Origin: a virus
Reading direction: 5' to 3' (one strand)
Length of the DNA: 47,105 bases
IMG/VR virus record: IMGVR_UViG_3300025314_000035
Coordinates: 1-47,105 of that record
Each line of letters begins with the position of its first letter. The first letter of the stretch is position 1. Under the pieces are notes generated by a model. That model was not told the origin of the DNA, made no database searches, and saw only the letters and a list, made by a program, of their open reading frames with translations. The translations under genes were made by a program, and so were the position numbers. This document shows positions 1 to 47,105 of the stretch, piece by piece.

Positions 1-154
1 AAGGCACATCAAATTCAGTTTTTGGAATTTCTGCTACTGGTAATTTAGCTTTTGGCTTAATTCCCGCACCATATTTTAAACCTAATCCACCACCAATAGC
101 CTCAGCACCACCTAATAATCTTTCTCCAATAGAGGAATCTGGTTTTAATAAATT
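1..154. repeat. Terminal direct repeat, left copy
   Basis: Matches 46952-47105 base for base except at position 7 (C here, A there) and position 134 (G here, C there). Both copies lie inside one minus-strand reading frame. The differences give a Val/Leu change (GTG versus TTG) and a silent Ser change. This is best read as the overlap of a circular or circularly permuted molecule assembled from a slightly mixed population. A short packaged terminal repeat is possible but less likely, because the repeat sits inside a gene. Confidence 0.95.
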
Positions 155-571
155 ATATCCACCTTCAGCTACTAATGGAGCAGAACCAACTTTAACAGCA
201 GTATTTAATCCTTTTGCCAAACCAGATAATCCCATTTTAGCAGCAGTACTAGCACCACCTGTTGCTAAAGTCATTCCAATATTTAATGGACTAGTTAATC
301 CTGAAGATAAATCAGAACCAATACCACGAACTTTCTCTTGAAAATCTGGTAAGATATTTGATTTGGGAACAATAACATTTCCAATAGCGCGCATGAATTC
401 TGGTGAGATTAATCCCTTATTAAGATAATCCCATGCAGAACCAATAATTCCTTTTGATTCTTTTGGAGGAGTAATTTCTTTAGTTGGTTCTTCTAATCCA
501 ACAGGATTACCATTATCATCTAAATAAACTGGCTTTGATGGATTACCCTGTTCATCTAGATATTGCTGCAT
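1..571 (-). CDS. Large internal/ejection-like virion protein, N-terminal part (continues at right end)
   Basis: Starts at ATG 571-569, which overlaps the TAA of the upstream gene (TAATG), and stays open to base 1. Joined in frame across the terminal repeat to the frame ending at 45216, it gives a protein of about 768 aa. This part has an acidic, Pro-rich start, then from about residue 95 long Gly/Ala-rich segments (GMTLATGGAST, LVAEGGYNLL) that could be membrane-active. That composition suits a DNA-ejection protein, but the role is inferred from position at the end of the late operon and from composition, not from a recognised family. Confidence 0.75.
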   Translation of the reverse strand, partial: MQQYLDEQGNPSKPVYLDDNGNPVGLEEPTKEITPPKESKGIIGSAWDYLNKGLISPEFMRAIGNVIVPKSNILPDFQEKVRGIGSDLSSGLTSPLNIGMTLATGGASTAAKMGLSGLAKGLNTAVKVGSAPLVAEGGYNLLKPDSSIGERLLGGAEAIGGGLGLKYGAGIKPKAKLPVAEIPKTEFDVP

Positions 572-1890
572 TATTGAGCCACCCAACCTTTACCATCCCA
601 AACACCAATTTTACCATTTGGAAATGTTTTCTTATCTCCGACTTTATGAATATTAACATTTGATAAATTTGGATTAACTGTTACAGATTGATTTTGATTA
701 GTTGGAGTAGTTGTTCTTGTAACCGTAGTAGCTGGAGGCTTAATTGATTGTAACAAATAGTTCCGAATTTCATCATAAGTTTTCTGATCTGGTCCTGTTG
801 GTTTTCCACTCCACCAACTAGTTCCAGGTTTAACAATTTCAATATCACCAGTATTAGCATCAACAGTTACAAAATCAGCCCATTCAGGTTTATCAATCTT
901 TAACTGCTTAACTCTATTTTCTAATGCTACTTTCTGTTGACTAGGTAACATACTTGTAGATGATGAACTACCTGATGGAGTAGCTTTTGTAGTTCTTGCT
1001 TGTTCTCCGCGCGCTATAATTTGCTTATCTTCAATTGCTCCGCGTTGATTGATTAAATCAGATTGAACATCTCCTGATGCTTCGATTCTTGTAATAGCAG
1101 CATCTAGTTGCAGATTAATCTTATCTAAATCACTAAGCATACCAGATGCAATTCCAGTATCAATTTTCTTAGTTGGATCAATTGGATTAACAGCAAATAC
1201 ATTCCCACCGCGTTCAGTTACAAATTTCCATGTAGGATTATCTTGTTTGAATCTAAGAATCTCAGTTCTCTTTTGCTGATCTTCAAGTTTCCTGATATTT
1301 ATTAATTCTGTTTCTCTATTCCTTCTTTCTAATTCTTCTTGCCTTCTAATTGCCAATTCATTAGTTCTTGTATTCTGAGCAAACATTCTTTCTTGAGTAT
1401 TAGCCAATCTTTCATTATCTGCTGCTTGTTGTGCAGGTGTAATTCTATCTTTCCAGGATTTCATTTTATCTTCATAACCTGGATACATTACACCACCAAA
1501 TGCTTGTTGCCCACCACCACTACCGAATGCATCAGCAAGAGTTCCAAGAGCAACAGCACTAATTTTACGACCTAATCCAGCTTTTGGCTTTTCAGGATAT
1601 TCATTCATTAAAGCATTAAATCTTGCATTTGCTGAAGTTTCTGGTTGATACTCAAATTGATCCTCTGGCCTAAATTGTGGGGGCATTTCTGGTGCTTTAG
1701 ATTCAGGATATGGTGCTAAACCATTAAAACTATTAATCAATTCTTCATTAGAAATTGGTTCTTGATCAATATTATATGGTCCACTTCTATTAGGATCTAG
1801 GCCACCAAAATTCATATAGGAATCATCAGGTTGTGAATTATCAAACATATTCCTAATACGATTTCGATTAAAAAGAGAAGTAAAGTCCAT
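571..1890 (-). CDS. Putative internal virion protein, 439 aa
   Basis: Not assigned to a family. About residues 150-220 are rich in Gln, Arg and Glu and probably form a long helix or coiled coil. A Ser/Thr-rich linker follows near 310-320, and the end carries a Gly/Trp-rich motif (GKIGVWDGKGWVAQ) like those seen at the ends of phage structural proteins. A ribosome site (GGAAAGG) precedes the ATG. It lies between the S74-domain protein and the large ejection-like protein, and its stop overlaps the start of the latter. A structural or internal-core role is inferred from context. Confidence 0.6.
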   Translation of the reverse strand: MDFTSLFNRNRIRNMFDNSQPDDSYMNFGGLDPNRSGPYNIDQEPISNEELINSFNGLAPYPESKAPEMPPQFRPEDQFEYQPETSANARFNALMNEYPEKPKAGLGRKISAVALGTLADAFGSGGGQQAFGGVMYPGYEDKMKSWKDRITPAQQAADNERLANTQERMFAQNTRTNELAIRRQEELERRNRETELINIRKLEDQQKRTEILRFKQDNPTWKFVTERGGNVFAVNPIDPTKKIDTGIASGMLSDLDKINLQLDAAITRIEASGDVQSDLINQRGAIEDKQIIARGEQARTTKATPSGSSSSTSMLPSQQKVALENRVKQLKIDKPEWADFVTVDANTGDIEIVKPGTSWWSGKPTGPDQKTYDEIRNYLLQSIKPPATTVTRTTTPTNQNQSVTVNPNLSNVNIHKVGDKKTFPNGKIGVWDGKGWVAQ

Positions 1891-1892
1891 AA

Positions 1893-2810
1893 TTACTTCA
1901 CCTTTCCTTTAGCAGCAGCTAGAGTAACACCCATCACATCAGCTAAATGTAATGTTTTTCCATCTCCAACACCAAAGATTCTCTTAAAATCTTCAGCCAT
2001 TGGTCCCATATGTTTTGTTTTGTTACCCTTATATTTCCAGTTATATAGATTTAATTTCTTTAATCCTGCTAAAGCTCTAGTTCTATCAAGGGGTTCAATA
2101 TCTTCTTTTAATTCTTTACTAGATACTGCCATTCCAACATAAGGTGCAGCAGTTCCAGCTACTTTTAATGCTTTTTCCCACCAAGGTGTTCCTTTTTGAT
2201 TTTTACTTTGCTCAATTCGTTGCTGATTACCACCTAGATATTGATCACCAAACATATCAGGCATTCCTGGAGTAGTTCCATAAAGATTAGCCATACCTCC
2301 TGCGCGATTAAAATCTATTCCAGAACTTGCATTTCCAGAATTTAATAATCCAGATAAGCCAGCCATCTTACCTTGCTGCATCCTTTCTTGAATCATACCT
2401 TCAGCATTAACTGATGCATCTGATAAACCATAACCTAAATCTCTATTCATCTTAGATTGAGCAGCAGCAAAATTTGGACTAGCACCTCCTAATGATCTGC
2501 TACGATTTAATTCTGATTGCGCTCTACCAAATACTGCTCTTGTTGGTGCTAATGCTCTAGCTCTTACTGCATCAGGATTAAATCCTCCAGTATCAGCCAT
2601 TGACTGAAAACCACCAGCAGCACTATTAATATAACCTTGGCCTTGTTGACCAGCAGTTTTATACTGGTCCATAATATTACCATAATCTAGTTTAGCCCGG
2701 TCTACTGATTCATTATAATTCTTCTGTGTTTGATCAGTAAATTGATTAGTGCTAGTTTCAACTCTCTGTCTTTGAGCTTCTTTTGCACGACCAGCATCGC
2801 CTTTTGCCAT
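1893..2810 (-). CDS. Virion protein with C-terminal S74-type intramolecular chaperone domain
   Basis: Residues about 231-305 start with SSKELKEDIEPL and continue through LKKLNLYNWKYK and HMGPMAEDF, the pattern of the Peptidase_S74 chaperone domain found at the ends of tail spikes and fibres. In that family the domain helps trimerise the protein and then cuts itself off at the Ser of the leading motif. The N-terminal 230 residues are Gln/Ala/Gly-rich and helical (repeated RAQSELNRSRS-like segments) rather than a beta-fibre. The partner may therefore be an internal or neck protein. GGAG lies about 10 nt upstream of the ATG. Confidence 0.7.
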   Translation of the reverse strand: MAKGDAGRAKEAQRQRVETSTNQFTDQTQKNYNESVDRAKLDYGNIMDQYKTAGQQGQGYINSAAGGFQSMADTGGFNPDAVRARALAPTRAVFGRAQSELNRSRSLGGASPNFAAAQSKMNRDLGYGLSDASVNAEGMIQERMQQGKMAGLSGLLNSGNASSGIDFNRAGGMANLYGTTPGMPDMFGDQYLGGNQQRIEQSKNQKGTPWWEKALKVAGTAAPYVGMAVSSKELKEDIEPLDRTRALAGLKKLNLYNWKYKGNKTKHMGPMAEDFKRIFGVGDGKTLHLADVMGVTLAAAKGKVK

Positions 2811-2812
2811 GA

Positions 2813-3193
2813 TTATAACTCCAAAACTAATGCATTACCTTTTGTTGATTTAAAACCATGCTTCTTTAATCTTCTTAACCAAGATTCATTTCCTTGCACA
2901 AAACAATGAAGTTGATCATAGCCTTCTACAGCAACCTGTAAACTTAATGCAGTTAATAATTTCTCTAATGCTTCATATCTATCTTGAAGATTATAATTCA
3001 TATTAGTAATTGCTACTGCTTCTACAATTAACTTATTTCCACCGAAAGTAATGATTTCCTTTTTACTATCCTCAACGATAAAAGTATTAAAAAACTTACT
3101 AAAATCAGGAAACTCGAACTGGTCTTTAAAAAATTTATTATGAAGTTCCCTAATTTTTTCCAAATCATATTCTTTTGCAAGTCTGATATTCAT
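2813..3193 (-). CDS. GNAT-like acetyltransferase, 126 aa
   Basis: Short GNAT-like layout: an N-terminal strand and helix (MNIRLAKEYDLEKIRELHNKF), a central strand, and an ending with WLRRLKKHGFKSTKGNALVLEL, which resembles the last helix and strand of N-acyltransferases. The clear acetyl-CoA loop (Q/RxxGxG/A) is missing, so it may be degenerate or structural. The ATG overlaps the TGA of the hydrolase gene upstream. Such proteins occur among phage structural genes, where their target is unknown. Confidence 0.45.
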   Translation of the reverse strand: MNIRLAKEYDLEKIRELHNKFFKDQFEFPDFSKFFNTFIVEDSKKEIITFGGNKLIVEAVAITNMNYNLQDRYEALEKLLTALSLQVAVEGYDQLHCFVQGNESWLRRLKKHGFKSTKGNALVLEL

Positions 3194-3609
3194 GTTAAAA
3201 ATGTATGATTACCAATTAATCGAGTCATTGTTAATTTCTTTGCCCATTGCACATTACCAGAAGAATAAAGTGCATTTGTTAAATAATGATCTGCTCCACG
3301 AGTATTATCAAGAATATGATCTTGAATAATTCCTTTTGCAACCCAAATAGCTTGATTAATAAATATGTTATCAATAGGTTCACCTAATTTCATCTTATCT
3401 CCAAACTCTTTTAATACTGGAAGATTTGGATCATCTTCATTCCAACAAGAAAATTGTTTTGGAGCTAAACAAATTTCTTCATAAGTTTTATTTCTTCGCG
3501 CTACACGATTTCTAATTACACATGCAACAGCAATCTGACCTTGAATTGGCTCACCGCGTGATTCACCATAAATAGTTAATGCTAATACTTCTGTAGCAGT
3601 TAAATCCAT
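3190..3609 (-). CDS. SleB-type cell wall hydrolase (Hydrolase_2)
   Basis: A 139-aa protein with the hallmarks of the SleB/CwlJ family: IYGESRGEPIQGQIAVACVIRNRV near the start, then QFSCWNEDDPN, and a later ADHYLT segment. The Glu in YGESRGE (residue 16) is the likely catalytic acid for cutting peptidoglycan glycan strands. There is no signal peptide, so it is either an endolysin that needs a holin or a virion-borne hydrolase. It is encoded among tail and ejection genes rather than next to the holin-like genes, which slightly favours a virion role. Confidence 0.8.
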   Translation of the reverse strand: MDLTATEVLALTIYGESRGEPIQGQIAVACVIRNRVARRNKTYEEICLAPKQFSCWNEDDPNLPVLKEFGDKMKLGEPIDNIFINQAIWVAKGIIQDHILDNTRGADHYLTNALYSSGNVQWAKKLTMTRLIGNHTFLT

Positions 3610-3612
3610 GAA

Positions 3613-4020
3613 TCACCATTGATAAAATAAACCATCTACTGGAGATTTGAAAACTCGATAAATTCCATAATCAGTATTAATAACTGGATTAACAACGCCC
3701 TCAACAGTTCCAGTTAAAGTTATGTTATTTGCTAGTGCATTACCAGATATATCCTTGAAAATTACCATTTTAGGAGCAAATACATATAGAGCTAATTCAA
3801 ATGTAACTGGCGCGCTTGATGTATCTACTTCCCAAACTACAATTGCTCTTAGCGCGTCGAATTGAATTTGGATATTATTAAATGTTTCTATATCCAAGTC
3901 TTGTTTCTTTTTACCACCATCAATTATTCCAAGAATAGTTTGATAAGCAGCATTATTATCTTTCTGAAATTTACTCTTGACTAAAATTGCTTTTAGTTGA
4001 GCATAATTAACTAATGCCAT
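3613..4020 (-). CDS. Hypothetical late protein, 135 aa
   Basis: No family recognised. The first third is helical and charged, and residues about 60-135 look beta-rich, ending in DGLFYQW. It lies between the adhesin-like tail gene group and the SleB hydrolase with only a few bases either side, so it is part of the same late transcript. A small tail or virion component is the simplest guess. Confidence 0.6.
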   Translation of the reverse strand: MALVNYAQLKAILVKSKFQKDNNAAYQTILGIIDGGKKKQDLDIETFNNIQIQFDALRAIVVWEVDTSSAPVTFELALYVFAPKMVIFKDISGNALANNITLTGTVEGVVNPVINTDYGIYRVFKSPVDGLFYQW

Positions 4021-4022
4021 AA

Positions 4023-4307
4023 CTAAGCCGGATAATCAGTATACATTTCCTTAACAAAAACTATAATTGAGTTAATTCTCATTACCTCATCAATTTCATC
4101 TGTTGAGCCTTTTAATTTACCATATTGACTTATAAAGTTACTCAAACGCGTTTTTTCTCGCGAATCAGTTAAACTCATAGCAATTGGAACAAGAGTTTGG
4201 GTAAGAATATTATTATAACCTTGAAACTCCAAATCAAGATTTCCTGCACCAACTACTCTGATACGAGTAATACCAAAATGAATAATATTGCTTGAGCCCT
4301 GACCCAT
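4023..4307 (-). CDS. Hypothetical late protein, 94 aa
   Basis: Unrecognised. It has a beta-like N-terminal half (IIHFGITRIRVVGAGNLDLEFQG) and a helical C-terminal half. The ATG at 4307 overlaps the TAA of the large adhesin-like gene (TAATG), so translation is probably coupled. The tight link suggests an accessory of the 657-aa tail protein, perhaps an assembly or tip component, but this is inference only. Confidence 0.6.
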   Translation of the reverse strand: MGQGSSNIIHFGITRIRVVGAGNLDLEFQGYNNILTQTLVPIAMSLTDSREKTRLSNFISQYGKLKGSTDEIDEVMRINSIIVFVKEMYTDYPA

Positions 4308-6280
4308 TATTTATCTCCTAAGAATGCTGTGATAAAAAATGGAGTAGGTAATTTAACTCCAACATCATTAGTTAATCCAGGAGTTACTTTTCTTAATCCA
4401 CCACCAGAATTTTGATTAAGAACTAATACTGTAACATTTTCTCCAGGCGCGACAGTAATAGCAGTTATAGGTGATCCATTACTAACTAAATAAGTCGGAG
4501 ATTGATTAGTAATTGGTAATGGAAATTCTTCTACATCATATAGAGTTCCAGGAATTAATCCACTAAATACCCGCGCGTTTTCTGATAATAATGTCCATGT
4601 AGATGGTGATAAAGTATTACTTCTAAAATTAAATACTGTAACTAAATCTAATGGATCTGTAACTTTTGCTACAGTAATAGTTCCCTTTTGAGTATTAGTT
4701 ACTGTTACTGTAACTGTTTCTCCAACAGCTACTGAAATATTTGTATTATCATCTAATGGATCATTACTAACATCATAAGTTGTTATAAAATCTGAATCTG
4801 GAGTTTCTACAATTGAATATCCACTACCTGCTGGAACATTTAAATAAGTTTGACTACCACCATCTATTAATGAAAATGTTCCAGGTGCTAATCCACCACC
4901 AGCAGTAAAATCAAAACTATCAATTAATCCAGTTGGATCAGTTACTTTATTTACAATTATTGTTCCAGTTGCTGCTGCTCCAGTTCTAACAATCCAGAAT
5001 GGACAACTAAAACTTACTCCAAATCTACTAATAGGAGTTGCAGTTTCTGCCGCGCGATAAGTTCCTGTTTCATAATGAATCTGTTCAACTTCAGCTAATG
5101 TAGAACCATCTGATATTTTAATATTCCTAAATACTACATGCTGCGGACTAACCGCTGGCAAATGAAACATAATCCAAAAACTATCTGGATTATCAACTGC
5201 TTGGGCAAGCCTAGGAAATGTTGATGCGGGATAACCAATTACTCCAATATTGTAAGTATTAAGTAATGCCCCAGCAGTAGAGAACTGTTTTACAAGAACA
5301 TCTAATGCAGGATTACTTGGAAAATATAATGCTAATAAGGTATCATCATCTAAATAAAGTAAATCACTACTATCATAACCTGCTAATGTAGCTACTAAAT
5401 CTGGTCCTGCAATATCTAATACTAAATCCCACGTTTTAATTGCAATATCGGGGGCACCAGCAAATTGCCAGAAGTATAAAATCGTTCCAGCATTATTAGC
5501 TGCTAATGCCTTAACATTAGTATTACCAGTTAAGGTATAAGTAGTTCCACTAATTACTCCTAATGCTGATACCATACTAACAATAATAGCACCAGCACCT
5601 CCAGGATCTACTCCAACATAAAATTTATTTAATCCATGACAAGCACGAATTACACCAAATCCAAAATCCGTATCAAGTGCTAAATCTGCAATAAGAGCAT
5701 AAGCACTATCAAATAATTTAGTACGAGTATTCCATGAATCAGAGACTAATACTTCACCACCAGGTAATATATCTGCTGCTTCTCCAGCGGGAAATGATAG
5801 AGCACCAACAAAAGTTAATACGTTATAATCATCTCCATCTATAGCTGATACAAGAACTAATGGAAATTTCTCAGTATCATCATTAACTGCAATACTTCCT
5901 AATGGAACTGCTTGATCAGGGGCTTCTTCAGCTTCAATTAATAATATAGCTGGAGTTGGATTTCCCGCGTTTGGAGTGAATCTTAACCAATAAGTATTAC
6001 CAGCAACTACTCCAAATTGAACTGGTCTATTTTGAAAACTTGTTCCAGTATCAAGTAATTGAGTTATTCCAGCATCAGTATATACACGAGTTCGAGGTTT
6101 ATAAGGATTAGCTAATGCACCAAATCCAAATAATCCAATTCCAACACTTCCTACTGGAGCAACAACAGTATACCATACATCATATGTAGTTCCTGCATCA
6201 TGCACATCTTGACTTACAGATGCAGGTAATGCACCTAAGTCAATAGCAGTTCCAGCAGTTTGATTAGATGGAGCAGGCAT
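4307..6280 (-). CDS. Large adhesin-like tail protein with two prealbumin-like repeats, 657 aa
   Basis: Residues 1 to about 430 are beta-rich: a jelly-roll-like opening followed by repeated short strands that could form a propeller. Two tandem repeats follow, about 439-532 (starting GTIIVNKVTDP) and 533-624 (starting GTITVAKVTDP), with the look of SpaA/prealbumin-like folds known from Gram-positive surface proteins. A receptor-binding or tail-fibre role is likely. Its stop and start overlap both neighbours as TAATG. The order is inferred from sequence only. Confidence 0.6.
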   Translation of the reverse strand: MPAPSNQTAGTAIDLGALPASVSQDVHDAGTTYDVWYTVVAPVGSVGIGLFGFGALANPYKPRTRVYTDAGITQLLDTGTSFQNRPVQFGVVAGNTYWLRFTPNAGNPTPAILLIEAEEAPDQAVPLGSIAVNDDTEKFPLVLVSAIDGDDYNVLTFVGALSFPAGEAADILPGGEVLVSDSWNTRTKLFDSAYALIADLALDTDFGFGVIRACHGLNKFYVGVDPGGAGAIIVSMVSALGVISGTTYTLTGNTNVKALAANNAGTILYFWQFAGAPDIAIKTWDLVLDIAGPDLVATLAGYDSSDLLYLDDDTLLALYFPSNPALDVLVKQFSTAGALLNTYNIGVIGYPASTFPRLAQAVDNPDSFWIMFHLPAVSPQHVVFRNIKISDGSTLAEVEQIHYETGTYRAAETATPISRFGVSFSCPFWIVRTGAAATGTIIVNKVTDPTGLIDSFDFTAGGGLAPGTFSLIDGGSQTYLNVPAGSGYSIVETPDSDFITTYDVSNDPLDDNTNISVAVGETVTVTVTNTQKGTITVAKVTDPLDLVTVFNFRSNTLSPSTWTLLSENARVFSGLIPGTLYDVEEFPLPITNQSPTYLVSNGSPITAITVAPGENVTVLVLNQNSGGGLRKVTPGLTNDVGVKLPTPFFITAFLGDK

Positions 6281-7815
6281 TATGGAATTACTCCACTAAA
6301 TCCAATATGAAGCACATTTATATTCAAAAATGCTATAGTTGTTGCGGCATCATTAAATGACCAAGGACACCATTTAATCTTTTCTGAATTTAATCCTTGA
6401 TCATATACTCCAAGTAAAATTTTAAATGTAGGAATTACACAATATAATTTCTTATTGATTGAATCATTTAATATCTGTACTCTATCAAATTCATCTTTAT
6501 CTAAAGCAAGCCAATAATCTTCAATCTTAAAAGTTAGTTCAGGATCAATAAAAGTTCCATTGAAAAGACAGATTCCAGAGAAATTAGCAATAATAATATA
6601 CTCAATATTAATTCCTCCACTATCAAGTACTGTAGTTATACCATGAACTCCCGCGCCATTACCTTGATCAATAACTACAACATCCCATAATGCAGGTGCT
6701 TCTCCATTATCTGATGCTGCAATAGTCTTATATGCCTTGAATAGATAAAGGATATCTCTGTATTCCTGGCCGTTTGTTAAACTATTACCATCTAATGGAG
6801 CTACAATTAATCCATCTACAGCATTAAATGCTTCAGGTTCTCCTACATTAGATAATCTCGCGGTTGATGGTAAGGCAGATTCATCTAATGAAGGATCAAC
6901 ATTACCAACACCATAAAATCCACCAGCAACTAATCTGTCATGATAAGTAGTTAGAAAAACTGAAGCAGGAATTTCTGATAATAAATCTTCTAAAGCCGCT
7001 GCTGAATCAATTAATTCTGAATCAAACGCGCCAAGATCATTTAATGTAGTTTGAGTATTATTTGGAATTCTTCCATTTGATAAAAAGAATAATTCATAGT
7101 CAGTTGGGATTCCGCTATATTCACCAATAGGAATAGATTTTGATACAACTACATGCCTTGCTACTACAAATGTATCAGGCGATACTGGAATACCAGATAG
7201 ATCAATCCAATGTGCTCCTGTAGCTTGAACTGTTGCTAAAGTATCTGGTCCAATCTGAGTTAAGAATCCTGTATCAGTTTCATAAACAATACCAAATACA
7301 TGTATTCCTGCTTCAAAATTTGGGCCTGGTTGAGCAGTTCCTAAAGCAGCAGTTAATGTTGATCCAGTTGGTTGTAATCCAGCAGCCTTTCGCGCGGCAT
7401 TTCCTAATCCTAAATAAACATATAAGAATTCTCCTTGTAAACCAATTTCTCCATCATGGGGTGAGATATATGCCCTATTTGCAACAGACTGAAATGCAAA
7501 GTCAGTCATTCCTACAATTGATAAAATTGGAGTAAATGGCGTCGGACTATCAGTATGATAAATATTACCTAAGTTATCAAGGATTAATAAACTTTGAACA
7601 TTTTCTCTTACATAAGTATACATCCTAACAATATTATAAATTGTTAGTTCACCTGATACTGGTACTTCTTCTATTCCATCGCGCGTGCAAAATCCACCTT
7701 CAAAATAATCTAAATTGTCACAATCCGTGAAATGATCCAGTGGGCAAGATTCATCATCCCCACGCGACCATAAACCATTAAATTCTTCTATTCTAATTGC
7801 TTGGTGTCCGCGCAT
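6280..7815 (-). CDS. Tail nozzle-like/stabilisation protein, 511 aa
   Basis: Opens with IRIEEFNGLWSRGDDESCPLDHFTDCDNLDYFEGGFCTRDG, a pattern I associate with large beta-propeller-like structural proteins of short-tailed phages. The rest is repeated strand-rich segments with many Gly and Asp turns. By analogy with T7 gp12 or P22-type stabilisation proteins it may form the distal tail tube or nozzle. Position downstream of the adaptor and beta-helix genes fits. The assignment rests on sequence style and gene order, not on a confirmed homologue. Confidence 0.5.
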   Translation of the reverse strand: MRGHQAIRIEEFNGLWSRGDDESCPLDHFTDCDNLDYFEGGFCTRDGIEEVPVSGELTIYNIVRMYTYVRENVQSLLILDNLGNIYHTDSPTPFTPILSIVGMTDFAFQSVANRAYISPHDGEIGLQGEFLYVYLGLGNAARKAAGLQPTGSTLTAALGTAQPGPNFEAGIHVFGIVYETDTGFLTQIGPDTLATVQATGAHWIDLSGIPVSPDTFVVARHVVVSKSIPIGEYSGIPTDYELFFLSNGRIPNNTQTTLNDLGAFDSELIDSAAALEDLLSEIPASVFLTTYHDRLVAGGFYGVGNVDPSLDESALPSTARLSNVGEPEAFNAVDGLIVAPLDGNSLTNGQEYRDILYLFKAYKTIAASDNGEAPALWDVVVIDQGNGAGVHGITTVLDSGGINIEYIIIANFSGICLFNGTFIDPELTFKIEDYWLALDKDEFDRVQILNDSINKKLYCVIPTFKILLGVYDQGLNSEKIKWCPWSFNDAATTIAFLNINVLHIGFSGVIP

Positions 7816-7816
7816 T

Positions 7817-7966
7817 TTAATTCACGAAATATTTACTATACTCAAGCCTATTCCAACAATGACTACAACAATATCTAATATTTCCAGCAATAGTTTTTAG
7901 AAAAGGCTTCATTCCATTATTGCAATTCTTTATTCCACATTCATAGCAATATATGATTTTAGCCAC
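7817..7966 (-). CDS. Small zinc-ribbon-like protein, 49 aa
   Basis: Starts at GTG 7966-7964, overlapping the last bases of the membrane-protein gene, and ends one base before the ATG of the nozzle-like gene. Two cysteine knuckles are visible: CYECG near residue 7 and CCSHCW near residue 34. No clear Shine-Dalgarno precedes the GTG, so translation probably depends on the upstream gene. A metal-binding role is likely from the cysteines; the function is unknown. Confidence 0.5.
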   Translation of the reverse strand: MAKIIYCYECGIKNCNNGMKPFLKTIAGNIRYCCSHCWNRLEYSKYFVN

Positions 7967-8156
7967 GATAATCAGTAAAGGTAGTTAAGATAATAATTAC
8001 TGCAATAACAATACAAATTGCATAGAAAACTTTTGACCAAGGTTCCTTAGTAATAACTGTTGATAGAAGATAAGCAACAACAGAAAGAATAACTACTAGG
8101 ATTCCTGTTCCTATTAAACTTTCAATTGTGGGTAATACAGCTTTTAAAGCAAACAT
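7959..8156 (-). CDS. Small two-helix membrane protein, possible holin, 65 aa
   Basis: Two hydrophobic segments, about residues 14-33 and 41-60, are separated by a short charged turn (TKEPWSK), with a basic/acidic tail YRG. That layout fits class II holins, which make pores in the inner membrane so that the endolysin can reach peptidoglycan. The AAAGGA ribosome site sits just after a hairpin-T-tract. A second holin-like gene lies at 19293-19574, so which of the two sets lysis timing is open. Confidence 0.5.
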   Translation of the reverse strand: MFALKAVLPTIESLIGTGILVVILSVVAYLLSTVITKEPWSKVFYAICIVIAVIIILTTFTDYRG

Positions 8157-8171
8157 ATAATCCTTTCAAAA

Positions 8172-8201
8172 TTGGCAGTTTTATTATGGGAAAACTACCA
8201 A
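8172..8201 (-). promoter_or_regulatory. Intergenic stem-loop with T run, before the small membrane protein
   Basis: An 11-position stem with one mismatch (TTGG-AGTTTT against AAAACT-CCAA) and an 8-base loop lies in the gap between the beta-helix gene and the membrane-protein gene. On the minus-strand transcript it is followed by TTTTG and then AAAGGA and ATG. It could be a weak terminator that lowers expression of the downstream membrane protein, or a processing site. Confidence 0.45.
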
Positions 8202-8251
8202 AAACCAATCAATCATTAAATCCAGGGAGTTAATTTAATGACTAATTATTG

Positions 8252-9241
8252 TTATGCACCAGGAGGTGATGTAACAGTTAGTGCTGCTGTTCCTTCTGCA
8301 TAGTTATTCCATGTATCAGTAGTTCCTCCACTATAACCATTAGAAATCTGAATCTCAGAAGCAATATTCTTAAACTGATTCAGTATAACATGGTTATTAT
8401 TACCTTGGCCCGAAACTGCAATGGTAGAAACAACTTTGTTAGTTGAGCCAGAACCAGCAGTATAGAATCTACTTCCTTCAATTAAGCTCTGACTTAATGA
8501 CATTTTAATATCATTAAGATTTGAGATAAATTGACAATTTTTAATCATCCATGCTAAGGGAACAGCAATTCCTGTTGAAATACCTTTAATTGCTGTATCT
8601 CCAAGAGATTCAAACCTACAATCTTCTATTAATACATGTCCACATCCACCAACATCTTCAATCCCAATACCATTTGCACCACCACCAACAAAGTAGCAGC
8701 CAACAAATGTTGCATGAGATCCATCCATATCTGCTGCTGTTTCAGCGCGAGATAATCTTACACAAGCAGAAGTAGCAACAGGAGCAAACATCATGTTATA
8801 GATTGACCATGATTGTTCACGCAATTTAAGTAATGGAGTTGTAGCTGCTGGACTTGCAGGAGATAACCAAGAAGCACCACCACCTGTAGCAACACCTGCA
8901 TCAGTAGCTTGTCGTGGTCTATTACAAGCACCAACAATTGTTACATCAAATACATCCTGTGGTGCAACACATTGTTCCTTAATGACTCCATTAACAAGAA
9001 TCATTCCATAATTTCCAACAACAGCTAATGCTTCTGCCATTGTAAGAAATGCACTATCCCATGATAATCCATCTCCAGATGCTCCACCATAGGTATCTAC
9101 AAAGTATGTAATACCATTACCAATTGCCTGTGGAGCTAACTGACCACCATCAGAAAGTAATGCAAAAGTATTTCCAACGCGCTGTCCTTGTACTGCTTGT
9201 GTAAGACGCGCCCAAATAGAATCGATTGAATTAGTCGGCAT
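8252..9241 (-). CDS. Right-handed parallel beta-helix virion protein, 329 aa
   Basis: The motif ITYFVDTYGGASGDGLSWDSAFLTMAEAL at about residues 44-72 is the opening of many pectate-lyase-like beta-helix proteins. Short repeated rungs follow (HVLIEDCRFES, AWMIKNCQFIS, SLIEGSRFYT). Such folds serve as tail spikes, depolymerases or capsid-decorating fibres. The last 30 residues are Gly/Thr-rich. AAAGGTG lies upstream of the ATG. Catalytic residues are not evident, so binding rather than cutting is equally possible. Confidence 0.7.
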   Translation of the reverse strand: MPTNSIDSIWARLTQAVQGQRVGNTFALLSDGGQLAPQAIGNGITYFVDTYGGASGDGLSWDSAFLTMAEALAVVGNYGMILVNGVIKEQCVAPQDVFDVTIVGACNRPRQATDAGVATGGGASWLSPASPAATTPLLKLREQSWSIYNMMFAPVATSACVRLSRAETAADMDGSHATFVGCYFVGGGANGIGIEDVGGCGHVLIEDCRFESLGDTAIKGISTGIAVPLAWMIKNCQFISNLNDIKMSLSQSLIEGSRFYTAGSGSTNKVVSTIAVSGQGNNNHVILNQFKNIASEIQISNGYSGGTTDTWNNYAEGTAALTVTSPPGA

Positions 9242-9259
9242 TGTTATTCACCTTTCGGA

Positions 9260-9287
9260 GTTTTTGAATATAATTTGATTCAAAAAC
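9260..9287 (-). promoter_or_regulatory. Perfect 10-bp stem-loop between adaptor and beta-helix genes
   Basis: GTTTTTGAAT at 9260-9269 pairs with ATTCAAAAAC at 9278-9287 around an 8-base loop. It fills the 66-bp gap between the adaptor gene and the beta-helix gene. The ribosome site of the latter follows at once. There is no T run after it on the minus strand, so mRNA stabilisation or processing is more likely than termination. Confidence 0.5.
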
Positions 9288-9307
9288 AAATAACTACTTT
9301 TTGGTTG

Positions 9308-9985
9308 TTAAACGTAATTCCTCATCTTTGCTCCGGCTCTAAATGGCCTTCTTCTAGTTTTTATAGCCTGACCTCCTTTTACAGAAATTCCTACAGTTCT
9401 ATCTAATGCCATCACAGCAAATACATTCAAATCATCTGCTCTCTCTTTATCTTCTCCAATGAATTGAGCGCATAGTGCAGCAGTTCTATATTGCAAGAAT
9501 GACTTACTATTGATTAAATTTATTGTCCCTGTAGAAGCAGTAATCTCTGGAAACAATGATTTAATATAATCAATCTTTATTTGGTTATCTTGACTTGATG
9601 CGAGGACTTTAATTTCTTGTTCTTGCCATACCCACCAAATAAAGTTAGTTAATAGAGTTCCTTCCATATAATGTGGAAGAAATTCTAATCTAGTCATTTG
9701 AATATATGGATCAGTTCCAGCAAGTTTTTCCCATACTTGTTGAATTTCAACTAATGCAATAGGTAGCGCGGGAGTAGTATTAAATCCTATTGAAGTTACT
9801 CCTGCTGGAATTGTCAACGCGCTTGATACAGCATTAGTAACTGGAATATTATTCTGCTCGAATGTTTCTTCCAATTCAGCTAAAGCCATATTTAAATAAG
9901 GTAATTGCGCTGCATAAGTAAATGATGTTAATGCAGAATCATTTAGTAATGCAGCTACCTTATTCATTACATCAGCAGCAGTCAT
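9308..9985 (-). CDS. Head-to-tail adaptor (tail tubular A-like), 225 aa
   Basis: The N-terminus MTAADVMNKVAALLND followed by LPYLNMALAELEETF is the two-helix opening of many adaptor proteins of short-tailed phages (T7 gp11/P22 gp4/SU10-adaptor type), which form a ring under the portal. The middle contains a strand-rich insertion and the end is very basic (TRRRPFRAGAKMRNYV). An AGGTGAT ribosome site is near the ATG. Gene order (capsid, small proteins, adaptor, tail) agrees. Confidence 0.65.
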   Translation of the reverse strand: MTAADVMNKVAALLNDSALTSFTYAAQLPYLNMALAELEETFEQNNIPVTNAVSSALTIPAGVTSIGFNTTPALPIALVEIQQVWEKLAGTDPYIQMTRLEFLPHYMEGTLLTNFIWWVWQEQEIKVLASSQDNQIKIDYIKSLFPEITASTGTINLINSKSFLQYRTAALCAQFIGEDKERADDLNVFAVMALDRTVGISVKGGQAIKTRRRPFRAGAKMRNYV

Positions 9986-9995
9986 GTATCACCTA

Positions 9996-10682
9996 CTAAA
10001 CAGCAAACTTTAATCCAAGTTCCTTAGCTTTTTCTGGATCAATAATTGCCTTGCAATTCCCACAAATTGGGTAATTTAAATTCACCAAACTACCACACGC
10101 CTTACAATTAATAAGACTTGGTAATCCAGAAAAATCACCAATCCAAGGTTTAGTCTTTGGATCAATATTCATTTCTTTTGCAGCTAGACGCGCTTCATCA
10201 GAAATTGCCATTGGATTACCATTAGTTCTTGCCCATAATCCATCGGCTGCTCTAATGCAATTTTCCCAATAAGCATTCTGCTTAGATCGCGCGAGAGCTA
10301 ATTCTGCTGAATGAATCATCTTTACATCAATGACACTTTTCTCACCCATGATAAAGAATAATCCAGGAATTGCACTACCAGGAATAGCATCAGGTAAAGT
10401 ATTACAATATCCAGTGCAAACATCTTCTGCAACTTGAATAGAAGAATTTGGAATTTCTAGCATGGGTTGTTCTGCATCAATATCTCTCCACCAAGATGAA
10501 GAACCAATAACTAGAATTGCAGGACTATTAAATGAGCCCGCTTCAATAGTAAATACTCCCGGCTCAATTGTAACTTTTCTTTCAACAATTTTCTTTGGAT
10601 AAATACTAACAATAGTACATTTATCTAATGGATTCTTTGGTGATCTAATAGTGCGACGATTTTCTAATGCATAGCCACTCAT
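9996..10682 (-). CDS. Head/neck-region protein with C-terminal zinc ribbon, 228 aa
   Basis: The family is not recognised. The N-terminal half is mixed alpha/beta. A four-cysteine ribbon, CKACGSLVNLNYPICGNC, lies at about residues 193-210. The ATG at 10682 overlaps the preceding TAA (TAATG). Between the capsid cluster and the adaptor gene, a connector or head-completion role is plausible. The ribbon may bind DNA or hold the fold together. Confidence 0.6.
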   Translation of the reverse strand: MSGYALENRRTIRSPKNPLDKCTIVSIYPKKIVERKVTIEPGVFTIEAGSFNSPAILVIGSSSWWRDIDAEQPMLEIPNSSIQVAEDVCTGYCNTLPDAIPGSAIPGLFFIMGEKSVIDVKMIHSAELALARSKQNAYWENCIRAADGLWARTNGNPMAISDEARLAAKEMNIDPKTKPWIGDFSGLPSLINCKACGSLVNLNYPICGNCKAIIDPEKAKELGLKFAV

Positions 10683-11236
10683 TATAGTTCTCCCTGTTTA
10701 GTAAATCCTACTCCAGCTCCAGATTGTAAACTATCAGTTATTGAAGATTCATTTCCATATAAGTATTCTTCTATTTCTTCCAATTTTGCTTTTCTTACTT
10801 CTGGATTAATCTTTTTATCCCAATAGGGATGCTTGTATGCTACACCAACTCTAGCAGCGGCATTTGCATAAATAGTTTCGATTACATAATGGCATACTGC
10901 GTATAAAGGAGGAAGGGATTTTTTACCATCCCCAGTTTCAAAAGTCCAAACTACATAATAATCAAATTTCTTGTCAACTAATTCTTTCTGCGCGTCAGGT
11001 GTTAAGATTGGCATTGCGCGTTCAAGAATATATCTCTCTTTAATATGCCAGTATTTTGGGACTTCTCTTGTTTCAGTTACTCTACGAATAAATATTGAAC
11101 CATTATAATCTTCAAAAGTTCCGAATCTTTTTTCATACTGATCATCTGAATAGACTACTCGAAAATTAGGAGTATCTATTGCAAAATACCCATAAGTATC
11201 TAATAGGTGCTTATTAATTTCTTCTATTGGTTCCAT
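10682..11236 (-). CDS. Hypothetical head-region protein, 184 aa
   Basis: Unrecognised. It is rich in Tyr, Glu and Lys with mixed helices and strands, and ends in a flexible Ser/Gly tail. The ATG at 11236 has no visible Shine-Dalgarno and follows a strong intergenic hairpin. Its stop overlaps the start of the zinc-ribbon protein gene. Position between major capsid and adaptor suggests a connector or head-completion factor. Confidence 0.6.
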   Translation of the reverse strand: MEPIEEINKHLLDTYGYFAIDTPNFRVVYSDDQYEKRFGTFEDYNGSIFIRRVTETREVPKYWHIKERYILERAMPILTPDAQKELVDKKFDYYVVWTFETGDGKKSLPPLYAVCHYVIETIYANAAARVGVAYKHPYWDKKINPEVRKAKLEEIEEYLYGNESSITDSLQSGAGVGFTKQGEL

Positions 11237-11244
11237 GTTTTATT

Positions 11245-11284
11245 GTAGGTGGATTAGTAGCCCTTATTCTACTAATCCACCTAC
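11245..11284 (-). promoter_or_regulatory. Perfect 16-bp stem-loop downstream of the capsid cluster
   Basis: GTAGGTGGATTAGTAG at 11245-11260 pairs perfectly with its complement at 11269-11284 around the 8-base loop CCCTTATT. It occupies the only gap between the capsid-associated gene and the next late gene. Neither strand has a T run after it, so it is not a classic terminator. It is more likely an RNA processing or 3-prime protection element that raises capsid mRNA relative to downstream genes. Confidence 0.7.
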
Positions 11285-11290
11285 TCCTTA

Positions 11291-11602
11291 CTAAGAGACT
11301 GGCCCCGGAGTATATTTCGCTGTATTTGGATTATAGTGCATCGCTACAGGAATATCAACACCAGGATCAGCAGCAACAAGAATATTTCCTGATGTGGCAA
11401 AAGCACCCATTGCATCAGGAAATTGCAGATACAACACATGCCACCCACTAACAGGCGGTGTGATTGTAACTAACTGCGTAGTGCCAGTAACAATTGTTAA
11501 TCCCGTTGTGGGAGCAATTACTGAGGCACTAGCAATTGTGCGCGGTGGCAGCATATTAATGCTTTGCGCGGGAAGCAACTGGTTATAAGCATCATCTGAC
11601 AT
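11291..11602 (-). CDS. Small capsid-associated protein, 103 aa
   Basis: Start chosen at ATG 11602-11600 (MSDDAYNQLLPAQS) because AAGGAG lies 7 nt upstream, over the stop of the capsid gene; the frame is open further upstream inside the capsid gene. The protein is beta-rich, with TTQLVTITPPVSGWHVLYLQFPD, resembling small decoration or fibre-like head proteins. Immediately following the major capsid gene on the same transcript, a decoration role is likely but unproven. Confidence 0.65.
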   Translation of the reverse strand: MSDDAYNQLLPAQSINMLPPRTIASASVIAPTTGLTIVTGTTQLVTITPPVSGWHVLYLQFPDAMGAFATSGNILVAADPGVDIPVAMHYNPNTAKYTPGPVS

Positions 11603-11613
11603 TTTATAGCTCC

Positions 11614-12852
11614 TTAGTAACCAGTTGGTACAAGCAAGTTGTCGATATAGCTGCAAGCGGCAGGGTTGTTCACAAAAAATTGTGTTCCCAACACCTGGTA
11701 GAAAATATCCGCCGCAGCAATACCACCTGATGCTCCACGAAGTTCAAAGAAATTCCTACCATCAGTCTTGTAGAATCCTAATGGAAGAATTTCTCCGCGA
11801 CCCCATACCTTTTTAGATACAAAGTCAATTCGTGTAGTATCCCAATTAAATGATGTTCGCACAGGAGCACCAGCCATCTGCATCTTTTCAAAATACATAT
11901 CCAAACCTTCTTCTTTTGGCTGTTTTTGAATGATGCTTACTGCTTGTCCAATTTGCTCATATGCCTGTTGCTGTGCAGGATGCATCCAAGCATCAGGTTT
12001 AAAGTTGTTATTTAAACCAACTCTATTCCCAATTGCATTGATTGCTCTACGTGGCAGAGTTAGAGTCAATGCACTACCACCACCATTAATTCGTGTTGCT
12101 CGAATCTGTGGTGTAGTAGCGCGCTGAAATCCTAACCATGTTCCTGTAGCAGCATTACTATGATGATATGGAACACCATAGATACCCGGAATTGCAGCAG
12201 GAGCAGTAATACCAAACGTGACAATCACATCTGTAGCAACTACTCCCGCGATTGGAGTATCAATAGTGATTGTTTTGTTTGGCACATCCCAGGAAATGAT
12301 AGTAGCACTGCCACGATTAGTAGCAAGTGTAGCATCAAAAATCTGGATTTTCTGTTGATCCCGCATTAACCTAACACCAAATCCATCAGTAGTGCAAACA
12401 ATCACTTCTGCTGTATAAGTTGTTACGGTACCAATTACTCCAGTTCCAGGCTGCATTAATTGCGCGTCCATCTGCCTTTTCAACTCCATAGTTGATCTAG
12501 CAACAAGTTTACGAACTGCATTAGCAATTGACTTTCTATCTGAGTCAGTTGCCCATTGTGCAAGTTTTGTATATTCAATATTCTCGCTAACGAATACTGA
12601 TCGCAAAACTGCTTTGTCAAACTTAGGCCCACTACCACGACCTAAATCACCACCATCAGCATTAAAGTATTGAAAACTTCCACCGGGAGAAATTTCGAGA
12701 GGAACTCGCATTTCTCGGTTAGAAATCTTCTCTACCTGTTGCTTCTGGATATAGCCAAAGAACTCATCATCATAGTCGAATACTGTCTGAATATCATCGA
12801 CTACTTTCTCAAGTTCTGAGGCAATAACTTCAGCATCTGTCATTGCAGGCAT
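11614..12852 (-). CDS. Major capsid protein, 412 aa
   Basis: Order (portal, scaffold-like, small protein, this gene) and size fit a HK97-fold capsid protein. The N-terminal 65 residues are helical and acidic, followed by LEISPGGSFQYFNADGGDLGRGSG and a strongly helical spine region (RKSIANAVRKLVARSTMELKRQMDAQLM, about 105-132). The end has conserved-looking hydrophobic strands. GGAG precedes the ATG. The codons are less AT-biased than in neighbouring genes, as expected for a highly expressed protein. No homologue was confirmed. Confidence 0.75.
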   Translation of the reverse strand: MPAMTDAEVIASELEKVVDDIQTVFDYDDEFFGYIQKQQVEKISNREMRVPLEISPGGSFQYFNADGGDLGRGSGPKFDKAVLRSVFVSENIEYTKLAQWATDSDRKSIANAVRKLVARSTMELKRQMDAQLMQPGTGVIGTVTTYTAEVIVCTTDGFGVRLMRDQQKIQIFDATLATNRGSATIISWDVPNKTITIDTPIAGVVATDVIVTFGITAPAAIPGIYGVPYHHSNAATGTWLGFQRATTPQIRATRINGGGSALTLTLPRRAINAIGNRVGLNNNFKPDAWMHPAQQQAYEQIGQAVSIIQKQPKEEGLDMYFEKMQMAGAPVRTSFNWDTTRIDFVSKKVWGRGEILPLGFYKTDGRNFFELRGASGGIAAADIFYQVLGTQFFVNNPAACSYIDNLLVPTGY

Positions 12853-12853
12853 G

Positions 12854-13198
12854 TTAACTCCAAATTAACCTTACTCCTACAACTTGTGTAACTGCTGTTA
12901 ACACAAATGTAGCAGCATATGAATCTATTCCGATTGACGTTGGATCAGTATTATGCAGAACAATTCCCGTATCACCTGTAACACCTTTAAGTGTAACATC
13001 AACAGTATTTCCAGTTGGAAATAGTATAGTTACAGCCTTAGCATTAGTAGGTGGAGTAATTGTATTTGCACCAGCAGCCAATGTAACAATATCAATCTTG
13101 GCTGGGCTAGCCGTATTTTCTGCTGCATCTAATCCCGCGTTTGCAGAGAAATCGCCCGCGAATGTTATAGCTACGCTGCGCTGTGATGTTACTGCCAT
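12854..13198 (-). CDS. Small beta-rich head protein, 114 aa
   Basis: Composed of short Val/Thr/Ala strands (VTILFPTGNTVDVTLKGVTGDTG) and almost no helix, without a signal peptide. It lies directly upstream of the major capsid gene, with one base between stop and start. A decoration or head-fibre protein is the likely role. It is similar in style to the 103-aa protein on the other side of the capsid gene, so the pair may work together on the capsid surface. Confidence 0.55.
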   Translation of the reverse strand: MAVTSQRSVAITFAGDFSANAGLDAAENTASPAKIDIVTLAAGANTITPPTNAKAVTILFPTGNTVDVTLKGVTGDTGIVLHNTDPTSIGIDSYAATFVLTAVTQVVGVRLIWS

Positions 13199-13202
13199 TT
13201 TA

Positions 13203-14426
13203 CTAATCTTTCGTCAAAAATTTGAAAACATCTCCGCCATCGTATTTCTTACTTTTTCCACTATTTGAGGATGCGGATCGTCCTATGGGAAGTCTCTTTG
13301 TTGGAGTCTCATCATCTTTATTACCTTTTGGCCTTGATCCTTTTAAGGCTTCATTTCTTATGGATCTGATTACTTCGGGTAATAAAGTCTGAGCCTTTGA
13401 CAAATAAGCACTTCGAATTTTATGGATTGAATCTGAAGAATACTTTGATTCCTTAGCCTTAATCCAAAGTTTATCTAAAATTGCTTTGAATCTTACATCT
13501 TTATCAATTGTTTCTTCTAACTTCTCTGCGCATTCTTTAGTTGCATTCTTCTTTACATAAGCTGACATTTGATCTTTTGGATCAATGTTTCGGTCAATAG
13601 TTGATTTTACAACGTTATCAACTTTTCCTTGTAATTCTGTTCTAGCAGTTTCAAATTTAGAAGTTTCAAAGTCTTCGCGCTCTTTCTTTAATTTATCTGC
13701 TTCTGGATTTGATTTTGATTCACCACCAAATTTGCCAACTGGTTTATAATTGTTGAGACCAGTTCCAAAAACCATCTGATGAATTAAATTAGCAGATTCC
13801 TTCATCAAAGTTTTAGTTTCATCATCTTTAGCAGAATCAGAATTCTTCCAAACATAATTAACTAAAGAATCCATCATCTTGTTGAAAACATGTGAGTATG
13901 CTTTTTCATCAAACGCGTGGAGATTCTCTAAATAACTATCAATGATTTTGCTATAGACTTCTGGGCTATGTTCTTTAACTGCGCCAAGAACAGTATTAAT
14001 ATCTCCGGAAAAAATATTCTCTTCAAACTTACTTAGAATTCCAGCACGCTCTTGAGCTTCTTTTGCATCATCTAATGTTGGAAATACTTCTGCATACTTC
14101 TGCTCGCGATAAATTGCTTTTTCAACTGAAGGAAATGTTTTAAATAAATCCGGGTATTTTGCTAAAATCTCTTTCCTTCGTGGAATAACATCTACTAATT
14201 CTGATTCGAGATCATCTTCTTTTTCAAGTTCAATCTTTTCTTCAGAATCTTCTTCACTATCTTCCTTAGAATCTTTATCCTCATCTTTCGCGTCAGGTTC
14301 TTCTTCTTTAGTTTCTTCTTCATCTTCTTTAGTTTCATCTTCTTCTCTTGATTCTGCTTTCTTGTTCAATAAATCCAATACATCAGATTCATCTTTAAGT
14401 GGAATATCAATTACTTCGTTAGCCAT
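13203..14426 (-). CDS. Scaffolding protein candidate, 407 aa
   Basis: Residues about 15-80 are an extreme run of Glu, Asp and Lys (EEDETKEDEEETKEEEPD). The rest is helical and charged, ending in a basic Ser/Gly-rich tail. That composition, plus position between portal and capsid, matches scaffolding proteins, which fill the procapsid and leave before packaging. The basic C-terminus would contact the capsid protein. Its stop and the portal frame are adjacent, and its ATG at 14426 overlaps the portal TAA (TAATG). Confidence 0.65.
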   Translation of the reverse strand: MANEVIDIPLKDESDVLDLLNKKAESREEDETKEDEEETKEEEPDAKDEDKDSKEDSEEDSEEKIELEKEDDLESELVDVIPRRKEILAKYPDLFKTFPSVEKAIYREQKYAEVFPTLDDAKEAQERAGILSKFEENIFSGDINTVLGAVKEHSPEVYSKIIDSYLENLHAFDEKAYSHVFNKMMDSLVNYVWKNSDSAKDDETKTLMKESANLIHQMVFGTGLNNYKPVGKFGGESKSNPEADKLKKEREDFETSKFETARTELQGKVDNVVKSTIDRNIDPKDQMSAYVKKNATKECAEKLEETIDKDVRFKAILDKLWIKAKESKYSSDSIHKIRSAYLSKAQTLLPEVIRSIRNEALKGSRPKGNKDDETPTKRLPIGRSASSNSGKSKKYDGGDVFKFLTKD

Positions 14427-16726
14427 TATACCTGTTCTCCCTGCTTTTCTGCACCTTTGGAGTCGGCAGAATTATTTGACTCTTGTTGTTGCATTTGCTG
14501 CATCTGTAAGAAATTAATATGCCCCATCATATGAAGCATTACATTTCTATAGCCTAAAGGATTTTCAACTTTACAAATTCTTCCCGCGTCCGATACTAGC
14601 CACCTACGACAAATCTCAGATTGAATAAAATGATTATCAACAAATTGCTCAACTTCTATTGATGGTAATTCTTGTTCTTCAGCAGGCATTATATTACCCA
14701 TACCATCATCCATTGGTTGTCCGGGTAACATAATAGGCTCACTAATAATTAACTGCTGAATTTCCTCATATTGCTTAGTTCTATCATCATTGCCTGGAAT
14801 TACAAACGAGTTCAATCCAATCACATTCTTTAATATATCAATATTTTCAGGTGCACTTAAGGCTTCAAGAATAAGAGGATTATTCAAATTCATCAAATTA
14901 AGAATAACATCTTTTTGCTGCAACCATGTAACTGGCATTTGTTCAGCAGCTTCTAATTCTACTGAACCAAGTTTACCAGCTAATTCGGATTTCTTAATTA
15001 GAATATTAATGAATCCACCATCTTTGGACTTTTCAACATATCTTTCATCATCAATAACTGATTGAATATATGCTGGAATAACCTTACCAAAAATCTGTTT
15101 CCACCAAATACTTAACATTTTCCAAGTAGTTTGTAGTCTCTGTAATGCTTGAGCACGAGACATACTATATTCAGATGCAGTTTTACTACCAGCAGAATTT
15201 TCACCACCAAATAGACTTGGCAACGCGCCTGATACTAATTGACCTAATTCCTGCACCTTATTTGCAAATGGTAATACTTCACCTGATAGATTAGCAGTTT
15301 TAACTGAATAAAAACTTTCACCTAAAGTTCTTCCTGATTTTGGCTTAGCAGGAATTAAACTACCCGGAGATACTTCTTGTTGCCTATATGCATCAAAATT
15401 AACTACTTCTGGATCAACGAAAGTTTGTTCGATTCCATGTTCAATAGTTTGCAAAATTAGACTGATTAGGTCATTCGATATTTCTTGAATTGGTTCAAGT
15501 ACTTTTCCTAAAGGCTCATGATGCAAGTAATCAGATAATGGATTCTCAGATAAAGTCCAATGATCATCTAATTTCTCAGCACATGCTTCTGCAAAGAAAT
15601 CATTTACTTGAACTACTTTGACTCCAAATGGGTATAATTTTCTAAGTTTCTCAACTTCATCATCTTGCAAAATATTATATGCACTTGGTCTTAACCATGT
15701 ATTACTGCAAGTAGGAGTATCTTGTGGTTCTGTTCCTCTATATTGATTTGATACTCTACCCCATCTTTCGTAGTTAGAAGAATCATTTCCAGAAGATTTT
15801 AACTTACCTTTTTTATCAATATTCTTTCTTAAATCAGGAAATTGTTCTAATACATTTACTAAGTTAGTTTCATAGCTAAACCTTAAGTAAGGAGTATCTG
15901 CTTGTTTCTGTGCATAATTAGCAACTTTAACAAATAATCCGCCATATACTTCTAAACACTGACGAGATTTTGGTTTAGTAGTTTTGCCTATGAGTCTTTC
16001 AACTATTAATTTCTCGCGCTTGATTTGTGGATTAATAACTTGAGTTAAGCAAACAGGGCAAAAATTAACACCTTGATTCAATAAGTCATGTTGATCAATT
16101 TCATTTTGACCCGGATCAAATTCATCTTGAACTTGATTCATTACTTGTTGATTAACTAATTGTGTTCCACATACATCACAAATTTTTTGATCAACTTCTT
16201 GTTCCTGATCCTCATATTCATCTTCTTCATAAGTTCCATATTTCTCATCATAATCAGTATAGTTATAGCAGCAAATTAAACCCTCAGTTACAAAAACATA
16301 TAATGCCTTAATCCAAAGTAATACTGCATCATTATGTCTATAAACTAACTCAGCAATCTTATCTCCACCTTTGGCCGTAGTAAGGTCGAGAGGATCATCT
16401 GCATTATCAGGATAACATTTAATTGGAGGAACTGTAACTGATAATGCAGCGATAATTGATTCAGAGTAAGCCTTGAATATGTTAGGTCGCTTATCATAAT
16501 AGGCTGAGTCATTTGTAGAGTCATCGGCATATTGCTGGTCGTAGATTCTCCAATCATGTGCAGTCTCTGACCAAAAAGTATTAGCTAATCCATCCCATAA
16601 TAACTTTAATCTTTTCCAAGTTCTAATTTGTCTGTCTCTTGTAGATGAATCTTCCTCTGCAAAGAATTGACAGACCTGTACTAGAAGGTTTTGAATTTCT
16701 TCTGGTACTTCTTTTTTCTTAGCCAT
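14426..16726 (-). CDS. Portal protein, 766 aa, with an inserted zinc ribbon
   Basis: The size, the position just downstream of the large terminase and a basic helical opening (IRTWKRLKLLWDGLANTFW) support a portal, the twelve-subunit ring through which DNA enters the head. Near residues 183-230 there is an unusual insertion with CDVCG and FCPVC knuckles separated by a Gln/Asn-rich loop, probably a zinc ribbon. The final 40 residues are Gln/Met-rich. A central EPLGKVLEPIQEISNDLISLILQTIEHGI helix resembles the portal stem region. Confidence 0.75.
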   Translation of the reverse strand: MAKKKEVPEEIQNLLVQVCQFFAEEDSSTRDRQIRTWKRLKLLWDGLANTFWSETAHDWRIYDQQYADDSTNDSAYYDKRPNIFKAYSESIIAALSVTVPPIKCYPDNADDPLDLTTAKGGDKIAELVYRHNDAVLLWIKALYVFVTEGLICCYNYTDYDEKYGTYEEDEYEDQEQEVDQKICDVCGTQLVNQQVMNQVQDEFDPGQNEIDQHDLLNQGVNFCPVCLTQVINPQIKREKLIVERLIGKTTKPKSRQCLEVYGGLFVKVANYAQKQADTPYLRFSYETNLVNVLEQFPDLRKNIDKKGKLKSSGNDSSNYERWGRVSNQYRGTEPQDTPTCSNTWLRPSAYNILQDDEVEKLRKLYPFGVKVVQVNDFFAEACAEKLDDHWTLSENPLSDYLHHEPLGKVLEPIQEISNDLISLILQTIEHGIEQTFVDPEVVNFDAYRQQEVSPGSLIPAKPKSGRTLGESFYSVKTANLSGEVLPFANKVQELGQLVSGALPSLFGGENSAGSKTASEYSMSRAQALQRLQTTWKMLSIWWKQIFGKVIPAYIQSVIDDERYVEKSKDGGFINILIKKSELAGKLGSVELEAAEQMPVTWLQQKDVILNLMNLNNPLILEALSAPENIDILKNVIGLNSFVIPGNDDRTKQYEEIQQLIISEPIMLPGQPMDDGMGNIMPAEEQELPSIEVEQFVDNHFIQSEICRRWLVSDAGRICKVENPLGYRNVMLHMMGHINFLQMQQMQQQESNNSADSKGAEKQGEQV

Positions 16727-16738
16727 TTTACTTAGAAA

Positions 16739-16888
16739 TTACTTAGAGAATAACTTCTTTTTCTTTTTTGAAGTTTTATTTAGAAATTCTTTTGCTACTT
16801 CTTCTGATGGACCAACTCCCTTACGAGATTTAGCTCCATGAGCAATTCCACTCATAAACTTAAACTGGGCTTTACTCTTAACAGGCAT
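16739..16888 (-). CDS. Small basic phage protein, 49 aa
   Basis: Starts at ATG 16888-16886 with MPVKSKAQFKFMSGIAHG and ends in a Lys run (KTSKKKKKLFSK). Very similar small proteins starting PVKSKAQ occur in many phages near the terminase or portal gene, and none that I know has a proven role. The high charge suggests binding to DNA or to the packaging machinery. It sits between the 111-aa protein and the portal gene with almost no spacing. Confidence 0.75.
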   Translation of the reverse strand: MPVKSKAQFKFMSGIAHGAKSRKGVGPSEEVAKEFLNKTSKKKKKLFSK

Positions 16889-16889
16889 A

Positions 16890-17225
16890 TTAACTTACTC
16901 CTGATTTAGTAAGTAATTCTGCTTCAAGTTCATCATTCTTCTTTCGCGCTATACTTAATGCATTCGCGCGATCATTCTCTTCTAACATTCTACGCTTTTC
17001 AGCCCAAATTCTTGGTGCAGTTCTAACTGATTGTAATTGAGATAAATCAATTTCTTCTTCGGGTTCAATAATTTGCTTAGGAGGATTAATCATCTGATTT
17101 AATAATCTATCATATCTATCTTGTAATCTACTTAATTCAGCGCGCAGATATAATACTTCTGATTTATCATGATCAACACAATGATCGCAATGAGGATTCA
17201 TTAATTTATGTAACCAGATAAACAT
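16890..17225 (-). CDS. Hypothetical coiled-coil protein, 111 aa
   Basis: The N-terminus has a possible metal site (HCDHCVDH), followed by a helix with coiled-coil character (YLRAELSRLQDRYDRLLNQM), then a Glu-rich linker and another charged helix. It is located between the large terminase and the small basic protein, with one base before the next gene. No family recognised. A packaging or connector accessory role is possible from context. Confidence 0.6.
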   Translation of the reverse strand: MFIWLHKLMNPHCDHCVDHDKSEVLYLRAELSRLQDRYDRLLNQMINPPKQIIEPEEEIDLSQLQSVRTAPRIWAEKRRMLEENDRANALSIARKKNDELEAELLTKSGVS

Positions 17226-17227
17226 TT

Positions 17228-18856
17228 TTACATCCTATAAGCAGGTCTACGCGCATGATATCTTTTAATAGGCATTGGAAATCCATCTTTAGCAATTTCC
17301 ATTTTTCTACTATTTCGATAAAATGCAGTCCAATCTTGAGTATTTTGTAGTAATCTTTCTAATGCTTCTTGTTGTTCAACGCGCTTCATTTCATCTACTG
17401 ATTCACTAAAGAATCTATCTGCCCCATCACATAAATATCTTAATGCATCATATGGATCATCACCAGGAAATTCCGATACATCTTGAGTATGAGTCTTGTC
17501 ATAGAAACAAGTTTTAATTGCACTAATTAGTCCTTCACATGATTTGAATATCTGCAATTTAGGAAGATTATCTTCTTGTTCAGGAGGACTTAATGATTTA
17601 ATATATGCATCATAATCTGCTTGAGTCTTATTACGAATTAACCAATCAGCAAATTCTGGTTTGAATACAGGTAATTCTGTTTCAGGAATATATTTCTGTG
17701 CCCATCTTAAGTATTCATGAACTAGCATCTTGCCCGAAATACGAGATCCCTGCGAATTACCAGTTAATTCAACTGATCTATCTAATGCTGATTCTATTTG
17801 CTGATGAATTGTATGTTCTTGCCCTCGATTTTGTGCAGCAGATTGACATAACCTAATAACACGAGGATTTTCTTTTTCTAAATAAGGCTTTGCTTCCGCA
17901 CACCATTCTTCAATTTTCTTTCGCTGCCACATTAATTCGCGATAAACATAAAGTTTCTTACCTGGACTAATTGCTCCAAACAACATACACGTTGCAGCAG
18001 GGGGAGCAAATCCCCAATCTAATGAAACAATCTTAGGCCACCATGTAGGAATATGAATTGGATCAATTACATGCAACGCATTATCTGGTTCATCTGAATA
18101 TCGTTTCTCGCGAAATTCATCAAATACTGCACCTTCATAAGCATTCCAGTCACCATATTTTTTAGCTTTACGTTCTGCTTCTGGTAATGCATCTAAGTCA
18201 TTTTTATATTGCTGTGCAATATGTGGATTATCATCAATTGTTGCGGGAATAAATACGCGCTTTACTCCACCGCGTCCTACAATTATCTTTCCACCGTCTG
18301 GGTATGGCTTGATGAAACGTTTATAAACAAACTGATGCCCAATATTTCCTGGATTTGATGCACTTCGAGCAATCATAGGAAGAACATGTTTTAAATGTTC
18401 ATCAACTCTGATACGCTGTAATACGATATAAGTATAGATCCATTCAGTAAAAGTAGTTAACTCATCAAATGCTACATAATTAGGCTGCATTGAATCATAA
18501 TTATGCACATCATCTTCATGCTCACAATGCCCCATGAAATACAACGCGCCCGATGGAAAAGTAAATACTCCATCTGCTGCATTATATGTTGCGCCAAATG
18601 GCCTAAAGAAATTCTTAGCGCGCGGAATTATTTCTCGTCTTAACTCAGGCATTGTTCTACGAAGAAATAATCCTTTAAAACTTTCGTGCTCATGCCATCC
18701 GAAAACTATCGGATACATTAATAATACATCTGATTTACCAGAACCAACACTTCCACCATATAGAGCTTCTTTTATAGTAAGCGGTATGCTTAAAAAACGC
18801 TCTTGTTTCACGGTCGGGCGCCATGAAAATTGTCCGGTTTCAATATCCCTAATCAT
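17228..18856 (-). CDS. terL: Terminase large subunit, 542 aa
   Basis: ATPase and nuclease that pumps DNA into the procapsid. Walker A is GGSVGSGKS at residues 34-42, and Walker B is YVAFDELT at about 125-132. The nuclease part shows the acidic strand VSLDWGF near residue 271 and the late GDDPYDALRYLCDG segment near 485, typical of RuvC-like terminase nucleases. Its length is normal. The ATG at 18856 overlaps the stop of the HNH gene (TAATG), so the two are co-translated. Confidence 0.92.
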   Translation of the reverse strand: MIRDIETGQFSWRPTVKQERFLSIPLTIKEALYGGSVGSGKSDVLLMYPIVFGWHEHESFKGLFLRRTMPELRREIIPRAKNFFRPFGATYNAADGVFTFPSGALYFMGHCEHEDDVHNYDSMQPNYVAFDELTTFTEWIYTYIVLQRIRVDEHLKHVLPMIARSASNPGNIGHQFVYKRFIKPYPDGGKIIVGRGGVKRVFIPATIDDNPHIAQQYKNDLDALPEAERKAKKYGDWNAYEGAVFDEFREKRYSDEPDNALHVIDPIHIPTWWPKIVSLDWGFAPPAATCMLFGAISPGKKLYVYRELMWQRKKIEEWCAEAKPYLEKENPRVIRLCQSAAQNRGQEHTIHQQIESALDRSVELTGNSQGSRISGKMLVHEYLRWAQKYIPETELPVFKPEFADWLIRNKTQADYDAYIKSLSPPEQEDNLPKLQIFKSCEGLISAIKTCFYDKTHTQDVSEFPGDDPYDALRYLCDGADRFFSESVDEMKRVEQQEALERLLQNTQDWTAFYRNSRKMEIAKDGFPMPIKRYHARRPAYRM

Positions 18857-19290
18857 TAATGTTTACCATGTACTCTAATATATTGAATCATACAAATTAA
18901 TATAAATGGATCTTCCTTAACTAATCCTAAGGTAACATTACAATTATGACAAAGTAAAGCTCTAATCTTCCCAGTTCTATGACAATGATCTACTGCTAAT
19001 CTATTTCTAACTGAACATTCTTCTCTACAAATTTCGCATTTACCATTTTGTGCAGCTAACATTTTTGCATATTCAATAGGATCTAAATCAAATCTCCATT
19101 TTATATATTGATCACTTCTAGCTTTTGAAGTTCTAGAGGGTCGTTTAGTATCACGAATTCTATCACAAGGTATACAACAAGTTTGTAAATATCCATTTTT
19201 AAAACGAGAATTATCTTTAGTTAATATAGTTCCACAATCTTTACATTTCTCCCCAAGTAATTTTCTTGAACCCATTTTACCACTAGCCAT
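18856..19290 (-). CDS. Endonuclease VII-like HNH endonuclease, 144 aa
   Basis: Contains CKDCG (16-20) and CCIPC (38-42), then a second zinc pair (CEIC, CHNC) framing VDHCHRTGKIRALLCHNCNVTLG, the signature of the T4 recombination endonuclease VII family, which cuts branched DNA. Resolution of branches before packaging is needed for smooth entry into the head. The gene directly precedes terL with overlapping codons, and HNH proteins next to terminase genes are known to assist packaging in other phages. GGAAAG precedes the ATG. Confidence 0.85.
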   Translation of the reverse strand: MASGKMGSRKLLGEKCKDCGTILTKDNSRFKNGYLQTCCIPCDRIRDTKRPSRTSKARSDQYIKWRFDLDPIEYAKMLAAQNGKCEICREECSVRNRLAVDHCHRTGKIRALLCHNCNVTLGLVKEDPFILICMIQYIRVHGKH

Positions 19291-19292
19291 AA

Positions 19293-19574
19293 TTACTTTC
19301 CATTACCAGTACCTTCAAGTTTATTTACTTGATCACGCACTACTGATGCATAATCATTATCTTTATCTGGATCAGGCAATGGATGAGATTTAAGATATGA
19401 ACCTGCTGCAATTAATGCACCAACCATAACAACTGATCCTAATTTAATCCATGACCCTTCACCAAAAGGATTAAAATCATTAGGATCAACAATAAGCACA
19501 GTAATACCATTACCTACTGCTGATACTGCTGATGCAAATAATCCATGTAACCAAACTCGATATTTATAATTCAT
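19293..19574 (-). CDS. Holin-like protein, 93 aa
   Basis: Two hydrophobic stretches, about residues 8-29 and 44-62, are separated by a polar loop (DPNDFNPFGEGSW). A hydrophilic C-tail follows (PLPDPDKDNDYASVVRDQ). The pattern WLHGL-SAV-NGITVLIVDPNDFNPF recurs in small phage membrane proteins next to terminase or lysis genes. It probably makes the pore or triggers lysis. It lies in a small lysis-like group with the lipoprotein and 54-aa genes just upstream. Confidence 0.6.
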   Translation of the reverse strand: MNYKYRVWLHGLFASAVSAVGNGITVLIVDPNDFNPFGEGSWIKLGSVVMVGALIAAGSYLKSHPLPDPDKDNDYASVVRDQVNKLEGTGNGK

Positions 19575-19576
19575 TG

Positions 19577-19741
19577 TTAAATTCCTGACAAATCACCTGA
19601 TGCAATTTTCTTTTGTTTATCTAATTCAGCATCAATTTGAGTAATCATGTTTGTTAAAACTTCTGAGTCATCTTTATCACGATTACCTAAATATTCAAAT
19701 AATGCTTTCAACGCGATTAAAATTAAAGTTTGTTGATCCAT
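19577..19741 (-). CDS. Small helical protein, 54 aa
   Basis: Start placed at ATG 19741 (MDQQTLILIALKALFEYLG) because AAAGGA lies 6 nt upstream; the frame is open further but only with a TTG start. It is one short amphipathic or hydrophobic helix followed by a charged helix. The first 47 bases overlap the end of the lipoprotein-like gene in another frame. Nested small genes like this are common in lysis cassettes, but no family is recognised. Confidence 0.6.
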   Translation of the reverse strand: MDQQTLILIALKALFEYLGNRDKDDSEVLTNMITQIDAELDKQKKIASGDLSGI

Positions 19742-20159
19742 GAATTTCCTTTTGATAAGCCTTCCAATTTTCAATAATAGAAAAAATTAATTTTACTTGA
19801 GCACTTAATTTAGCTTTGAATTCTGAGTTTGATAAAACTTCAATAAAATTATTTACTGTATTAAATGTTAAAATACTAAATCTATCAAATTCAGAATTTA
19901 AAGTAGAACTATTTGTTTGAATAAGAATAACAATTTGTTTATTTAATTCTAATGCAGGTACTAGATAAATCTTGGAAAATATTATTCTATCTTCTGAACT
20001 AATTTGCTTAGCAACAAATGCGGCATCAGCAATATCCCCAGCAGTTTGTAATGCTGTAAATAATACTTGAGTATAATTAATTGCTGTTCGCCTTGGTGTA
20101 GAGGCACAATTAATTATTACAAGTAATGTTAATGTAATGCTAATTCTTTTAAGAATCAT
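19695..20159 (-). CDS. Putative lipoprotein, 154 aa
   Basis: The start MILKRISITLTLLVIINCASTPRR looks like a lipoprotein signal, with Cys at about residue 18, although Asn before the Cys is unusual for the lipobox. The rest is helical and would lie outside the inner membrane. It overlaps the following 54-aa gene and precedes the holin-like gene. It could be a spanin-type lysis protein or a superinfection factor; the sequence alone does not decide. Confidence 0.55.
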   Translation of the reverse strand: MILKRISITLTLLVIINCASTPRRTAINYTQVLFTALQTAGDIADAAFVAKQISSEDRIIFSKIYLVPALELNKQIVILIQTNSSTLNSEFDRFSILTFNTVNNFIEVLSNSEFKAKLSAQVKLIFSIIENWKAYQKEIHGSTNFNFNRVESII

Positions 20160-20183
20160 TATAATTTTCCAATAGATTCATAA

Positions 20184-20507
20184 CTAATAAATAATCAAAA
20201 CCTGCAACTCATCATTCGTTGATCCAAGAACATAGAAGTCACCAAGAGAAATATAACCATTACCACCCAACTCAATAATTGTTGGAGCATATGGAATTGA
20301 TGTAAGAGGAATTTCAATCCTATAACCAAAATCTGTTGATGTAAGTGTTCTTTGATTACCACCAACATATGCTACTGCTACATTTGCTGAATGAGCTTGA
20401 AGTGATAAAAAGCGTAAAACATTTCCAACTCCTGCACCACCTGCTAATGCTGTAGCAAGATTAATTGGTGTTCCAGTTGTAAGTGCTACCGTAAAGTGGT
20501 TAACCAT
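20184..20507 (-). CDS. Hypothetical structural protein, 107 aa
   Basis: Start chosen at ATG 20507 (MVNHFTVALTTG), which lies inside the end of the upstream 50-aa gene, so ribosomes probably reach it by coupling. The protein is beta-rich (GYRIEIPLTSIPYAPTIIELGGNGYISLGDFYVLG) without charged helices, the usual look of small virion proteins. It is in the tail-fibre-like stretch of the late operon. No family recognised. Confidence 0.55.
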   Translation of the reverse strand: MVNHFTVALTTGTPINLATALAGGAGVGNVLRFLSLQAHSANVAVAYVGGNQRTLTSTDFGYRIEIPLTSIPYAPTIIELGGNGYISLGDFYVLGSTNDELQVLIIY

Positions 20508-20638
20508 GTTATAAATCCAATCATTGCTGAAACCCAATTCATTCTATAACCGCGTCTATATCTACTTGCAAGAGAAATTGTTCCTGATGGAGGTGGAGGA
20601 AGCCATCCTGACCAAAAGAATAAATACATTGCTAACAT
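20486..20638 (-). CDS. Small Pro-rich membrane-like protein, 50 aa
   Basis: The ATG at 20638 immediately follows the TAA of the upstream gene (TAAATG), and the frame ends at TAG 20488-20486, overlapping the next gene by 22 bases. The N-terminal FFWSGWLPPPPSGTISLAS contains four prolines in a row. A basic stretch (RYRRGYR) follows, then a hydrophobic C-terminal helix (WVSAMIGFITWL). It is probably membrane-associated. The precise fit between neighbours and the unusual composition support a real gene. Confidence 0.55.
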   Translation of the reverse strand: MLAMYLFFWSGWLPPPPSGTISLASRYRRGYRMNWVSAMIGFITWLTTLR

Positions 20639-21118
20639 TTATAATCCAATACAATCTGGATAATTAATTAATCCATCAACTAATGTTGTAGCTGGTGAAG
20701 CATCAGTTCCAGTTCCAGTAGAAAATAGTTTCTCAATTCGCGTAGCACTTCTCTTACAATGAACATATACTGCTGCTCTAACTGCTAAATCTGCTGCTGT
20801 TCCTACCCAAACTGTATCAATTCCGGCGCGAATCCCCGGATTAGATGGATTTATTGAACCTTGTCCTGCATCAAACATCCATTCCCAAATGCGAGCTTTT
20901 CCAACTCCAAGATTATCTACTCTAGTCCAATCAAAATTATCAATCATTATTTCTTGCTGAGGAACAGAATTTCGCCAAATAATAAAATTTGGAGCTGCGA
21001 GAGAATTTAATAGATCAACTAATCCTGATAAATCTCCATCTGTATAAAGAACCAACAAATCAGCAGTTGCTAATATATGAGCTTTAAGAATAATCTTTTG
21101 AGCAGATGTTAATATCAT
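20639..21118 (-). CDS. Conserved phage structural-type protein, 159 aa
   Basis: Resembles a type of phage protein I have seen in several genomes: it starts MILTSAQKIILKAHILA, then IIWRNSVPQQEIMIDNFDWTRVDNLGVGKARIWEWM, then VRAGIDTVWVGTAADLAVRAAVYVHCKR and a Gly/Thr-rich end with GTGTDASPATTL. Its role is unproven and it usually lies near tail genes. The ATG at 21118 overlaps the previous stop (TAATG). Confidence 0.65.
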   Translation of the reverse strand: MILTSAQKIILKAHILATADLLVLYTDGDLSGLVDLLNSLAAPNFIIWRNSVPQQEIMIDNFDWTRVDNLGVGKARIWEWMFDAGQGSINPSNPGIRAGIDTVWVGTAADLAVRAAVYVHCKRSATRIEKLFSTGTGTDASPATTLVDGLINYPDCIGL

Positions 21119-21843
21119 TATGCTATAAATCTCTTGAGAGGTCGCGTGAAGTTAGTACGTTTATTAAAATTTGATAATAAATTATTTTTGCCTATTGAAG
21201 CACCAGTAACAATACCATGATTTCCATTACCCGACCAATCAAGTTGTGTACTGGTACCATTTTGTCCAAGTTCCCAATAACCTCTTCTAGGAAGAGGAAT
21301 ATCTCTTGTCCATGCCGCACAAATTTGTGCTAACGTCATATTCTCATTAACAAACGAAATAGACAACAGTTCTCCATTGACATCCTCTTCGGAACCAAGA
21401 CCATTATTACCAAGTAACATAATCTCTGCTGACGTGTCATGATAGCCACTCCCATCAGTAGTCACGTTCAACGTCTGAAGTGTGGGTGGGGTGTTGAGAA
21501 GCCCTTTATATATTCGCACCAAATCATTAGCCGACCCACTAGGATTGAAGGTAAAGGCGAAAAAATTAATCACCCCGATTGACCACGGGTGGGCCGTGAT
21601 CTGATACTTCAACGTCACGGTCCCGGTGATTTCAAACTCACATACCCCACTACTCGTTCGCCAAGTAATCCGCACTCTCGGTGTAAATGGTGAACCAACA
21701 TGCGCCTTACCAAAAAGACCACAGTTTCCAGCATCATTTATGGGCACAAACCATCCATATGCCGACCATGCGGCCGCGGCCATATTCCACCCCATCGTAC
21801 CCACATTAACATATTCAACATCAGAATCGAAGAGAAGTGACAT
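21118..21843 (-). CDS. Lectin-like (concanavalin/LamG-type) tail protein, 241 aa
   Basis: Beta-sandwich style: GWFVPINDAGNCGLFGKAHVG, VRITWRTSSG, NFFAFTFNPSGSANDLVRIYKG and GELLSISFVNENMTLAQICAAWTRDIP are typical of LamG/concanavalin-like domains in tail adsorption proteins. It ends LDWSGNGNHGIVTGA, another common LamG motif. Bases from about 21,300 to 21,840 are clearly richer in GC than their neighbours, including a GCGGCCGC site. Recent transfer of a host-range module is a reasonable reading. Confidence 0.6.
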   Translation of the reverse strand: MSLLFDSDVEYVNVGTMGWNMAAAAWSAYGWFVPINDAGNCGLFGKAHVGSPFTPRVRITWRTSSGVCEFEITGTVTLKYQITAHPWSIGVINFFAFTFNPSGSANDLVRIYKGLLNTPPTLQTLNVTTDGSGYHDTSAEIMLLGNNGLGSEEDVNGELLSISFVNENMTLAQICAAWTRDIPLPRRGYWELGQNGTSTQLDWSGNGNHGIVTGASIGKNNLLSNFNKRTNFTRPLKRFIA

Positions 21844-21871
21844 TGTTAACCAGACTACTAGAAAGAATTCA

Positions 21872-23269
21872 CTATACTGCTACTCCATAAGCAAGAGGAG
21901 TAATCTTAACTATACAACTTGTACCACCATCATTATTCATATTCTGCGCGGTTGAATTCTTAATATAGAAATCAATACTAGTTGCGCCTTGCAAATCAAT
22001 CTTTATCTGTCGTCTTTGAAGTGCATCAGTTCCAGCAATTATCCATGAACCAAAATAATGTGCCCCACCATTAACAGTCGTTGCAGGCGCATCAGTTTCA
22101 TCATCTGTTCCATCTATATTATTAAGAATACCATATAAATCTACTGTAGTTCCTGCTACTGGAGCTGCTGCCCAATCAGGAGCTTCTAACATTGCTAATG
22201 CTTCTCTTGCATATGGAACTGCTGCATCAGAAGTATTATCAAAACTTGCAGCAGGAGCACCTGAAAAATTACCCGCTGCAATATCTGTTGCTGTATTAAT
22301 TACTGTCTGAGCAGTTCCATAGAATGCTTTCTCAGGATAATTAGCTGCTGTAATTAATAAATAAACTAATCCTCTTAAGTATTGTTGTAATGTTCCATTT
22401 GCATCAGTAATTACTTTTGCTCCAGAAATAGCACCTAATACTGCTACTGCTGGATCATCTGATGCAAGTGTAGTTCTAGGAGTATTTGCTGCTACTGCTC
22501 CCGCGCCTGCTGTAATAGCAACTTGACCAGCAATTAAATTAACTTTCGCGCGATCGGTTTCGTCCCAATCGTCAATAATTTGTAATGCTACTACAGCAGG
22601 ATCATCACTAGCTAATGTAGTGCGTGGTGTATTTGCAGCAACAGCACCAGCACCAGCAGTTATTGCTACTTGACCAGCAACAAGATTTACTGCTGCACGA
22701 TTAGTTTCATCCCAATCATCTATTATTTCTACGGCAGCTTGAATTGCTTGTTCTGCTGTAATTTGTGTTGATTGGTTTGCTGATGTAGCAACCCCAGTTA
22801 CTGCAACCGTTCCTGATACTGGAACTGCTGTAGCGCGTAGTTGTGTATCAGTTAATGCATCTGTTTGTTGTGATGCTGCTGTAGCTGCTCCAGTAGGTAA
22901 TGGTAATGTTGCTGCACTAACTGGTACTGCTGTTGCTCTTAATTGAGCATCTGTTAATCCACCAGTTACAACAGTACCAGAAACTACAATAGGATTAGTT
23001 GCTGTTCCCCCAGCAACAGGTCCACCAGCACCTGGTAATGCTAATCCTACTAATGATAAGTTTGCAGTTCCCGCGCCAGTATCATAATCAAGTAATTGCT
23101 CAGTCTCTATGGGTACACGTAATCTACTACTAATACCAACTACATTTGCATCTGTAGATGGATCAGAAATTACAATTCCTTGTCGATGATAACCTAGAAC
23201 TGTAGTAGTCCAGGTATCAATTAACTTACCTGTACTATCTGGTGGTACTTGTACAAATGAATTAGCCAT
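21872..23269 (-). CDS. Repeat-containing tail protein, 465 aa
   Basis: The middle holds two kinds of tandem repeats. One is about 34 aa (LTDAQLRATAVPVS and LTDTQLRATAVPVS). The other is about 49 aa (IIDDWDETNRAAVNL and IIDDWDETDRAKVNL, each followed by AGQVAITAGAGAVAANTPRT). Such modules recur in phage tail and neck proteins. The C-terminal 150 residues (ALAMLEAPDWAAAPVAGTTVDLYG) look like a compact beta domain. A fibre or appendage is likely. Confidence 0.6.
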   Translation of the reverse strand: MANSFVQVPPDSTGKLIDTWTTTVLGYHRQGIVISDPSTDANVVGISSRLRVPIETEQLLDYDTGAGTANLSLVGLALPGAGGPVAGGTATNPIVVSGTVVTGGLTDAQLRATAVPVSAATLPLPTGAATAASQQTDALTDTQLRATAVPVSGTVAVTGVATSANQSTQITAEQAIQAAVEIIDDWDETNRAAVNLVAGQVAITAGAGAVAANTPRTTLASDDPAVVALQIIDDWDETDRAKVNLIAGQVAITAGAGAVAANTPRTTLASDDPAVAVLGAISGAKVITDANGTLQQYLRGLVYLLITAANYPEKAFYGTAQTVINTATDIAAGNFSGAPAASFDNTSDAAVPYAREALAMLEAPDWAAAPVAGTTVDLYGILNNIDGTDDETDAPATTVNGGAHYFGSWIIAGTDALQRRQIKIDLQGATSIDFYIKNSTAQNMNNDGGTSCIVKITPLAYGVAV

Positions 23270-23573
23270 TTATTGCTTTGGTCTTACATTCACTACAAAC
23301 AAGTTTACCAGTTAAGGCACTTCTAAAAGTATTCTCAGGTAGGAATTTTCCACATTCTTGGCAGATTGTTTCAGTAAATACTTGTGATTGTGTTGAATTA
23401 AAAGTACGTTTAATTCTAACTATATCTAATGAATTAACTTGAATGAATTGCTCATGTCTTTGAATTATTTGGAATAATTGATCGCGAGATTTTTCATAGT
23501 TGTAGAGTTTCCATAAAATATAAATATTTGGAATAAGTAAAGCTAAAAATAAATAAATCATTTTACTTCTCAA
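23262..23573 (-). CDS. Membrane-anchored zinc-ribbon protein, 103 aa
   Basis: One N-terminal transmembrane helix (about 4-21, YLFLALLIPNIYILWKLY) is followed by a coiled-coil-like stretch and a four-cysteine ribbon near the end (CQECG and CSEC). It overlaps both neighbours by a few bases. With a short N-terminus before the helix and a charged C-domain, orientation is uncertain. No family recognised; an accessory in the membrane during late infection is possible. Confidence 0.6.
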   Translation of the reverse strand: MRSKMIYLFLALLIPNIYILWKLYNYEKSRDQLFQIIQRHEQFIQVNSLDIVRIKRTFNSTQSQVFTETICQECGKFLPENTFRSALTGKLVCSECKTKAING

Positions 23574-24093
23574 TAACTATTGGTCCAATAATTAAGCTAT
23601 TTGCTGGACATCTAACTGTAAGTCTTTGGTCACCATTTGCATAAGATGACATTGCAGTAATTGAACATTTAACTGTTGGTCTAGTTAATAAAATTATAAT
23701 TGAATTTAACTTATCAAGAATTTGAGTTAATTCAGTTTGGGAAATTATCGGATTTGCTACAGTATATTCAATAATATTTGAATAACCAATATTTCCTGCT
23801 GCATCTACTGCAATTGCTCTGACATTAATTATTCCAGTTAGTAATGGAATCCAATTAGTTTCATATGGTGGGATTGGATCGCGAAAGATTGGATTACTAT
23901 TCTGTTGGAACTCCACATAAGAAACTCCAACATCATCTGTAGCAGTTGCTTGAAGAATTATATTTGATCCAATAATAGTATTTCTATAAGTAGTAATACC
24001 TTGAACAAATGAAAATCTAGCGTATTCTTGTGAGGAATTAAGGGGAATAATAAATAGGATACTAATAATAATTGATAAAAGAATTCGTTTCAT
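23563..24093 (-). CDS. Secreted Ig-like protein, 176 aa
   Basis: The signal peptide is MKRILLSIIISILFIIPLNSS. Residues about 45-112 look like a bacterial Ig-like domain: ATDDVGVSYVEFQQN and NVRAIAVDAAGNIGYSNIIEYTV are the usual strands and D-x-AGN turn. A short hydrophobic helix (ILDKLNSIIILLTRP) follows. A phage-encoded exported Ig protein may modify the cell surface or attach to the virion from outside. It is encoded between a membrane protein and the 137-aa gene. Confidence 0.6.
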   Translation of the reverse strand: MKRILLSIIISILFIIPLNSSQEYARFSFVQGITTYRNTIIGSNIILQATATDDVGVSYVEFQQNSNPIFRDPIPPYETNWIPLLTGIINVRAIAVDAAGNIGYSNIIEYTVANPIISQTELTQILDKLNSIIILLTRPTVKCSITAMSSYANGDQRLTVRCPANSLIIGPIVIEK

Positions 24094-24503
24094 TTTAGAT
24101 TATACCTCATTCCTGATCCTGCTCCAGTTCTTTCAATTAGATTTTCACCTATTAATAAACTTATAGCATTTCTAAAATCATCTGGTCGCGCTGCACATGA
24201 AAGTAATCGTAATCTATATGAACGATGAATTCCTTCTTTTATATGAAATAGAATCTTTTCTTTTACTAATAAAACTTCTCCATTTATTTTGTCAGGTTTT
24301 CTATAAACTTCTTTCTTAGAAGAATCATCTTTTAATAATCCTTCAACAAGATTTGGATAAAGTTTTAGAATCCCACGCGCGATGATTATTACATCCTTAA
24401 CTTTAGCATCATTCTCTAACAACCGAATTATTACAGATAATCCATGTTGGTATGAGATATGTTCAATTCTTAATTGTGCATATTCACGTTCCGAAACTTC
24501 CAT
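24090..24503 (-). CDS. Hypothetical protein with winged-helix-like end, 137 aa
   Basis: Mostly helical. The last 30 residues (DFRNAISLLIGENLIERTGAGSGMRYNLK) look like the recognition helix and wing of a winged-helix domain, so DNA binding is possible. It is the third gene of the late transcript. It could be a late regulator or a terminase partner; the 170-aa HTH protein is the better small-terminase candidate. Confidence 0.5.
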   Translation of the reverse strand: MEVSEREYAQLRIEHISYQHGLSVIIRLLENDAKVKDVIIIARGILKLYPNLVEGLLKDDSSKKEVYRKPDKINGEVLLVKEKILFHIKEGIHRSYRLRLLSCAARPDDFRNAISLLIGENLIERTGAGSGMRYNLK

Positions 24504-24509
24504 TATCCA

Positions 24510-24725
24510 TTATGCAACAGTTAATGTATAAGTTGTACCAGAAACTGTTAAAGTAAGAGTTGTCTGAGTAGAAATATCAATGTAAGTAGTAACTCCTCCG
24601 GTTCGATTTAAGATGAGTAACTCCTTACCATTAACAAAGGTAAATGCCTCTACATCTGTAAATACTTGAGCTGTTAAATCTTTACCTGGACCACTTGTTC
24701 CTGTAACTGTTACTGATGCTGCCAT
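24510..24725 (-). CDS. Small beta-rich late protein, 71 aa
   Basis: Almost entirely short Thr/Val strands (MAASVTVTGTSGPG, TQTTLTLTVSGTTYTLTVA), resembling small capsid decoration proteins. A strong AAGGAG precedes the ATG, and the position near the start of the late transcript predicts high expression. No homologue recognised. Confidence 0.6.
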   Translation of the reverse strand: MAASVTVTGTSGPGKDLTAQVFTDVEAFTFVNGKELLILNRTGGVTTYIDISTQTTLTLTVSGTTYTLTVA

Positions 24726-24740
24726 GTGAATTTCTCCTTT

Positions 24741-25253
24741 TTATCTTTCAATTTCTTGCACATCAATTACATCGTAGCTTTCTTCTTCGCGCATTCTAGG
24801 TCTATATATTACAACAGAGTTCTTAATGTTAACTCCATCTTCAGTTCCAGTCATATTCTTTGCAACTTGACTCATATCTCTAGCAACTGAAGCTGCTGTT
24901 CTTACTCCTGCATCGAGTAATTTTTCTTTTGTAATGCAGTTCATCGCATCCATTAATTTATTGAATGCAACTCCTGAAATCTTTGATCTAACTTCATCAT
25001 TAGCAGCTTCTAATTTCGCGTCGGGCTTATGATATGTAGCTGTTGAATGTGCACCATTTTTGTAGGCACTGATTGAAGATTCAGAAATTCCAAATGTTTT
25101 AGATAATTCTTTTGCTGATGCACCTGCAATTGATTCCTGTGCAATTAACGCGCGCAGAGGTTCTGATACATTCTTAATTCCATTACCTCTACCATGAAGT
25201 ATCTCTCGCGTTTCTATGAGAAATTCTTCTTCTGAAACTATTCCTAAAGGCAT
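24741..25253 (-). CDS. HTH protein, small terminase subunit candidate, 170 aa
   Basis: Start set at ATG 25253 (MPLGIVSEEEF) and not at the in-frame ATG 25322, because a strong promoter (25341-25313) overlaps the latter and would start the RNA near 25306. A helix-turn-helix is seen at about residues 52-75 (ASAKELSKTFGISESSISAYKNG), followed by a helical oligomerisation-like part. An HTH plus helical core at the head of the late operon suits the small terminase, which recognises phage DNA. A late transcription regulator is the alternative. Confidence 0.6.
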   Translation of the reverse strand: MPLGIVSEEEFLIETREILHGRGNGIKNVSEPLRALIAQESIAGASAKELSKTFGISESSISAYKNGAHSTATYHKPDAKLEAANDEVRSKISGVAFNKLMDAMNCITKEKLLDAGVRTAASVARDMSQVAKNMTGTEDGVNIKNSVVIYRPRMREEESYDVIDVQEIER

Positions 25254-25312
25254 AAAAATTAATCCGAGTTCAGAGGCTCTGAAGTCACCTACACCCGTGG
25301 CGTTCAAGAGGC

Positions 25313-25341
25313 ATCTTATCATGTAATTCTTTCCAAGTCAA
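25313..25341 (-). promoter_or_regulatory. Late-operon promoter (extended -10)
   Basis: TTGACT at 25341-25336, 17-bp spacer, and TAAGAT at 25318-25313, with TG one base before the -10. Same architecture as the four promoters between 27,387 and 28,431. The predicted start near 25306 leads into the late operon. The leader contains the 15-bp palindrome TTCAGAGGCTCTGAA (25269-25283), a possible control site. Confidence 0.7.
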
Positions 25342-25588
25342 GTCATTTCTATCGTGTCAGTTTTATTATTAGTAAGATTAATTACAATTTTTATAACTAT
25401 AATTTGTAATTTTTATTTTTTCCAAAATTTTTCTTGGAATTCCCAATTCTAATTTCTTAGTTATAATTTTTGCAGATATATTTTAGTTGTAATTATTCAG
25501 ATAGAATTGCTGCCATTCTCGCCTTGACTTTCGATAGATGGTACCTTTGCAGCGGGTGTATACCCCCATACGAGTATAATTACAAGCA

Positions 25589-25624
25589 AGCGAACAAATA
25601 GCGGATGAATAGCGAACAAATAGC
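25589..25624. repeat. Two 14-bp direct repeats, 22-bp period
   Basis: AGCGAACAAATAGC occurs at 25589-25602 and again at 25611-25624. The 22-bp period places both copies on the same face of the helix, as for a protein that binds cooperatively. They may be operators for the rightward genes or iterons of an origin. Confidence 0.7.
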
Positions 25625-25804
25625 AAAGGTTGTAAAAGCTAGGAATTGTAGAATAAAGTCAGCGCGTCAGGCGACTTGTCTATGGTTGAGTATTGCGTGA
25701 TTGGTCATTTGATGATTGTCTACCTGGCACCGATGATGCATACTCAAGATGCGTTCGATTAGTTCTTTGACAATTGAATACGTGATTGTGGCGTCTGTTG
25801 GATG

Positions 25805-25823
25805 CTGGTAGATAGGATACCAG
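25805..25823 (+). promoter_or_regulatory. Hairpin presenting the ribosome site in its loop
   Basis: CTGGTA (25805-25810) pairs with TACCAG (25818-25823), and the loop GATAGGA holds the AGGA ribosome site. The ATG follows one base after the stem. Folding would hold start codon and ribosome site in a fixed geometry and could block or promote initiation. Confidence 0.45.
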
Positions 25824-25824
25824 T

Positions 25825-26124
25825 ATGCCACTACCAGGTGACAGACTCTATTACGTTTGGCAGAATTACAAGACTGGCGCGTTAGAGTGCTTGTCTGTTG
25901 TTGTCAAGCGTATTGGCGAAGTTTATACCACATTTGAGAATAACGATTCATATCGTGGTATGACTCGCTACCATTCAGGAGCGTTAGAAAATAGTCCCAT
26001 CTCAGAGCGTAGCGCATGGGAAAGATTCTTACGCGAGCAATATAGCGAGCAAGAACGCCTGACCGCCAGACTCAACAGAACGCGACAAGCAATAGAAACT
26101 GCCGAGCAACACATAAACAACTAG
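25825..26124 (+). CDS. Hypothetical early protein, 99 aa
   Basis: First gene of the short rightward group. The N-terminal half looks like a small beta-barrel (RLYYVWQNYKTGALECLSVVVKRIGEVYTTFEN), and the C-terminal half is a charged helix (ERFLREQYSEQERLTARLNRTRQ). Codon choice is less AT-biased than in both phage arms, as for the next four genes. Ends with TAG inside the 12-bp palindrome AACTAGCTAGTT. Function unknown; an early host-interaction protein is plausible. Confidence 0.65.
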   Translation: MPLPGDRLYYVWQNYKTGALECLSVVVKRIGEVYTTFENNDSYRGMTRYHSGALENSPISERSAWERFLREQYSEQERLTARLNRTRQAIETAEQHINN

Positions 26125-26205
26125 CTAGTTTTCCCACCAGCATCTTATTGACTCCACAATCATCAATTCACAGGCTTTGTTAGTGGCTCATTCGAGGAGC
26201 AAACA

Positions 26206-26379
26206 ATGACAAAGTATCAGATAAGAGTGATTGTAGAAGAAACTAATGGAGATATTCGTAACACAATTTTGGATATCTCTGTTTTTGATACAGATTCTAT
26301 CGCAGAATCTATCAATCAGGCCCAAAAACTCATCAAAAGAGCAGAGAGAAAGCCAAATGGGCCTAGGAGTAAGAAGTAA
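26206..26379 (+). CDS. Hypothetical early protein, 57 aa
   Basis: The ATG at 26206 follows a strong GAGGAG ribosome site. The sequence MTKYQIRVIVEETNGDIRNTILDISVFDTDS is a likely beta-meander, followed by a basic helix (IAESINQAQKLIKRAERKPNGPRSKK). The stop overlaps the next start (TAATG). Not recognised. Small basic early phage proteins often bind host enzymes. Confidence 0.65.
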   Translation: MTKYQIRVIVEETNGDIRNTILDISVFDTDSIAESINQAQKLIKRAERKPNGPRSKK

Positions 26380-26546
26380 TGAAAATCCGTAAATGTAAGA
26401 TTGATGTGGAAAGGGATAGTCTTTTGCCACCACAAGAACCCGAATACAGCATTAGAATCCTGCCAAAGAAAAGATATGGCGCGTGGATTCTTATGCTACA
26501 GTGGAATGAAACAATCATCGAAATAGCATCGGGCGAAGGTAACTAG
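26379..26546 (+). CDS. Hypothetical early protein, 55 aa
   Basis: The ATG overlaps the TAA of the preceding gene. Basic start (MKIRKCKIDVERD), then a Pro-rich turn and a compact beta-like second half (YSIRILPKKRYGAWILMLQWNETIIEIAS). It ends TAG within AACTAGCTAG, the same decamer found at the end of the 99-aa gene. Function unknown. Confidence 0.6.
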   Translation: MKIRKCKIDVERDSLLPPQEPEYSIRILPKKRYGAWILMLQWNETIIEIASGEGN

Positions 26547-26600
26547 CTAGCAAACCGAGCCACTAATAAAACTTGTGACTTGAAAAAGAAAAGGATAACT

Positions 26601-26807
26601 ATGACCGCAACGGTTTGGATTCTTGAAATTGACACAGCTACTTATGCATTCTTTGATAAAGAGAATGCAATTCATATGGCAGCACAAATGCAGGTTAGAG
26701 ACTATAACCTGTATGAAGTGCAGCTATATGATGGGCAGGTAGAACCTGATAATTATGGACAAGCCATAATCTATGCAGGACTACAGTTCAAAAAGGATGG
26801 TAAATAA
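26601..26807 (+). CDS. Hypothetical early protein, 68 aa
   Basis: Start placed at ATG 26601 (MTATVWILEIDTATYAFFDKENA), which has AAAAGG 6 nt upstream; the upstream extension would need a TTG. It is a small alpha/beta protein of two strands, one helix and an acidic second half. It is followed one base later by the zinc-ribbon gene. No family recognised. Confidence 0.6.
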   Translation: MTATVWILEIDTATYAFFDKENAIHMAAQMQVRDYNLYEVQLYDGQVEPDNYGQAIIYAGLQFKKDGK

Positions 26808-26808
26808 G

Positions 26809-26991
26809 ATGGAATGCCTAATCTGTGATGGAGTCTACAACATCAAGCGCGATTGCTGCCCATATTGTGGCGCGTTCAAAGTAGGGAATAAGCACTATGA
26901 TAAGCATAATGGAATGCGTGAGTTAGCACGAGTAATTCCACGAAAGATTGTGCAGTTCTCAGAACTAAGAATCAAGTCAGAACTGGCATAG
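26809..26991 (+). CDS. Small zinc-ribbon protein, 60 aa
   Basis: The start MECLICDGVYNIKRDCCPYCGAFKVG holds two CxxC knuckles 13 residues apart, a clear zinc ribbon. A basic tail follows (MRELARVIPRKIVQ). Start chosen at ATG 26809, since the stop of the previous gene and a GGATGG ribosome site lie just before it. It is the last gene before the bidirectional hairpin terminator. Likely nucleic-acid or protein binding. Confidence 0.65.
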   Translation: MECLICDGVYNIKRDCCPYCGAFKVGNKHYDKHNGMRELARVIPRKIVQFSELRIKSELA

Positions 26992-27007
26992 CAAAAAGCA
27001 ACTAACC

Positions 27008-27380
27008 AAAAAGCAAAATAGCCTGTTAGGAAGTTTATTCCCTAACAGGCTATTATTGTTTATGAGGCTATAGAAACACAAATAGCCTAGATACAGGTTT
27101 TATCCCATATCCAAGCTATTGCGTGAGTAACCTTATTTTAGGTTTGGCGCTAGTAACTACCCTACTCTAGTCACCGATACGAGCCCTAGTAGCTTTTTTA
27201 TACGTGGTATCTACCTAGTCTCATAATAGACTGCCACGGTAGATAGTTGCTTAGGCTATCTACGGTTCGCATTAGGTGACTGATAATCTACCCTTGTCAC
27301 CTAATGCCGCACTGAGCCTATCACCCTATTTATACTCGCTCAGTCGAGTTATGAGAGTATGTATGAATCCCTTACTCTCA
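27008..27380 (-). ncRNA. Candidate structured noncoding RNA, about 370 nt
   Basis: No convincing gene exists between 26992 and 27431. A promoter at 27415-27387 predicts a start at about 27380, which is the first base of an 8-bp stem (27373-27380/27352-27359). Further stems follow: 27338-27344/27311-27317 (7 bp), 27296-27307/27269-27280 (12 bp), 27256-27263/27239-27246 (8 bp) or the competing 27238-27245/27208-27215 (8 bp), and 27082-27088/27065-27071 (7 bp). A 14-bp terminator with TTTTGCTTTTT ends the unit. No known RNA family recognised by eye. Confidence 0.5.
27017..27054. terminator. Bidirectional hairpin terminator
   Basis: AATAGCCTGTTAGG (27017-27030) pairs perfectly with 27041-27054 around a 10-base loop. 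On the minus strand it is followed by TTGCTTTTT, a good U tract. On the plus strand it is followed by ATTGTTT, a weaker one. It can end both the rightward small-gene group and the leftward RNA. Confidence 0.8.
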
Positions 27381-27386
27381 CTAGCT

Positions 27387-27415
27387 ACTCTAGCATAGCC
27401 TTGAACATCTGTCAA
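27387..27415 (-). promoter_or_regulatory. Promoter of the candidate noncoding RNA (extended -10)
   Basis: TTGACA (27415-27410), a 17-bp spacer ending TGC, and TAGAGT (27392-27387). It lies just beyond the end of the 130-aa gene and faces the gene-free segment. The predicted start falls at the base of the first hairpin. Confidence 0.6.
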
Positions 27416-27431
27416 GCACTATTTTAGAGCA

Positions 27432-27824
27432 CTAAGCCTTCAAGATGCTCTCTGCTGTTGCTCGCACCTTCTCAGTCGCCCAATCCTTATGTGCAGTCTT
27501 GATAGAATCCATAAGGTTCTTGAGTTGAAATTCGGGAGTAGTCTCGTAAATCTCTCGAAGTTCCTTTGTAGCACTTTGCATCGATGAAGTCTTTGCAGCA
27601 ACGAACTTCTGTCGATTGACTGCCTCGAAAATATCCTTGTCACCAAACCAATCCTTTGATTCCCTTGCTTCTGGAATACCCTCATACTGCAATGGATCAA
27701 ACTTGTAAAGAATGGGCTTTTTCAAGTCTTCGCCCATGAAAGTCTTGACTTCGGCGGAAAGAGCATCATCAATTTCTGACTGACTCTTTCCCTCGGCTGC
27801 GAGTAGTTCACTAAGTCGCTTCAT
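27432..27824 (-). CDS. Hypothetical leftward protein, 130 aa
   Basis: Starts at ATG 27824 with AAGGGAG upstream. The protein is helical and charged, with MKRLSELLAAEGKSQSEIDDALSAEVKTFMGEDLKK at the start and an Ala/Glu/Lys-rich helical end. The middle has FDPLQYEGIPEARESKDWFGDKDIFEAVNRQKF. No family recognised. It is the only gene of the leftward control transcript and is preceded by a structured leader, so its expression is probably controlled closely. Codon use is less AT-biased than in the arms. Confidence 0.7.
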   Translation of the reverse strand: MKRLSELLAAEGKSQSEIDDALSAEVKTFMGEDLKKPILYKFDPLQYEGIPEARESKDWFGDKDIFEAVNRQKFVAAKTSSMQSATKELREIYETTPEFQLKNLMDSIKTAHKDWATEKVRATAESILKA

Positions 27825-27857
27825 TTTGCTTATCTCCCTTATTTGGTTACTAAAAAT

Positions 27858-27992
27858 AGTGAATGGTCCCGGCTTCGCAGATTTTCATCTTAGGTCAGAG
27901 CCTACACTTAGATTATATACAGTTCCTCGGTTATTAGCGTTGGCTGTATAGGTTCCTGCCTGTGTAGGATGCTAGTCGCACGGCCATTCACT
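27858..27992 (-). ncRNA. Structured leader RNA or riboswitch-like element
   Basis: Three perfect nested stems: outer AGTGAATGG (27858-27866) with 27984-27992, middle CCTACAC (27901-27907) with 27962-27968, inner TATACAG (27916-27922) with 27944-27950. A side hairpin at 27879-27890 reads AGAT-GAAA-ATCT on the minus strand, a GNRA tetraloop. The promoter upstream predicts a start at about 27992, the first base of the outer stem. After the outer stem come ATTTTT, a ribosome site and the 130-aa gene. The arrangement suggests a control leader; the class is not recognised. Confidence 0.5.
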
Positions 27993-27998
27993 TCCTAC

Positions 27999-28027
27999 AG
28001 TCTACCATGCCTCATACTGCAAGTCAA
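27999..28027 (-). promoter_or_regulatory. Promoter of the structured leader and 130-aa gene (extended -10)
   Basis: TTGACT (28027-28022), a 17-bp spacer ending TGG, and TAGACT (28004-27999). The start is predicted near 27992, exactly at the closing stem of the leader element. Same pattern as the other four promoters. Confidence 0.6.
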
Positions 28028-28073
28028 GAGAATAATGTGTCCTGAATAGTGGAATTGTTGATAGTTCAGAAGC

Positions 28074-28087
28074 GTCAAGGTTTTGAC
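28074..28087. promoter_or_regulatory. Operator-like palindrome GTCAA-N4-TTGAC, copy 1
   Basis: GTCAAGGTTTTGAC is one of three palindromes of this form in 330 bp. It has no good promoter beside it, so it may be an auxiliary site that a regulator bridges to the copies near 28300 and 28390. Confidence 0.5.
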
Positions 28088-28263
28088 AAGGTGCCAAAGG
28101 ATTGACTGGTCAGTTTATTGACATGTCCTCAAAACATTACATGGTGGCTTCGGCTTCCTTTACTTGAAGTCTCATCATGCCTACTAGGCAGTCTCACACG
28201 ACTTGGAGACCGTAAGCCTTGCCAAGTCAGTCACTTAGGGCAATTCTTCAATCCAGCACTACC

Positions 28264-28292
28264 ATGATAGCACCCTTCCGAGCCAGAGTCAA
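28264..28292 (-). promoter_or_regulatory. Leftward divergent promoter (extended -10)
   Basis: TTGACT (28292-28287), a 17-bp spacer ending TGC, and TATCAT (28269-28264). It matches the rightward promoter at 28403-28431 in -35, TGC and initial GTGCTG. The palindrome at 28295-28308 lies 2 bp upstream of the -35. The start near 28257 would give a leftward RNA with stems such as GACTTGG/CCAAGTC before reaching the next promoter. Confidence 0.65.
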
Positions 28293-28294
28293 TC

Positions 28295-28308
28295 GTCAAG
28301 TTCTTGAC
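28295..28308. promoter_or_regulatory. Operator-like palindrome GTCAA-N4-TTGAC, copy 2
   Basis: GTCAAGTTCTTGAC lies 2 bp upstream of the leftward -35 box, centred near -44. This is the usual place for an activator that touches RNA polymerase, or for a repressor that blocks it. Confidence 0.6.
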
Positions 28309-28338
28309 ACCTTCCTCGTAAAAGTTAGTAGTAAGGTC

Positions 28339-28362
28339 TTTGTTTTTTTTATTTTTTTTTTT
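28339..28362. other. Poly-T tract between divergent promoters
   Basis: A run of T broken only by one G and one A lies between the two divergent promoters. It may bend DNA or act as an A/T-rich upstream element for both. Assembly errors are possible in such runs. Confidence 0.6.
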
Positions 28363-28386
28363 ACAACTAACCATTACAAGTAACAC

Positions 28387-28400
28387 GTCAAGAACTTGAC
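28387..28400. promoter_or_regulatory. Operator-like palindrome GTCAA-N4-TTGAC, copy 3
   Basis: GTCAAGAACTTGAC, the exact reverse complement of copy 2, is placed 2 bp upstream of the rightward -35 box. The mirror placement at both promoters points to one regulator controlling both directions. Confidence 0.6.
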
Positions 28401-28402
28401 AC

Positions 28403-28431
28403 TTGACTCGGGGCCAAACCCATGCTACCAT
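28403..28431 (+). promoter_or_regulatory. Rightward promoter of the replication module (extended -10)
   Basis: TTGACT (28403-28408), a 17-bp spacer ending TGC, and TACCAT (28426-28431). The predicted start near 28438 precedes a structured leader and the long rightward gene series. It is the only clear promoter found for that series. Confidence 0.65.
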
Positions 28432-28437
28432 AGGGAC

Positions 28438-28600
28438 GTGCTGAGTGCTTCGGGTGGCTAAGTGCTTACGAGTCAGCTACTTGGAGCCATACGGGCATGC
28501 TGGAAGGCCACAGGGGGCACCGAGAGACTGAACCGAAAGGTCGCAGAACCTGGCATCCAAAAACTTCGGAGCCTCTGAACTATTACTAATGGAGATGATG
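28438..28600 (+). ncRNA. Structured leader of the rightward operon
   Basis: No gene. Visible stems include GTGCT (28438-28442) with GGCAC (28516-28520), which closes from the predicted start base; a nested TGGCT/AGCCA and inner GCT/AGC set at about 28454-28488; and an ACC-GAAA-GGT hairpin with a GNRA loop near 28532-28541. It could be a leader that senses something or protects the RNA end. No known class recognised. Confidence 0.4.
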
Positions 28601-28604
28601 AACA

Positions 28605-28730
28605 ATGAATCTAATTTACAATCTAAATGAACTAATTTTCTACAAAATATTACGAATGAATGAAGTACCATTATGGGCAGACAAAATTCGATGGTTTTTT
28701 GAAAGATTATTTCCCTACAAAGATGAATAA
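28605..28730 (+). CDS. Small aromatic-rich protein, 41 aa
   Basis: MNLIYNLNELIFYKILRMN, then WADKIRWFFERLFPYKDE. GGAG lies 10 nt upstream. Amphipathic helices rich in Phe, Tyr and Trp suggest membrane or protein binding. It is the first frame after the rightward promoter. It is short, so it could also be a leader peptide. Confidence 0.5.
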   Translation: MNLIYNLNELIFYKILRMNEVPLWADKIRWFFERLFPYKDE

Positions 28731-28737
28731 TTCATTT

Positions 28738-28853
28738 TTGAAATAATTATAATAGATAGCAGGATTTGATTATTATAGGTTGGACCTATAAAAATAATTG
28801 AATGGTTTTACTACGTTCAAATCGTAGCTGCTATCTATTATAATTATTTTCAA
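28738..28853 (+). ncRNA. tRNA-like three-way junction with a long stem
   Basis: A perfect 22-bp stem (28741-28762 with 28828-28849, extended past a bulge) encloses two arms. One is CTACG-TTCAAAT-CGTAG (28811-28827), which matches the T arm and T-loop consensus and abuts the stem exactly as in tRNA. The other is TATAG-GTTGGAC-CTATA (28774-28790), a 5-bp stem with a 7-base loop like an anticodon arm, with TGG in the anticodon place. A D arm and CCA end are missing. It is either a tRNA-like control element or a decayed tRNA. Confidence 0.5.
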
Positions 28854-28965
28854 GTTTTGCGTCGAATTGCATAAATGAGATAAATATGACTAAAAATTAC
28901 AAAGTTTGTGCAATAAAGCACAATACGCGAGTAACTAGCGATATAGTTACATAACCTAACCTAAC

Positions 28966-29292
28966 ATGACACTTCATGTAGTGACTTACAAAGAGAAAAT
29001 TTTCGACTTTCAAGTTGGACTAAGTAATAAACAGGCAGAATCAATCCACGCGCTAGTAGCTAGTAAAGGACCAGACTGGGGTTTTAATGAATTTGACATT
29101 ACAAACATAGTGCAATTCATAGAAAACATCAAAAACGGATATACTGAGCATCAAGCAGAATTTTGGCCCAAAAAAGCATTAGAATGTGCTAGTAAAGATC
29201 ATGATGTATCAGGTAAATGGGATAAAGAAAAGAACGTGGATATTTTCACTTGTAATGATTGCAAGTGGGAACTTGAGCATCCAAGGCAATAG
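28966..29292 (+). CDS. Hypothetical protein, 108 aa
   Basis: First larger gene of the rightward module. Starts MTLHVVTYKEKIFDFQVGLSN, then helical. The end has CNDCKWELEHPRQ, half of a zinc site that may pair with an earlier Cys/His (ECASKDHD). No clear ribosome site precedes the ATG. A GC-rich hairpin follows the gene. Function unknown. Confidence 0.65.
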   Translation: MTLHVVTYKEKIFDFQVGLSNKQAESIHALVASKGPDWGFNEFDITNIVQFIENIKNGYTEHQAEFWPKKALECASKDHDVSGKWDKEKNVDIFTCNDCKWELEHPRQ

Positions 29293-29302
29293 ATAATCCA
29301 GT

Positions 29303-29330
29303 TTGGCCGTATCTGTTGAAAAACGGCCAA
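29303..29330 (+). terminator. Hairpin terminator or attenuator after the 108-aa gene
   Basis: TTGGCCGT (29303-29310) pairs with ACGGCCAA (29323-29330), then TTATTG. The GC-rich stem and modest T run could reduce transcription into the replication genes. Confidence 0.5.
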
Positions 29331-29376
29331 TTATTGATAGAGAGATTGAATCATTATTACTAAAGCAATAACTAAA

Positions 29377-30177
29377 ATGATACACCCATTTATCCCATCC
29401 GTCCTAGATTCATCAAAATGTGCTATTTGTGCATTTGATGCAATTTCTCATGGTTCTAATGCAGAATGCGAATTTTGTGATTTTGTTGGTTCATGCGAAA
29501 TTGACTATGTTACAAAATCGCTTTGCTGTAGTTCATGTATGGATATCTCCGCGCGAGTTACTAGAGATGAAGCGCGAAATAATTTATCTCTAATTGATTC
29601 AAATGGACCTAATCCAAATCCTGAAACTGCAAGATTTATTCAAGATACAAATAGACTTCCCAATTTTTCACACGAAATCCATACTCCAGTAGATGAAGCC
29701 TTATCAATAATTGATGATTCAGATTTAATTGCTAACTCACAATTACTCGATAAAGCAATGAATCATATAACATTTTATAATGCTCAATCAATTCCAAATA
29801 TCGAATTGAAAAATGCAATTGATAATGATGATAGTATTCTGCCAGAAAATAAACTCGAAAGATATTCACAAGTAATGCTAGAAAGATTCGAGACTTTTCA
29901 AAAGAATATTTGGGAGCATCAGAATATTGTATATGAGAATACCGAACGCGCATTAAAAATTCGAGATGATTTAAGAGCATTTGGTAATGGTATTCGTAGA
30001 GAGATTAGAGAAAAATTAACTTTACAAGATTCTGAATACCAGATTGAAAAGAAAGTAGTTAAGCCAGTTATCAAGAAGAAAACTGCACAAGAAAAACTCA
30101 TAGAAAATATTATGATTGCTCGAAATTGTAGTAAAGAGGAAGCTACTAAATTGTATGAAAAGATGGAATTGGGATAA
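29377..30177 (+). CDS. Hypothetical zinc-ribbon coiled-coil protein, 266 aa
   Basis: The N-terminal 60 residues hold several cysteine knuckles: CAIC, CEFC and a later CCSSC. The middle is acidic and helical, and residues about 165-215 look like a coiled coil (LERFETFQKNIWEHQNIVYENTERALKIRDDL). The end is basic with a small helical domain (RNCSKEEATKLYEKMELG). No family recognised. It may be a DNA-binding or replication accessory. Confidence 0.65.
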   Translation: MIHPFIPSVLDSSKCAICAFDAISHGSNAECEFCDFVGSCEIDYVTKSLCCSSCMDISARVTRDEARNNLSLIDSNGPNPNPETARFIQDTNRLPNFSHEIHTPVDEALSIIDDSDLIANSQLLDKAMNHITFYNAQSIPNIELKNAIDNDDSILPENKLERYSQVMLERFETFQKNIWEHQNIVYENTERALKIRDDLRAFGNGIRREIREKLTLQDSEYQIEKKVVKPVIKKKTAQEKLIENIMIARNCSKEEATKLYEKMELG

Positions 30178-30182
30178 TTATT

Positions 30183-30338
30183 ATGATTAGAATTAAACTC
30201 ACATTCACAAATGATGTTACTCAGACATATTTAGCAAAAGAGATTTATAAAGATGAAAATAGAATTATAATTAGAACTGAATTTGGATTTAGAAATTTTG
30301 AATTAAAGTTTGTTGAATCTATTATTTGTATGAGTTAA
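30183..30338 (+). CDS. Hypothetical protein, 51 aa
   Basis: MIRIKLTFTNDVTQTYLAKEIYKDENRIIIRTEFGFRNFELKF: a small all-beta protein. Translation is probably reinitiated from the gene before it, as no ribosome site is seen. Part of a run of short rightward genes with near-zero spacing. Confidence 0.55.
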   Translation: MIRIKLTFTNDVTQTYLAKEIYKDENRIIIRTEFGFRNFELKFVESIICMS

Positions 30339-30340
30339 TT

Positions 30341-30529
30341 ATGATTACCAGAGTAATTACAGTTCAATTTGAAATTACTTACGACGAAAATAATGAGCGA
30401 CATTCCTTCGCGAAATTAGATGATACTAAGAATGGAATTGTCAGAGGATTAGAACCTTTTAAGAATTTAAGATTTCTATTTGTTCAAGATAGTCCAGTTC
30501 AATATAAACCTGATATTGTGGTAAAATAA
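30341..30529 (+). CDS. Hypothetical protein, 62 aa
   Basis: Start at ATG 30341 (MITRVITVQFEITYDENNERHSFAKLDD), two bases after the previous stop. It is beta-rich with a basic end, possibly a partner of the 51-aa beta protein before it. Not recognised. Confidence 0.55.
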   Translation: MITRVITVQFEITYDENNERHSFAKLDDTKNGIVRGLEPFKNLRFLFVQDSPVQYKPDIVVK

Positions 30530-30530
30530 A

Positions 30531-30686
30531 ATGCCTCTTTATTGGACAAATAATAATTTACCAGTAACTGATAAGCGCATCCTAAAACTTAAATGCGGCT
30601 GCATAGTTCTTAGATTGGGTAAGAAAAGAGAATTTAGAAGTATTTGTTTTAAACATGCTTATAATAATCAAGGTAAATTAAGATGA
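30531..30686 (+). CDS. Small cysteine-containing basic protein, 51 aa
   Basis: MPLYWTNNNLPVTDKRILKLKCGCIVLRLGKKREFRSICFKHAY: a CGC pair and a later C and H could form a zinc knuckle. Strongly basic. The stop TGA overlaps the next ATG (ATGA). Function unknown. Confidence 0.55.
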   Translation: MPLYWTNNNLPVTDKRILKLKCGCIVLRLGKKREFRSICFKHAYNNQGKLR

Positions 30687-30835
30687 ATATTAATAACTCA
30701 ATCGAACACAATAAAAAAATTTTAGAGATTAGAGATTTTATACTTCAAAAATTTCCAAATGCAATTTTTGGTTATGAATCTGAAATAAAAGAAGATAAAA
30801 CAATTAAGAACTACATAATTATTAAAATTGAATAA
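30683..30835 (+). CDS. Hypothetical protein, 50 aa
   Basis: MNINNSIEHNKKILEIRDFILQKFPNAIFGYESEIKEDKTIKNYIIIKIE: one long helix, then two strands, a small alpha/beta fold. It overlaps the gene before it and precedes the SNF2 helicase gene by 5 bases. Not recognised. Confidence 0.55.
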   Translation: MNINNSIEHNKKILEIRDFILQKFPNAIFGYESEIKEDKTIKNYIIIKIE

Positions 30836-30840
30836 TCATC

Positions 30841-32475
30841 ATGTCAAGCAAATTACAAGAAAAATGTCCAGTTTGTAATCATACTGCAATAGAACTATCT
30901 CGAAAACAAATTGGAAATCAAATCTTAATTAATCTACAGTGCAATCATTTGTTATTTGTTGATGTTGTAGAAGACTCCAAATTAAATGATTATTCAGCTA
31001 TCACATTTGATGGTGATAATAACTGCAATCATCAATGGGGATTAGAGAAAAATCGTACAACTTGTTTAAAATGCAATGCTCATAAGTTATATGATTTTCA
31101 AGTAACTGGTGCAAGCCTAATTGAAAAATATAATGGCAGATTCGCTTTATTTGATCAGCAAGGTCTTGGAAAAACTATTCAAGCATTAGCTTATCTCAAA
31201 TTAAATTCATCAGCTATTCCTTTTCTATGGGTAACTAAAGCAGGAATTAAATACCAGCATTGCAGGGAAATTACTCGTATTTTAGGTGATAGTTATTTTC
31301 CTCAAGTTTTAAAAAAGGGAACTGATAAATTGTTTCCTGGATTTAAATCTTACTTGTCCTCATATGATTTACTTAAGAAAATTGATTTATCTGAAATAAC
31401 TTCTATTGGCATTAAATGTATTATTCTTGATGAATGCCAAGCAATAATGAATCCTTCTGCATTAAGAACTCAGGCATTAAGAACAATAGTAAAACAAGTA
31501 GATAAAATTATTCCTACTTCTGGCACACCTTGGAAAAATAGAGGCCCTGAGTTTTTTACAGTTTTGAATATGCTCGACGCGAAAATGTTTCATAATTACC
31601 AACATTTCATCAATACAGAAGTTGGTTATTATTATCAGGGTAATAAACTTGTAACTGGTGGCATAGCAAAACCAAAAGAATTTAAAGAGAAAACTCAACA
31701 TATCCTAATTCGTCGCGAACGCGAAGAAGTAATGCCAGAATTACCAATTATCAGCAGACATAAGTTTTTAGTCGAGGTACCAAAATCTGCTCGCCTTGCA
31801 TACAAAGAAGAAGAAGACAAATTAGTCCAGATATTTAATGATGCATTGTTAGAAGGAACAGAGGATTCATTTGAAACTCAGAAAGCAATGAATACAATTC
31901 TGATGCAAATGAAGCAGATTGTAGGCATTGCAAAAATTCCTTCTACAGTTGAGTTAGCACAGGATTTTCTAAGCGAGACAGATAGAAAACTTACTATTTT
32001 CGTACATCATAAAGAGTGCGCGAGATTAATAGAGAATCAATTAAAAACCTATTGCATGGAAAATTATCTTCCTTTGCCTTTGGTTTTATCATCGGCAATG
32101 TCACCAGAAGAAAGATTTACTTGCCAAGAAAAGTTTAATGGTAATAAATATCGCCTATTAATCGCAAGCACATTAGCTTCTGGTGAAGGTCTTAACTTAC
32201 AATCTTGTTCTGATTGCATAATGCACGAAAGACAATGGAACGCAAGTAACGAAGAACAAGCAGAAGGTAGATTTATTAGAATTGGTCAGACTTCTACTGC
32301 TGTAGTTGCAACATATGTTCATGGTGATGATACAATTGATACAATTCTAGATGGAATAGTTGAGAATAAAAGAATTGCATTTCAAGCATCCTGGGATAAA
32401 GAAGTAAAAGCAAGTTTTGATGAAAGTGCTGTAACAAAAGATATTATTCTAGAAATTGTTAGAAGAAGGAGATAA
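30841..32475 (+). CDS. SNF2-family DNA helicase/translocase, 544 aa
   Basis: The ATPase core follows the SF2/SNF2 pattern: Walker A QGLGKT at 107-112, motif II DECQ near 198, motif III TSGTP near 228, motif V ASTLASGEGLNLQ and motif VI QAEGRFIRIGQT near 470. The first 80 residues carry cysteine/histidine pairs (CPVC, CNHQWG, CLKC), likely zinc ribbons that bind DNA. In phages such enzymes remodel DNA for replication, repair or recombination. Length is typical of phage members. Confidence 0.88.
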   Translation: MSSKLQEKCPVCNHTAIELSRKQIGNQILINLQCNHLLFVDVVEDSKLNDYSAITFDGDNNCNHQWGLEKNRTTCLKCNAHKLYDFQVTGASLIEKYNGRFALFDQQGLGKTIQALAYLKLNSSAIPFLWVTKAGIKYQHCREITRILGDSYFPQVLKKGTDKLFPGFKSYLSSYDLLKKIDLSEITSIGIKCIILDECQAIMNPSALRTQALRTIVKQVDKIIPTSGTPWKNRGPEFFTVLNMLDAKMFHNYQHFINTEVGYYYQGNKLVTGGIAKPKEFKEKTQHILIRREREEVMPELPIISRHKFLVEVPKSARLAYKEEEDKLVQIFNDALLEGTEDSFETQKAMNTILMQMKQIVGIAKIPSTVELAQDFLSETDRKLTIFVHHKECARLIENQLKTYCMENYLPLPLVLSSAMSPEERFTCQEKFNGNKYRLLIASTLASGEGLNLQSCSDCIMHERQWNASNEEQAEGRFIRIGQTSTAVVATYVHGDDTIDTILDGIVENKRIAFQASWDKEVKASFDESAVTKDIILEIVRRRR

Positions 32476-32484
32476 TTTTTCCAA

Positions 32485-32631
32485 ATGCAAATCCAATGCC
32501 CTTCATGCAAAAACGATAACTTATCAATGATAGAAAAGTTATATGAAGTACCAGTTAAAAATTTAATTGTCAAGATTATGTTTTATTGTTCAGTTTGTAG
32601 TAAAACTTTTTCGGTGAATAAAGATGACTAA
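32485..32631 (+). CDS. Small zinc-ribbon protein, 48 aa
   Basis: MQIQCPSCKNDNL at the start and YCSVCSKTFSVN near the end form a clean two-knuckle zinc ribbon with a helix-strand insert between. Its stop overlaps the start of the next gene by 8 bases. Likely nucleic-acid binding. Confidence 0.65.
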   Translation: MQIQCPSCKNDNLSMIEKLYEVPVKNLIVKIMFYCSVCSKTFSVNKDD

Positions 32632-32785
32632 GAAAATTGAGCAACTAGAACTAAAACATTTGAAATTAGCATTTAATGAACATCTAAAAAGACTTAGCAC
32701 ATCATATACTGCTAAAGAAAAGAATGCTTATTGGTCACATTTTTATAATGAATTAAAAAAGAATTGTTCAATTATTGAGACTTAA
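32624..32785 (+). CDS. Hypothetical helical protein, 53 aa
   Basis: MTKKIEQLELKHLKLAFNEHLKRLSTSYTAKEKNAYWSHFYNELKKN: two charged helices. Starts inside the end of the zinc-ribbon gene. Function unknown. Confidence 0.55.
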   Translation: MTKKIEQLELKHLKLAFNEHLKRLSTSYTAKEKNAYWSHFYNELKKNCSIIET

Positions 32786-32787
32786 AA

Positions 32788-32994
32788 ATGTGCTACATAA
32801 AATTTCATCAATGCAAGTATTGCAATAAAGAATATGATTGTAATATTCAGACATCACTATGCCCAACTAGAAATAATGATAGAGATGCTAATATGTGTGA
32901 TGAATGTAGAGGCAAGATAGAAGATGAATTATTGCATAAGCATCCTAAAGATTTGATTTTAGATAATTTGGTTGGAAAATTCTCAGATGACTAA
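32788..32994 (+). CDS. Small zinc-binding protein, 68 aa
   Basis: Cysteines at CKYCNKEYDC and later CP plus MCDEC suggest one or two zinc knuckles. The end is an acidic helix. The stop overlaps the next gene. Possibly an RNA- or DNA-binding accessory of the replication group. Confidence 0.6.
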   Translation: MCYIKFHQCKYCNKEYDCNIQTSLCPTRNNDRDANMCDECRGKIEDELLHKHPKDLILDNLVGKFSDD

Positions 32995-33205
32995 CGTAGA
33001 AAAATACTTAGCAGAAGTTCAAATTCTGCATGAAAAGTATTTAAAAGAACTGGGTGCATTTGCAGTTATTTTTATTGAATTAGATAATAATGTCGCTGTA
33101 TATGGTAATACTTGTGCTACATGTATGGTGCTAAATTATCTTATGACTCATTCAGAACATCCTCATGCTTTAATAGAAGATCCAAGAAAGAAGTCGATTA
33201 ATTAA
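32987..33205 (+). CDS. Hypothetical protein, 72 aa
   Basis: Start at ATG 32987 ([19 protein letters not shown]), overlapping the preceding stop by 8 bases. A helix is followed by beta strands ([30 protein letters not shown]), with CATC in the middle. Not recognised; it directly precedes the nuclease gene. Confidence 0.55.
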
Positions 33206-33207
33206 TC

Positions 33208-34119
33208 ATGAGTAAGAAATTTGTAGTCTTAGATGCAACAATTTTATCTTCTTTAATGTCATGTGCAAGATACATGGATTTTAGATTCAATCAATCCTTA
33301 GTATCAAAAGAAGGTAAGTCAAATGCAATTTCTTGTGGTTCTTTAGTTCATATTATCCTTGAATGGTATAATAAAGGATTAATTGAAGGTAATTCGCGCG
33401 AAAAATCAATTCAACGCGGATTAGATGCTGGTAATGAATTTATCAATGGGCCAGCAGATAAAAATAAGTATATTCATGGTGATGATATTGACGATTTCGC
33501 CCAAAATATCCCAGAAGAATCAGATAAGAATAATATTGGTTCAAAGTTCGTATTTGAAACGATGCATGAGTATTTTGATTTTTGGCGAAATGATTCATTT
33601 ACCGTACTAGCGTCAGAAGAAGTTCGAGAAATAAAGATTTACGAAGATGATGATATTGCAATTAAATGGAAAGCTAAATTCGATTTAATCATAGATTCTC
33701 AAGCGGGTATTATGTCAGTTGACCACAAAACTATGAAGCAACGCAGAGATACTATGTCCATGAGTAATCAATTTATGGGGCATTGTATCTTACTTCACAG
33801 TAGAAATGTAATGATTAATAAGATTGGATTTCAAAAATCACTTAAGCCAGAAGAAAAGTTTACTCGAAATATTATCAGTTATACCTCAGATAGATTAGCC
33901 GAATGGCAATTTGAAACAGTTCCACATTATGCTCGAATGTTAGTTGCATATACTGAAGCAGGATACTTTCCACCAAATCATAATAACTGTGAAAACAAAT
34001 TTGGTCAATGTGAGTTTTATCGAAAAGATGTATGCAATAATGATCGTGGTATGAGAGAAGAAATGTTAAAAATCAACTTTCGCGTTGGTTCAAAATGGGA
34101 TATTTCTAACAATGATTGA
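33208..34119 (+). CDS. PD-(D/E)XK nuclease with Fe-S-like cysteines, 303 aa
   Basis: Pattern of RecB/Cas4-type nucleases: [14 protein letters not shown] at the start with a Cys, [11 protein letters not shown] (the conserved His), and the catalytic strand pair FDLIID and MSVDHKT (Asp and Asp-x-Lys). Near the end is a Cys-rich motif, [18 protein letters not shown]. Together with the first Cys this matches the four-cysteine Fe-S cluster of the Cas4/AddB group. It likely trims DNA ends for recombination with the Sak4-like protein downstream. Confidence 0.75.
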
Positions 34120-34513
34120 TATTGCAAAAGTTAAAATCTCAATGAGTAACTTAATTGTATCAGCTAGAAAGTTGAATGAATTAACTGACTCATTTACTAT
34201 TCAATTAAAAAATATTGAAGATTCAATAAATAACTTGAAATTAGGGGTTGAATCAGAAATTGAAATTCCTAATTTAAAATTAAAAACTAAATTTGGATAT
34301 GGTCGAATTGAAAGTAAATGGGGATTTTATATTCATGAAGATACTCAATATTGGCACTGGCTCAGCGCACCTCGATATTTAAGAATTAAAGTAATTGAAT
34401 ATATTCCACTACTTTTTGAGCAATTAGAAGAAGACGGAATTAAGTTAGTTGAGAATCTTAAGAAAGCAACACAAGTCGCGCAGGAATTTATCGACAAAAT
34501 TAATAAGAAATAA
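34112..34513 (+). CDS. Hypothetical protein, 133 aa
   Basis: Start at ATG 34112 ([16 protein letters not shown]), overlapping the nuclease stop by 8 bases. A coiled-coil-like N-terminal helix, a beta middle ([33 protein letters not shown]) and a helical end. It may work with the nuclease because of the tight overlap. Family not recognised. Confidence 0.6.
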
Positions 34514-34515
34514 TC

Positions 34516-34776
34516 ATGAACAAGCACATCCACAAATACATCCGCATTCGCATAGGAATTAAGCGTAGGGAAGAATACAAATGTTCCCTACCCGGATGTA
34601 CTCATCATACATTTCCCGAATTAGTAGTTGGTAGGGAATCTATTTGTAATTATTGTGGTAATATTTTCTATATGAATAAGGCATCAGTTAGATTATCCAA
34701 GCCTCACTGCGGATGCTTAAGTAAGAAATCAGGTTCAGTTAAAACTATTGAAGATTTCTTGTTGGATAAATTATAA
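34516..34776 (+). CDS. Zinc-ribbon protein, 86 aa
   Basis: A basic start (MNKHIHKYIRIRIGIKRREEYKC), then CSLPGCTHH, CNYCG and HCGC pairs, giving at least one zinc ribbon. Reminiscent of DksA or transposon-type ribbons but not assigned. The stop overlaps the next start (TAATG). Confidence 0.6.
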   Translation: MNKHIHKYIRIRIGIKRREEYKCSLPGCTHHTFPELVVGRESICNYCGNIFYMNKASVRLSKPHCGCLSKKSGSVKTIEDFLLDKL

Positions 34777-34937
34777 TGACTAAAAAAGATTTAATCAAAC
34801 TTAAGAAACTTCTTGAACATATTAAAGATCCAGATGGATATGTAAAAGAAATGATTGCTGTAGTTGATAGAAATTTAGCAATTTATGAATCAATGCGTGG
34901 TCAAATGAAAGATCAATATTATCGAGATGAGCTATAA
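34776..34937 (+). CDS. Hypothetical helical protein, 53 aa
   Basis: MTKKDLIKLKKLLEHIKDPDGYVKEMIAVVDRNLAIYESMRGQ: charged helices throughout. The ATG overlaps the stop of the zinc-ribbon gene. It precedes the Sak4-like gene by two bases. Unknown function. Confidence 0.55.
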   Translation: MTKKDLIKLKKLLEHIKDPDGYVKEMIAVVDRNLAIYESMRGQMKDQYYRDEL

Positions 34938-34939
34938 AA

Positions 34940-35746
34940 ATGCCTACAATGTCAACGATTAATCATGATATTCATTTTAGTCTATTTAAAGGTGATCCAG
35001 GAACTAGAAAATCAACAGCAGCATTATCATATCCTAAACCAATTTACTTTTTCAGCTACGATAGAAAGATGAATGCATTAACTATTCCTATGCAAAAATG
35101 GAATATTAATCCAGATGAAGTGCATTATGATGATTATGAAGATTGGACTAAGGCTGCATCTAAATTAGAAGAGTTTAGATGCAGCCTTAGATATAAAACA
35201 ATTGTAATTGATTCTATTACAACATGCGCTGATGCTATGTTAAGGCAAACTCTTAAATTAAAAACTGGTAATAGAGCATCTGGTGCTGCTGCTGGTAAAT
35301 TAATTGGAGGCATAGCAGTTAATGAAATAGAAGATTTTAATGCAGAAGCAGGTGGATTAAATGAACTTATGGCATTAACAAAAGATATCCAAAAGTTTCA
35401 TAAGATTGATGTAATCCTAATTGCTCATATTATTAATCGTGATAGTAAGAAACTTGATGGCAAAGTAGAAGTATCACGAACAATTGTTACTGCTGGTAAA
35501 GCACCCGCAGCAAAAATTCCCGCGATCTGCGACGAAACATATCATTTTGGTATTGAACGCGCAGTGATTGAAGGGCAGGGTGGAGCATATATTATTCAAA
35601 CAACTAATACTGGAAGTGATTATGCTAGATCGAGTTTACCATTACCAACAGTAATACAAATTAATGATGATCCTTTGTATGAGAAATATATCCTGCCAGC
35701 AATCAATAAGTTAAAGGCTGGTCCTGTTACGAACTTAATAACATGA
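34940..35746 (+). CDS. Sak4-like RecA-type recombination ATPase, 268 aa
   Basis: Walker A GDPGTRKS at 18-25 and Walker B KTIVIDSIT near 85, followed by DVILIAHI, fit the phage AAA_24/Sak4 group. These are minimal RecA-core ATPases that anneal or exchange single strands with help from a phage single-strand-binding protein. Arg rather than Gly precedes the Walker Lys, a mild deviation. A likely SSB is encoded 475 bp downstream and a PD-(D/E)XK nuclease upstream, completing a recombination set. Confidence 0.8.
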   Translation: MPTMSTINHDIHFSLFKGDPGTRKSTAALSYPKPIYFFSYDRKMNALTIPMQKWNINPDEVHYDDYEDWTKAASKLEEFRCSLRYKTIVIDSITTCADAMLRQTLKLKTGNRASGAAAGKLIGGIAVNEIEDFNAEAGGLNELMALTKDIQKFHKIDVILIAHIINRDSKKLDGKVEVSRTIVTAGKAPAAKIPAICDETYHFGIERAVIEGQGGAYIIQTTNTGSDYARSSLPLPTVIQINDDPLYEKYILPAINKLKAGPVTNLIT

Positions 35747-35955
35747 AAATTAATATAGAATTTAGAAGTCCAACTCCAAGTCATGTTGAAATTGCTATAT
35801 TTTTAGATGGAGGATATACTGGAACTATTACAACAACTATTGGAGAAGCAGCATGTTTACATCAAATACTATCTCATGGGTGTGCTAAAAATATAGACAG
35901 TTTTAGTTCAAAAGGTTCAATTCAATATAATAAGAGGAAAAACAATGAAACCTGA
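35743..35955 (+). CDS. Hypothetical protein, 70 aa
   Basis: Overlaps the Sak4-like stop (ATGA). Beta-rich start (MKINIEFRSPTPSHVEIAIFLDGGYTGTITTTIGEA), one helix, basic end. Unrecognised; it lies inside the recombination group. Confidence 0.55.
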   Translation: MKINIEFRSPTPSHVEIAIFLDGGYTGTITTTIGEAACLHQILSHGCAKNIDSFSSKGSIQYNKRKNNET

Positions 35956-36190
35956 ATACGTAATTATGGTTGGAAATTTGTTTCTTAAGTCAGCTTATAC
36001 TTATGAAGATAGTTTTTCATTTATATCTTCACAAGAACAAGCAAAAAGATATACAGATGAAGAACTACTTAAGAAAGATATTGCAAGATTGGAACTTCAT
36101 AAGGTTCCATATGTAACAATGAAAATCAATATTATGGCAGAGATTCAGGTTATTGTACCTAATCTTGTCAAAGAAGATGCCTCCCTCTAA
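35945..36190 (+). CDS. Hypothetical protein, 81 aa
   Basis: GAGG precedes the ATG. Starts MKPEYVIMVGNLFLKSAYTYEDSFSFISSQEQAKRYTDEE, alpha/beta with a charged middle helix. Not recognised. It overlaps the preceding gene by 11 bases. Confidence 0.55.
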   Translation: MKPEYVIMVGNLFLKSAYTYEDSFSFISSQEQAKRYTDEELLKKDIARLELHKVPYVTMKINIMAEIQVIVPNLVKEDASL

Positions 36191-36220
36191 AACAACAACA
36201 AACAAAAGGAAAAACACACA

Positions 36221-36631
36221 ATGATCGTAGAATTCTCTGAGTCAGATGTTCTTGGTTCTAAGTTAGTTACTCCAGGTTGGTATGAGGTGCTAGTCGAGAG
36301 AATTGAAGATAAGGCATCCTCTGATGGAAAATCCATTAATGCATGGATTAAGGGTAAGATTGTCAAGAATGCTGATACTGGTTCAACTGATTTCCAAGGT
36401 GTTCCAACGCCTTTTAATTGGTTGATTAATTCTAAGGCAGCATTTGGACTTACTCCAATTCTACGCGCTATTGGAATTGAACCAAAACCCGGAGATAGAG
36501 CAGACGTAGAAGCAATTGCTGGTAAACGATTCGAGATGTTTATTGGCAATGGAATTAACCCTAAGAATCAACAGATGCAGAATATTCAAACGGGTCAATT
36601 CAGGCCATTGAGAGAAACAGTTAGTAGCTAA
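36221..36631 (+). CDS. Likely phage single-strand-binding protein (DUF669-like), 136 aa
   Basis: Pattern of OB-fold phage proteins that follow Sak4-like genes: VTPGWYEVLVERIEDKASSDGKSINAWIKGKIV, then TPFNWLINSKAAF and a Gly/Asn-rich loop. AAAGGA precedes the ATG. Binding of single strands would support the Sak4-like ATPase and the polymerase. No separate acidic tail is present, but the next gene encodes a highly acidic 52-aa protein. Confidence 0.6.
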   Translation: MIVEFSESDVLGSKLVTPGWYEVLVERIEDKASSDGKSINAWIKGKIVKNADTGSTDFQGVPTPFNWLINSKAAFGLTPILRAIGIEPKPGDRADVEAIAGKRFEMFIGNGINPKNQQMQNIQTGQFRPLRETVSS

Positions 36632-36730
36632 TAAGTACTGGATTCTATCTGAATATTGATGGGAATAAGATGGTAATGAGTCGCAAATCATTATGAGCAA
36701 ATCCATCCATCACTTTTTAATGAGGATAAA

Positions 36731-36889
36731 ATGTCAATTCCAGATTACTATTTTGGACCTGAAAAAGAAGTAACTGATCCAGATGATGAATTGCCAGATG
36801 ATGATGAAGATGATGAGTTATCTGAGGAAGATGAAACAGAAGAAGATTTACCAGAAAATGAAGAGGACAATGAAGAGTTAGATGATTAA
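36731..36889 (+). CDS. Extremely acidic protein, 52 aa (DNA-mimic candidate)
   Basis: 29 of 52 residues are Asp or Glu, against one Lys, so net charge is near -28. A strong GAGGA ribosome site precedes it. The N-terminus MSIPDYYFGP has aromatic residues and the rest is an acidic run. It may mimic DNA to block a host defence enzyme, or act like the acidic tail of an SSB supplied as a separate protein. No homologue recognised. Confidence 0.65.
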   Translation: MSIPDYYFGPEKEVTDPDDELPDDDEDDELSEEDETEEDLPENEEDNEELDD

Positions 36890-36940
36890 GTGAATCATCG
36901 TAATATACTCTGAGTCCATTTAGTCCATTTTCTGGTAATA

Positions 36941-37006
36941 GGGTGTGTATTGGAGCAGAAAATTTCTCACACAAAAGAGAATATACTCTGATTCTGATAC
37001 ACACCC
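36941..37006 (+). promoter_or_regulatory. Intergenic stem-loop with 10-bp perfect stem
   Basis: GGGTGTGTAT (36941-36950) pairs with ATACACACCC (36997-37006) around 46 bases. The gap from 36890 to 37028 also holds the direct repeat AATATACTCTGA (36903 and 36980). It may be an attenuator or RNA processing site before the following set of small genes. Confidence 0.5.
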
Positions 37007-37028
37007 AACTTTATAAAGGGAAATTGAT

Positions 37029-37244
37029 ATGACAGTTAAAGAGTTAATTGAGCATTTAAAAACCTTTGATGAAAATCTTGAAGTTATATATAGAGAATGT
37101 TCTGATTGGTCACAAATGAGAGCGGACTTAATTACAAAAGAGAAAGGTGTAGATAAAGATTATTATATTATGCGTTCACATAGAACTATGGTTGATAAAG
37201 ATAAGGCTACTGAGAAAGAATATGTTTGTTTTCCGGGAAATTGA
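37029..37244 (+). CDS. Conserved small phage protein, 71 aa
   Basis: MTVKELIEHLKTFDENLEVIYRECSDWSQ is a pattern found in many small phage proteins of unknown role (helix, then the strand LEVIY). AAAGGG precedes the ATG. The remainder is charged. It is followed by short genes at close spacing. Confidence 0.6.
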   Translation: MTVKELIEHLKTFDENLEVIYRECSDWSQMRADLITKEKGVDKDYYIMRSHRTMVDKDKATEKEYVCFPGN

Positions 37245-37254
37245 GGAAATTGAT

Positions 37255-37449
37255 ATGCGTACATCTATTACAAATCATACTAAGAAAGAATATATTGGTG
37301 ATGGAGTTTATATCCAACCAACAGATTTTGGAGATTATTTACTAACAACTGAGAACGGTATTGAAGTAACAAATTCTATATGGCTTGAACATAGAATGTT
37401 TGATTTACTTATTCAATATAGGGATAGAATTAATCAGGAAAATAAATAA
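37255..37449 (+). CDS. Hypothetical protein, 64 aa
   Basis: Start at ATG 37255 (MRTSITNHTKKEYIGDGVYIQPTDFGDYLLTTENG), with GAGGAAATTGAT just before it. Longer starts would overlap the previous gene. Beta-rich then helical. Resembles short phage proteins of unknown role with the D-GVYI strand. Confidence 0.6.
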   Translation: MRTSITNHTKKEYIGDGVYIQPTDFGDYLLTTENGIEVTNSIWLEHRMFDLLIQYRDRINQENK

Positions 37450-37632
37450 ATGCAAGACAAATTAGCAATTCACGCGCGAGATGGTAAAGTTTATATTAAT
37501 TTTCCCCAACCAGTTACTAATGTTGAATTTGATATTGCAACAGCATTACAAGTAGCAGAAGGATTAATTAATAGATCTAGGCAGGCATTGCAACAACAGA
37601 AACCACTTATTGTTATTCCGAAGGTTAATTAA
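37450..37632 (+). CDS. Hypothetical protein, 60 aa
   Basis: The ATG follows the previous stop directly. MQDKLAIHARDGKVYINFPQPVTNVEFDIATALQVAEGLINRSRQALQQ: a small beta hairpin and then a helix. Not recognised. Confidence 0.55.
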   Translation: MQDKLAIHARDGKVYINFPQPVTNVEFDIATALQVAEGLINRSRQALQQQKPLIVIPKVN

Positions 37633-37633
37633 A

Positions 37634-37798
37634 TTGAAATTCTATTTTAGTAATAGTTTAAGAAAAGATGAAGAACTAATGAACCGATACAATGTTTTGT
37701 TTGCTATTGCAAGAGGAAAATCACCTTGCATCAGTCATCATAAACATCCATTTTATGAGTTAATTATTTTTGATTATACGTTTGGAGTCAGATTCTAA
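37634..37798 (+). CDS. Hypothetical protein, 54 aa (start uncertain)
   Basis: TTG at 37634 with GAAGG upstream gives 54 aa; ATG 37679 would give 39 aa. Basic and aromatic, ending FYELIIFDYTFGVRF. The stop TAA overlaps the ATG of the cold-shock-like gene. Function unknown. Confidence 0.4.
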   Translation: MKFYFSNSLRKDEELMNRYNVLFAIARGKSPCISHHKHPFYELIIFDYTFGVRF

Positions 37799-38067
37799 TG
37801 AAAGAAGCAGAACTCATACCAATTGATCCAGTCAAGAGAATTAAAGGAAAGATTACAAAAGTTGACCCAACAGGATTTGGATTTATTACATCAGCAGAAC
37901 AACCATTTACTACATTCTTTTTTCATTGGTCAGCATTGATGCATAATACAAAGCATTTTACTGAATTAAAGAAGGGCGATTCAGTAATGTTTGAGCCAAT
38001 TGATTTTACTGATCCAATTACTAATGAGTATAAAGGTTGGCGTGGAATAAAAATTGAGGTGATTTGA
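37798..38067 (+). CDS. Cold-shock-domain-like protein, 89 aa
   Basis: IKGKITKVDPTGFGFITSAEQPFTTFFFHWSALM followed by LKKGDSVMFEPID is the cold shock OB-fold pattern: G-x-I, GFGFI (RNP1-like) and FFHWSAL (RNP2-like). Host CspA-type proteins bind single-stranded RNA or DNA. It may melt RNA structure during infection, which is notable given the structured RNAs of the control region. Confidence 0.75.
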   Translation: MKEAELIPIDPVKRIKGKITKVDPTGFGFITSAEQPFTTFFFHWSALMHNTKHFTELKKGDSVMFEPIDFTDPITNEYKGWRGIKIEVI

Positions 38068-38249
38068 TGAAAGTTACTGCTATTACACCACTACCAATAA
38101 AAAATTCTGTTAATATTGAATTATCAAACTATGAAGCCTCAATTCTTAAATGGTTATTTTCTAGAGTTAGAAGAGAAATGACTAATATTGCTACAGAGCA
38201 TCTTAAGTTTGTTGTAGATCTTGAACAAGAATTAATGCGAATTGTTTAA
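38064..38249 (+). CDS. Hypothetical protein, 61 aa
   Basis: Overlaps the cold-shock gene (ATGA). MMKVTAITPLPIKNSVNIELSNYEASILKWLFSRVRREMTN: strand then amphipathic helices. Unrecognised. Confidence 0.55.
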   Translation: MMKVTAITPLPIKNSVNIELSNYEASILKWLFSRVRREMTNIATEHLKFVVDLEQELMRIV

Positions 38250-38250
38250 G

Positions 38251-38493
38251 ATGACTTACAAGGAAAAATATCTTTTATCAAAATCATGGAGAATTAAAGT
38301 AAGTACTGTTTATAAATATCATAAGAAACAACATGATAAATTTGGTAAAGAATGGAAAATCAGATTTACTGCTCAATATTTTGGAATATCTCTCGCGCTT
38401 GTAAGTGAAAATTTAAAGTTAGGTAAGAATCTAGATAAGCTAGTTGGATGTAAATCGAGAAATCAGGCATTAAAACTAATCAAAGATGAATAA
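38251..38493 (+). CDS. Helix-turn-helix protein, 80 aa
   Basis: Start at ATG 38251 (MTYKEKYLLSKSWRIKVSTVYKYHKKQHDKFG), one base after the preceding stop. A likely HTH is FTAQYFGISLALVSENLKLGKNL at about residues 44-66. The last 8 bases overlap the polymerase gene. It could regulate the phage operons or recognise an origin next to the polymerase. Confidence 0.6.
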   Translation: MTYKEKYLLSKSWRIKVSTVYKYHKKQHDKFGKEWKIRFTAQYFGISLALVSENLKLGKNLDKLVGCKSRNQALKLIKDE

Positions 38494-40963
38494 AATCTAT
38501 GTTCCCGGAAAAGGCAATGGATCTGCTAAAATTGCCATTATAGGAGAAGCCCCTGCAAATATGGAAACTGAGCAATTAACTCCATTTGTTGGTGCTTCTG
38601 GTCAACTTCTTAATGCAATGCTCAAAGAAATAGGCATATCGCGCGAAGAATGCTGGTTAACTAATGTTTGTAAATATCAAATTCCTCCGAATTTGGGTAA
38701 GCAGAAAATTCCTTTTCGTGTTAGAGCTGAATCAATTGGGATAAATGTAGATGAAGAAGTTTCAAATCTTAGAAAAGAACTTCTTACAATTAGACCAAAC
38801 ATATTAATCCTTCTCGGAGGATCTGCTTTATATGAATGTGCTGGTAAATCACCTATTCAGAAATGGCGCGGATCAATTATAAGTGCATTTGGAATTAAAG
38901 CAATTTCAACATATCATCCTTCACACATACTACATCAAGAAGGAGATGTAAAAGGTTATTGGAATAAGTCAATAATGAAATTTGACTTAAAGCGCGCGGT
39001 TAAACAATCTTATTTTCCAGAAATTCAACTGCCTTATCGTAATCTCAATATTTGTACTTCACCAAGTCAATTTTATGATTTCATCCATAGAAATCGCTTT
39101 AACAGTAATCCTGCTATAGATATTGAAGCCTTTAAATGTATTCCTATTTGTATTGGTATTAGTTTTATTCCAGGTGAAGGCATAACTATTCCTTTATGGA
39201 ATCATCATAATATATCATCTCTTAGTAATCAAGATTTAGCTATTCTTTGGAGCATGTTATCAGAATTTCTCGCGAAACATAGAGTAATAGGACAGAATTT
39301 TAACTATGATAGAGATAAGATTAAGAGATTAGGATTTATTGTCAAATCGCTTTATTCAGATACTATGCTTAAGGCTTTTTCTATTAATCCAGAATTTCCT
39401 AAAAATCTCGCATTTAATACGAGTATATACACAGAAGAACCTTATTACAAAGACGAAGGAATGTATGAAGGTAAAGTATCCGACTTATTAATTGGATGTG
39501 CTAGAGATGCTTGTATTACGCAAGAAATTAATACTGCTATGGACCCTGATTTAGATGAATTAGGAGTTAGGCCGTATTATGAGAAATTTCTTCTTCCCTT
39601 GTACAATTTATATGGCAAAATCGAGAATATAGGCTTTAAGGTTGATGAATCTTTAAGAAAAGAAACAATTATTAAATACATAGAATGGGACGAGCAAATT
39701 CGCTATAAACTTTATAAAATTGTCGGATGCGAAGTAAATGCTTCATCTCCAAAACAGATTACAAATTTACTTTATGAAAATTGGAAACTTCCTTTTCGTG
39801 GTGGAACTGGAGAAGAAGTATTAACTCAACTATTAAATCAAAATGTTAAAAGTGATCTTCATAGAAAAGGAATTGAATTAATCTTAGAAGATAGGCAAGT
39901 TAAAAAAACTTTATCTTCCTATTTATATGCGCCTACTGATTTTGATGGTAGAATGAAAACTTCTTATTTCATTTGCTTAGAAACTGGTAGATCAGCAACA
40001 CAGCAACAAGATCCTCCATTAAGACCACAAGTAGAAGTTAGAGATGAATATGGGCATAGAAAAAAGCAATCTATTGGAATGGCATTTCAGACTATTACTA
40101 AACATGGTGAAATAGGACCAGAGGTAAGAAGAATATTTGTACCCGATGAAGGTGAAATATTCTTACAGGCTGATAGTTCACAAGCTGAAGCGCGAGTAAT
40201 TTTTCTTTTAGCAGAAGATTATGAAGCACTAGAAGATATTGATAAAAGAGATTATCATGCTTATACTGCATCGTGGTTTCTCGGCGGGTCGGAGGAACAA
40301 CACAGTAAAAAAGCTCATGGTGGTAAAGAATCTCCTGAAAGATTTCTTGGTAAAACTTTAAGGCATGCTGGTCATTTAGGTGCATCTAAACGACGCGCTG
40401 CATTAGAAGTAAATACTCAAGCGCGAAAGTATAAGATTCCTATTGTCATTACTGAAGCAATAGCAGATAAAGCATTAAAAGTATTTCATGCAAAGCAGCC
40501 TAAAATTAAGCAGATATTCCAAGAAGGCATACGAAAGTGCATAGAAAAAGATAGAAAATTAATAGCACCATCTCCTTATGGAATTGATTGTGGAGCACCA
40601 AGGATATTTTATGAGCGATACGGAGAAGATTTATTCAGACAAGGATTTAGTTACATTCCACAACGAACTGTTAGTGAAAATACTAAAGGAGTTGCGCTTA
40701 GAATCAGCGGTAGTATGGAGTATGGCATTACAGGCAGAGCAAGCTGGATCAAAATTATCGTTGAATCTCACGACGCCTTACTTGTCTCAGTTCCAATTAA
40801 TAGAAGGTTTGAAGCAGCTAATATTCTTAGAGAAGAATTTGAAAGACCTATTAACTTTTCTAAATGCAGTTTGCCAAGAGGACAATTAATTATTCCTTGT
40901 GAAATTGAATCTGGCTATAACTATAAAGATTTGTCAAAGTTTAAATGGCTTGTGGAGGAATAA
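38486..40963 (+). CDS. UDG-like/3'-5' exonuclease/family A DNA polymerase fusion, 825 aa
   Basis: Residues about 15-165 match family 4-type uracil-DNA glycosylase: IAIIGEAPANMETEQLTPFVGASG, then LILLGGSAL and the HPS strand STYHPSHIL; the usual N-terminal Fe-S cysteines are absent. The exonuclease follows, with DIE at 212-214, the IGQNFNYDRD motif and CARDACIT. The polymerase shows motif A DSSQAEAR at 563, motif B R619-K623 and motif C HD at 762-763. At the position of E. coli Phe762 there is His (627). SPO1 polymerase also carries an N-terminal UDG-like part. It is the replicative polymerase. Confidence 0.88.
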   Translation: MNKIYVPGKGNGSAKIAIIGEAPANMETEQLTPFVGASGQLLNAMLKEIGISREECWLTNVCKYQIPPNLGKQKIPFRVRAESIGINVDEEVSNLRKELLTIRPNILILLGGSALYECAGKSPIQKWRGSIISAFGIKAISTYHPSHILHQEGDVKGYWNKSIMKFDLKRAVKQSYFPEIQLPYRNLNICTSPSQFYDFIHRNRFNSNPAIDIEAFKCIPICIGISFIPGEGITIPLWNHHNISSLSNQDLAILWSMLSEFLAKHRVIGQNFNYDRDKIKRLGFIVKSLYSDTMLKAFSINPEFPKNLAFNTSIYTEEPYYKDEGMYEGKVSDLLIGCARDACITQEINTAMDPDLDELGVRPYYEKFLLPLYNLYGKIENIGFKVDESLRKETIIKYIEWDEQIRYKLYKIVGCEVNASSPKQITNLLYENWKLPFRGGTGEEVLTQLLNQNVKSDLHRKGIELILEDRQVKKTLSSYLYAPTDFDGRMKTSYFICLETGRSATQQQDPPLRPQVEVRDEYGHRKKQSIGMAFQTITKHGEIGPEVRRIFVPDEGEIFLQADSSQAEARVIFLLAEDYEALEDIDKRDYHAYTASWFLGGSEEQHSKKAHGGKESPERFLGKTLRHAGHLGASKRRAALEVNTQARKYKIPIVITEAIADKALKVFHAKQPKIKQIFQEGIRKCIEKDRKLIAPSPYGIDCGAPRIFYERYGEDLFRQGFSYIPQRTVSENTKGVALRISGSMEYGITGRASWIKIIVESHDALLVSVPINRRFEAANILREEFERPINFSKCSLPRGQLIIPCEIESGYNYKDLSKFKWLVEE

Positions 40964-41145
40964 TGAGTTTAATTCCAGGAACTAATTTTAAAGCATATAG
41001 ATTACATAATGGGTCGATTGGAACTGAATACCAAGCAATACTAGAAAGTATTGAATCATTAGAAGTACGAAAAAAGGATTTAGAATTTCGTATATATGAT
41101 CTAAGAAAACAACTTCCTAACAGTGAAGGGAATCCAGAAAAATGA
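40963..41145 (+). CDS. Hypothetical coiled-coil protein, 60 aa
   Basis: Start at ATG 40963 (MSLIPGTNFKAYRLHNGS) with GGAGGA just upstream; it overlaps the polymerase TAA. The second half is one long helix (ILESIESLEVRKKDLEFRIYDLRKQL). A polymerase partner is possible from the coupling. Confidence 0.6.
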   Translation: MSLIPGTNFKAYRLHNGSIGTEYQAILESIESLEVRKKDLEFRIYDLRKQLPNSEGNPEK

Positions 41146-41324
41146 CCCAAGAACCAGAAACAATTCAATCCTGGATAGATTACATTAATGAACATGGAAT
41201 TAATCTAACCAAATGGGAAGAAGATTTCATGGAATCTATTACAGATCAATTTGCAGTAAGAAATTCTTTATCTGATAAACAAGAAGAAATCTTAGAAAGA
41301 ATCTATACGGATAAAACTCCATGA
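41142..41324 (+). CDS. Hypothetical protein, 60 aa
   Basis: Overlaps the previous gene (ATGA). WIDYINEHGINLTKWEEDFMESITDQFAVRNSLSDKQEEILERIY: a compact helical protein. The sequence WEEDFMESI...LSDKQEEILERIY is common in small replication-region phage proteins. Function unknown. Confidence 0.6.
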   Translation: MTQEPETIQSWIDYINEHGINLTKWEEDFMESITDQFAVRNSLSDKQEEILERIYTDKTP

Positions 41325-41491
41325 TAATCAGATTCAAAGAAATCGTAAACGATAAAGAACTCGATTTAGAATTTGTGTCAAAAAGTATTGAAACACATAG
41401 TTACTTAGGAGATAACCCAGAATTAGTTAGATTAATAATTGATTCTGCGCGTTTGGCAATTCAATCTTATAATCATGCATTGAAAAAATAA
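41321..41491 (+). CDS. Hypothetical protein, 56 aa
   Basis: ATGA overlap with the preceding gene and TAATG overlap with the next. MIIRFKEIVNDKELDLEFVSKSIETHSYLG and a helical end. Not recognised. Confidence 0.55.
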   Translation: MIIRFKEIVNDKELDLEFVSKSIETHSYLGDNPELVRLIIDSARLAIQSYNHALKK

Positions 41492-42708
41492 TGACATGGC
41501 TCGATGATTTAGTTAATGAGCATAAAGCATTTGAAGCTCCTCTTAATTTTTGGCGCTGGGCTGCATTATCAGCAGTAAGTGCAGTAGTTAAGGATAATTT
41601 ATGGATCTCTAGAATTCAGTTCTTGCAATACCCAAATATATTCGTCCTTCTTTATGCAGATTCAGGCTTAAAGAAAGGCGGACCTATATTTATGGCTAAG
41701 CAATTAGTAACTAAAGTAAATAATACTAAAATTGTTTCGGGTAGAAGTAGCATACAAGGAATTCTCAAGAAACTCGGAACTGCTGAATCCAGACCCGGCG
41801 GAGTAGTTATTAATAAAGCAACTGGATTTATCTGCGCGAGTGAATTATCATCAGCATTAGTTAAAGATGAAGCAGCACTAGATATATTAACAGATTTATT
41901 TGATAGGTCATGGAATCCGGGTAATTATGAATCATTACTTAAACAAGAATCATTTAATCTAAAAGATCCAACAATTACTATGTTAGGTGGTATTAATGAA
42001 GCTCATGCAGAAGCATTATTTGCTACAAAAGATTTACATGGTGGATTTATTGGTAGAAGTTTTATTATACATGAATCAAAAAGAAATGCTATTAATTCTC
42101 TAGTAAGTGAAACAGATTTAGAAATTGATACGCAAATAGATTATACAAAATACTCTGATTACCTACAAACTATTGCATTATTAAGGGGACCATTTAAGCC
42201 ACTTACTAAACAAACTATATCAGGTAGATTCTTTGATGATTGGTATAATGATTTAGTTAAGAATATTGAAAAGAAAGAAATTAAAGATCCTACAGGTACC
42301 TTAAATCGCGCGTCAGAATCAGTTATTAAAATTTCTATGTTGTTATCATTAATTCGTGAACCAAACTTAGAAATAGGAATAAAGGATTTAGAAATAGCAA
42401 TTAAGATGTATGAATCTTTAGTCGGTAATATGCGAAAGACTACTTCTGCTCAAGGTGAAGCACGTTGGATGAGACAAAAAGCAGAAATAATGAATGAACT
42501 CCGAACGCGAGATAATCATATGATAAGTAGAATACAATTAAATAAGAATTTTTGGACCTCAGCTAATAGTCAAGATTGGGATTTAATTATGGAATCTTTA
42601 AGAGATGGTGGATGGGTTACATTTGAAATGGTTGGGCCTAATTTGATGTATGTTATGCCTGAGGAAAGAGCAATTGAATTGAATGAGAGAATGAAAGGGA
42701 AGAATTAA
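41491..42708 (+). CDS. DUF3987-like replication protein, 405 aa
   Basis: Opens WLDDLVNEHKAFEAPLNFWRWAALSAVSAVVKDNLWI, then YPNIFVLLYADSGLKKGG where DUF3987/primase-helicase-like proteins have the P-loop. Here the loop lacks the normal GK[ST]. Next comes GRSSIQGILKKLG and the acidic FICASELSS. The C-terminal 70 residues look like a winged helix (NHMISRIQLNKNFWTSANSQDWDLIMESLRDGGWV). It is likely a helicase-loader or helicase-type replication protein; no other replicative helicase is evident. Confidence 0.55.
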   Translation: MTWLDDLVNEHKAFEAPLNFWRWAALSAVSAVVKDNLWISRIQFLQYPNIFVLLYADSGLKKGGPIFMAKQLVTKVNNTKIVSGRSSIQGILKKLGTAESRPGGVVINKATGFICASELSSALVKDEAALDILTDLFDRSWNPGNYESLLKQESFNLKDPTITMLGGINEAHAEALFATKDLHGGFIGRSFIIHESKRNAINSLVSETDLEIDTQIDYTKYSDYLQTIALLRGPFKPLTKQTISGRFFDDWYNDLVKNIEKKEIKDPTGTLNRASESVIKISMLLSLIREPNLEIGIKDLEIAIKMYESLVGNMRKTTSAQGEARWMRQKAEIMNELRTRDNHMISRIQLNKNFWTSANSQDWDLIMESLRDGGWVTFEMVGPNLMYVMPEERAIELNERMKGKN

Positions 42709-42710
42709 TC

Positions 42711-42860
42711 ATGGAAATCAATCTTGTAATTGACATGCTACTAAAAATAAAAGAACAACATGGAAACATTCAAGTTTATTTTGATTGCCCAGAATGTAAT
42801 AAATCATTTGTACCAAATAGAATTGTTCCTATAGCTAAAATGTCTGAAATTAAAACTTAG
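42711..42860 (+). CDS. Small zinc-knuckle protein, 49 aa
   Basis: A helix (MEINLVIDMLLKIKEQHG), then YFDCPECNKSFVPNRIVP with one CxxC. Only two cysteines, so it may dimerise around zinc or bind weakly. Ends 8 bases before the tRNA gene. Confidence 0.55.
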   Translation: MEINLVIDMLLKIKEQHGNIQVYFDCPECNKSFVPNRIVPIAKMSEIKT

Positions 42861-42868
42861 AAATTAAT

Positions 42869-42954
42869 CCGGGGATGATGGAATAGCAGACATTACAGAC
42901 TTAAAATCTGTTGGTAGAAATACCGTGTGGGTGCGAATCCCACTCCCCGGACCA
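42869..42954 (+). tRNA. tRNA-Leu (anticodon TAA)
   Basis: Acceptor stem CCGGGGA/TCCCCGG is perfect and CCA is encoded. The anticodon arm ACAGA-CTTAAAA-TCTGT gives TAA. A long variable arm (GGTAGAAATACC) marks the class II Leu type. The T arm is GTGGG-TGCGAAT-CCCAC; the loop has G where T55 is expected, and the D loop lacks the usual GG, so the tertiary contact must differ. It reads TTA, a leading codon in this AT-rich phage. Confidence 0.92.
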
Positions 42955-42963
42955 AATAATTTT

Positions 42964-43164
42964 ATGTATTACTATTGTTTAAAATGCAAAACTAGAGTTT
43001 CTGAAAAAGATATAATTATGGAACCTACCATGAATGGTGATTATAATTATAAGCATATGCTTTATTATTTACAAAGTGGAAAGAAAGATTATGTTTTGCA
43101 TCCAGCAAGGAAAGTTTTTGAAAAGGAAATAAAATGCCAATCGAACTCTCAGAATTTCCAGTAA
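42964..43164 (+). CDS. Hypothetical Cys-containing protein, 66 aa
   Basis: Start at ATG 42964 (MYYYCLKCKTRVSEKDIIMEPTMNGDYNYKHMLYYLQSGKK), just after the tRNA. Starts with CLKC, one zinc knuckle. A helical and basic end overlaps the next gene by 31 bases. Confidence 0.55.
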   Translation: MYYYCLKCKTRVSEKDIIMEPTMNGDYNYKHMLYYLQSGKKDYVLHPARKVFEKEIKCQSNSQNFQ

Positions 43165-43442
43165 AAGAAAAGAAACCAGATAGATATAATTCCCTATTTG
43201 ATGGTAAAATATGGAAGGTTCATCCATCTGAATATGATTATGATGTTGAGGATATAAAAGCATTTATAGCCTCAATTAAAAATTCAGCAGCTAAACAAAA
43301 GATTTATTTGAAAACTTTTATAACTGCTGATGATCACGTAATACTTTCTAAGCAACCTGATGGATATATTCCTAGAAAAATTACTAGAAAGAAAAAGGAA
43401 AATGAATTGGTAATTGAACACATTGGAAAGGAAGATCTATAA
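43134..43442 (+). CDS. Hypothetical protein, 102 aa
   Basis: AAGGA precedes the ATG. MPIELSEFPVKEKKPDRYNSLFDGKIWKVHPSEYDYDVEDIKAFIASIKNSAAKQKIYLKTFITADDHVILSKQPDG: alpha/beta with a basic C-tail. The stop overlaps the next ATG (TAATG). Not recognised. Confidence 0.6.
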   Translation: MPIELSEFPVKEKKPDRYNSLFDGKIWKVHPSEYDYDVEDIKAFIASIKNSAAKQKIYLKTFITADDHVILSKQPDGYIPRKITRKKKENELVIEHIGKEDL

Positions 43443-44962
43443 TGCCTAAGACTTTATCAGGAATTTTTGCTGATGTGTGCTATGCTCCATTTCCCACAAT
43501 TGTGATAATTGAAGATGACTACAAAACAGTCCATTATAAAAATCTTCTTACTGGAGATGTATTTCGCACTGTTTCTCTGCAATTTGATTCATTATTCTTG
43601 CGGACTGCCTCCAAAGTAACTGAGATTAGATGCGTAGCGCAGATAGCAATTAGTCAGCATGTAAATAAATTAGCAATTATTTATAATGATGGTCATATAG
43701 AAATTACTCAACACAATTGCTCAGGCCAAGAGGGATGTTATATTCAATGCTTAAATGATAAGTTTGAAATCTATTGCAAGATTGATAGTTGGAACTATAT
43801 CATAATTTTAGAAGATGGAACATTTACTGATCCAATTCCTATTCCATTTCCAGAAGGAACAGTTCAAGGAATAATTGATATTCTTCATGGTTGCCCCGGC
43901 TATGCAAATGGAACTATTTTTTGGGGTGAAGAAAGAACTAGAGAAGTAGGAGGATTGAAATTTGTATATCCAGTTTATAGAAATGGAGTTACTTTTGGTC
44001 AAGAGTATTCAAAGGTAGATAGATTAGTTGGTAATGATAATGTAACTACACAAAACTTCCTCGCGCTTGATAATAAATTGGGTAAGTATCCTCATTTAGC
44101 AACCGATAGTTATCAATATTTATCCTGCTGGGCAGAATTAAATAATGTTATTGGTTATGAATTCTATCCACCATTTCCTCCATATACACCTCCAATTGTA
44201 ATTGATGATCCTGTTCCTACTGAACCTGAATCAGAAAAAGTAGATATTCCATACTTTGCAAAAGCAAATCATAACTTTGACTTAATGATTCCAGATAGTC
44301 CATCTGATAAAAAGCGATTAACTTGGATAGGAGATTCTAATCCTACTGAATCCAATGTAGTGGGACTATTCTTTACTTACTCACAAGAATCAATACCAGA
44401 TGCAGTAGCTATTTGTAAAGCAATTAAGAAGCCATTATGCTTTTATGTTGATGGTAATGATTTTGGTTCAAATCATGAATCTATTTGTAAAGATATTGAA
44501 ACTGCTAATCAAATAGAAGTTTGGAGATCATGGAATTGCTATCCAAAGGATTCACAATACAATGAAAGTCCTCCTTATGATAGTTTATTAAGAATCCAAA
44601 ATGATAACCTTTCTCGAACTACTGGTAAGGTAGCACCTTGGTTTGCATTTTATAGGCAGATTTATCAGGTGGTTCCTGAGCCAAAATTCACATTAAAACT
44701 ATCTACTGTAGTTTCAGCTTTGGACCACTTATGGCAAATCTTTGCACAGAATAATAGATGTGTAGGAATCAATGGATTTACCTATGATCGCGCGAATGGA
44801 AAAGATGGAGTTATTGCTTGGAAGGAATTACAAGAATGCGAAAGATTAATGAGAGAAAATATTCCTCAAATTGTTATTGTTCCAATTCCTCCACCAGTAG
44901 TAATAACTAAGAAGAAATCATTTTGGGAAAAGTTGCTTGATTTGTTGAGAGGCAGGAAATAA
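43442..44962 (+). CDS. Two-domain protein with Pro-rich linker, 506 aa
   Basis: Residues 1 to about 230 are repeated beta strands. Then a Pro-rich linker (about 243-270, PPFPPYTPP) leads to a C-terminal alpha/beta domain (GDSNPTESNVVGLFFTYS, AICKAIKKPLCFYVDGNDFG, CVGINGFTYDRANG) with the rhythm of a TIM-barrel glycosidase. The end is basic-amphipathic (KSFWEKLLDLLRGRK). No catalytic pair was confirmed. It looks like an appendage or cell-surface enzyme although it is on the replication strand. Confidence 0.45.
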   Translation: MPKTLSGIFADVCYAPFPTIVIIEDDYKTVHYKNLLTGDVFRTVSLQFDSLFLRTASKVTEIRCVAQIAISQHVNKLAIIYNDGHIEITQHNCSGQEGCYIQCLNDKFEIYCKIDSWNYIIILEDGTFTDPIPIPFPEGTVQGIIDILHGCPGYANGTIFWGEERTREVGGLKFVYPVYRNGVTFGQEYSKVDRLVGNDNVTTQNFLALDNKLGKYPHLATDSYQYLSCWAELNNVIGYEFYPPFPPYTPPIVIDDPVPTEPESEKVDIPYFAKANHNFDLMIPDSPSDKKRLTWIGDSNPTESNVVGLFFTYSQESIPDAVAICKAIKKPLCFYVDGNDFGSNHESICKDIETANQIEVWRSWNCYPKDSQYNESPPYDSLLRIQNDNLSRTTGKVAPWFAFYRQIYQVVPEPKFTLKLSTVVSALDHLWQIFAQNNRCVGINGFTYDRANGKDGVIAWKELQECERLMRENIPQIVIVPIPPPVVITKKKSFWEKLLDLLRGRK

Positions 44963-45219
44963 TGTTACCAAAACAAGAAGCTCACTTACAATCTGTTAAA
45001 GATAGATTTACTAATCTAGTAGATTCCAAATATAGAAAAGGCCAACAAGAACACGGAGGAGATTTAATAGATAAAAATATTGAAGACATTATTGATTTCT
45101 CTATAGAAGAAGCTATTGATATGGTAGTATATTTATTTACCATAAAAGAACAGTTAGAAAAAGCTAAATTAAAGAATCATATTAGTAACTTAGCAACTAT
45201 TAGAGAGACTAAGATTTAA
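44962..45219 (+). CDS. MazG-like nucleotide pyrophosphohydrolase-type protein, 85 aa
   Basis: KYRKGQQEHGGDLIDKNIEDIIDFSIEEAIDMVVYLFTIKEQL carries the EHGG and EExxD features of the MazG-like all-alpha NTP pyrophosphatase group. Phage members clean or shift nucleotide pools, or lower host ppGpp. It is the last gene of the rightward arm; its stop overlaps the stop of the convergent late gene by 2 bases. Confidence 0.65.
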   Translation: MLPKQEAHLQSVKDRFTNLVDSKYRKGQQEHGGDLIDKNIEDIIDFSIEEAIDMVVYLFTIKEQLEKAKLKNHISNLATIRETKI

Positions 45220-47105
45220 TAAATTTTCATCTCAGGTTGTTCTTTACCAAATAATTTATGACCCTGACCTCTTTCATCATAAATTTGAGTACCCATACCA
45301 ACAGAAGATGGAATTAATGCTGGTAATAAGGTAGGATCTTCTTGAATTAAGTCAGATAAATCTTGTAAAATAATAGGGGTGAATAATTTCATAGTTCTAT
45401 CAACAATATCAAAAGGCATATTCTTAGTAGCAAAAAATGGGTCACTAACAAAACCTGGAGTTGGAGCTAACTTATTTCGTACAAATCTAATAATAGCTTC
45501 TCCACGCGTTTGTGATCCAAATTTCTCGCCATATTCACTTGTTTTACCACTAGTAGATGATGTATAACCACCACCTAATGACTGTGGTCTAAGTCTACTC
45601 AATAAAACTAGATATTGCTGAAATCCAGCACCAGGATCTAATCTGGTATTACCAATTTTAACCTTACCAAAATCAGCACTATTAGAATCAGATGTAGCTT
45701 TACCACCAGCTAATTTCCCTAGCTGTTCCATAGTAAACCATGCACTAGCCATAGAAATTATCGATTTTAAATATTGCTTACGAATAAATGCTGGCTTACT
45801 AATATAGTTTGCAGGATTCATCATTTGAACGCGCGAAGCAATAAATCTAGGAGCAAATAATCCAGTATTTAATGCAACAGCATATTTTTCTAAACTACCT
45901 AAACTACCTCTACCAGATGCATTATTAATATATCCAGCAATATCTCTTGCAAAAGGAATATTAGTTCTTGGATTAAGCCTTTCAACTTGAGCTAATTCTA
46001 CTGGAGTTTTAGCAATTAACTTTGTTGATTCATAGATTCTCTCGGTATCCTTAATTAAAGAATTAAAATTATCTGCCCTAAGTTTATTTGCAAATGCTGT
46101 ATAAGCACGATTAGATGCTCGAATACCAGGAATCTTTTCAGCAAAAGTTGACATTATCTGTTCTTCGCGACTAGATAAGTCAGTTAAATCAGTTACTGCT
46201 AAACCAGCTTCTTCAGCAAAAGAAGGTCTAAATTCTCCATTTGGGGCTTTTCTTGGTTTAAAATTTGGATGTTCTACAATTGAATCAATAACTCCTCTAT
46301 ATGATTTCTCAGATCCATATGATCTTAACATATCATCCCAAGAAGTCCACCATCCTTTTGTATGTATTAATCCTAGTCCTTGTCTAAATGGAAAAGAAAT
46401 ATCATATGCAGCTTGAATAGCGCGCGGAAGATTTACTGATTCTTGAATTAAACTTCTTCTAATATCAATCTTTGGTAAATTTGTTTTAATATTAGCAATT
46501 GAATCTTTACCAAATACTGATTCAAGTAATTTAATTTCGCTATCTTGTGGTACTCTACCTTCAATAATCTTAACTAATCCTGATGTTGCTGATTCCTTTT
46601 GAAATCTCATTAATGTTGGAAATTCATTAATTGTATCAACTAATGAATCTACATCAATTTGGTCCAACTTTAGTGGTTCAGTACTAACTTTAGTATATTC
46701 ACCTTTTAATTTACCAAGCCTCTGGTAATGACCGGCTAATCCTTTAGTAGTAACTGTTTCTGCTTCTCCTACGCGCTTAGCACGTTCAATAGAATAAATC
46801 TGTGCCTGAAGTTTATTTAATGGCTTGGCTTGTTGAGTTGCTTCAACTAATCTATCAATTGGAGTTTTTTGATTAGGAACTTCTGGTATTTTTTCAATAG
46901 GAAGATTTTCTTGAATTGGTAAAGATTCAGGAATTACTTCTTGTTTATTCAAAGGCAAATCAAATTCAGTTTTTGGAATTTCTGCTACTGGTAATTTAGC
47001 TTTTGGCTTAATTCCCGCACCATATTTTAAACCTAATCCACCACCAATAGCCTCAGCACCACCTAATAATCTTTCTCCAATAGACGAATCTGGTTTTAAT
47101 AAATT
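45216..47105 (-). CDS. Large internal/ejection-like virion protein, C-terminal part
   Basis: The frame is open from the right end of the window and joins the 1-571 part through the terminal repeat, giving about 768 aa in all. Features are long helices, FPFRQGLGLIHTKGWWTSWDDMLRSYGSEKSYRGVID, then LEKYAVALNTGLFAPRFIASRVQMMNPANY and a late hydrophobic helix. Proteins of this style are seen in phage ejection or polyvalent groups. A role in delivering DNA through the cell envelope is inferred. It is the last gene of the late operon. Confidence 0.7.
   Translation of the reverse strand, partial: NLLKPDSSIGERLLGGAEAIGGGLGLKYGAGIKPKAKLPVAEIPKTEFDLPLNKQEVIPESLPIQENLPIEKIPEVPNQKTPIDRLVEATQQAKPLNKLQAQIYSIERAKRVGEAETVTTKGLAGHYQRLGKLKGEYTKVSTEPLKLDQIDVDSLVDTINEFPTLMRFQKESATSGLVKIIEGRVPQDSEIKLLESVFGKDSIANIKTNLPKIDIRRSLIQESVNLPRAIQAAYDISFPFRQGLGLIHTKGWWTSWDDMLRSYGSEKSYRGVIDSIVEHPNFKPRKAPNGEFRPSFAEEAGLAVTDLTDLSSREEQIMSTFAEKIPGIRASNRAYTAFANKLRADNFNSLIKDTERIYESTKLIAKTPVELAQVERLNPRTNIPFARDIAGYINNASGRGSLGSLEKYAVALNTGLFAPRFIASRVQMMNPANYISKPAFIRKQYLKSIISMASAWFTMEQLGKLAGGKATSDSNSADFGKVKIGNTRLDPGAGFQQYLVLLSRLRPQSLGGGYTSSTSGKTSEYGEKFGSQTRGEAIIRFVRNKLAPTPGFVSDPFFATKNMPFDIVDRTMKLFTPIILQDLSDLIQEDPTLLPALIPSSVGMGTQIYDERGQGHKLFGKEQPEMKIY
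46952..47105. repeat. Terminal direct repeat, right copy
   Basis: Copy of bases 1-154 with mismatches at 46958 and 47085. The unique genome length would be 46,951 bp if the two are one locus. Confidence 0.95.

Follow-up and report, generated by a model that had tools for sequence, protein, structure and literature searches.

Pistol self-cleaving ribozymes and their association with phages are already known, and the class has been dissected chemically and structurally. Pistol cleavage leaves a 2′,3′-cyclic phosphate and a 5′-OH at a junction whose GU sequence varies but whose length of two nucleotides does not (Harris et al. 2015, PMC4604425), and purine 32 and G40 are the proposed general acid and base (PMC6154101). 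Among other described systems, the HDV-like theta ribozymes of gut phages process tRNA 3′ ends (PMC10879173), and of the ROOL and GOLLD RNAs the former is 659 nt long and the latter often over 800 nt (PMC12286853). In the literature that we searched, with most subscription journals outside its reach, Pistol ribozymes near phage genes were described with no natural role assigned, and we came across no arrangement of promoter, Pistol, short noncoding RNA and terminators forming an accessory phage cassette. The Pistol described here is a new member of the class, and it lies in a segment of a phage genome predicted to have such an arrangement.

The window, that is, the whole stretch of DNA analysed, is a virus record of 47,105 nt representing a tailed-phage genome, with the TerL gene on the minus strand (17228–18856) and helicase and DNA polymerase genes on the plus strand. 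The TerL identity to phage records was at most ~31 % among the matches listed, and a TerL-based search for prophages and hosts in ~85,000 species genomes found no relative, which together indicate an uncultured lineage. Identical TerL or flanking sequences in several other metagenome assemblies (L003, L004, L005–L008) reflect the same phage assembled repeatedly. The segment under study is bounded by the end of a plus-strand ORF at 26991 and the end of a minus-strand ORF at 27432, the latter belonging to a small gene for a 130-aa protein (27824–27432, minus). It contains no ORF of 70 aa or more, in agreement with a sequence-only reading that had called it gene-free. Two other elements of the window lie nearby. 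At 28738–28858 (plus) there is a very stable AT-rich element (z −6.1), in which a three-way junction is closed by an outer stem longer than 20 bp and has arms resembling the anticodon arm (TGG) and the T arm of a tRNA; it was called as tRNA-Pro by ARAGORN, not by Rfam, and is possibly a tRNA mimic or mobile hairpin. At 28250–28440 the sequence between the two gene arms is repeat-rich or forms a large, imperfect inverted repeat, is AT-rich at its centre and is followed by a TTGACA promoter. Similar regions were seen in G008 (29200–29600), G006 (8200–8700), L195 and L207, and regions of this type look like a replication origin.

The 5′ part of the putative RNA is almost certainly a Pistol ribozyme (27349–27264, minus). 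The sequence-only reading had been unable to match the RNA to GOLLD or ROOL; the Rfam scan made it largely identifiable, with a match to RF02679 at 27349–27295 (minus) of 39.7 bits against a cut-off of 34.5 (E 5.7e-5 for 4.1 kb). The low score is accounted for by a 12-bp P3 with a 15-nt loop, and because P3 is long here the Rfam alignment misplaces both P2 and P3; these helices and the junction were read by hand and by a parser. P1 (ACUCG/CGAGU, 27349–27345/27338–27334) carries the loop that forms the pseudoknot CUGAG/CUCAG with the P2–P3 junction (27343–27339/27316–27312), and is followed by the linker AUAAAUA (27333–27327), P2 (GGU/ACC, 27325–27323/27266–27264) and P3 (GCAUUAGGUGAC/GUCACCUAAUGC, 27307–27296/27280–27269). 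The last of these is the perfect 12-bp stem that had been noticed from the sequence alone. Catalytic purine 32 corresponds to G27318 and G40 to G27310 in the Rfam alignment. Given P3, a two-nucleotide GA junction (27268–27267) and P2 in this order, cleavage is expected between G27268 and A27267. The parser score of the window was 21, whilst only 1/119 shuffled controls reached 20 or more, and GA was the second most common junction among confidently parsed phage Pistols (13/40). Another phage Pistol (L053) has the same J (GAUAG) and the same GA junction, with P2 changed in a compensatory manner from GGU/ACC to GAU/AUC. Covariation, which the sequence-only reading had proposed as a check, was seen for the pseudoknot when phage relatives were compared: in 12 phage Pistols, chosen by their P1 sequence and assessed for the pseudoknot rather than P1, pairing was 100 % with double changes at four of the five pairs, and 0/500 shuffles reached the covariation score.

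Within a set of 21 TerL relatives searched for Pistol, only one record besides the window exceeded the cut-off (G012, 49.1 bits). The TerL of G012 is 39 % identical to that of the window, and its Pistol lies ~7 kb upstream of TerL on the same strand. The order of elements is that of the window: a small gene, a TTGACA promoter, the Pistol, a gene-free segment and terminators. The predicted promoter of the window consists of TTGACA (27415–27410), a 17-nt spacer and TAGAGT (27392–27387) on the minus strand, scores 10/12 and would place the transcription start near 27380. Since six promoter-like sites were observed in the region against 6.1 expected, it is weak from the scan alone; its support comes from its quality, with an intact TTGACA and a TG before the −10 element, and from its recurrence in G012 (L031/L025), where a very similar promoter (TTGACA-17-TACAAT, 11/12) occupies the same place. 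The two also share their context, reading aGTGCTTGACA(17)TAGAGT in the window and aGTGCTTGACA(17)TACAAT in G012, with aTGC before the −10 element in both.

The 5′ end of the predicted primary transcript folds into an 8-bp leader hairpin (UGAGAGUA/UACUCUCA, 27380–27352, minus), which is without counterpart in G012. At the other end, the terminator scan found two hairpins on the minus strand, terminator 1 (27120–27081) with a 17-pair stem and the tail TGTGTTTCTA, and terminator 2 (27054–27017) with a 16-pair stem and the tail TTGCTTTTTG. The gene-free stretch of G012 likewise ends in two hairpins, one with the tail TGTGTTTT, which follows GGCTATT and resembles the tail of terminator 1, and the other with the tail TGTGTGTT. 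The stem of terminator 2 is nearly identical to that of the terminator after the homologue of the G012 upstream gene in L193/L194 (AATAGCCTGTTAGGG..CCTTAACAGGCTATT). An Rfam match to the ‘trpB motif’ at 27117–27009 (35.5 bits against a cut-off of 59) was rejected as a terminator look-alike. The promoter and strong terminator that had been claimed from the sequence alone were thus both recovered, and the predicted start does fall on the first base of the leader hairpin. A promoter, an intact ribozyme and terminators, with no ORFs amongst them and the same layout in a relative, can accordingly be read from the DNA itself.

Fold statistics divided the segment into distinct parts. The minus-strand region 27400–27015 (386 nt) folds at −150 kcal/mol with a z-score of −9.2, and 0/100 shuffles were as good. 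The z-scores of the parts were −6.4 for the Pistol region and −7.3 for the two terminators, whilst the 147 nt between ribozyme and terminators folded no better than shuffles (z = −0.38) and were likewise at chance with pseudoknots allowed (z = −1.24). The density of dyads that the sequence-only reading had judged beyond chance therefore holds for the segment as a whole and not for its middle, and is that of the ribozyme and the terminators. This middle is the body of the predicted 3′ product (27267–27121, minus, ~147 nt), which would start with 5′-OH AACC and an 8-bp hairpin (GUAGAUAG/CUAUCUAC). The Rfam scans matched it to no known RNA family. The whole-segment DNA had no match in the phage records searched, and no homologues of the body that could be aligned in sequence were found beyond identical copies. 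Close relatives identified via the upstream protein comprised only two contigs, identical over the RNA. A search for antisense targets within the phage returned one 13-nt match, which we took as chance.

The small gene upstream of the Pistol (27824–27432) occupies the same position as small genes upstream of the Pistol in relatives. Its protein had no match in Pfam or PHROG at E<0.05 and only weak profile similarity (probability 49 %) to the proteins upstream of four other Pistols (L132, L174, L156 and L143). The corresponding protein of G012, which we designated X, belongs to a set of relatives at 49 viral loci, that of G012 among them; profile comparison gave no homology between X and the 130-aa protein, their position being the same. 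Pistol was present in 9/49 of the X-bearing records and lay on the strand of X in all nine, starting within 120 nt of the X stop codon in six and 660–875 nt downstream in the other three. Most of the relatives without Pistol have a terminator directly after X, L193/L194 being examples. In several relatives (L059, L154 and L204) no promoter separates the gene from the Pistol. The locus is most simply read as an accessory Pistol cassette that sits after a small gene and before the terminator of that gene, and to which a further promoter is added in both the window and G012.

By a pattern scan, at least 120 phage-contig stretches were found to contain Pistol-like cores, and 50/50 of the records with such cores that were checked against Rfam were above the cut-off. 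About 18 of these loci carry homologues of the proteins of this phage or of G012, or are close sister sequences. In a sample selected by P1 sequence, with loci that are not phylogenetically independent, an ORF-poor segment followed 34 % of 118 phage Pistols against 11 % of random windows, and a terminator followed 22 % against 14 % of random windows and 6 % of shuffles; only 14/118 sites had both. As about two thirds of the sampled phage Pistols lack an ORF-poor segment after them, a Pistol is not in itself a sign of a noncoding RNA. Two uses of phage Pistols are plausible: to cut between genes or behind them, and to stand at the head of a noncoding RNA. Amongst cultured phages, the Pistol of Gordonia phage PatrickStar scored 34.2 bits, just below the cut-off of 34.5, that of Bacillus phage Troll (73.0 bits) lies between genes, and that of Gordonia phage GMA2 (L258, 56.8 bits) lies between two tRNAs, 4 nt after tRNA-Trp. 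Matches to tmRNA and, below the threshold, to a Y RNA-like RNA were also found in this tRNA cluster of GMA2.

Several recurrent features were observed around other phage Pistols. An RNA situated ~60–200 nt after the Pistol recurs at nine loci (L055, L080, L070, L120, L074, L095, L134, L139 and L161); a GAAACA hairpin loop pairs with a downstream GUUUCA to form a pseudoknot, the stem displays compensatory changes, and ACAUGGG mostly comes next, followed by a terminator hairpin. No Rfam match was found for this RNA in the members scanned. We considered the body of the window for this group and rejected it, as it is without both the GAAAC and the GUUUC motif. Downstream of the Pistol in L103, L204 and L237, duplicated CAAAGAAUAUG-like motifs flank a hairpin and are closed by UCAGCA/UGCUGA-type stems. 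Pistols also occur in arrays, with seven copies within 4.3 kb in L122 (G098), six within 6 kb in L118 (G096) and five near the contig ends in L083 (G082).

We interpret the segment of the window as an accessory phage cassette of promoter, Pistol, short noncoding RNA and terminators, whose RNA would be processed by the ribozyme, and put the probability of this reading at roughly 0.6. RNA polymerase would start near 27380, or read through from the small gene, and produce a transcript of ~370 nt to terminator 2 or ~305 nt to terminator 1. The Pistol would fold during transcription and cut, freeing a leader plus ribozyme of ~113 nt with a 2′,3′-cyclic phosphate end and a 3′ RNA of ~190–260 nt, whose defined 5′-OH would lie beside a hairpin and whose 3′ end would carry a terminator stem. 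The ribozyme would thereby give the noncoding RNA one 5′ end whichever upstream transcript supplies it. A 5′-OH helps against 5′-phosphate-dependent RNases and should spare the 3′ RNA from enzymes needing a 5′-phosphate. The released 3′ RNA is taken as the functional, probably regulatory, product. We infer transcription, cleavage in the cell, stability, and selection on the 3′ RNA rather than on the cut.

The chief rival, which we consider rather unlikely, holds that the Pistol serves the upstream gene. It would lie in the 3′ UTR of 27824–27432 and cut the mRNA after the stop codon, setting its 3′ end and lifetime, with everything downstream being spacer and terminators; the resulting mRNA would end in a 2′,3′-cyclic phosphate without a terminator stem. 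That the Pistol is always downstream of X on the same strand, with six of nine within 120 nt of the stop, fits this idea, as do the absence of a fold signal in the body and the 59/112 Pistols of the wider sample with an ORF stop no more than 40 nt away. However, both the window and G012 have a promoter after the gene and ahead of the Pistol, from which some transcripts would include the ribozyme but not the gene, and the 40/49 X records without a Pistol indicate that X does not need one. Less probable still is that Pistol cassettes are hitch-hiking elements or relics, neutral or selfish and without function for the phage: their patchy distribution among relatives and unalignable bodies would be expected of such passengers, but the catalytic core is intact, as are the pseudoknot and P3; a promoter and two terminators are found again in G012; DNA with few ORFs comes at a cost to phages; and neither end repeats nor element-like borders were observed.

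Two further explanations we regard as very improbable. Self-cleaving ribozymes flank many circular RNAs, and the segment could on that ground give rise to a circular or satellite RNA by self-processing, yet there is only one Pistol in the whole window and the 3′ end is formed by terminators, with no second ribozyme. The resemblance to giant ornate phage RNAs of the GOLLD/ROOL kind, which the sequence-only reading had drawn from size and phage location, finds some encouragement in that location and in the density of stems, but it did not survive: the covariance models of GOLLD and ROOL had no match at the gathering or a permissive (E≤2) threshold, a transcript of ~370 nt is much too small, and the middle has no special structure. 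What stands of the earlier proposal, and is supported, is a structured noncoding RNA with its own predicted promoter and terminator.

The locus suggests that one use of Pistol is trimming the 5′ end of phage noncoding RNAs. We advance more tentatively, as a possibility that falls somewhat short of an even chance, that phage Pistols have a widespread and unrecognised role as 5′-end makers for varied accessory phage noncoding RNAs, the one in the window having its own promoter. Were this so, self-cleavage would give RNAs with a 5′-OH that resist host RNases, and the nine loci with the conserved GAAAC/GUUUC pseudoknot would make up at least one further group of these RNAs. With a Pistol that has its own promoter and heads a short, gene-free predicted transcript closed by terminators, mRNA cutting can be told apart from noncoding-RNA maturation as a possible role, and the question becomes testable; among cultured phages, those of Gordonia, Cellulosimicrobium and Bacillus that carry Pistols provide practical test systems.

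Compared with known systems, the putative RNA of the window is, like GOLLD and ROOL (PMC12286853), a phage-encoded noncoding RNA, but it is shorter and lacks an ornate body. It recalls the HDV-like theta ribozymes (PMC10879173) in that a small phage ribozyme would give a phage noncoding RNA a defined end, although the ribozyme here is of another class and would fix the 5′ end of an RNA rather than a tRNA 3′ end. Similar in layout are Gordonia phages Orchid and PatrickStar, in which the Pistol directly follows a small gene and precedes ~470 nt of unannotated sequence; their body sequence is unrelated to that of the window, and tRNA-Leu and tmRNA come next there. Cellulosimicrobium phage DS1 similarly has a Pistol (66.0 bits) after a small gene and then ~550 nt unannotated, again with an unrelated body. 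With the Pistol class itself (RF02679; PMC4604425) the window copy shares P1, the loop pseudoknot, the AUAAAUA linker, P2, P3, a two-nucleotide junction, purine 32 and G40, as well as a phage location, which is typical there. It differs from the usual Pistol in its GA junction, where GU is commoner in the class and GA is frequent in phages, in its 3-bp P2, and in its position at the head of a predicted transcript with its own promoter and two terminators.
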